Source: Pseudomonadota bacterium | GTDB lineage: Bacteria; Desulfobacterota; Desulfobulbia; Desulfobulbales; SURF-16 | Length of the DNA stretch: 32,310 nucleotides | Assembly: GCA_018897105.1 (NCBI GenBank) | Contig: JAHILF010000073.1 | Location: 1-32,310 of the forward strand | Direction of reading: 5' to 3' | Shown here: piece after piece, positions 1 through 32,310 of the stretch | Layout of the letters: every line of letters begins with the position of its first letter | How positions within the stretch are numbered: position 1 is the first letter of the stretch | Position numbers and translations under genes: made by a program | Notes under the pieces: model-generated | The model's input: only the letters and a program-made list of their open reading frames with translations | The model's database searches: none | Told to the model about the DNA's origin: nothing

Positions 1-606
1 CCCATTCCGCTGTTTAAAAGTGGCGGTGACCCGCTGCTGCACGGAGAAAATCTCCCGCAGCGTTGTCCAGCTTTCATTGATGTCCTGGGTCTTGAGTTTC
101 CGGCGCAGAGCCTGGACGGCCTGATAGGCAAGCACCGTGATAAACAGGTGTCCCTCGGCCCGGTCTTCCTTGTGATGGTAGATGGGGCGCAGCCCCAATT
201 CCGATTTCAGACTGCGGAAGACCGCCTCCAAGTCGGTCAGCATGATATAGGTCTTCCACAAGGAAGCCTCATCCCAGTTCTTCTCATTGGTTCGCAGGCA
301 GTAGACACCCGGATGGGTCAATTGCGTGCCGGCAACCGGCACCCTCTCCCAGGTCAGCGCGGTTACCTTGGCGCCGGCTTCATCCGGGGTTAAATCGATA
401 CGGTAATGCTGCCCAATGCCATGACTTTTCTCCCGCAGACGTCCTATTCTCTGTAGCAGTTTATCCCGCTGCTTTTCGCCCCGCGGCTTCTGCAGACCAG
501 CGGCGAGCCTGGACAGTTCACTTTCCGTCAAACCGGACTTTATCCGGCATCCTGAAAGCGCCCGGATAGTATAAAAACTGGATTCCTCCTGGACTTGATC
601 CAGGAT
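1..606 (-). pseudogene. IS1634-like transposase, 5'-truncated fragment (runs off window)
   Basis: Reading the minus strand from about position 600 to 1 gives one open frame with a recognisable DDE transposase C-terminal half. It contains the segment TDLEAVFRSLKSELGLRPIY (positions 240-180), then YHHKEDRAEGHLF and a following LAYQAVQALRRKL. This matches the conserved block of IS1634-type (IS4-superfamily) transposases, where the last catalytic Glu and the basic helix lie. The N-terminal part with the first catalytic Asp residues is missing. The frame is closed upstream by a TAG at 607-609, and no plausible start is present. The 5' end lies inside a palindromic intergenic repeat (578-622), so the first codons are repeat sequence. 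The C-terminus continues beyond base 1. It is probably a dead remnant. Family assignment is by motif recognition only. Confidence 0.75.
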
Positions 607-622
607 CTACCGGAATGACGAA
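578..622. repeat. Dispersed palindromic repeat (GTCATTCCGG...GGAATCCAG type)
   Basis: The minus-strand sequence runs from GTCATTCCGG to GGAATCCAG. A perfect 7-bp inner inverted repeat, TCCTGGA/TCCAGGA, is separated by 5 bases. The same outer sequence occurs at the other end of the window (32221-32248). This kind of element is common between genes in Deltaproteobacteria. It overlaps the broken end of the transposase fragment. Confidence 0.7.
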
Positions 623-709
623 CGGCGATAATGTTATATGATTAACGATTTCAGTATATTATGTAAAATCAGAAAGTTGATTAAGTGAGAGAGACATGAG
701 CATTAGTTG

Positions 710-3223
710 TTAAATTTGTTCGGGGCTTTTACCCTCTAGATATTTCAGATGGGCCAGCACCAGCTTGATGTCGCCATAGGAATAGTCATCGCCCAGGGCG
801 ATTTTGATTTCCTTGTGTGGACTGTTCTTCATTTCTACCAGTTTTTGACTGATGGCATGTTGTTTTTCCGGTGACAACAGCCTACCGATTTCCAGCTCAC
901 CGTTTTCCACGAAGTGGGTCAGGTGTCCTTGGATGGTGGACGTGACAAGGCTCCGTTCTTCGGCAATCTGGGTAACCGTTAGTCCTTTCTGAAACAGGTC
1001 GAAACTGGCCTGCCTGGTATTGCTGTCAGCCGGTTTTTCTTTTTTTGCCGCAACCTCTTCCTTTGCTGCCTTAAGTTCGGGCAGTACCACCTCGGTAATC
1101 CGGTGTTGCTGGCGATAGGCGGCAACCATGTCCACCAGCTCCTTGCCGTATTTTTCCAGGGTGCGCGGGCCGATTCCCTTTATTTTTTTCATATCAGCGG
1201 GATTGTCTGGCAGATTGACTGCGATCTGTATCAAGACGCTCTGGTGCAAAATTCGATATTGGGGGAGCCCCTCCTTTGCTGCCAGTTGCGCACGCCAATC
1301 TTTCATGGTCTGGAACAACACCGGATGGGCCACATCGGCGGCAGTGTATTCCGCCTGCTCGGCTTTTGCTATCTTGTCCGGCTTGAAGTCGATATCAGCG
1401 GCAGACAGGGCGCGCAGATAGCGCTCGGGCGCAAAACCTGTTTCGCAACACTTCACTGCCGCCGTCTTCACGGCAATTTCCTTGTTCAGTTCGTTGAGTG
1501 CATTCTTGACTCGTTTGTTTATCTCTTTGTTATCCGAATCCACTCGCAAGGCCCGCAGGCTTTCTCCCAGAATTGCTTCGATTTTTTCCTGAAAATAGCT
1601 GGAGGCCTTGCTGATACGCTCCAAAATAACAGGGTCTGTTTGGGGCAGGTTGCCATGGGCAAAGAGACTGCTCAACTGGCGTTTGAAATTTTCGCTGACC
1701 ACAAAAATCTCCCTTATCCCCCTGTTCTCCAATTCGCGGATATCATCCACACCCGCCACCGTAACCACCTGTGCGTTGCTCAGTAACACCCTCAGCAGGC
1801 GGTTCAGGCGAAAACGCAACTGCCCGAACTCAAAGCAATCCGCCAATAATCGTTGCTGGTGGTTGATTTTTTCCGCAATCAACCGTTCTTGCGAAGGTGG
1901 GTTGCTGCATGCCTGCTTGACAAAATCCAACACTGTAGCGTCGCTTTTTACGGAATGTAACGAAAGAGGCGAACTGAGCACCATGCCCTCAAATGTTCTG
2001 CAGCGGCTCAGGGCCACGTAGACCTGACCATGGGCAAAGGAGGAGGCTGCGTCGATTACGGCCTTATCAAAGGTGAGCCCCTGACTCTTATGAATGGTAA
2101 TAGCCCAGGCCGATTTCAGCGGGTATTGGACGAATTTGCCGATTTTGTTTTCAATGATCTCCTTGGTTTGGTTATCAATCGTGTACTTGATATTTTCCCA
2201 GGTAGCCGGTTCAACTCTGATTTCCTCTTTGTCGCCGGGGCACTTGACAAACACCGCCTTATTGGCAAAGCGGGTTATCTTGCCGATCTTGCCGTTAAAA
2301 TAAAGCTTGTCGCGCGAAGAATCATTGCGCACGAACATGACCTGGGCGCCAACCTTGAGTTCGAGTATGGCCGAGGTTGGATGGGCGTATTCCGGGAAAT
2401 CGCCTTCGACATCGGCATTGAAGCAATGCTTTTTGGCCGGTAAGGCCTGCAGTCTGGATTCGTTGATGGCGTCAACACTGCGATTGTGGGTGCCGAGAGT
2501 AATGTAGCCTTCGTCGTCAGCCGGCACAAAATTCGGCATAAAACGGCTGTTGAGTTTCTGCAATGAACCCGTATCAAGCTCGTTGTCGCGGACCCGGTTG
2601 AGCAGTTCGATAAAATGGGGGTCCGATTGGCGGTAAATATGTTTCAGTTCAATGGATAGCAGCTCGGTTTGCCGCAAGGCATTACTGCTGAAAAAATAGA
2701 TTGACTCATAATAGTCGCGCAGGATTTGCCATTCTGCCTCCTTCACCACTGGCGACAACTGCTGCAGATCACCGATCATCAGCAGTTGCACGCCCCCGAA
2801 CGGCAGATCGCTGCGGCGGTAGCGCCGCAGAACCATGTCCACGCCATCGAGCAGATCCGCCCGCACCATGCTTATTTCATCGATCACCAGCAGATCGAGG
2901 CTTTTGATGATGTTGATTTTTTCCTTGTTGAACTTGCGTTGATCATGATAGCCGAAGGCTTCGCTGCCAGGCACAAAGGGACCGAAGGGCATCTGGAAAA
3001 ACGAATGCAGGGTCACGCCGCCGGCGTTGATGGCAGCAACCCCGGTCGGCGCGGTGACTATCATGCGCTTATGGGTATTCTTTTTTAAATTGTGGAGAAA
3101 GGTGGTCTTGCCGGTACCGGCTTTGCCGGTCAGGAAAACATTGCAGTCGGTGTCCCGGACAAAATCGTCGGCAAGTTGCAGTTCAGGGTTCGGGTTGTTC
3201 ATTGGCGGCTGGATTTCTGGCAT
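710..3223 (-). CDS. PIF1/RecD-like superfamily 1 helicase with HRDC and HTH C-terminal domains
   Basis: An 837-residue ATP-dependent DNA helicase of the PIF1 type. Visible motifs are Walker A GKAGTGKTT (33-41), Walker B VIDEIS (Asp115-Glu116), GDLQQLSPV (motif III) and, near residue 390, TIHKSQGLTFD and YVALSRC (motifs V/VI). After the helicase core comes a charged region, then an HRDC-like domain (about 640-720, with the IKGIGPRTLEKYG hairpin). An HTH segment (about 755-815, GLTVTQIAEERSL) follows, like the HTH_40 domain found on some RecQ and PIF1 proteins. HRDC domains usually help bind structured DNA, so a role in fork or recombination intermediate processing is likely. The substrate cannot be told from sequence. 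The start is uncertain: an ATG at 3202 is equally possible and neither has a clear Shine-Dalgarno. It stands alone, upstream of the IS remnant. Confidence 0.88.
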   Translation of the reverse strand: MPEIQPPMNNPNPELQLADDFVRDTDCNVFLTGKAGTGKTTFLHNLKKNTHKRMIVTAPTGVAAINAGGVTLHSFFQMPFGPFVPGSEAFGYHDQRKFNKEKINIIKSLDLLVIDEISMVRADLLDGVDMVLRRYRRSDLPFGGVQLLMIGDLQQLSPVVKEAEWQILRDYYESIYFFSSNALRQTELLSIELKHIYRQSDPHFIELLNRVRDNELDTGSLQKLNSRFMPNFVPADDEGYITLGTHNRSVDAINESRLQALPAKKHCFNADVEGDFPEYAHPTSAILELKVGAQVMFVRNDSSRDKLYFNGKIGKITRFANKAVFVKCPGDKEEIRVEPATWENIKYTIDNQTKEIIENKIGKFVQYPLKSAWAITIHKSQGLTFDKAVIDAASSFAHGQVYVALSRCRTFEGMVLSSPLSLHSVKSDATVLDFVKQACSNPPSQERLIAEKINHQQRLLADCFEFGQLRFRLNRLLRVLLSNAQVVTVAGVDDIRELENRGIREIFVVSENFKRQLSSLFAHGNLPQTDPVILERISKASSYFQEKIEAILGESLRALRVDSDNKEINKRVKNALNELNKEIAVKTAAVKCCETGFAPERYLRALSAADIDFKPDKIAKAEQAEYTAADVAHPVLFQTMKDWRAQLAAKEGLPQYRILHQSVLIQIAVNLPDNPADMKKIKGIGPRTLEKYGKELVDMVAAYRQQHRITEVVLPELKAAKEEVAAKKEKPADSNTRQASFDLFQKGLTVTQIAEERSLVTSTIQGHLTHFVENGELEIGRLLSPEKQHAISQKLVEMKNSPHKEIKIALGDDYSYGDIKLVLAHLKYLEGKSPEQI

Positions 3224-3271
3224 GGGTTTACGGGTCTGTCAAGGTTGATGGATTTGTAAAAACTGAAAATT

Positions 3272-3345
3272 TACCACAGAGCCCGCAGAGCTAACTGACT
3301 GTATGAAAAAATATTTATCTGTGATCTCTGTGTGCTCCGTGGTTA
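3272..3345. repeat. Imperfect inverted repeat (CCACAGAG family, copy 1)
   Basis: Arms at 3272-3290 (TACCACAGAGCCCGCAGAG) and 3326-3344 pair at 15 of 19 positions around a 35-base AT-rich centre. A related, shorter copy lies at 12459-12500 at the end of the helicase-exonuclease gene. It fills the gap between the DUF445 gene and the PIF1-like helicase gene, both read on the minus strand. Confidence 0.65.
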
Positions 3346-3418
3346 AAAAAAGGTTAGCCTTTTTTTAGGGGAAAATTCTGGCAAAACGTTCATCAAGCAT
3401 TTTACCGTCATTTTCCCT

Positions 3419-5002
3419 CTAAAACTCCAGCAGAAGCAGGTTGAGCAGGCCGATCAGAAATCCCAGCATGCCGCCGAAAAGATTGATGTATTTGAACTGC
3501 TCCTGCATGATGCTCATGAGCAGTTTCTCCAGTCGCAGCAGATCCAGGGAATCTACTTTTTTGGTGACAATTTTTCTGATGTTCAGCGATGCCACCAGGC
3601 CGGGGACCTCCCGAACCATCAGATCATTCACCTGTTGCAGGATATATTCGGCAAAGGAGATCTGTACATCCTTGGGCAGCAGGTCCGTCAGCGGGCCGAT
3701 GGGCTTGTTGAGCAGTTTCTTTTCAACCAGTTCCACCACCAGATCGGTGAGCAGTTGTTTCACCTTGCTCGACCGCAGGATGGCGGTTACCTCGACTGAG
3801 GTCCATTGCTGCCCTTTCTGCACCGCATCAGCACCGAACAGGTCGCCGATGATCTGCGCGGCGGGTCGTTGGATCTGACCGGCAAAGGCATCCCGCAGGA
3901 TACCGGTGAGCGCCCCTGACGTCCCTGGTTTTGCCAGCAGTTCACTGACCTTTTTACTGAAATCCAGGTTCAGCTCCCTGATTTTCTGCTGGTCGACATT
4001 CTTCAGCAGCTCGGCAAGGGGGGTGCGGAGAAATTCATCGGCCTTGTCCCGGAGGGTTCTGGCTACTTCGCGCTGAACGGTTTCATCGGACAGCCACTGG
4101 CCGATCTCATCTCCTTTTGTTTCAAGATAACCGTTCACCTTGCCGCGGATGGTCTCGGTGCTGATAAAGCTTGACATCATGGCGGCCAGGGGCCCCATGG
4201 AGCGGGTGAAGCTGCTGATGGCGCTGCAGATGGTCTCGGTGATTTTTTCCTGCATGGCCGGTTCCTGCAGCATCCCGGCAAATTTTTCAAGCAATCCCGG
4301 GGCTTCCTGTTCCAGCCGGTCCAGCAGGAGAACGGACAGTTCCGGCGGGATGATATCGTGGATGGAGCGGTTTTCACGCAAGGTGAAATCGATCTTCTGC
4401 TGCATCTGACCGGCTACCCACCGCTTGACTGCCGGGCTGGCCATCAGGTCTTGGGCGGTCTTTTCAAGGAAGGCGTAAAAGTGTTCCCGGTTTTCCGGGG
4501 GAAAGGTGTCGCTGAGATTTTTCGCCAGCACCACGTCGAACTGACTGGTCACCGCCTTGTCAATGGTTGCGGCAAAATCCTCACTTTCCAGATAGGCATG
4601 CATGTGGGTGATGAAGCGGAGCCTGATGATCTTGATGCTGGCACGGAAGTAGGTATGAAAGCGCGGCGGGATAACAGTGGTGATGGGACCCAGGTTTTTT
4701 TTGAACAGGGCCGACAGCCGGGTGTTGATTAGTTCCTGCAGGTCCTGCTGGAAGCGTTTGCCGGCAATGGCCCGGCTCACATCATCGCTGGTCAGCAGGT
4801 GTTCACCCACCATCTCTCCGATATTTTCCGCAAGTAGGTGTCTTTTGGACGGGATAACGCCAGGAGTCATCGGCACCCGGAGGCCGAAGATTTTCCAGGG
4901 GTGCAGAGGGCGGAACAGCATCTTGATGGCCACAAAGTTTGTCATGTAGCCGATGAATGCCCCCAGCACTGGGGGCGCACAATATTGCAGCAGAGTATTC
5001 AT
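3419..5002 (-). CDS. DUF445 family membrane-anchored protein
   Basis: A 527-residue protein of the DUF445 (YheB-like) family. The N-terminal segment (about 5-35) is hydrophobic and leads into the family's most conserved block, GYMTNFVAIKMLFRP, followed by the PMTPGVIPSKR and LAENIGEMVGEHLL motifs (about 30-75). The long middle (about 80-490) is predicted to be helical and amphipathic, with many charged repeats. The last 25 residues (LFGGMLGFLIGLLNLLLLEF) form a second membrane segment, so both ends are likely in the inner membrane. The biochemical function of the family is not established. The start ATG has no Shine-Dalgarno: the bases upstream are a 9-bp repeat array. It lies 136 bases downstream of the PheA/TyrA-like gene, in the same direction. 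Confidence 0.88.
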   Translation of the reverse strand: MNTLLQYCAPPVLGAFIGYMTNFVAIKMLFRPLHPWKIFGLRVPMTPGVIPSKRHLLAENIGEMVGEHLLTSDDVSRAIAGKRFQQDLQELINTRLSALFKKNLGPITTVIPPRFHTYFRASIKIIRLRFITHMHAYLESEDFAATIDKAVTSQFDVVLAKNLSDTFPPENREHFYAFLEKTAQDLMASPAVKRWVAGQMQQKIDFTLRENRSIHDIIPPELSVLLLDRLEQEAPGLLEKFAGMLQEPAMQEKITETICSAISSFTRSMGPLAAMMSSFISTETIRGKVNGYLETKGDEIGQWLSDETVQREVARTLRDKADEFLRTPLAELLKNVDQQKIRELNLDFSKKVSELLAKPGTSGALTGILRDAFAGQIQRPAAQIIGDLFGADAVQKGQQWTSVEVTAILRSSKVKQLLTDLVVELVEKKLLNKPIGPLTDLLPKDVQISFAEYILQQVNDLMVREVPGLVASLNIRKIVTKKVDSLDLLRLEKLLMSIMQEQFKYINLFGGMLGFLIGLLNLLLLEF

Positions 5003-5005
5003 AGT

Positions 5006-5050
5006 GGTCTTGTTGGTCTTACTGGTCTAATTTGTCTCATTGTTCTCATT
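5006..5050. repeat. Degenerate 9-bp tandem repeat, left array (5 units)
   Basis: Five contiguous 9-base units on the plus strand: GGTCTTGTT, GGTCTTACT, GGTCTAATT, TGTCTCATT, GTTCTCATT. They start directly upstream of the DUF445 start codon (minus strand) and take the place of its ribosome-binding site. They are the reverse complement type of the right array at 5076-5138. Confidence 0.8.
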
Positions 5051-5075
5051 GTGATCGGATGATTCCATTGCATCT

Positions 5076-5138
5076 GACGAATCTGACCAATCGGACCAGC
5101 AGGACTAGTCCGACTAATAAGACTAATCAGACTGATTT
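5076..5138. repeat. Degenerate 9-bp tandem repeat, right array (7 units)
   Basis: Seven contiguous 9-base units on the plus strand: GACGAATCT, GACCAATCG, GACCAGCAG, GACTAGTCC, GACTAATAA, GACTAATCA, GACTGATTT. They end one base before the stop codon of the PheA/TyrA-like gene. With the left array they form a large imperfect inverted repeat with a loop of about 25 bases. Confidence 0.8.
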
Positions 5139-6827
5139 TTACAATTTAACCATTTTCCCCAGCACTTCGTCCACGGCAAGAGACTGTTTCATGGATGATT
5201 TCAAAAAGTCCCCGGAGAGATATCTTTTGTTTTCATCTATGAAATCGCAGAGATCCTGTATCCTGCCATTTTCGGACATGTCAATGAGTCTGAGGAGGTT
5301 TTCGGCGAAACTCTTGACGATTTTCCTGCCGTCACCACCAGTTGACATAATCTCGGCATAGGTACGGGGATTCTGGCTGTGAATCCTGGCCATGGCCAGG
5401 ATGCCGTACAGAGAGGTAAGAGTGGAATGGGTGACTATATCATCCGTATTGATGCTGTTTTCGGCCAGCGCCCGGGCCAGTGCCACGGAAACGGTGGTGG
5501 GCAGCTTCTGGCCCACGCCCATGAGCAGGTCGTGGCCGCTGGGCGTGTCATGGCAGATACCGGCACCGTGTTTGTAAAGGAAGGCCTCAAATTCGCTGCA
5601 GAATGCCCCGCTGCGGGCGGTTCTGACCACCGAGGCGTTTTTGTCCTTCATGGTGGCGGCGGCAGGCCCCCACAGATTATGCACCAGCATCAGTTCGATC
5701 CCCTCGCTGGTATGGGCCAAGGCGGTATCAAGGGTATGTTCCGCCTCGCCGGCCAGCAGGATAAGGGCCTGACCGTCGCGCAGCAAAGGGCCGTACTGCT
5801 GAATGGTGTCCGGGGTATTGCTGATGGGCACACAGATCAGCACCACGTCCACCTCGGGGATCATCTGTTCCGGCCGCAGGGAGGTGGAACGGCCGGTGAG
5901 AAGAGTTTTATAGCCTTCATGTTCGAGCTTGTCGGCAAACCATTTACTCATGTCGCCGGTGCCGATGAAGCCAAATGTCTTGATGAGTTTGACCCGCATA
6001 TCCACCCGCGGGTAGCTGCCCAGAATTTTGAGGGAATCCTCTTCCTGAATGATTTTTTTTTCGATGCTTTCCAGGGCGGCGGCGACAGCTGCGTCGTCCC
6101 GATGCCCTTCGGCCTCGAAATAGAACTGCAGCTTCTGGGTTTTGGCATCCGACTCGGCCCGCATGTCGAGAATATTGATGCCACGGCGGGTAAATTCGCC
6201 CAGGGTGTCAAACAGGATGCCCACCCGATCTTTCAGGGGAATGGTAACGATGGAAGTGGCATCATAGCCGGTGCGGACGGCCGGCTGGTGGCCCAGCACG
6301 GCGAAGCGGGTCTTGTTGTGGGACAGTATTTCCCTTTCCCTGATAACCAGGCCCTGGTCGATCAACACCTCTTCCGCCTCGATCACCCCCCGGTCCATCA
6401 GATTATTTTCTCTGATTTCGGCGATGGCCATTTCCAGATCCGGAACACTGAGCAGGGAGATGTCGGGGTAAATTCTGGCAAAATGGTTCTCGCACTGGCG
6501 CAGCACGGACTTGGTACCCAGCAGAATCCGCAGTTTTTCCAGTTTTTCCAGGGAGCCTAATGAGAGGTGGATGGGCAGAACGATGTTGTCAACCCAGAAG
6601 CTGTTCGGCAATTTTTCCATCATCTGGAAGGAGCGGACGATGCCGCCTATCCTGGTGTTGTAAACAGGCAGGAGCAGAAAATCCGCATTCAGTCTCCTGA
6701 AGCCGTCGACCGCGGCATTGATGTGGAAATAGCTGCTGATTTCGCATTCGGGAGAGAATTTGCCGGCCGCTTGCCAGGCATGGGAACCCCTGGGGCCGAT
6801 AATTGCTATGGTAGGTTTTTTTTTCAT
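5139..6827 (-). CDS. PheA-like prephenate dehydratase / ACT / TyrA-like prephenate dehydrogenase fusion
   Basis: A 562-residue three-part protein of phenylalanine/tyrosine synthesis. Residues 5-180 resemble prephenate dehydratase: GPRGSHAWQAA at the start and the catalytic-type KTRFAVLG (Thr173-Arg174-Phe175) at the end. Residues about 188-265 are an ACT regulatory domain (PLKDRVGILFDTL...). From 284 a TyrA-type domain begins with FGFIGTGDMSKW (nucleotide-binding Gly-rich loop at 286), followed by DVVLICVPISNT and VHNLWGP (His383). The C-terminal helical part ends like the E. coli T-protein (ARIHSQNPRTYAEIM). Several signature residues differ: the usual Glu-Asn-Ser/Thr of the dehydratase is Tyr56-Asn57-Thr58, the ACT Glu-Ser-Arg-Pro motif reads AESD, and the TyrA helix lacks its usual second His. 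One or both activities may be altered. Call by family similarity; which reactions it performs is not settled. Confidence 0.82.
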   Translation of the reverse strand: MKKKPTIAIIGPRGSHAWQAAGKFSPECEISSYFHINAAVDGFRRLNADFLLLPVYNTRIGGIVRSFQMMEKLPNSFWVDNIVLPIHLSLGSLEKLEKLRILLGTKSVLRQCENHFARIYPDISLLSVPDLEMAIAEIRENNLMDRGVIEAEEVLIDQGLVIREREILSHNKTRFAVLGHQPAVRTGYDATSIVTIPLKDRVGILFDTLGEFTRRGINILDMRAESDAKTQKLQFYFEAEGHRDDAAVAAALESIEKKIIQEEDSLKILGSYPRVDMRVKLIKTFGFIGTGDMSKWFADKLEHEGYKTLLTGRSTSLRPEQMIPEVDVVLICVPISNTPDTIQQYGPLLRDGQALILLAGEAEHTLDTALAHTSEGIELMLVHNLWGPAAATMKDKNASVVRTARSGAFCSEFEAFLYKHGAGICHDTPSGHDLLMGVGQKLPTTVSVALARALAENSINTDDIVTHSTLTSLYGILAMARIHSQNPRTYAEIMSTGGDGRKIVKSFAENLLRLIDMSENGRIQDLCDFIDENKRYLSGDFLKSSMKQSLAVDEVLGKMVKL

Positions 6828-7013
6828 GATATGGTAGCATGCTGATGTTAGGGATGTAGGTGCTTAGCCGTTCAATGGGCAAAGAGTCCACTGTAAACCT
6901 TTTCATTTATCCTTTTTCTCTTTTCCTTTCAATGCTAAATATGGGCGAGAGCACAGACAACGAAGATCCGCGTCCGTTTGATTTGCTGATAATCTTATAA
7001 TGAGAATTGTAGA

Positions 7014-8420
7014 ATGATGGAGAAGAAACGACTGCTTATTATTGAAGATGAAGCCTCGGTGGCCAAACAGCTGAAAATAGTCCTTTCCGAAGAGTATGAC
7101 ATCTCCCTGGCTGCTGACCCTGTCGAAGCCGGGAATCTGCTGTCCACCGGGCGTTTCCCGGTTGTCACCCTGGATCTGGGACTTCCCCCTTATCCCGAGA
7201 CACCGCAGGTCGGTCTGGCCCTGCTTGAGTCGGTCCCCTCTTTTTCGCCGGACACCAAGGTGATCGTCATCAGCGGGCATGACAGTGATGGGACGCTCAT
7301 GGCGGCATTCGGTCTGGGAGCTGTGGATGTCTGCCCCAAACCCATCGATCTGAAGCTTCTTAACATTATTCTTTCTCGTACCTTCAGAATTCACGAATTG
7401 GAAAAATGCAACCGGATCCTGCAGGCAAGAACCCTTTCCGGTCAGTTTTGCGACATGTTGGGCATTTCCCAGGCAATGAACAGGGTTTTTGATATGATCG
7501 GCAGGGTGGCTTTGACGGATTACCCGGTGCTCATCTATGGCCAGAGCGGCACCGGCAAGGAGATGGCCGCCCGGGCTGTTCATGTGCAGAGCAGCCGCAG
7601 GGACAAGCCGCTGGTGATCATCAACTGCGGCGCCATTCCTGAAAATCTGCTGGAAAGTGAGCTGTTCGGTTATGAAAAAGGCGCGTTTACCGGGGCTGCG
7701 GGGCGGCAGATAGGGAAATTTGAGCAGGCTGACAATGGCACGATTTTTCTCGATGAGGTAGGGGAACTGCCGTTGAATCTGCAGGTCAAGCTCCTGCGTT
7801 TTATTCAGGAAGGAACCATAGAGCGTTTGGGGGCGAGTAAACCGATCGCGATTGACGCCAGAATCGTAGCCGCCACCAATATTGATCTTGAAGCGGCCGT
7901 GGAGCAGGGCGCATTCCGGCCGGATCTTTTCTTTCGGTTGAATGTGGTGCCGCTTGACATGCCGCCCCTGCAGGAGAGGGAGGAGGATGTCCTGCTGCTG
8001 GCCCAGCATTTTATCCGGGAGGAGGCGCAGAAGCTGAAGAGGGGCAAGGTGATTTTATCCCCGGCAGCGGTCACTGCCCTGACCGGACATACCTGGCCCG
8101 GCAATGTCAGAGAGCTGCAGAACCGAATACGGCGGGCCATGAGTCTGATCTCCGGCAAGATACTCTGTCCGGCTGACTTCGGTCTGGCTGAAGAGGAAAA
8201 AAGTGACAGCGAGCGCCTGCCTACTTTACGCGAAGCGCGTGACCTGGCGGAAAAAAAGGTGGTCCGCCAGGCGCTCGTCCAGACCAATAACAATATCAGT
8301 CAGGCCGCCCGGTTGCTTGAGGTCAGCCGTCCGACCCTCCATGATCTGATCAGGAAACATGGGATTGGCCGGGAGAGCGGCTCAGCCGGTGTCGGAAAAT
8401 TTTATACGGCGGCAGGTTGA
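7014..8420 (+). CDS. prsR: PrsR-type sigma-54-dependent response regulator (PEP-CTERM-associated)
   Basis: A 468-residue NtrC-like activator. Residues 5-120 form a receiver domain with the acidic pair Glu11-Asp12, phospho-acceptor Asp54 in VVTLDLGLPP and Lys in CPKPID. The LDLGLPP stretch, with a proline-rich insertion after it, and the FRIHELEKCNRILQ linker are typical of PrsR, the regulator that accompanies PEP-CTERM/exosortase systems. The AAA+ domain (about 150-385) has GQSGTGKE (176-183), GAFTGA (223-228), the loop that contacts sigma-54, and TIFLDEVGELP. The C-terminus (about 425-455) carries a Fis-type helix-turn-helix (NNISQAARLLEVSRPTLHDL). Its partner kinase PrsK is not in the window. 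It faces a PEP-CTERM gene whose stop codon abuts its own, and that gene has a sigma-54 promoter, so it is a likely target. An ATG at 7017 could also be the start. Confidence 0.9.
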   Translation: MMEKKRLLIIEDEASVAKQLKIVLSEEYDISLAADPVEAGNLLSTGRFPVVTLDLGLPPYPETPQVGLALLESVPSFSPDTKVIVISGHDSDGTLMAAFGLGAVDVCPKPIDLKLLNIILSRTFRIHELEKCNRILQARTLSGQFCDMLGISQAMNRVFDMIGRVALTDYPVLIYGQSGTGKEMAARAVHVQSSRRDKPLVIINCGAIPENLLESELFGYEKGAFTGAAGRQIGKFEQADNGTIFLDEVGELPLNLQVKLLRFIQEGTIERLGASKPIAIDARIVAATNIDLEAAVEQGAFRPDLFFRLNVVPLDMPPLQEREEDVLLLAQHFIREEAQKLKRGKVILSPAAVTALTGHTWPGNVRELQNRIRRAMSLISGKILCPADFGLAEEEKSDSERLPTLREARDLAEKKVVRQALVQTNNNISQAARLLEVSRPTLHDLIRKHGIGRESGSAGVGKFYTAAG

Positions 8421-9023
8421 TCAGGCGGATCGGATTATTTTGCCCCGGGCAATACCAAAGATGCCGGCCAGACCGGTACCCATAAGCAGCATGGTGGCTG
8501 GTTCGGGGACAGGGAAGATATCTCCGCCATTATTGGTGATGGTGGCATGGACCATGGCGGTATCGCCGCATCCTATGCTGAGGCCGTTTTCAAAGAGAAT
8601 TGAGATGACATTGCCGTCATTTAAGGTGATGTCTGCCGGTTGGGTATCCCAGTTCAGTATCCCGCCGGAGATCTTGCCCAAGAATGTCCCAAAGATACCA
8701 CCGCCGCTGCCGGAGATTTGTGGCGAATCAAAGGCCAGGGTTGCCATGATGGTGTAGGTGTCAATGCCGAAACCAGCCGCCGTCAGGGTGAAAAAATTAA
8801 TTTCTTTGGACTGGTTATCCCTCAATGTGAAATTGTAGGCATCGAGGCCCGTATAGAGATCAGCCGTCAATGTGGTGGTAAAACTGAATAAATTGTTGTT
8901 TTCAGTAACGGCTACCATTGAAGACGGCCCCCCGGCCACATCCAGAGAAACCGGGGTGGCCTGCGCATTGCCGGTGAAGGTCATGGCTCCAACAAAAAAT
9001 AGGCTTGTGATAATTTTTTTCAT
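8421..9023 (-). CDS. PEP-CTERM sorting-domain exported protein
   Basis: A 200-residue secreted protein. Residues 1-23 form a Sec signal peptide (MKKIITSLFFVGAMTFTGNA, probable cleavage near AQA-TP). The mature part is rich in Asn, Thr, Gly and Ser, with beta-type character, and matches no enzyme I recognise. The C-terminus has the full PEP-CTERM signature: PVPEPATMLLMG, a hydrophobic helix (GLAGIFGIA) and a short basic end (RGKIIR). Such tails are cleaved by an exosortase/EpsH-type protease, and the proteins are usually surface or biofilm-matrix components. No exosortase is in the window. A good ribosome site (GGGGGAT, 6 bases before ATG) supports the start. A sigma-54 promoter lies about 60-75 bases upstream. 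The gene converges on prsR with no bases between the stop codons. Confidence 0.9.
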   Translation of the reverse strand: MKKIITSLFFVGAMTFTGNAQATPVSLDVAGGPSSMVAVTENNNLFSFTTTLTADLYTGLDAYNFTLRDNQSKEINFFTLTAAGFGIDTYTIMATLAFDSPQISGSGGGIFGTFLGKISGGILNWDTQPADITLNDGNVISILFENGLSIGCGDTAMVHATITNNGGDIFPVPEPATMLLMGTGLAGIFGIARGKIIRSA

Positions 9024-9081
9024 TTACATCCCCCATTCGTAATTTACACTTCACTCGTTTATTTGCGTCAAAGGGCATCAT

Positions 9082-9097
9082 AGCAGGATACATGCCA
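9082..9097 (-). promoter_or_regulatory. Sigma-54 (-24/-12) promoter for the PEP-CTERM gene
   Basis: The minus strand reads TGGCATGTATCCTGCT, matching the sigma-54 consensus TGGCACG-N4-TTGCW at all but two fixed positions. The invariant GG and GC are spaced by exactly 10 bases. Transcription would start near 9071, leaving an untranslated leader of about 50 bases before the ATG at 9023. The neighbouring gene encodes a sigma-54 activator, which strengthens the call. Confidence 0.8.
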
Positions 9098-9259
9098 TTG
9101 TTAGCAACGTGCCGGTTTTGCGCTGGTTTTCAAAATTGTGTCGCGGAGAGACTACTATTGATGTAAAAAAAATCGACAGAGCTTTTTCTGCATAAGTTAT
9201 TGGACAAGATTCTTTTTTATCGTGTTGCGGCCACGTCTGGTGAGATAAATGACAGATGT

Positions 9260-9277
9260 CCCTTTGGTACCAAGGGG
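9260..9277. promoter_or_regulatory. Palindrome, candidate PrsR upstream activator site
   Basis: CCCTTTGGTACCAAGGGG is an 18-base palindrome with one mismatched pair, centred on GGTACC. It lies about 165-180 bases upstream of the -24/-12 promoter, a usual distance for enhancer sites of sigma-54 activators. No second copy was found, so the role is only inferred. Confidence 0.35.
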
Positions 9278-9528
9278 AATATGCCGAGGAGACAATAAAT
9301 ACCAGGCGCCGGAAAATTTTACATATATTTTTGGGCAGCCTTCTTTTCATTTCCCTATTGACTGATAATGGCGGTAATGGGTTACCCCAGGGTCAAAATA
9401 TGGCTTATTCGCTGGATGGGGAGTATGTTTGAGCGGTGACGCCCAGGGTTGTGAGGTGTGCGGCGCTGCATAGTGAAAAGGGCTTGCGACCTCTTTGTGC
9501 TTGCCAGGAATAAAATTTATCATATGTT

Positions 9529-12483
9529 TTGTTAGCCATGCTTCATCAGACAGGAACAGTTGCTGAATATATCACTGCTCTGCAGGGGTCACCCCGTTTC
9601 GGGCCACAGGTAGTGCACCATGAGGAGATCAGGGGAGGGGATGCCTGTTTTGCCGAGCTCGCATCTCCTCTTCCTGCTTCGTTACCGGCAGCCCTGTCCG
9701 GCATGGGGATCACCAGGCTTTACAGTCACCAGGCTGCCGCCATTGACAGGATCCGAAGCAAAAGTGATGTCATCGTGGCAACGCCCACGGCCAGCGGCAA
9801 GAGTCTCATTTATAATCTGCCGGTTTTTGAAGCGATTCTGCAGGACCGAAACACCTCCGCCCTCTATCTCTTTCCGCTCAAAGCCCTGGCCCAGGATCAG
9901 CTGCGCACCGTTCAGGAATTGACCGCCGGACTTGGTGCGCCGCAGGGGCCCACTGCGGCGATTTTCGATGGTGACACCTCCGCTCACTGCCGCAGAAAGG
10001 TGCGGGATAATCCGCCCAATATTCTCATCTCGAATCCGGATATGCTGCATCTCTCCATGCTTGCCTACCATGGCAACTGGTCCAGCTTCTGGGCTAGTCT
10101 CACCCATGTTGTCATCGATGAGGTCCATACCTACCGGGGGGTATTCGGCAGCCACATGGCCTGGGTGCTCAGGCGGCTGCAGAGGATTTGCCGCCTGCAC
10201 GGCGCTGACCCGCAGTTTCTGCTTTTTTCGGCCACCGTGGGTAATCCCGCGCAGCTGGCCAGGGACCTGTTGGGCCGTCGGGAGGTTGCCTTGATATGTG
10301 AAAGCGGCGCGCCGCGGGGGGACCAGCATTTCATCTTTATCAATCCCTGGGACGGTGCGGCCCATACGGCAAGCCTTATGCTGGAGGCTGCTCTGAAGCG
10401 GGGGCTCAGAACCATCGTCTATACCCAGTCCCGCAAGATGACCGAACTGGTCGCCACCTGGACTCAGTCCCGGCTGGGGAATTTGCGCCACAAGTTGACG
10501 GCTTATCGGGCCGGTTTTCTGCCGGAGGATCGGCGGGAGATTGAGGCAAAGCTGGCGTCCGGCGAACTGCTCGGCGTGGTGTCAACCAGCGCCCTGGAGC
10601 TGGGGATCGATATCGGCAATCTCGATATCTGCATCCTGGTGGGTTACCCCGGCTCCATCATGTCCACCTGGCAGCGTGGCGGCCGGGTGGGGCGCAGGCA
10701 GCGTGATTCCCTGGTGATGCTGGTGGCCCAGGAAGATGCCCTTGATCAGTATTTCATGCGCCACCCCGCGGATTTTTTCACCAGACCGGTTGAGGACGCG
10801 GTGTTGAACCCTTACAACCAGGTCATCATGCACCGGCATCTGATCTGCGCCGCAGCCGAAGCCCCGCTGTCGATAGATGAGCCGCTGCTGGCCGATGAAA
10901 AATGCCGGCGCGAGGTGGATGATCTCACCGGCAGCGCGGACTTGCTGCTCAATGTGGAAGGGGATACCTGGTTTGCCGCCCGCAAGTATCCCCAGCGGGA
11001 GGTTGATCTGCGCGGCAGCGGCAGGTGCTATGCCATTCGCAAGGCGGAGGATTTCGAGTTGATGGGGGAGGTCGATGAGCACCGCTGTTTCAAGGAATGC
11101 CACCCCGGCGCCATTTACCTGCACATGGGCCGCACCTGGCTGGTGCAGGAGCTTGATCTGGACGGCCGGCTGGTCAGGGTGGGGCCGGCCCAGGTCAACT
11201 ATTTCACCCGGGCCATGTCGAACAAGGAAACCGAGATCATTGACGTGTATGAGACGGTGCAGCATGGCAATATCAAGGCATCACTGGGCTATCTGCGGGT
11301 AACCGATCAGGTCACCGGTTTCCAGCGCAAGCTCATCCGGGGGCAGAAGACCATCGGCACCGAGTATCTGGACCTGCCGCCTCAGGTTTTTGAGACAGAG
11401 GGGCTCTGGTTTGAGGTGCCCCAGTGGTTGCAGAGCCGGCTTGAGCAGCAGCAGATGCATTTCATGGGCGGCATCCATGCGGTGGAACATGCGGCCATCG
11501 GCATCTTCCCGCTGCTGGTGCTCTGCGACCGCAACGATGTGGGCGGCATATCCTATCCGCTGCATCCGCAGTTGCGGCGTTCGGCGATTTTTATTTATGA
11601 CGGTTACGCCGGCGGTGTAGGGCTTGCCCGCCAGGTCTTCGGACGTATGCGGGAGCTGCTGGAGGTCAGCCGCCAGACCATTGCCCACTGTCCCTGCAGC
11701 GTGGGTTGCCCGAGCTGTGTCCATTCGCCCAAATGCGGTTCCGGCAACCGGCCCATTGACAAGGCGGCCGCTCTGGCGGTGCTGGAAGGGCTGCTGGAAC
11801 ATGGGGCGGAGGGTAGGGAATCAGGCGTTAGTGGCCAAAGGTCGGTGGCCTCGCCGCCTCAGCCGCAACCAACAGCAACGTACCAGACCGGCAGTCTGCC
11901 GGCCCGATTCGGTGTCTTTGATGTGGAAACCAGGCGTTCGGCGGAAGAGGTGGGAGGCTGGCACCGGGCCGAGCGCATGGGAATCAGTGTGGCGGTGGTC
12001 TATGACAGCGCATCTGATAGCTTTTCCGTCTATCAAGAGGAGGAAATAGGACGATTGATCGAGCATCTGCAGCAGCTTGATCTGGTGGTGGGTTTTAACA
12101 ACAAGCGTTTTGACAACAGGGTGCTTTCCGCCTATACCGCTTTTGATCTTTCCCGGCTGCCCACTCTTGATATCCTGGAAGAGGTGCACAACAGACTCGG
12201 TTACCGGCTGAGTCTGGAGAGGCTGGCGGAAAAAACCCTGGGCATCAGGAAAAGCGGCAGCGGATTGCTGGCTCTGCAATGGTTTAAAGAGGGGCGGTTC
12301 GACAAGATCATCGAGTATTGCCGCAAGGATGTGCAAATCACCAGGGACCTGCTGCTGTTCGGCGTGGAAAAGGGCTATCTGCTTTTTCAGAACAAGGCGG
12401 GTCAGACGGTGCGCTGTCCGGTTGACTTCGTTGCCGGGGGACAAAAAGAGCAGGGTCAGCCACAGAGCACCGCAGGCTTTTAG
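9529..12483 (+). CDS. MrfA-like DEVH helicase (DUF1998) fused to a DEDDy 3'-5' exonuclease domain
   Basis: A 984-residue protein. The helicase part (1-755) is of the YprA/MrfA/Hrq1 type: PTASGKS (86-92), DEVH (197-200), SAT (234-236), then STSALELGIDIG and QRGGRVGRRQR in the second RecA-like lobe. A DUF1998 region follows (HAVEHAAIGIFPLLVLCDRND, YDGYAGGVG), with the cysteine cluster Cys721, 723, 727, 730 and 736 that typically binds zinc. After a low-complexity linker (about 762-792, QPQPTATYQ) comes a DnaQ-fold exonuclease with all DEDDy residues visible: Asp798/Glu800, Asp862 and Tyr930-x3-Asp934, like the YprB/MrfB nuclease. In Bacillus subtilis MrfA and MrfB are separate proteins acting together on mitomycin lesions, so this is probably a single-chain DNA repair enzyme. 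The start is TTG 9529 or ATG 9538; neither has a good ribosome site. The last residues (QSTAGF) are encoded by a dispersed repeat. Confidence 0.88.
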   Translation: MLAMLHQTGTVAEYITALQGSPRFGPQVVHHEEIRGGDACFAELASPLPASLPAALSGMGITRLYSHQAAAIDRIRSKSDVIVATPTASGKSLIYNLPVFEAILQDRNTSALYLFPLKALAQDQLRTVQELTAGLGAPQGPTAAIFDGDTSAHCRRKVRDNPPNILISNPDMLHLSMLAYHGNWSSFWASLTHVVIDEVHTYRGVFGSHMAWVLRRLQRICRLHGADPQFLLFSATVGNPAQLARDLLGRREVALICESGAPRGDQHFIFINPWDGAAHTASLMLEAALKRGLRTIVYTQSRKMTELVATWTQSRLGNLRHKLTAYRAGFLPEDRREIEAKLASGELLGVVSTSALELGIDIGNLDICILVGYPGSIMSTWQRGGRVGRRQRDSLVMLVAQEDALDQYFMRHPADFFTRPVEDAVLNPYNQVIMHRHLICAAAEAPLSIDEPLLADEKCRREVDDLTGSADLLLNVEGDTWFAARKYPQREVDLRGSGRCYAIRKAEDFELMGEVDEHRCFKECHPGAIYLHMGRTWLVQELDLDGRLVRVGPAQVNYFTRAMSNKETEIIDVYETVQHGNIKASLGYLRVTDQVTGFQRKLIRGQKTIGTEYLDLPPQVFETEGLWFEVPQWLQSRLEQQQMHFMGGIHAVEHAAIGIFPLLVLCDRNDVGGISYPLHPQLRRSAIFIYDGYAGGVGLARQVFGRMRELLEVSRQTIAHCPCSVGCPSCVHSPKCGSGNRPIDKAAALAVLEGLLEHGAEGRESGVSGQRSVASPPQPQPTATYQTGSLPARFGVFDVETRRSAEEVGGWHRAERMGISVAVVYDSASDSFSVYQEEEIGRLIEHLQQLDLVVGFNNKRFDNRVLSAYTAFDLSRLPTLDILEEVHNRLGYRLSLERLAEKTLGIRKSGSGLLALQWFKEGRFDKIIEYCRKDVQITRDLLLFGVEKGYLLFQNKAGQTVRCPVDFVAGGQKEQGQPQSTAGF

Positions 12484-12500
12484 CGGAGTACTCCGTGGCT
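12459..12500. repeat. Inverted repeat (CCACAGAG family, copy 2) overlapping a gene end
   Basis: The left arm GCCACAGAGCACCGCAGG (12459-12476) and right arm ACTCCGTGGC (12490-12499) resemble the arms at 3272-3345. The element covers the last codons and stop of the helicase-exonuclease gene and lies between it and the converging SH3 gene. It may act as a hairpin at the end of the transcripts, but there is no T-run. Confidence 0.55.
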
Positions 12501-12526
12501 TCTCATGTTTCTATGTCTGATAAGGA

Positions 12527-12994
12527 TTACGGCCAAATCAGCGATTTACTAATCCAGCCTGTGGTGCCGTCGGCATGGCTGATCTGCACCCAGTCGCCGT
12601 CTGTCTTGCCCGGAGTGAAGACAACACCGTAGAGGGCGGAGGCGACGATTTCATAGTTTTCCCCGGGGCCCACCCGAATGTTAGCTTTCTTCGTTTTGAT
12701 GATGACGGTTTTTTTATCCTTGAGCAAGGGGGCGTAAATCCAGCCGGTATCGCCCTCAAAGTCTTCCACCTTGGCCCATTCCTTTTTTCGTTGCAGAACC
12801 TTGAGGGGAAAATCCTTGAAGACCTCCCAGTGCACTTCGGCATTGGTGTCCGGGCCTGAGCGGATATTGACCCCGTCCTTGGACACGCTGGCATATTCCG
12901 CCCCCAGGGCGTTTGCCGAAAATGCAAAGGTGAGCAGGGATATGCCAAGGTATGCCAATAACCAATTTTGCAATGTTTTTGCTTGTTTCATCAT
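12527..12994 (-). CDS. Exported bacterial SH3 domain protein (two SH3b repeats)
   Basis: A 155-residue protein counted from the ATG at 12994, which has GGAG 10 bases upstream. The reading frame also allows a TTG at 13003. A basic start and hydrophobic stretch (LLAYLGISLLTFAFSANALGA) form a signal peptide. Two SH3b (SH3_3) repeats follow: ASVSKDGVNIRSGPDTNAE...WAKVEDFEGDTGWIY (about 35-90) and VIIKTKKANIRVGPGENYEIV...WVQISHADGTTGWI (about 98-152). Both have the family's NIR-GPG and GWI signatures. Such domains usually bind peptidoglycan or other envelope partners, so a periplasmic role is likely. No enzymatic domain is attached. It converges on the helicase-exonuclease gene and is separated by 200 bases from tlyA upstream. 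Confidence 0.85.
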   Translation of the reverse strand: MMKQAKTLQNWLLAYLGISLLTFAFSANALGAEYASVSKDGVNIRSGPDTNAEVHWEVFKDFPLKVLQRKKEWAKVEDFEGDTGWIYAPLLKDKKTVIIKTKKANIRVGPGENYEIVASALYGVVFTPGKTDGDWVQISHADGTTGWISKSLIWP

Positions 12995-13204
12995 TCCGTT
13001 CAATCTCCAAAGCAGGGTAGTTTCTTGTTACTCTTAATTTTTTAACCGATATTTTGCAGACGTTGAAGAGGCAGGTGCTGCGGGAGAAATGCAACAGGGG
13101 CGGTTCAACGCCAATCTGATCATGAGATGCACATGAAAAAGTACTCAGGCAATCAGCTTATTACGTTAGCATTATCAGCCGGTCAAGTCAAATCGAAAGC
13201 CATT

Positions 13205-13933
13205 TTATTGGCCGGAAAGCAGGATAAGAAATTCGCGATTCCCCTTTGGCCCCAGGATGGGTGAGTCGGTGATGCCCTGGCTTTGCAGGTGAAGGCCCTG
13301 GGCAAACTCGCTGATCTCGTCAATGACCTCCTGGTGGAGAAGCTGGTCCCGGATCACTCCTCCCTTACCCACTTTGCCTTTGCCCACCTCGAACTGGGGT
13401 TTGATCAGAGCCAGGATCAGGGGGGTGGCCCGGAAAAAGGCAGGCAGGGGCGGCAGCAGCAGCCTGAGCGAGATAAAGCTGGCATCAATGACCGCAAGAT
13501 CCAACTGCTCGCCGATGTCGCCGACCTTGAGATGCCTGGCATTGGTGCGTTCCATGACCACTACCCTGGGGTCCTGGCGCAGCTTCCAGTCCAGCTGCCC
13601 ATAGCCGACATCAATGGCGTATACCTTTGCCGCGCCGTGCTGCAGCAAACAATCGGTGAAGCCGCCGGTTGACGCCCCGACATCGGCACAGACGAGTCCT
13701 GTGGGGTCAATATGGAAAAAATCCAGCCCTTTTGCCAGTTTCAAGCCACCACGGCTCACATAGGGACATCTTGCCTTGATTTCGATCAGGGCCTCTTCAG
13801 CGATCTGCATCCCGGCCTTGTCAACGACCTGGCCGTTGACCAGCACTTGACCGGCGCCGATGAGGGCTTGGGCCTTGTGCCGGGTTTCCGCCAGGCTGCG
13901 GATGAGCAGGAGTTTATCAAGCCGGAGTTTCAT
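13205..13933 (-). CDS. tlyA: TlyA family rRNA methyltransferase (S4 + FtsJ-like)
   Basis: A 242-residue protein counted from ATG 13933, which overlaps the glmM stop as ATGA and begins [18 protein letters not shown], the standard TlyA start. The longer frame to 13960 would add nine atypical residues. Residues 1-60 are an S4 RNA-binding domain with [13 protein letters not shown]. The remainder is a Rossmann-type SAM methyltransferase with [18 protein letters not shown] (SAM loop), [20 protein letters not shown] and [10 protein letters not shown]. Family members include the 2'-O-methyltransferase for 16S/23S rRNA in mycobacteria; others are called hemolysin A. An rRNA target here is inferred. 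The 4-base overlap suggests translational coupling to glmM. Confidence 0.9.
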
Positions 13934-15279
13934 CCATCGGCTTTGCGGATGAGCTGGCACAGTTCATCCGCCATGGCGTCAATGGTGTCCTGATTCTTGC
14001 CTTCCAGCATGACGCGGACCACCGGTTCGGTGCCGGAGTGGCGTACCAGGATGCGACCTTCGTTGCCCAGTTTCTGCTCCATGCGTTTGGCCGTCTCATG
14101 GAAATTGGGCACCATATCCAGGTCGATTTTTTTGGCGGTTCTGACATTCTTCAGCACCTGGGGAAAGGATTCCATGATGGTAGCCAGTTCGGAAAGGGGT
14201 TTGCGGCGTTTGATCATGATGGCCAGCAGCTGCAGGGCGGCAAGGATGCCGTCGCCGGTGGTGTTGTGCTCCAGGAAGATCAGATGGCCAGACTGTTCAC
14301 CGCCAAAGGAGTAATGGTGCTGGCGCATCATCTCCACCACATAGCGGTCACCGACCTGGCTGCGGACCAGTTTGCCGCCCAGTCTCTCCATGGCCTGTTC
14401 AAGCCCCATATTGCTCATCACCGTGGCGACCAGGGTCTTTTTTTTGAGTTTTTTGCGGCTCATGAGTTCAGCGGCGCATATGGCCATGACATGATCGCCG
14501 TTAACGATATTGCCCTTTTCATCAGCGACGATCAAGCGGTCGCCATCTCCATCCAGGGCGATGCCCAGGTCCGCCCCGAGTATTTTGACCTTTTCCGCCA
14601 TCAGCTGCGGATAAAGCGCACCGCATTCATGATTGATATTCTTGCCGTCCGGCTCAACACCGATCTTGGTTACCTTGGCCCCCAGTTCTTCAAAAACATG
14701 GGGCGCAACCCCGTAAGTGGCTCCGTGGGCACAATCTAGGACAATATGGAAGCCGTCCAGGGTATAACTTCTCGGGAAGGTATTTTTCAGAAAGACGATA
14801 TAGCGCCCTCGGGCATCCTCGATGCGGGCCGCCTTGCCCACCTCGTCGGCCACCGGACGCAGGGCTGCCATTTTTTGGGAAAAGATGAGATCTTCAATAT
14901 CCGCCTCTTTTTCGTCCGGGAGTTTGAAGCCGTCCCTGGAAAAGATCTTGATGCCGTTATCCTGAAACGGGTTGTGGGAAGCGGAAATGACCACCCCGGC
15001 ATCGGCACGCATGCTGGTGGTGATAAAGGCGATGCCCGGGGTGGGCAGGGGGCCGCAGAGTAGAACATCGACCCCCATGGAGCATATGCCGGCTGCCAGG
15101 GCGTTTTCCAGCATATAACAGGAAAGTCGCGTATCCTTGCCGATGACGATGCGATGACCATGTCTCCTATCCTTCACCTGGAAGGCAATGCCGCGGCCAA
15201 TCTGCATGGCGATTTCGGTGGTCATCGGATAGGTGTTGGCAACTCCGCGAACACCGTCGGTTCCAAATAGTCTTCTCAT
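13930..15279 (-). CDS. glmM: Phosphoglucosamine mutase GlmM
   Basis: A 449-residue enzyme of full family length that converts glucosamine-6-phosphate to glucosamine-1-phosphate for UDP-GlcNAc and peptidoglycan synthesis. It begins [12 protein letters not shown], the hallmark of GlmM. The active-site phosphoserine is Ser101 in [12 protein letters not shown], the metal loop is [10 protein letters not shown] (about 240), and the sugar-binding loop [10 protein letters not shown] is present. The C-terminal phosphate-binding loop is [16 protein letters not shown] lies 8 bases before the start. It follows cdaA and cdaR, the same order known from Firmicutes, where CdaA, CdaR and GlmM interact and GlmM restrains CdaA. 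A similar contact here is inference. Confidence 0.95.
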
Positions 15280-15348
15280 TCATTACCTCAGTATAACTGT
15301 TTTTTTTAGAAGGATAGGGCGCTGATAATGATGGAGGCGCAAATCGGC

Positions 15349-16335
15349 TTATTTGCCGTTGTCGCCCTCTTCGTCCGTGATATCGGCTATGACCATTTCC
15401 GGTTTTATTTCAACGACTTCGATGTCCTGGGCCGGGATGATCTCAACCGTCAGCTTGTGCGTTCCCCCAGGGAGCTCAACACCCATGATGCGCGCCCGGA
15501 ACAGGGTTTTCAGGTCTTTGGTTTTATGCAGCGTAGTATAGGGGATGCGGGCAACCACCGTCACGTCGTCCGGCTTTAATGCGTATGTTTTTTTGCCGCT
15601 GAGCAGAAGCTTGACCGGGATATTGGCAATTGTTTTCTGCACCATTTTTTCCTTGACCACTATGGCGGCCGTAACGATCGGCTCGCCTACCAGATCCTTG
15701 ATCGCCGGGGAAAGCTTCAGCGCCACCGGCCGGGTGGTTGAACTGGTGAGATGTGACAGGTCGATGGTTGCAGTAGCGATGGAATCTACCTGCCCCACCG
15801 AGGGCTCAGGGCCGGTGACGGGGATAGAGGCCGGATCCAGGGTGATGGAAACCAGTTCGAATCCTTCAGGCAGGGAACCTGAGGTCACGTAATGGATGGG
15901 GATATTTTTTTTAACCAGTTTGTCGAGCTGAAGAATGATGTCAGTGGGTTTGACCCGTAGCAGGCGGACGCCGCGGGGCAGGGAAATGGAGTCGATGGTA
16001 TTTTGAAAAACTTTTGTGCCGGGTTCGGCCCTGGAGAGATCAATGGGGCGGGAGATGTGCTGCACGGCAAGATTGCGTATCAGCCCCCGGGGGCCGTTGA
16101 CGGTCAGTTCGAGCTCATTCTTGAATTGGTTGGAAATGGTCAGGTCTGCGGGCAGATTCAGTATTTCAACCGGGACATTGAAGGTTTTGTCAACCTTGTC
16201 CTCGCCCACCACAAAATACCAGAGAAAGAAGGCAAAAAAGAAAGAGATGAGCTTGAGGACCCAATTTTTCGGCCAGGGCCTGTTGCGCCATGAAGCTATT
16301 TTCGAAGTTATTTTCGTTGCAGCCAGTTTTTCCAT
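15349..16335 (-). CDS. cdaR: CdaR-like YbbR-domain protein (CdaA regulator)
   Basis: A 328-residue protein with a short basic cytoplasmic start, one membrane segment at about 26-46 (LKLISFFFAFFLWYFVVGED) and a large extracytoplasmic part made of about three YbbR repeats. Each repeat has the form F-vPVEilNLP...-v-v-v-GP, for example FNVPVEILNLPADL near 55 and IPVTGPEP near 170. It starts inside the 3' end of cdaA (28-base overlap). In Firmicutes CdaR binds and modulates CdaA. The location and domain make the same role likely here. No catalytic motifs are expected or seen. The C-terminal tail is acidic (TDEEGD). Confidence 0.88.
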   Translation of the reverse strand: MEKLAATKITSKIASWRNRPWPKNWVLKLISFFFAFFLWYFVVGEDKVDKTFNVPVEILNLPADLTISNQFKNELELTVNGPRGLIRNLAVQHISRPIDLSRAEPGTKVFQNTIDSISLPRGVRLLRVKPTDIILQLDKLVKKNIPIHYVTSGSLPEGFELVSITLDPASIPVTGPEPSVGQVDSIATATIDLSHLTSSTTRPVALKLSPAIKDLVGEPIVTAAIVVKEKMVQKTIANIPVKLLLSGKKTYALKPDDVTVVARIPYTTLHKTKDLKTLFRARIMGVELPGGTHKLTVEIIPAQDIEVVEIKPEMVIADITDEEGDNGK

Positions 16336-17099
16336 TTGTTTGTATCAAATTCTTTCGGGGTTAGAATTGCCTCAAGGCGGTTGCGTAAAGAGGGTACGTC
16401 CAGTCCGCTGGTAATGCCGCCGTGCAGAACCAGGGAAATCTGCCTGGTTTCTTCGGATACGACCACGACCACTGCATCTGTTTCTTCGGAAATGCCGATG
16501 GCTGCCCGGTGGCGGGTTCCCAGTTTCTTGCTGATGAAAGGGTTTTTCGTCAGGGGCAGAACGGAACGCGCCGTGAGGATCCGGTCTTTATGGATGATCA
16601 CCCCGCCGTCATGCAGTGGCGAACCGGTGTGAAAAAGGCTGACCAGCAGTTCCATGCTGAGTTTGGCATCAACAAAATGGGAGGATTCGATGTAGTCCTT
16701 GAGCCCTGTTTCCCGCTCGATAACGATAAGCCCCCCGATTTTCCGGTCGGACAGGTATTTGGCGGCATAGACGATTTCGTCGATAGCCTCGGTGGTTTCG
16801 TCGGTGCTTTTGGTGAACGGCGTCTGGCCGACCTGGGTCAGTGCTCTACGGATATCCCGCTGGAAAACGATGATGATAACGAGAAAAATGGAACTGAGAA
16901 AGGTGCCCAGCAGCCAGTAAAGGGTCATGAATTCGAGTTCTCTTGCCCCGAAATAAACCACGATCAGGATACCGATGCCGATCAGCATCTGAGCCGCTCT
17001 TGTTCCCTTGATAATGAGAATGATCCGGTAAATGATGAAGGAAACAATCAGGATATCGACGGCATCTTGCCAGCGTATGCCTTTGAGAACCTCAAACAT
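16308..17099 (-). CDS. cdaA: Membrane diadenylate cyclase CdaA (c-di-AMP synthase)
   Basis: A 263-residue protein with three N-terminal membrane helices (about 10-90) and a cytoplasmic DAC (DisA_N) domain (about 95-250), which makes cyclic di-AMP from two ATP. The catalytic signatures are visible as LHDGGVIIH (Asp164-Gly165-Gly166) and GTRHRAAIG (Arg196-His197-Arg198). The first motif is usually Asp-Gly-Ala, so Gly166 is a small departure. FIVVVSEE-type sheet ends (VVVVVSEETRQISLVLHGG) match the family. AGGAGA lies 13 bases before the start. It is the first gene of the cdaA-cdaR-glmM-tlyA run and is divergent from rpsT. Such clusters are best known in Gram-positive bacteria. Confidence 0.93.
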   Translation of the reverse strand: MFEVLKGIRWQDAVDILIVSFIIYRIILIIKGTRAAQMLIGIGILIVVYFGARELEFMTLYWLLGTFLSSIFLVIIIVFQRDIRRALTQVGQTPFTKSTDETTEAIDEIVYAAKYLSDRKIGGLIVIERETGLKDYIESSHFVDAKLSMELLVSLFHTGSPLHDGGVIIHKDRILTARSVLPLTKNPFISKKLGTRHRAAIGISEETDAVVVVVSEETRQISLVLHGGITSGLDVPSLRNRLEAILTPKEFDTNKWKNWLQRK

Positions 17100-17255
17100 G
17101 AAATTTAAAATCTTCTCCTGGATATGTTAGGGGGGCGCAATAGTTAAGATTTGTTATTTATCCTGTTTAAATATATATGATTATAATTGATTATGCGAGC
17201 AGCGAGTGGCTGATGCCGGTATTTTTTTTGAAAAAAAGAAAGGCGCGGTTGCTTC

Positions 17256-17284
17256 TTGACAGAAAAGGGAAAATAATTTATAAA
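17256..17284 (+). promoter_or_regulatory. Sigma-70 promoter for rpsT
   Basis: A perfect -35 hexamer TTGACA (17256-17261) is followed, after exactly 17 bases, by TATAAA (17279-17284) as the -10. Transcription would start near 17291, about 100 bases before the rpsT start. Spacing and direction fit a strong constitutive promoter for a ribosomal protein. Confidence 0.8.
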
Positions 17285-17394
17285 ACGCTTTTTTTGATGT
17301 GAAATTGTTTTGTCTTATATTTTGATGTCATAAAGGGACCTCGGTAAAAAGTGTTATCTGCGGTCCCCCCCAAGTAACAATGAGGAGAATCATT

Positions 17395-17679
17395 TTGGCT
17401 AACCACAAATCAGCTTTAAAAAGAAATCGGCAAAGTCTTGTCAGCAGAGCCCGTAACCGGGCAACCCGCAGCAAGGTGAAAACCGTAATCAAGGCGGTGG
17501 ATGCAGCCATTGAGCAACAGTCAGTTGATCAGGCGCATGCCGCTCTGCAGGCAGCTATCCCGGTTATTCAGAAAGCTGCTTCAAAGGGAACACTGCATGC
17601 ATGTACGGCATCCCGGAAAGTTTCCCGACTGACCAAACGGGTAAACAGCTTTATTGCCAGCACACAGTCCGCTGCTTAG
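17395..17679 (+). CDS. rpsT: 30S ribosomal protein S20
   Basis: A 94-residue S20 protein beginning at TTG 17395. GAGGAG (17382-17387) precedes it by 7 bases, and the protein then reads ANHKSALKRNRQ, the invariant S20 start after Met. An ATG at 17380 is in frame but overlaps the Shine-Dalgarno and would add five residues foreign to the family. The body is basic and helical (RARNRATRSKVKTVIKAV, SKGTLHACTASRKVSRLTKRV), as expected for a protein bound to 16S rRNA in the small subunit. The non-AUG start is typical of rpsT in other bacteria, such as the UUG of E. coli, where it takes part in autoregulation. The gene is a single unit with its own promoter and a terminator 90 bases downstream. Confidence 0.95.
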   Translation: MANHKSALKRNRQSLVSRARNRATRSKVKTVIKAVDAAIEQQSVDQAHAALQAAIPVIQKAASKGTLHACTASRKVSRLTKRVNSFIASTQSAA

Positions 17680-17768
17680 CAGGAGTAGATTGTTACCCCC
17701 TTTGCCATGCAGGGGTTGTAAGCAATGACAGAGTCGATACCTTTTAATCAGTAACGGAAAAGAGTGTT

Positions 17769-17807
17769 AAGCCATGGGCGCCTTCAGGGTCCCATGGCTT
17801 TTTTTTT
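17769..17807 (+). terminator. Rho-independent terminator after rpsT
   Basis: AAGCCATGGG (17769-17778) pairs perfectly with CCCATGGCTT (17791-17800) around a 12-base loop. The run of T that begins in the stem continues to 17807. It ends rpsT transcription and also lies 46-84 bases upstream of trpE, so an attenuator role for trpE is possible but has no further support. Confidence 0.88.
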
Positions 17808-17852
17808 GTGGCGTTATGACCTGGTCTGTTTCCTGGCCATGGAGGTTTATGC

Positions 17853-19340
17853 GTGATGTACCAACCAGCACTGGATGATTTTAAAAAGCTGGCTGACAAG
17901 GCAAATCTGATACCTGTATGCCGGGAGATTGTCGCTGATCTTGATACGCCGCTGACGGTTTTTGCCAAAGTAGCCGGGGACGAGTCCCATGCCTTTCTGC
18001 TCGAAAGTCTTGAAGGCGGCGAAAAATGGGGCCGCTATTCCTTTATCGGACTTGACCCGCTGCTTACCTTTGAAAGCAGGGGAGAGAGGATCGTTATCCA
18101 GCGTGATGGCCGGATTGAGGAGCGTGCCGGTGATCCGCTGGCCGAACTGAAGAGTATCCTGGAGTCATTCAATGCCTGCCGGGAAAGCGATTTTCTGCCT
18201 CGTTTTTTTGGCGGGGCGGTGGGCTATCTGGGCTATGACATGGTCAGGTTCATGGAGAGGTTGCCTGACAATAATCAGCCCCTTGATAATTTCCCTGACA
18301 GCTCCTTTATGGTGCCCCGCCTGTTGCTCATCTGCGATAATCTCAAGCAGAAACTGACGGTGGTGAACTGTGTGGTTGCCGAGGCAGGTGACAACCTGGA
18401 GGAATTGTACCAGAAGGCGTGTCAGCGAATTGATGCCGTTATCAAACGGCTCAGGCGCCGGCCACTGCCCTATGATGTGGTTGACAACGACTCTATCGGC
18501 CACACCCATCACTTTGAGTCCAATATGTCCGCCGAGTCCTTCAAGCAGATGGTGGTGCGCGCCAAGGAATATATCATGGCAGGCGACATCATCCAGGTCG
18601 TGCTTTCCCAGCGTTTTCATGCCAAGACTGATCTGCCGCCCTTCATGATCTACCGAGCCCTGCGTCATATCAACCCCAGCCCGTATCTTTTTTATCTCAA
18701 GCTCAATAATAACATCCAGATCGGTTCATCTCCTGAAATTCTGGTACGGCTGGAGGAGGGCAAGATTGAGGTGCGCCCCATTGCCGGCACCCGGCCCAGG
18801 GGAAAGAACAGGGAGGAAGACCTGGCCCTCGAAAAGGAATTGCTGTCCGATCCCAAGGAGCGGGCCGAGCATCTGATGCTGGTTGATCTGGGCCGTAATG
18901 ATGTCGGCCGGGTGGCGGAGTACGGTACGGTGGAAACCCACGATCTGCTGGTCATCGAACGGTACAGTCATGTGATGCATATTGTTTCCGGGGTGCGTGG
19001 CCAACTGGCAGCCGGCAAGGATCAATTTGACGTGGTGCGGGCCTGTTTCCCTGCAGGAACCGTGTCCGGGGCTCCCAAGATCAGGGCCATGGAAATCATA
19101 GAGGAACTGGAGCCGGAGAGGCGCGGCCCCTATGCCGGGGCGGTGGGCTATTTCGGCTTCTCGGGCAATATGGATTTCTGTATCACCATCAGGACCTTCG
19201 TGCTCCAGGACGATAACCTGTGGGTACAGGCCGGGGCCGGTATTGTCGCTGATTCCGACCCGGAAATGGAGTTCCAGGAGACGCTCAATAAAGCTCGGGG
19301 GCTGCGGCGCGCAGTGGAACTGGCTGAAAAAGGATTTTAA
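17853..19340 (+). CDS. trpE: Anthranilate synthase component I
   Basis: A 495-residue chorismate-using subunit that makes anthranilate with TrpG ammonia, the first step of tryptophan synthesis. It has the N-terminal feedback motif LLES (about 48-51) and the matching INPSPYLFYL (from Ile273; tryptophan site residues Pro275-Ser276-Pro277). The chorismate-binding core contains PIAGTRPRGKNREED, LMLVDLGRNDVGRV and FPAGTVSGAPKIRAMEII, ending with GAGIVADSDPEMEFQET. Length is normal. The start is GTG 17853 or ATG 17856, with GGAGG at 17841-17845. It is followed by trpG after a 158-base gap that contains a palindromic repeat. Confidence 0.95.
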   Translation: MMYQPALDDFKKLADKANLIPVCREIVADLDTPLTVFAKVAGDESHAFLLESLEGGEKWGRYSFIGLDPLLTFESRGERIVIQRDGRIEERAGDPLAELKSILESFNACRESDFLPRFFGGAVGYLGYDMVRFMERLPDNNQPLDNFPDSSFMVPRLLLICDNLKQKLTVVNCVVAEAGDNLEELYQKACQRIDAVIKRLRRRPLPYDVVDNDSIGHTHHFESNMSAESFKQMVVRAKEYIMAGDIIQVVLSQRFHAKTDLPPFMIYRALRHINPSPYLFYLKLNNNIQIGSSPEILVRLEEGKIEVRPIAGTRPRGKNREEDLALEKELLSDPKERAEHLMLVDLGRNDVGRVAEYGTVETHDLLVIERYSHVMHIVSGVRGQLAAGKDQFDVVRACFPAGTVSGAPKIRAMEIIEELEPERRGPYAGAVGYFGFSGNMDFCITIRTFVLQDDNLWVQAGAGIVADSDPEMEFQETLNKARGLRRAVELAEKGF

Positions 19341-19350
19341 ATGGCGTCGC

Positions 19351-19455
19351 AAAAAGGCCGCTTTACTGCGTTGCAGGTTTTTTTCAGGACCTCGACATAC
19401 CGCGTGTATAGTTGAGCCCCTGAAAAAAACATTGCGCCTTGTATAGCGAACTTTT
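19351..19455. repeat. Long imperfect inverted repeat between trpE and trpG
   Basis: The arms 19351-19388 and 19419-19455 are near reverse complements. The inner 12 bases (GTTTTTTTCAGG / CCTGAAAAAAAC) pair perfectly, the outer parts with mismatches, around a 30-base loop containing CTCGACATAC. The outer text (AAAAAGGCCGCTTTACTGCG) resembles palindromic elements dispersed in related genomes. It sits inside the trp operon, where the hairpin could lower readthrough into trpG. Confidence 0.65.
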
Positions 19456-19498
19456 GTGCTTAGCCATTCTGTTTTTTTTGACTTTTTATGAGACTGAT

Positions 19499-20080
19499 AT
19501 GATTGTTATTATTGATAATTACGATTCGTTTACCTATAACATTGTGCAGACCATCGGCGGCTTTGGCGAGGAGCTTCTCGTCTTCCGCAATGACCAGGTG
19601 GACATTGCCGGCATTGAGAAAATCAAACCAGACCGGCTGCTGATTTCACCGGGACCCTGTGATCCGCCCCAGGCAGGCATATCCATTGAGGCTATTCGAC
19701 ATTTCGCCGGGAAGATTCCGGTGCTGGGCGTCTGCCTCGGCCACCAGTCCATCGGCGAGGCCTTCGGCGGCTCCACGGTGCGGGCGGGCCGCGTCATGCA
19801 CGGCAAGACCAGCCCCATCCATCATGACGGCAAGGGGGTGTTTGCCGGCCTGCCCAACCCTTTTGACGCCATGCGCTATCATTCACTGGTGATTGCCGAT
19901 GCCGATCTGCCCGATTGCCTCCTGGTGACTGCTCGTACCGAGCAGGGCGAGTTGATGGCTGTGCGCCATAAAACGTTGCTGGTGGAAGGGGTGCAGTTTC
20001 ATCCTGAATCCATCATGACCCCGCATGGGGTGCAGTTGCTGAAAAATTTTATCAGCCCCGATTATGAGAAGATGTTTTGA
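19499..20080 (+). CDS. trpG: Anthranilate synthase component II (glutamine amidotransferase)
   Basis: A 193-residue class I glutamine amidotransferase that supplies ammonia to TrpE. It may also serve PabB as PabA, as in many bacteria. The start at ATG 19499 gives [17 protein letters not shown], the standard TrpG/PabA opening. The longer frame from 19439 would add a hydrophobic leader derived from repeat DNA and is rejected. The catalytic nucleophile is Cys79 in [15 protein letters not shown], and the His/Glu pair lies in [13 protein letters not shown] near the C-terminus. The oxyanion segment [11 protein letters not shown] is at about 50-60. Length is normal for a stand-alone subunit. Confidence 0.94.
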
Positions 20081-20147
20081 AATTGCGGAATGTGGATTGC
20101 GGATTTCGGATTGAAGAATACGGGATGCCAATCCGCATTCCCAAATT
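20081..20147. repeat. Inverted repeat between trpG and trpD
   Basis: AATTGCGGAATGTGGATT (20081-20098) and AATCCGCATTCCCAAATT (20130-20147) are reverse complements with three or four mismatches. The left arm begins directly after the trpG stop. The spacer contains GCGGATTTCGGATTG, another copy of the same word. It may be a hairpin-forming dispersed repeat. Confidence 0.6.
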
Positions 20148-20171
20148 GTGAAAGTTGAGAGGACATAACCT

Positions 20172-21212
20172 ATGATCAAGGAAGCCATTGGTAAAGTTGT
20201 CGTCGGGATCGATCTTTCCGAGAAGGAAATGGTCGGAGTGATGAACGAAATCATGGGCGGCGAGGCCACCCAGGCCCAGATCGGCGCCTTTATCACCGCC
20301 CTGCGGATGAAGGGTGAAACCATCGATGAAATTGCCGGCGCCGCCAGGGTCATGCGGGACAAAGCCACCCATGTGGATGCCGCTGATGCGGGCGAGATCC
20401 TGGTTGATACGGTGGGCACGGGCGGGGACGCCTCTGGCACCTTCAATGTCTCCACCACCACCTCCTTTGTGGTGGCCGGGGCCGGGCTCAAGGTGGCCAA
20501 GCATGGCAACCGGTCCGTTTCCAGCCATTGCGGCAGCGCCGATGTCCTGGAGGCCCTTGGCGTTGATCTGAGTTTGAGCGCGGAAAAGATCGGCCAGTGC
20601 ATCCGCACGGTGGGCATCGGTTTCATGTTTGCCCCCATGCTGCACGGGGCCATGAAGTATGCCATCGGTCCGCGGCGGGAGATCGGCATCAGGACCGTGT
20701 TCAATGTGCTCGGGCCGCTTACCAATCCGGCCAATGCCAATGTCTATGTGCTTGGCGTCTATACCCCTGATTTGATAGAAAAGATTGCCCATGTAATGAG
20801 CAGGTTCTCGGTAAAGCGCGCCTTGGTGGTCTGTGGGGCAGGCAATATTGACGAAATCACCATAACCGGCGAAACTGCGGTGGCTGATCTGCATGACGGC
20901 AAGGTGACCTGTTACTCCATCTCCCCTGAGGACGTCGGGCTTTCCCGGGGCACCCTGGCGGATATCAAAGGCGGTGAGACCGCCGAGATCTCAGCGGGGC
21001 AGCTCCGTTCCGTGCTGCGCGGCGAAGTCGGTCCCTGTCTGGATATGGTGTTGATGAACAGTGGGGCGGCGCTGATGGCGGCAGGACTTGCTCCTGATCT
21101 GCCGGGAGGTGTCGCCTTGGCCAGGAAGACGATTGAGTCGGGTGCGGCCATGGCCAAGCTTGAGGCGCTGGTGCAGTTCTGCCGGGAAGCGGGGGAAAAA
21201 GGTGATTCTTGA
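20172..21212 (+). CDS. trpD: Anthranilate phosphoribosyltransferase
   Basis: A 346-residue enzyme that joins anthranilate to phosphoribosyl pyrophosphate. It has the PRPP-binding motif DTVGTGGDASGTFNVST (about 77-93), followed by KHGNRSVSSHCGSADVLEALG. The anthranilate-site block GPRREIGIRTVFNVLGPLTNPA is at about 165-185. The N-terminal helical bundle (MGGEATQAQIGAFITALRMKGET) is typical. It starts with ATG preceded by GAGAGG. It overlaps trpC by 11 bases at its 3' end, indicating translational coupling. Length and motifs are all normal. Confidence 0.95.
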   Translation: MIKEAIGKVVVGIDLSEKEMVGVMNEIMGGEATQAQIGAFITALRMKGETIDEIAGAARVMRDKATHVDAADAGEILVDTVGTGGDASGTFNVSTTTSFVVAGAGLKVAKHGNRSVSSHCGSADVLEALGVDLSLSAEKIGQCIRTVGIGFMFAPMLHGAMKYAIGPRREIGIRTVFNVLGPLTNPANANVYVLGVYTPDLIEKIAHVMSRFSVKRALVVCGAGNIDEITITGETAVADLHDGKVTCYSISPEDVGLSRGTLADIKGGETAEISAGQLRSVLRGEVGPCLDMVLMNSGAALMAAGLAPDLPGGVALARKTIESGAAMAKLEALVQFCREAGEKGDS

Positions 21213-21966
21213 TACCATTGTCGAACAGAAACGCCTGGAGGTCAAAGAGCTGCTGGCTAAAGGCATGGGTGAACCGCAGCTGGAAGTAACTCCGCCCCGG
21301 GGGTTTAGCAAGGCGCTGACCGCTTTTGCCGGGGTATCGCTGATTGCCGAGGCAAAAAAAGCATCGCCCTCCAAAGGGGTCATCTGCGCTGATTTTGATC
21401 CGGTGGCCATTGCCCGGCAATACGAGGCGGGGGGTGCCCAGGCCATGTCGGTTCTGACCGATGAGAAATTCTTCCAGGGCAGCCTTGCCTATATTACCCA
21501 GGTGAGGGCAGCGGTGAGCCTGCCGGTGCTGCGCAAGGATTTCATGATCCATGAGGTGCAGATTGCCCAGGCGGCACGATTCGGGGCTGATGCTATTCTG
21601 CTCATTGCCGCTATCCTGGAAATAAATCAGATGCAGGATTTCTTGTCCCAGAGCCGTGAGCTGGGCATGGACGCCCTGGTGGAAGTGCATGACGAGGCGG
21701 AGCTGGAAAAGGCACTTGCAGCCGGCAGCTCGCTGATCGGCATCAATAACCGCAACCTGAAGGACTTCTCCATGGATCTGGAGACTACCTTCCGTCTGCA
21801 GCGGGAGATTCCCGAAGACATTCCAGTGGTCAGTGAATCCGGCATCCGCACCGTGGAGGATATCAGGCGTTTGGCTGCCGCAGGCATTGCCGCGGTACTT
21901 GTCGGCGAAACCCTCATGCGGGCAAACGGCAGGGAACTGGCGGTGCATGAGTTGATGGGCCGGTGA
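21202..21966 (+). CDS. trpC: Indole-3-glycerol phosphate synthase
   Basis: A 254-residue TIM-barrel enzyme that closes the indole ring. The start is GTG 21202, preceded by GGGGGAAAAAG and reading VILDTIVEQKRLEVKELLAKG. Upstream in-frame starts would give 38 residues unlike the family. Motifs present are LIAEAKKASPSKGVICADFDP (catalytic Lys-Lys-Ser-Pro-Ser), SVLTDEKFFQGSLAYI, LPVLRKDFMIHEVQI, GINNRNLKDFSMDLETT and VSESGIRTVEDI. It is a stand-alone TrpC, not fused to TrpF as in enteric bacteria. It overlaps trpD by 11 bases. Confidence 0.95.
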   Translation: MILDTIVEQKRLEVKELLAKGMGEPQLEVTPPRGFSKALTAFAGVSLIAEAKKASPSKGVICADFDPVAIARQYEAGGAQAMSVLTDEKFFQGSLAYITQVRAAVSLPVLRKDFMIHEVQIAQAARFGADAILLIAAILEINQMQDFLSQSRELGMDALVEVHDEAELEKALAAGSSLIGINNRNLKDFSMDLETTFRLQREIPEDIPVVSESGIRTVEDIRRLAAAGIAAVLVGETLMRANGRELAVHELMGR

Positions 21967-22046
21967 GGCCCCCCAGCCTGCCTTACCTCGTCTGCTCATA
22001 ATGGATTTTCTGCTTTTTGGCAGAGTGTTGGGTAAAGGAGCGACAA

Positions 22047-22676
22047 ATGAGATCCAGAACACGGATCAAGATCTGCGGCATGACGGATGTGGAAGAAGTA
22101 CAGTACGCGGTGGCTGCGGGAGTTGATGCCCTTGGCTTTATTTTTGCCAAGGCCAGCCCTAGATATATCGACCCGGAACGTGCCAGGGGCATTATCAACA
22201 TTCTGCCTCCCTTTGTTGATGCGGTGGGGGTGTTTTTAAATGACGCGGCGGAACGGGTGGAGGAAATTGTGCAATATTGCAATGTTACCGTCATCCAGCT
22301 GCACGGCGCCGAATCACCTGACTACTGTCGGCGGTTTCAGACCAGGGTGGTAAAGGCCTTTCAGGTGCATGATAAGCTCACTGCCCAGGATCTGTTTGCC
22401 TATGAGGAGGTGGTGTCCGGTTTTCTGTTGGATACCTATGACAAAAAACAGGCAGGGGGTACGGGGAAGACCTTTGACTGGTCTCTTATCCATAAACTGC
22501 AGCCGGGGAAACCGGTGATTCTGGCAGGTGGTCTGGGACCGGCTAATGTGGCCCAGGCCATCTCCGCGGTACGACCTTTTGCGGTGGACATCAATTCCGC
22601 CATTGAAACAGAACCGGGCCGCAAGGACCCGGTTCTTATCAGCAGGTTGGTTGAAGCGGTTGCCGCAACCTTTTAA
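22047..22676 (+). CDS. trpF: Phosphoribosylanthranilate isomerase
   Basis: A 209-residue TIM-barrel isomerase that converts phosphoribosylanthranilate to the carboxyphenylamino intermediate used by TrpC. The start at ATG 22047 has an ideal AAAGGAG 6 bases before it; the frame from 22017 would add ten extra residues. The catalytic Cys is in KICGMTDVEE at the N-terminus, and GFIFAKASPRYIDPE, IQLHGAESPDYC, LLDTYDKKQAGGTGKTFDW and LAGGLGPANVAQAI follow. The final Ser-type motif AVDINSAIETEPGRKDP is near the C-terminus. It ends five bases from the converging protease gene, so trpB and trpA are not in this operon. Confidence 0.94.
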   Translation: MRSRTRIKICGMTDVEEVQYAVAAGVDALGFIFAKASPRYIDPERARGIINILPPFVDAVGVFLNDAAERVEEIVQYCNVTVIQLHGAESPDYCRRFQTRVVKAFQVHDKLTAQDLFAYEEVVSGFLLDTYDKKQAGGTGKTFDWSLIHKLQPGKPVILAGGLGPANVAQAISAVRPFAVDINSAIETEPGRKDPVLISRLVEAVAATF

Positions 22677-22681
22677 GTCGA

Positions 22682-24100
22682 TTACTGAAGTTTCGCTTCA
22701 AGCACCACAAAGCGGGTGTGCGCATCACGTTTGACAAGTAGGAGAATGCTCTCCTTTTTGTCGAGGTTGGCGATAGCCTTATTGTATTCCTCCATATTCC
22801 TGACTTCCTGACGGTTGACTTCAAGAATAAGATCGCCTGGCCGCAGTCCGGCATCCTCCGCAGCAGAACCAGGCTCGACATTGGCAACAATGATTCCTTC
22901 TTTGTCTTTGATTTTCAGCGACTGGGCCAGCTCTGGGGTCAGCTGCTGGACGGTCAGGCCAAGAACGCTCTCCTGCCCGACTTCAGCGGCCGTTTCATCC
23001 TCTTCAAGCTTGGCTACGGTGACCGAGACATTTTTCTTCTTGCCGTTTCTGAACAACGCAACATTGACTGTCTCGCCTACCGGAGTCTGGGCGACCAGGG
23101 TGGGCAGCATATTCATCTGGGTTATTTCCTTGCCTTTATATTCAACGATAATGTCACCGGGAAGGATACCTGCCTTCTCTGCCGGGCTGCCGGGGGAGAC
23201 TTCGCCGATCAGGGCACCGATGGGCTTTTCAAGGCCGAACTGTTTAGCGAGATCCTGGCTGACGTTCTGGATCATCACGCCCAGCCAGCCGCGGGTTACT
23301 TTGCCGGTTGTTTTCAACTGCTCAATGACGTTTTTGGCCATATTGATGGGAATGGCGAAGCCGATGCCGATATTACCGCCGCTGCGGCTGTATATGGCGG
23401 TGTTGATGCCGACCATTTCTCCATCCATATTGAATAGCGGGCCGCCTGAGTTGCCGGGATTGATGGAGGCGTCCGTCTGGATGAAATTTTCATAGTTGCC
23501 GCTGCCGAGAGTCCGGCCCTTGCCGCTGACAATGCCGGCCGTAACCGTCTGCTCAAAGCCGAAGGGGTTACCGATGGCGATTACCCAGTCCCCAACCCGC
23601 AGTTTTTCCGAATCCCCGAAAGTGGCATAGGGCAGAGTCTCCTTGGGGTCAATCTTGATGAGGGCTACGTCTGTTTTCGAGTCGCGGCCGATGATTTTCG
23701 CCTCGTACTCTTCATGGTTGGCAAAGCGCACATTGATTTCATCGGCTTCATCAATGACATGATTATTGGTGATGATATAGCCGTCGGCTGAGATAATGAC
23801 GCCTGACCCCAGACTTGTCCGTTTCTGGGGTATGACCTGACCGTGGTAGCCTTGTCCCTGCTGTTCAAAGAACTTCTTGAAGAATTCCGGCACCCCTTGA
23901 TGCTCCTGGAAAGGGAAATAGGGGATAGGCGGTTCTTTGACCGTCTGGGTGGTGTAAATGTTGACGACCGTGTCTCCGTATTTTTCGACTAAAGGGGCAA
24001 AGGAGTCAGGCCCTCCAGCAAAGGCGGGCAGGGTTAGAAGAAGGAAGGCTGCACATACAAGCAGTGCAATAAGCGAAGTTTTCCTGTGATGTGTCTGCAT
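22682..24100 (-). CDS. degP: Do/HtrA-type periplasmic serine protease
   Basis: A 472-residue protein counted from ATG 24100, which has AAGGGA 8 bases upstream and leads straight into a signal peptide (TSLIALLVCAAFLLLTLPAFA). A start at 24151 would place 17 charged residues before it and lacks a ribosome site. The trypsin-like triad is His114 (NNHVID), Asp144 (DVALIKID) and Ser218 (GNSGGPLF). Two PDZ domains follow (about 255-345 with GWLGVMIQNV, and 375-465 with GLTVQQLTPELA). It is the Deg/Do quality-control protease of the periplasm. Which paralog (DegP, DegQ or DegS) cannot be told, though two PDZ domains exclude DegS. It lies downstream of the ECF sigma and anti-sigma genes, a natural target of that regulon. 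Confidence 0.92.
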   Translation of the reverse strand: MQTHHRKTSLIALLVCAAFLLLTLPAFAGGPDSFAPLVEKYGDTVVNIYTTQTVKEPPIPYFPFQEHQGVPEFFKKFFEQQGQGYHGQVIPQKRTSLGSGVIISADGYIITNNHVIDEADEINVRFANHEEYEAKIIGRDSKTDVALIKIDPKETLPYATFGDSEKLRVGDWVIAIGNPFGFEQTVTAGIVSGKGRTLGSGNYENFIQTDASINPGNSGGPLFNMDGEMVGINTAIYSRSGGNIGIGFAIPINMAKNVIEQLKTTGKVTRGWLGVMIQNVSQDLAKQFGLEKPIGALIGEVSPGSPAEKAGILPGDIIVEYKGKEITQMNMLPTLVAQTPVGETVNVALFRNGKKKNVSVTVAKLEEDETAAEVGQESVLGLTVQQLTPELAQSLKIKDKEGIIVANVEPGSAAEDAGLRPGDLILEVNRQEVRNMEEYNKAIANLDKKESILLLVKRDAHTRFVVLEAKLQ

Positions 24101-24223
24101 TACTATAATCCCTTGTCTATGTTTATCCGATTTGTTCTCACATCCTTTCATAATAGAGAGGACATGGTTGACAGTAAAGAATATTTTTTTTGCTGGGCTT
24201 GATTTTGTAAAATAGTAGAAATA

Positions 24224-25165
24224 TCAATCGAGTTTGACCGCAACGGTTAAAAATCGTTTCAGGGAAATGTAACGGGTATTGCGGGCATACTCAGGTGATA
24301 ATGATGTTTTTTCGCTGCAGCAGATCTGCAGCAGCTGTTCATAACTGCTGGCCGGAACTGACAGCAACAGGGTGTTATGGTCGTAAAGCTCTGCTCGCCA
24401 GAGAGGGGATTGGACGATCTGTTTGACAATGGCCATCTGTTCGGCTCTGGGCGCTGAGTGGATAGTGATCTGTAGGTCAGGCTTGATGGTCGGAATTTGC
24501 TGCTGGGACGCAAATGATCCGAACGGCGCGTCCAGATAGGGTGAAGAAGTATGGCCGGAGCCGGTGGAAACAAAATCAACCGTCGGAATATGCTGCTCGG
24601 GTTTACTGCGGGGAATCATGGCAAATTGCTGCATGGCCGGAGAATCTTTCCCCTCGTATTCGGAAAGCAGAGGAATCCCCGGATAAAAGTCCTGTTGACT
24701 GCCCTTGTTGCCCTCGTTTTGTGCCAGCACAAGCGAGGACTCACCGTTGCCGGCGTTGTTTTCGGCCACCTGGCCGGATCGGGTCGCTGACGGGTTTTTG
24801 TTGTCCCGGTCCGTTTGGGAAACGGGGATCAACTGAATGAGCGAGGCCGTGACAAAGCCGATGACCAGCATGGCAAATGCGGTTGACCATGCCCATTTTT
24901 TCTCGCCTTTTCCTGCGAGAAATTCTTGTACCTTCTGCCAGGGAGTCCGGGGCTCAAGCTTCTGGTGGATGCCTGCCAGAAAGCCCTGCGGCACGCTGCT
25001 CATGGGCATGTCCCGCAGGAAATCAATGCTGTTCTTGAAGGCCTGCCATTCCATTTTGCACTGCGGGCAGCTAGCGAGATGAGAATCCACGTCGGACCTG
25101 CTGATCTGGTCAATTTCCCCGTCAAAATAGAGAGAGAATAATTCTTGACAATCCTGGCATTTCAT
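24224..25165 (-). CDS. Zinc-type anti-sigma factor (RseA-like role)
   Basis: A 313-residue membrane protein. The N-terminus is a zf-HC2 anti-sigma domain with MKCQDCQELFSLYFDGEID and the zinc motif HLASCPQC (His29, Cys33, Cys36). A membrane segment follows at about 92-112 (AWSTAFAMLVIGFVTASLIQLI). The periplasmic part (115-313) is low in recognised domains; its first half is polar and Gln/Asn/Ser-rich, and the C-terminal half is more structured (QITIHSAPRAEQMAIVKQIV). It begins 7 bases after the ECF sigma stop, so sigma and anti-sigma are made together. It presumably holds the sigma factor at the membrane until an envelope signal releases it. The identity of that signal is unknown. Confidence 0.87.
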   Translation of the reverse strand: MKCQDCQELFSLYFDGEIDQISRSDVDSHLASCPQCKMEWQAFKNSIDFLRDMPMSSVPQGFLAGIHQKLEPRTPWQKVQEFLAGKGEKKWAWSTAFAMLVIGFVTASLIQLIPVSQTDRDNKNPSATRSGQVAENNAGNGESSLVLAQNEGNKGSQQDFYPGIPLLSEYEGKDSPAMQQFAMIPRSKPEQHIPTVDFVSTGSGHTSSPYLDAPFGSFASQQQIPTIKPDLQITIHSAPRAEQMAIVKQIVQSPLWRAELYDHNTLLLSVPASSYEQLLQICCSEKTSLSPEYARNTRYISLKRFLTVAVKLD

Positions 25166-25172
25166 AGGTGGC

Positions 25173-25754
25173 TCACAAATCCTGGTAATGTTTTTTCAAG
25201 CGGTCTTTTAACGAAGTCCGTGCCCTGTTCAGCTTTGATTTGACCGTTCCCAGCGGGATATCAAGAATATCGCTTATTTCTTCGTAGGCAAGTTCCTGGA
25301 TATCCCGTAAAAGTATGATTTCTTTTTCCGCTTCCGCCATGGAATCTATGGTTGCACGGACAAGAGTGATGGTATTTTTGCGTTGCAGTAATTTTTCCGG
25401 CCCCTCATCACCCGCAATCTGAAGAAACGATTCTTCATCATCAAGGGAGATATTGCTGAAATAACCACGTCGGCACAGTTTTTTATAGCGGTTACGGCAA
25501 TGATTAATAGCAATCTGGTACAGCCAGGAAGAAAATTTATTTTTTTCCCGCAGCTTCGGCAGGGAACGATAGACCGTAACGAATATGTCCTGCGCCAGAT
25601 CCTGCGCCTCTTCAGGGCTTTTGACATAATTCAGGGCCAGGTTGTAAATTTTGGTCTGATAAAGCAGGACCAGACGGTTAAAGGCCTGGGCATCACCGTC
25701 AAGAAAATCTTGAACAAGCTGCTCAGTATCCTTTTTTAATTCATCTTTATTCAT
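25173..25754 (-). CDS. ECF-family RNA polymerase sigma factor (RpoE-like)
   Basis: A 193-residue extracytoplasmic-function sigma factor. Region 2 spans about 15-90 (FNRLVLLYQTKIYNLALNYVKSPEEAQDLAQDIFVTVYRSL, with the -10 recognition helix FSSWLYQIAINHCRNRYKK). Region 4 is about 130-185 (LRDIQELAYEEISDILDIPLGTVKSKLNRARTSLKDRL), with the helix-turn-helix for the -35. Regions 1 and 3 are absent, as usual for the class. The next genes in the same direction encode its anti-sigma factor and a periplasmic protease, so it probably controls envelope stress. A stem-loop occupies the bases directly before its ATG, and no clean Shine-Dalgarno is visible. Confidence 0.92.
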   Translation of the reverse strand: MNKDELKKDTEQLVQDFLDGDAQAFNRLVLLYQTKIYNLALNYVKSPEEAQDLAQDIFVTVYRSLPKLREKNKFSSWLYQIAINHCRNRYKKLCRRGYFSNISLDDEESFLQIAGDEGPEKLLQRKNTITLVRATIDSMAEAEKEIILLRDIQELAYEEISDILDIPLGTVKSKLNRARTSLKDRLKKHYQDL

Positions 25755-25756
25755 GA

Positions 25757-25791
25757 AACACCCGGGGTGGACACTTTTGCAACCGGGTGTT
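25757..25791 (-). promoter_or_regulatory. Hairpin covering the translation start of the ECF sigma gene
   Basis: AACACCCGG (25757-25765) and CCGGGTGTT (25783-25791) are perfect 9-base arms with a 17-base loop. The element ends two bases before the ATG at 25754, so it would form in the mRNA leader over the ribosome site. Translational control is inferred; a terminator is unlikely because no T-run follows on the gene's strand. Confidence 0.5.
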
Positions 25792-26228
25792 TTCTGTCCG
25801 GCAAGAAGAGATCTCTAGCTGTCAAAGACCAGCACGAAATGCTCAGGAGCAATAAAATCTGTTCTTTGAAGGCAAGACAAATCCTTATGTGAAAAGGTTC
25901 CATATATTTTTTGTGGAGTCGATGACGTTTTTATTCTTCCTCCGTAAAGAGGAATTGCTATCTTTAAAATCGAAATATGAGCCAGGCAGAACGGGCTTTC
26001 AGAGAGGAAGAGTGTTCCCTCCAATCCGATATGATTCAAATTATATTATGCATCATTAGCTGCGGCTGGCAAGATGAGATATCCATGGGGCCACGTATCA
26101 TATTTTTACGAATTAACACATACCATTTTCCTGTAAAATATCAATGCGGGAAATGAAGGCGGCTTAAGGTTGTCTTTTTGTCTTTGCCATTGTATGAATT
26201 GTATGAGATGTTATGCTCTTGCTATTCT

Positions 26229-26297
26229 GTAGGCGCGGGCTAAGCCAGCGATCATTGTTGATGACCCACGGTTATCGCGGGCATGGCCCGCGCCTAC
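26229..26297. repeat. REP-like palindromic repeat (GTAGGCGCGGGC family)
   Basis: Perfect 12-base arms, GTAGGCGCGGGC (26229-26240) and GCCCGCGCCTAC (26286-26297), flank a 45-base centre. The right part also contains a tight hairpin, CGCGGGC-ATG-GCCCGCG (26276-26292). Such GC-rich palindromes with this wording are widely dispersed between genes in many environmental bacteria. Confidence 0.7.
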
Positions 26298-26434
26298 GGC
26301 AGAAAAGAGCCTGACGGTTCAGCTCTGAGCTGTCCCGCTTGCTTATACAAGGTTCTTGCTTTAACTTAATGGCCCGTCATGTGAGACTTTTTGCTGTCTC
26401 ATTTACTTTTAAATCATCTCACATATCATGAAAA

Positions 26435-26803
26435 ATGGATAAAATCGTAGAAGAACTCCATAAGGTCTTTCGTTTGAAAGATTCTACCGACATCGGGGAT
26501 ATCGTGATCATTGTTACGGAAAATCCCCAGACCCTCAGCTATTCCCTGATCACCGGTTTTGAAAGGGATACCAACAGGCGCGATGAGTGGTGGCATGTAA
26601 GCATGCAACTTCTTTCCGTTCCTCCACAGAAGGTGGTCTGGACTTTGCGGACAGAGCAGTTTACCGGCAAAGAAATTTTTACCATGGGTGGCGAAAAAAG
26701 ATATATCAAAGCGGTCGATTTCTCAGGCCCGGAGGGACCACCGAAAAAAGAGCAGAAGCCGCAGGATAAAGGCAAGCCGGCTGTCCTGCGCGTGGTGAAA
26801 TAG
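26435..26803 (+). CDS. Conserved-looking small protein of unknown function upstream of ptsH
   Basis: A 122-residue protein that I do not recognise. Residues 1-95 look like a compact alpha/beta domain (MDKIVEELHKVFRLKDS, DIGDIVIIVTENPQTLSYSLI, WWHVSMQLLSVPPQKVVWTLR). The last 25 residues are a lysine/proline-rich tail (PPKKEQKPQDKGKP) ending in VLRVVK. There is no signal peptide or membrane segment, so it is probably cytoplasmic. Its stop lies two bases before the ptsH start, and ptsH overlaps ptsI, so the three are very likely co-transcribed. A role tied to the phosphotransfer pair is inferred from position alone. No strong Shine-Dalgarno precedes the ATG. Confidence 0.72.
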   Translation: MDKIVEELHKVFRLKDSTDIGDIVIIVTENPQTLSYSLITGFERDTNRRDEWWHVSMQLLSVPPQKVVWTLRTEQFTGKEIFTMGGEKRYIKAVDFSGPEGPPKKEQKPQDKGKPAVLRVVK

Positions 26804-26805
26804 GG

Positions 26806-27078
26806 ATGCCCGAGTGCAGAAAGGAACTGGTTATCGCCAATGCCTTCGGTCTGCACGGCCGCGCATCCGCCATGCTGGTGGAGACGGCGAAACGATTCGA
26901 TGCCGACATCCGGCTCATCCGCGATGGGGTGGAGGCTGACTGCAAAAGCATTCTTGATGTGATGTCCATGGCCTGCACTAAGGGGACACCCGTTTCCATC
27001 AAGGCGACCGGAGAGGATGCCGAGGCGGCGCTTGCCGCTCTAGCCCTGCTGATTGCCGAAAAATTTGGTGAAGAATGA
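26806..27078 (+). CDS. ptsH: Phosphocarrier protein HPr
   Basis: A 90-residue HPr that accepts phosphate from Enzyme I. The active-site His17 is in NAFGLHGRASAMLVE, where most HPr proteins have His-Ala-Arg-Pro; Arg19 is kept while the Ala and Pro are replaced by Gly18 and Ala20. The regulatory serine site is also kept: Ser48 in CKSILDVMSMAC, equivalent to Ser46 of Gram-positive HPr that HPr kinase modifies. The C-terminus (TGEDAEAALAALALLIAEKFGEE) is typical. The stop overlaps the ptsI start as ATGA. No sugar-specific Enzyme II is nearby, so it may serve a regulatory rather than a transport role. Confidence 0.93.
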   Translation: MPECRKELVIANAFGLHGRASAMLVETAKRFDADIRLIRDGVEADCKSILDVMSMACTKGTPVSIKATGEDAEAALAALALLIAEKFGEE

Positions 27079-28895
27079 CCAGCCGGAAACCCGTTGCAAG
27101 CGAGATCGCCATGCAGGGTATCGGGGTTTCTCCAGGTATCGTCATTGCCCGTGCTTTACTCGTTGAACCCGGGGGCACTTTCAAAAAAAGAAGGATCAGC
27201 GCTGATGGCTCTCTGGCGCTGGAGCAGAGCCGTTTCCGTAACGCCGTCGCCCGGACGGAAGACAAGCTCCGGCAGGTGAGAGAACAGTTTGCCGCCGTGA
27301 TGGCGGACTATGCCACAATCATCGATACCCATATCCTCATGCTGCGGGACAGAATGATCTTTGACCGCACCCTGGAAATAATCGCCGCTGAAAAAATCAA
27401 TGCCGAATGGGCTCTTGATAAGGCCCTGGGCCAGGTGGAGGCCGCCTTTGCCAAGGTGGATGATACCTATATTAGCGGTCGTTTTCTTGATGTCAGGCAG
27501 GTGGCGGACCGCATCTTCTGCGAGCTGTCCGGCACGGAGATGCTGCCGGAAGAAATTGACGGGAAGCTGATTCTCGTCGCACGGGATTTCTCGCCTGAAG
27601 ATATTCTGCACATGTCCGACCGGGCAGGGTTTCTTGCCGAGATGGGGGGCGAAACATCCCATTCGGCCATTGTGGCCAAGACCCTGGGAATCCCGGCGGT
27701 GCTCGGCTTAAAGGATGTGAATGGGCGGATAAGCACCAATGATCTGATCATTCTGGACGGCGTCACCGGCCTGGTCTTTGTCAACCCCCAGGAGGAACTC
27801 CTGGAGTACTATCAGGACAGGCAGCGTCAGTATCAGCAGCTGCATCTGGAGGTGGCACAGTACGCCCATCTGCGGGCTGAGACCTCCGATGGACTGCAGG
27901 TCAGGGTGGAGGCCAACCTGGAAATCGCCGATGAGGTCGGCCAGGCCTTTGCATACGGGGCAGGCGGCATCGGACTTTTCCGCAGCGAGTATCTTTATCT
28001 GAGTGCCCTGGACAATCCCTCTGAAGAGTTGCTTTTTGCCACCTATAAAGATCTGCTGTCCGCGGCAGCACCGTTTCCGGTGACCATACGGACCTTTGAT
28101 ATCGGCGGCGACAAGCAGTTCATGGCTAAAGCGGGCAAGTCTTCCGGGTTTCGCAGTAAAATGGAAAAACAGTGGTCCTCAGAGGCCAATCCTGCTCTGG
28201 GTCTGCGGGCTATCCGCTATTGTCTGCATGAGCCCGTCATGTTTGCAACCCAGCTGCGCGCCTTGTTGCGGGCCAGCTCTTTTGGCTGTCTGCGGATTCT
28301 TTTCCCCATGATTTCCTCCTACTGCGAATTGCAGCAGGTGAAAGAGGTTGTCGCCGGAGTGCAGGAAAAGCTCCGCTCGGACGGCATCCCCTTTGCTGAA
28401 CGGGTGGAGTTGGGCCTGATGATCGAGGTGCCCAGCGCGGTTGCCGTGGCCGATACCCTGGCCCGTGAGGTCGATTTTTTCAGCATCGGCACCAATGATC
28501 TGATCCAGTATTCCCTGGCCATTGACCGGGGCAACGAGCAGGTGGCGCATATGTACGAGCCATTGCATCCGGCGATATTGAGGATGATCAGTCAGGTGGT
28601 TGAGGCTGCCCACCGGGCGGGGATTGAGGTGGGGATATGCGGTGAAATGGCTGGGGAGGAGAAGTATCTGCCGTTGCTGCTCGGCCTTGGCGTTGATTCC
28701 TTCAGCATGCATCCGCCGGCCATTCCTTATATCAAAAGGATGATCCGGCAAAGCCGGGCCGCGTCCGTGGAGAGGCTGGCCCGGCGTCTGCTGGCCTGCT
28801 CCTCCTCGACGGAAATCCGAGAATTGCTGCAACACTACCTTGCCCGTCATTATCCTGATTCCTTTCCCGTGGATAACCATTTCCATTCTGATTAA
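27075..28895 (+). CDS. ptsI: PTS Enzyme I (phosphoenolpyruvate-protein phosphotransferase)
   Basis: A 606-residue enzyme that autophosphorylates from PEP and passes phosphate to HPr. It has the N-terminal HPr-binding domain (about 8-140), the phosphohistidine domain with His196 in MGGETSHSAIVAKTLGIPAV, and the PEP-binding barrel (about 255-545). In the barrel are GIGLFRSEYLYL, GLRAIRYCL, FFSIGTNDLIQYSLAIDRGN and the catalytic Cys522 in GICGEMAGE. The GAF domain of the nitrogen-type EI is absent, so it is a ptsI rather than a ptsP product. It overlaps ptsH by 4 bases. The 25 C-terminal residues are slightly longer and less conserved than usual. No Enzyme II genes are visible in the window. Confidence 0.94.
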   Translation: MTSRKPVASEIAMQGIGVSPGIVIARALLVEPGGTFKKRRISADGSLALEQSRFRNAVARTEDKLRQVREQFAAVMADYATIIDTHILMLRDRMIFDRTLEIIAAEKINAEWALDKALGQVEAAFAKVDDTYISGRFLDVRQVADRIFCELSGTEMLPEEIDGKLILVARDFSPEDILHMSDRAGFLAEMGGETSHSAIVAKTLGIPAVLGLKDVNGRISTNDLIILDGVTGLVFVNPQEELLEYYQDRQRQYQQLHLEVAQYAHLRAETSDGLQVRVEANLEIADEVGQAFAYGAGGIGLFRSEYLYLSALDNPSEELLFATYKDLLSAAAPFPVTIRTFDIGGDKQFMAKAGKSSGFRSKMEKQWSSEANPALGLRAIRYCLHEPVMFATQLRALLRASSFGCLRILFPMISSYCELQQVKEVVAGVQEKLRSDGIPFAERVELGLMIEVPSAVAVADTLAREVDFFSIGTNDLIQYSLAIDRGNEQVAHMYEPLHPAILRMISQVVEAAHRAGIEVGICGEMAGEEKYLPLLLGLGVDSFSMHPPAIPYIKRMIRQSRAASVERLARRLLACSSSTEIRELLQHYLARHYPDSFPVDNHFHSD

Positions 28896-29060
28896 TGTTG
28901 TCTTATTCCTCATGCGAGGTCAGCGAAAACTCCCGTGCCGTTTGTGGGGTTGGGTTGCGGCTTATTTTTTATGGTGCGGAACGCCTTGATCATGTTTAGT
29001 ATGCCCTTTTTATCGGAGATACCCAGAGGTGACTGATTTTATTTTTCCTTTTCCAAAGCC

Positions 29061-29138
29061 GGAGACAGAATGATTTCCGCCAAAACAGCGGAAAAAATTC
29101 AGTCCCCTCAGTCTGGAGTAAAAATTAAATCTGTCTCC
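29061..29138. repeat. Nested palindromic element upstream of thiL
   Basis: Outer arms GGAGACAGA (29061-29069) and TCTGTCTCC (29130-29138) are perfect. Inside is a second palindrome with stem TTTCCGC/GCGGAAA (29074-29080 and 29088-29094). The wording (AGACAGAATGATTT...AAATCTGTCTCC) resembles short non-coding mobile elements seen in many environmental proteobacteria. It fills most of the gap between ptsI and thiL. Confidence 0.6.
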
Positions 29139-29179
29139 CTGTCTTAAGTTAACGAAATTGGTTGCGAAGAGTTGGTAAC

Positions 29180-30169
29180 GTGGAGCACTTTGCTGAAAGA
29201 AATATCATAGCGGCCATTGCCCGGCAGCAGGTCGGAACAGCGGTTGATCTGGTGCGGGGCATCGGCGATGATTGCGCTGTGGTGCGCAAGGCCGGCGGGC
29301 TGGTTGACCTGTGGACCACCGATGCCTTGGTGGAGGGCGTGCATTTCGATCTGACCTGGCATCCTCCTGAGTTGCTGGGCAGAAAGGCGGCCAGTGTCAA
29401 TATCAGCGATATCGGCGCCATGGGGGGCAGGCCGCGTTTTGCCCTGCTCGCACTTGGACTGCCTGCCGCCTGCCGCAAGGAGTTGCTGGACAAAATGGTG
29501 GCCGGTTTTCTTGATGTACTGGCTGAGCATGACATGGTGCTGGTGGGTGGAGATACGGTTTATGCCGGTGAGCGCCTCCTGCTGTCCATCACCGTTTGCG
29601 GGGAGATGGCGGAAAAGCAGGTCTGTTATCGTTCCGCAGCCCGGCCCGGTGATCTGGTCTGGGTGAGCGGCTGTCTCGGTAATGCGGCCTGCGGTCTGGA
29701 GTTGTGCCGTCAGGGGTGGCAGGGGCAGGAGGAGTATGCGTTGCTCTGCCGCGCCCATCTAGATCCGCAGCCCCAGGTCAGACTGGGCCGGCTGCTGGCC
29801 GACAGCGGACTCATTCACGCTATGATGGATATTTCCGATGGTCTGGCCACGGACCTGGCCCATATCTGTCAAGCAAGCGGGGTGGGGGCGGAGATCATGG
29901 CCGAGGAGGTTCCCCTGGCGGGCGAGCTGCAGAAAGCCGCTGCTGCCCTGCACCTTTCCCCCATGCAGTTGGCGCTGCAGGGCGGTGAGGACTACCAGCT
30001 TGTTTTCAGCGCACCGGCGCAAAACAGCGAACCGCTCCGTAATATCAGCCGGGAGGCAGGGGTGGACATTGCCTGTGTAGGCCGGATTGTTGCCGGGGCG
30101 CAGGTTATGCTCCGGCAGGACGGAGAGTGGCGGGACATCAGTTTTCAGGGCTATGAGCACAGGTTTTAA
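29180..30169 (+). CDS. thiL: Thiamine-monophosphate kinase
   Basis: A 329-residue ATP-dependent kinase that makes thiamine diphosphate from the monophosphate. The start chosen is GTG 29180 (reading [12 protein letters not shown]), which aligns with the usual beginning of ThiL; a TTG at 29162 would add six residues, and neither has a clear ribosome site. Motifs are [10 protein letters not shown] (metal Asp pair, about 28-37), [64 protein letters not shown] and [10 protein letters not shown]. Length is normal. The 3' end overlaps uvrB by 17 bases, so the two are translated from one mRNA. No thiamine-pyrophosphate riboswitch was recognised upstream. Confidence 0.93.
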
Positions 30170-32153
30170 AATACATTCCCCCTTCTCGCCTGCCGGGGAT
30201 CAGCCCAAGGCCATTGAGACCCTGAGCCGGGGAATCGAGCGAGGCGAGCGGGAGCAGGTGCTGCTCGGCGTCACCGGGTCCGGCAAGACCTTCACCATGG
30301 CCCATGTCATCGCCCAGACCCAGCGTCCGGCCCTGGTGATGGCCCCGAACAAAACCCTGGCAGCCCAGCTTTATGCCGAATTCAAGGATCTCTTTCCGGA
30401 AAATGCGGTGGAGTACTTTGTCAGCTACTATGATTATTACCAGCCCGAAGCCTATATCCCCCAGTCCGACACCTACATTGAAAAAGACTCGGCGATCAAT
30501 GACGTCATTGACAAGATGCGCCACTCGGCCACCCGTTCACTGCTCACCCGCCGGGATGTCCTGATAGTCGCCAGTGTCTCCTGTATTTACGGACTCGGCT
30601 CGCCGGATGAGTATAAGAGCATGCATCTCTTGTTAAAGCAAGGGGAGGAGTACCCCCTGCAGGAGATGCAGCGGCGGCTGGTTTACATGCTCTATGAACG
30701 TAATGATTTCTCCTTTCATCGCGGCACTTTCCGCGTCCGCGGTGATGTGGTCGATATCTTCCCGGCCTACGAGGAGGACCATGCCGTGCGAGTGGAACTT
30801 TATGGTGATACCATTGACAGCATATCCCTGGTTGATCCCCTGCGGGGTGAGGTGCTGGCCACCATGGAGGAGGTGACGGTTTTCCCGGGCAGCCATTTTG
30901 TCACCTCCAAGGAAATCCTGGTCAGGGCCATGGGAACCATCAAGGAAGAACTCAAGGAGCGCCTGGACTTTTTTACAAAAGAGCGTCGTCTGGTGGAGGC
31001 CCAGCGGCTGGAGCAACGCACCATGTTCGACCTGGAGATGATCAGCGAGCTGGGCTACTGCAACGGCATCGAGAATTATAGTCGGCATCTCACCGGCAGA
31101 AATACCGGCGAGCCGCCCCCCACTCTGCTTGATTACTTTCCCCCTGATTTCATCCTGTTTGCCGATGAAAGCCACATCACCATTCCCCAGATCGGCGGCA
31201 TGTACCGGGGGGACCGCTCCCGCAAGGAGACCCTGGTGAATTTCGGCTTCCGACTGCCTTCCGCCCTTGATAACCGCCCCCTGCAGTTTGATGAGTTTGA
31301 CCGCCGCATCAACCAGGCGGTTTATGTGTCGGCCACCCCGGGTAACTTTGAAATCGACCGAGCTCAGGGGCGGGTGGTGGAGCAGATTATCCGGCCCACC
31401 GGGCTGCTTGATCCGGCCATTGAGGTGCGTCCGGCCGTAAGCCAGGTGGATGATCTGCTGGAGGAGGTGCGGCAGCGGGCAGCAAGGCACGAGGCGGTGC
31501 TGGTCACCACCCTGACCAAGCGCATGGCGGAAGATCTGACGGATTATTATGAGAAACTCGGGGTGAGGGTGCGCTACCTCCATTCGGACATCAAGACGCT
31601 GGAGCGTATCGGACTGGTGCGCCAGCTGCGCCAGGGGGAATATGATGTGCTGATCGGCATCAACCTGCTACGCGAAGGGCTTGATATCCCCGAGGTATCG
31701 CTGGTAGCGGTGCTGGATGCGGACAAGGAGGGCTTTCTGCGCAGCGAGCGCTCGCTCATCCAGACTTGCGGCCGGGCGGCCAGAAATGTGGTGGGAATGG
31801 TCATTCTTTACGGAGACAAGGTGACGGGGTCCATGCAGCGCACCATTGACGAGACCAAGCGGAGACGGATTCTGCAGCAGGAGCATAACCGGCGGCACGG
31901 CATCACGCCGGAAACGATCCGCTCCTCCATCAAAAACGTGATGGAAACCATGTATGAGAAGACGGAGCATACCCCGCTGCTCAAGGCGGCGGAAGAACAG
32001 CTGGAGTTCCACACTCTGAAGGATCTGCGCAAGGAGATCAAAAAACTGGAGAAGCAGATGATGGATAAGGCCCGGGACCTGGCCTTTGAGGAGGCGGCAG
32101 AGCTGCGTGATCGGTTGATCATTCTCAAGGAACAGGAGCTGCAATGGCTGTAA
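30153..32153 (+). CDS. uvrB: Excinuclease ABC subunit B
   Basis: A 666-residue UvrB, the damage-verifying helicase-like subunit of nucleotide excision repair. The start at ATG 30153 reads [21 protein letters not shown], the family's standard opening; the longer frame from 30087 lies within thiL. Visible are Walker A GVTGSGKT (39-46), the beta-hairpin [21 protein letters not shown] (about 92-112) that clamps damaged [19 protein letters not shown] and ATPGNFEI. Also present are [26 protein letters not shown] and a C-terminal UVR coiled-coil motif ([23 protein letters not shown]) that contacts UvrC. Length is normal and all helicase motifs look intact. Confidence 0.96.
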
Positions 32154-32220
32154 AAAGTTATAAGTGAGAAGACAATGTCATTAACTTAAGCCTTTTCGCC
32201 GGTTGCCTGAGCCCAGGTTC

Positions 32221-32289
32221 GTCATTCCGGCGAAGGCCGGAATCCAGGTAGTTACGACAATTCTGGACCCCGGCCTTCGCCGGGGTGAC
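32221..32289. repeat. Long inverted repeat (GTCATTCCGG...AATCCAG family) downstream of uvrB
   Basis: The left arm GTCATTCCGGCGAAGGCCGG, continuing to 32247, pairs with 32263-32289 as a 27-base reverse complement with four mismatches. Each arm also has a small inner palindrome (CCGG...CCGG). The same family of sequence occurs at 578-622. It may act as a terminator-like structure after uvrB, but no T-run follows. Confidence 0.75.
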
Positions 32290-32310
32290 GACGAGTGTAG
32301 TCAGTTTTTC

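Follow-up and report, generated by a model that had tools for sequence, protein, structure and literature searches.

Fusion proteins built around prephenate dehydrogenase (TyrA) have been reviewed with AroQ, AroF, ACT and REG domains as partners, next to a four-domain protein of Archaeoglobus (PMC1173090), and among archaea the fusion of PheA with TyrA is found in Archaeoglobus and Huberarchaea only (PMC11237513). The Archaeoglobus fulgidus protein (TyrA-AroQ-PheA-ACT; PMC1173090; PMC11237513) resembles the one reported here in carrying PheA, ACT and TyrA on a single chain; its TyrA is N-terminal, however, the chain also contains a chorismate mutase, and catalytic roles are ascribed to the three domains. 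ACT-regulated TyrA proteins, known from the Bacillus group, Xanthomonas and Xylella (PMC1173090), likewise combine TyrA with an ACT regulatory domain. Among solved structures, the TyrA half of our protein is closest to the AroQ-TyrA enzymes of E. coli and H. influenzae (2pv7; TyrAc-delta class), with which it shares the substrate-adjacent Gln and Tyr, and its other half shares the fold, the TRF motif and the pocket Asn and Gln of PheA (6vh5, 2qmx).

Here, we describe a fusion protein of the class Desulfobulbia that departs from each of these systems. In contrast to the Archaeoglobus protein, its domains follow the order prephenate dehydratase (PDT)-ACT-TyrA without a mutase, the catalytic Glu of the dehydratase is replaced, and a second, intact PheA is present. 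Unlike in the ACT-regulated TyrA proteins, the ACT domain is N-terminal and attached to a whole PDT-like domain. Compared with E. coli and H. influenzae TyrA, the partner is PDT-ACT rather than AroQ, His257 and Ser176 are replaced, and identity amounts to 22% over the aligned part, whereas the differences from PheA are a Tyr at the Glu159 position, the missing ESRP motif and the attached TyrA. None of the reviewed fusions (PMC1173090; PMC11237513) combines the PDT-ACT-TyrA order with a substituted dehydratase residue and an additional, intact PheA. We found no publication on PDT-ACT-TyrA in Desulfobulbales in the open-access literature, an earlier description elsewhere being possible, and no term beginning with Desulfobulb appears in the GapMind paper.

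Results

Domain architecture and locus

The window, i.e. the whole stretch of 32,310 nucleotides that was analysed, contains an open reading frame in which the first-pass annotation had recognised a single 562-residue protein with PDT, ACT and TyrA domains. The reading frame and the Pfam matches bear this out, and we add that the gene lies on the minus strand (Table 1). PDT (PF00800; 79.8 bits against a cut-off of 25.2), ACT (PF01842; 37.2 against 27) and, at residues 428-529, the TyrA dimerisation domain PDH_C (PF20463; 32.1 against 22) all exceed their Pfam cut-offs. The TyrA nucleotide domain PDH_N (PF02153) stays below its own, with 14 against 26.5 bits, and the NCBIfam equivalog models for PheA and TyrA match the fusion far under their respective cut-offs. 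A chorismate mutase domain (CM_2) is absent from the protein according to Pfam. In an AlphaFold2 model with a mean pLDDT of 80, in which ACT residues 202-231 are poorly predicted, residues 2-278 resemble the prephenate dehydratase 6vh5 (Z 19.3, 263 residues aligned, rmsd 4.2) and residues 277-515 resemble H. influenzae TyrA 2pv7 (Z 21.4, 200 residues aligned, rmsd 3.4).

No aromatic operon was found at the fusion locus. The usual neighbours of the gene encode a DEAD-box helicase, an SH3 protein and a zinc-ribbon protein, all named from sequence only, and no Rfam leader or riboswitch matched within the window. Elsewhere in the window, a run of tryptophan genes on the plus strand (17853-22676) was recognised by eye as trpE, trpG, trpD, trpC and trpF.

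Table 1. Features of the fusion gene in the window, and the related fusion of another class. Counts refer to aligned fusion homologues.
Feature	Position	Strand	Evidence or remark
Whole fusion gene PDT-ACT-TyrA, 562 aa	5139..6827	-	ATG start at 6827; full-length orthologues exist
PDT-like domain, residues 7-181	6285..6809	-	PF00800 79.8 bits; fold matches 6vh5, 2qmx
Y56-N57-T58-R59-I60-G61 (PheA ENSxEG); E. coli Glu159 is Tyr56	6645..6662	-	alignment
Gln111 (E. coli PheA Gln215)	6495..6497	-	96/96
Thr173-Arg174-Phe175, TRF (E. coli 278-280)	6303..6311	-	alignment
ACT domain, residues 198-256	6060..6236	-	PF01842 37.2 bits
R223-A-E-S-D227, where PheA ACT has ESRP	6147..6161	-	E225 94/96, D227 94/96
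TyrA (prephenate dehydrogenase) domain, residues 283-562	5142..5981	-	PF20463 32.1 bits; 2pv7 Z 21.4; NCBIfam TyrA models below cut-offs
Gly360 (E. coli TyrA Ser176 position)	5748..5750	-	Gly 96/96
His383, catalytic His (E. coli His197)	5679..5681	-	96/96
His432-Asp433 (E. coli His245-Asp246), catalytic His partner	5529..5534	-	96/96, 95/96; role PMC2954222
Q440-K-L-P-T444; T444 aligns with E. coli His257, which tyrosine inhibition requires	5496..5510	-	alignment; role PMC2954222
Arg481 (E. coli Arg294, substrate carboxylate) to Gln485 (E. coli Gln298, substrate selector)	5373..5387	-	95/95 each; selector PMC5681985
Sister fusion (genomes G592, G641)	L151 1213-2607; L173

Aromatic genes of the host genome

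By profile search, the host genome (4.95 Mb, estimated to be 100% complete) has three PDT loci, namely the fusion, a PheA on C166 and a PDT-only protein on C133. The C166 protein is a canonical PheA of 369 residues with the order chorismate mutase-PDT-ACT, in which PLENSIEG, NTTRF and ESRP are intact, and it is the sole chorismate mutase match of the genome. No further TyrA was found in the genome: PDH_N matches nothing and PDH_C the fusion only, while in 14 control genomes the two profiles matched 14/14 and 12/14, respectively. Given that PDH_N also misses the fusion, a second TyrA of equal divergence could escape this profile; PDH_C finds the fusion alone. As far as is known, these bacteria need no added tyrosine for growth. 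The other known route to tyrosine, phenylalanine hydroxylase, requires oxygen (PMC7311316). Because a separate canonical PheA is present and no other TyrA was found in the host genome, the fusion is very probably the tyrosine enzyme. The first-pass annotation had called for a search for separate pheA and tyrA genes and had envisaged that the fusion might be the only such gene in the genome; the search returned the intact PheA and no TyrA besides the fusion, so that this premise fails for PheA, and a sole bifunctional enzyme is ruled out for the host by the separate copy.

The PDT-only gene (C133 ~14,131-14,772; L002 1426-2067) directly follows a gene for a probable PAS sensor kinase and encodes 213 residues, with LYNSRGG and NETTF replacing ENSxxG and NxTRF. 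High-score matches occur in just three genomes of the genus, and the protein is possibly another PDT-derived ligand binder. A connection of this paralogue, which also reads YNSR, to the fusion was considered and rejected: at high score it is limited to three genomes, and in the tree its long branch falls outside the clade of the fusions, and we therefore do not claim a common origin.

Residues of the PDT and ACT domains

Conservation was counted over 96 aligned fusion homologues, of which 95 have a letter at some columns. The residue at position 56, equivalent to Glu159 of E. coli PheA, is Tyr in 89 and Phe in 6 of 95 homologues, and Glu occurs in none of them; in E. coli, Glu159 is important for substrate binding, as PMC8192741 states in citing Zhang 2000. 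Retained, on the other hand, are the equivalents of E. coli Asn160 (N57, 94/95), Thr161, Gln215 (Q111, 96/96), Thr278 (T173, 95/96), Arg279 (R174, 96/96) and Phe280, and the initial reading of this domain, TRF kept at 173-175 and Tyr56-Asn57-Thr58 in place of Glu-Asn-Ser/Thr, is confirmed in the open reading frame. The columns with the least variation are G11, A20, P54, W78, N81, Q111, R165, R174, T173, N57 and G61, such that new invariant residues (W78, N81 and R165, joined by R59 in 92/95) stand beside conserved pocket residues.

Although PDT varies more than the other two domains, dN/dS among close relatives is 0.05-0.19 for PDT, 0.03-0.21 for ACT and 0.05-0.11 for TyrA, and purifying selection acts on PDT. 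The description of the catalytic signatures as partly eroded has to be abandoned, since the unusual residues are themselves conserved (Tyr or Phe at position 56 in 95/95, Q440-K441-L442-P443 in 96/96, H383 in 96/96) and dN/dS is low; erosion or a pseudogene is ruled out by this low ratio along with full-length conservation. In the tree, the PDT domains of the fusion form one clade on a long branch, and they may or may not derive from the PheA of the class itself.

In the ACT domain, the ESRP motif of PheA is replaced, and E225, D227 and Q231 are newly fixed. The letters AESD, earlier given as the counterpart of ESRP, are indeed found at 224-227, but the register was one off: ESRP aligns with R223-A224-E225-S226.

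Residues of the TyrA domain

When compared to E. coli TyrA, the fusion retains His197, His245-Asp246, Arg294, Gln298 and Tyr303, whereas Ser176 is changed to Gly360, Lys178 to Ala or Ser, His257 to Thr444, and the motif HPxFGP to HNLWGP. Preservation of His383 had been noted before and holds in all 96 homologues; the change of Ser176, equally invariant, had been overlooked. It had also been noted that GQKLPTT lacks a usual His, and this requires qualification: the letters are present at 439-445, but the His of the catalytic network is kept (H432-D433), and the residue that is lost corresponds to E. coli His257. With three otherwise well-conserved positions changed (Ser176, His257 and HPxFGP), the activity or the substrate of the domain could differ.

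Two of these positions bear on function. The substitution His257Ala in E. coli and its equivalent His217Ala in A. aeolicus abolish tyrosine inhibition (PMC2954222), and from the Thr at this position we infer that tyrosine control has left the active site; the PDT-ACT module would be the obvious place for it to have moved to. In addition, the position of soybean residue 222 carries an acidic residue in arogenate enzymes, whereas prephenate enzymes have Asn or Gln there (PMC5681985). A two-step alignment, via the short TyrA L116 described below and the TyrA alignment, equates this position with E. coli Gln298 and thus with Gln485, which points to prephenate as the substrate. The second beta strand of the TyrA domain ends in a Gly-Arg pair that suggests NADP+, a cofactor also used by a prephenate-type archaeal TyrA (PMC5681985).

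Distribution and a sister fusion

Of the 258 class genomes searched, 241 encode the fusion at E <= 5e-31. At E <= 1e-5, matches were obtained in 249 of the 258, and eight genomes were left out because their best match was no better than ~1e-15 and hence probably PheA. Carriers comprise Desulfobulbaceae and related groups, with Desulfobulbus, Desulfofustis, Desulfogranum and Candidatus Electrothrix among them; the cultured species Desulfofustis glycolicus and Desulfobulbus elongatus have the gene. A canonical PDT (E about 1e-46 to 1e-65) is found in nearly all class genomes as well, and an additional TyrA above the PDH_N cut-off in nine only; two further matches above this cut-off are the fusion itself. 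Among the matches listed for 395 genomes drawn from the phylum, there was no full-length fusion outside the class.

The additional TyrAs of these nine genomes, which belong to one family in the class, are short, plant-like proteins of ~250 residues (L116-L124). In the three that were aligned, the position of soybean residue 222 is acidic, and they may be of the arogenate type. One of the nine genomes (G140, 98% complete) lacks both a PDT and the fusion.

A related fusion occurs in another class, in G592 and G641 (2 of 24 genomes searched in their family). It has 463-465 residues and consists of the first PDT lobe only, followed by DKTRF, ACT and TyrA. Like the Desulfobulbia fusion, it shows the same domain order and is accompanied by a separate PheA, here of 365 residues, with no other TyrA found in either genome; the TyrA tree groups the two fusions as sisters (98/95), both on long branches. 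Unlike the Desulfobulbia fusion, it has the second PDT lobe deleted, reads ENV or ESV instead of YNT, and keeps the His of QGLEH in TyrA. As the PDT remnant is devoid of the lobe that bears the Gln215 equivalent, it cannot be a dehydratase. In a third genome (L152), aroQ-pheA stops at a TGA and tyrA begins one codon later in the same frame, an arrangement that could be a route by which such a fusion arises.

Discussion

We consider it probable, on the strength of the sequence comparisons, that the fusion is a TyrA of the tyrosine branch controlled by a non-catalytic PDT-ACT module. The TyrA domain would oxidise prephenate to 4-hydroxyphenylpyruvate, and phenylalanine would be supplied by the separate chorismate mutase-PheA-ACT protein. 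The PDT-ACT half would be a descendant of prephenate dehydratase that has lost phenylpyruvate production, whose lobes may still clasp a ligand resembling prephenate by means of N57, T58, Q111, T173 and R174, with Tyr56 in place of the dehydratase acid. The ACT domain would bind an end product, most likely tyrosine, as we guess from the logic of the pathway. Together, PDT and ACT might then switch TyrA and so substitute for the direct tyrosine inhibition lost with His257 of E. coli.

The three altered TyrA positions count against this proposal, as do the location of the gene outside any aromatic operon and the long branches on which the grouping with the sister fusion (L151) rests. The parts of this proposal differ in strength. 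Prephenate dehydrogenase activity of the fusion is highly likely and dehydratase activity is likely to be absent, while loss of Glu159 need not abolish the latter. Regarding the PDT cleft, we lean towards the view that it binds a ligand. More tentatively, the cleft, a former PheA active site, could be a prephenate receptor that gauges the substrate pool shared by both branches and, along with ACT-bound tyrosine, adjusts the activity of TyrA, which would have turned an ancestral competitor into the regulator of its rival throughout the class; this last step we judge somewhat more likely to be wrong than right. Still, replacement of the catalytic acid combined with class-wide conservation of the binding pocket is suggestive of an enzyme that has turned into a built-in sensor. 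Of the readings offered by the first-pass annotation, the sensor is also the best supported, considering the separate PheA, the PDT Glu replaced across the class with the pocket kept, and the lobe lost by the sister fusion; its premise of an eroded domain does not stand.

Alternatively, PDT might be a mere scaffold for oligomerisation or for placing ACT, binding no small molecule. This would agree with PDT being the most variable domain and with the sister form, which does without one lobe and persists as sole TyrA; it is nevertheless unlikely, given that many of the most conserved columns in Desulfobulbia are known pocket positions (N57, T58, G61, Q111, T173 and R174). We also see little chance that the fusion is an ordinary bifunctional enzyme whose PDT dehydrates prephenate with Tyr56, duplicating the separate PheA: nearly all genomes of the class have a canonical PheA as well, none of the 95 homologues with a residue at this column retains the Glu, and the sister fusion lost the entire Gln-bearing lobe. 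In favour of this reading are the retention of TRF, Asn57, Thr58 and Gln111 and the purifying selection on PDT.

Use of L-arogenate or another cyclohexadienyl substrate by the TyrA domain, instead of prephenate, appears improbable. While some arogenate dehydrogenases likewise have another residue in place of His257 (PMC2954222), Ser176 is changed to Gly and the Gly-Arg pair suggests NADP+, the selector position, acidic in arogenate enzymes and Gln or Asn in prephenate enzymes, is Gln485 in 95/95, and NADP+ is accepted by a prephenate-type archaeal TyrA, too (PMC5681985). The suggestion made at the outset that the protein might use another substrate is thus weakly opposed, both by Gln485 and by the host genome, in which no other TyrA was found. 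PDT homologues with a different activity exist (BacA), and another reaction of PDT on prephenate, e.g. a non-aromatising decarboxylation, would accommodate the pocket residues kept alongside the new invariants W78, N81, R165 and R59 (92/95), but we regard it as very improbable since the locus has no biosynthetic neighbours, the fusion, in contrast to specialised enzymes of that sort, belongs to the core genes of the class, and the reaction would be impossible for the one-lobed sister form.

The fusion has practical implications and may have evolutionary ones. Because its TyrA half fails to reach the cut-offs of PDH_N and of every NCBIfam TyrA model, automatic annotation likely misses tyrosine synthesis, and pipelines are likely to overlook this capacity in the sulfate reducers and cable bacteria of the class and to count a second PheA instead. 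If the reading that we favour is true, a catalytic domain now serves as the allosteric domain of its rival for a common substrate, an arrangement conserved in hundreds of species, and the sister lineage shows a further reduction of the converted domain.
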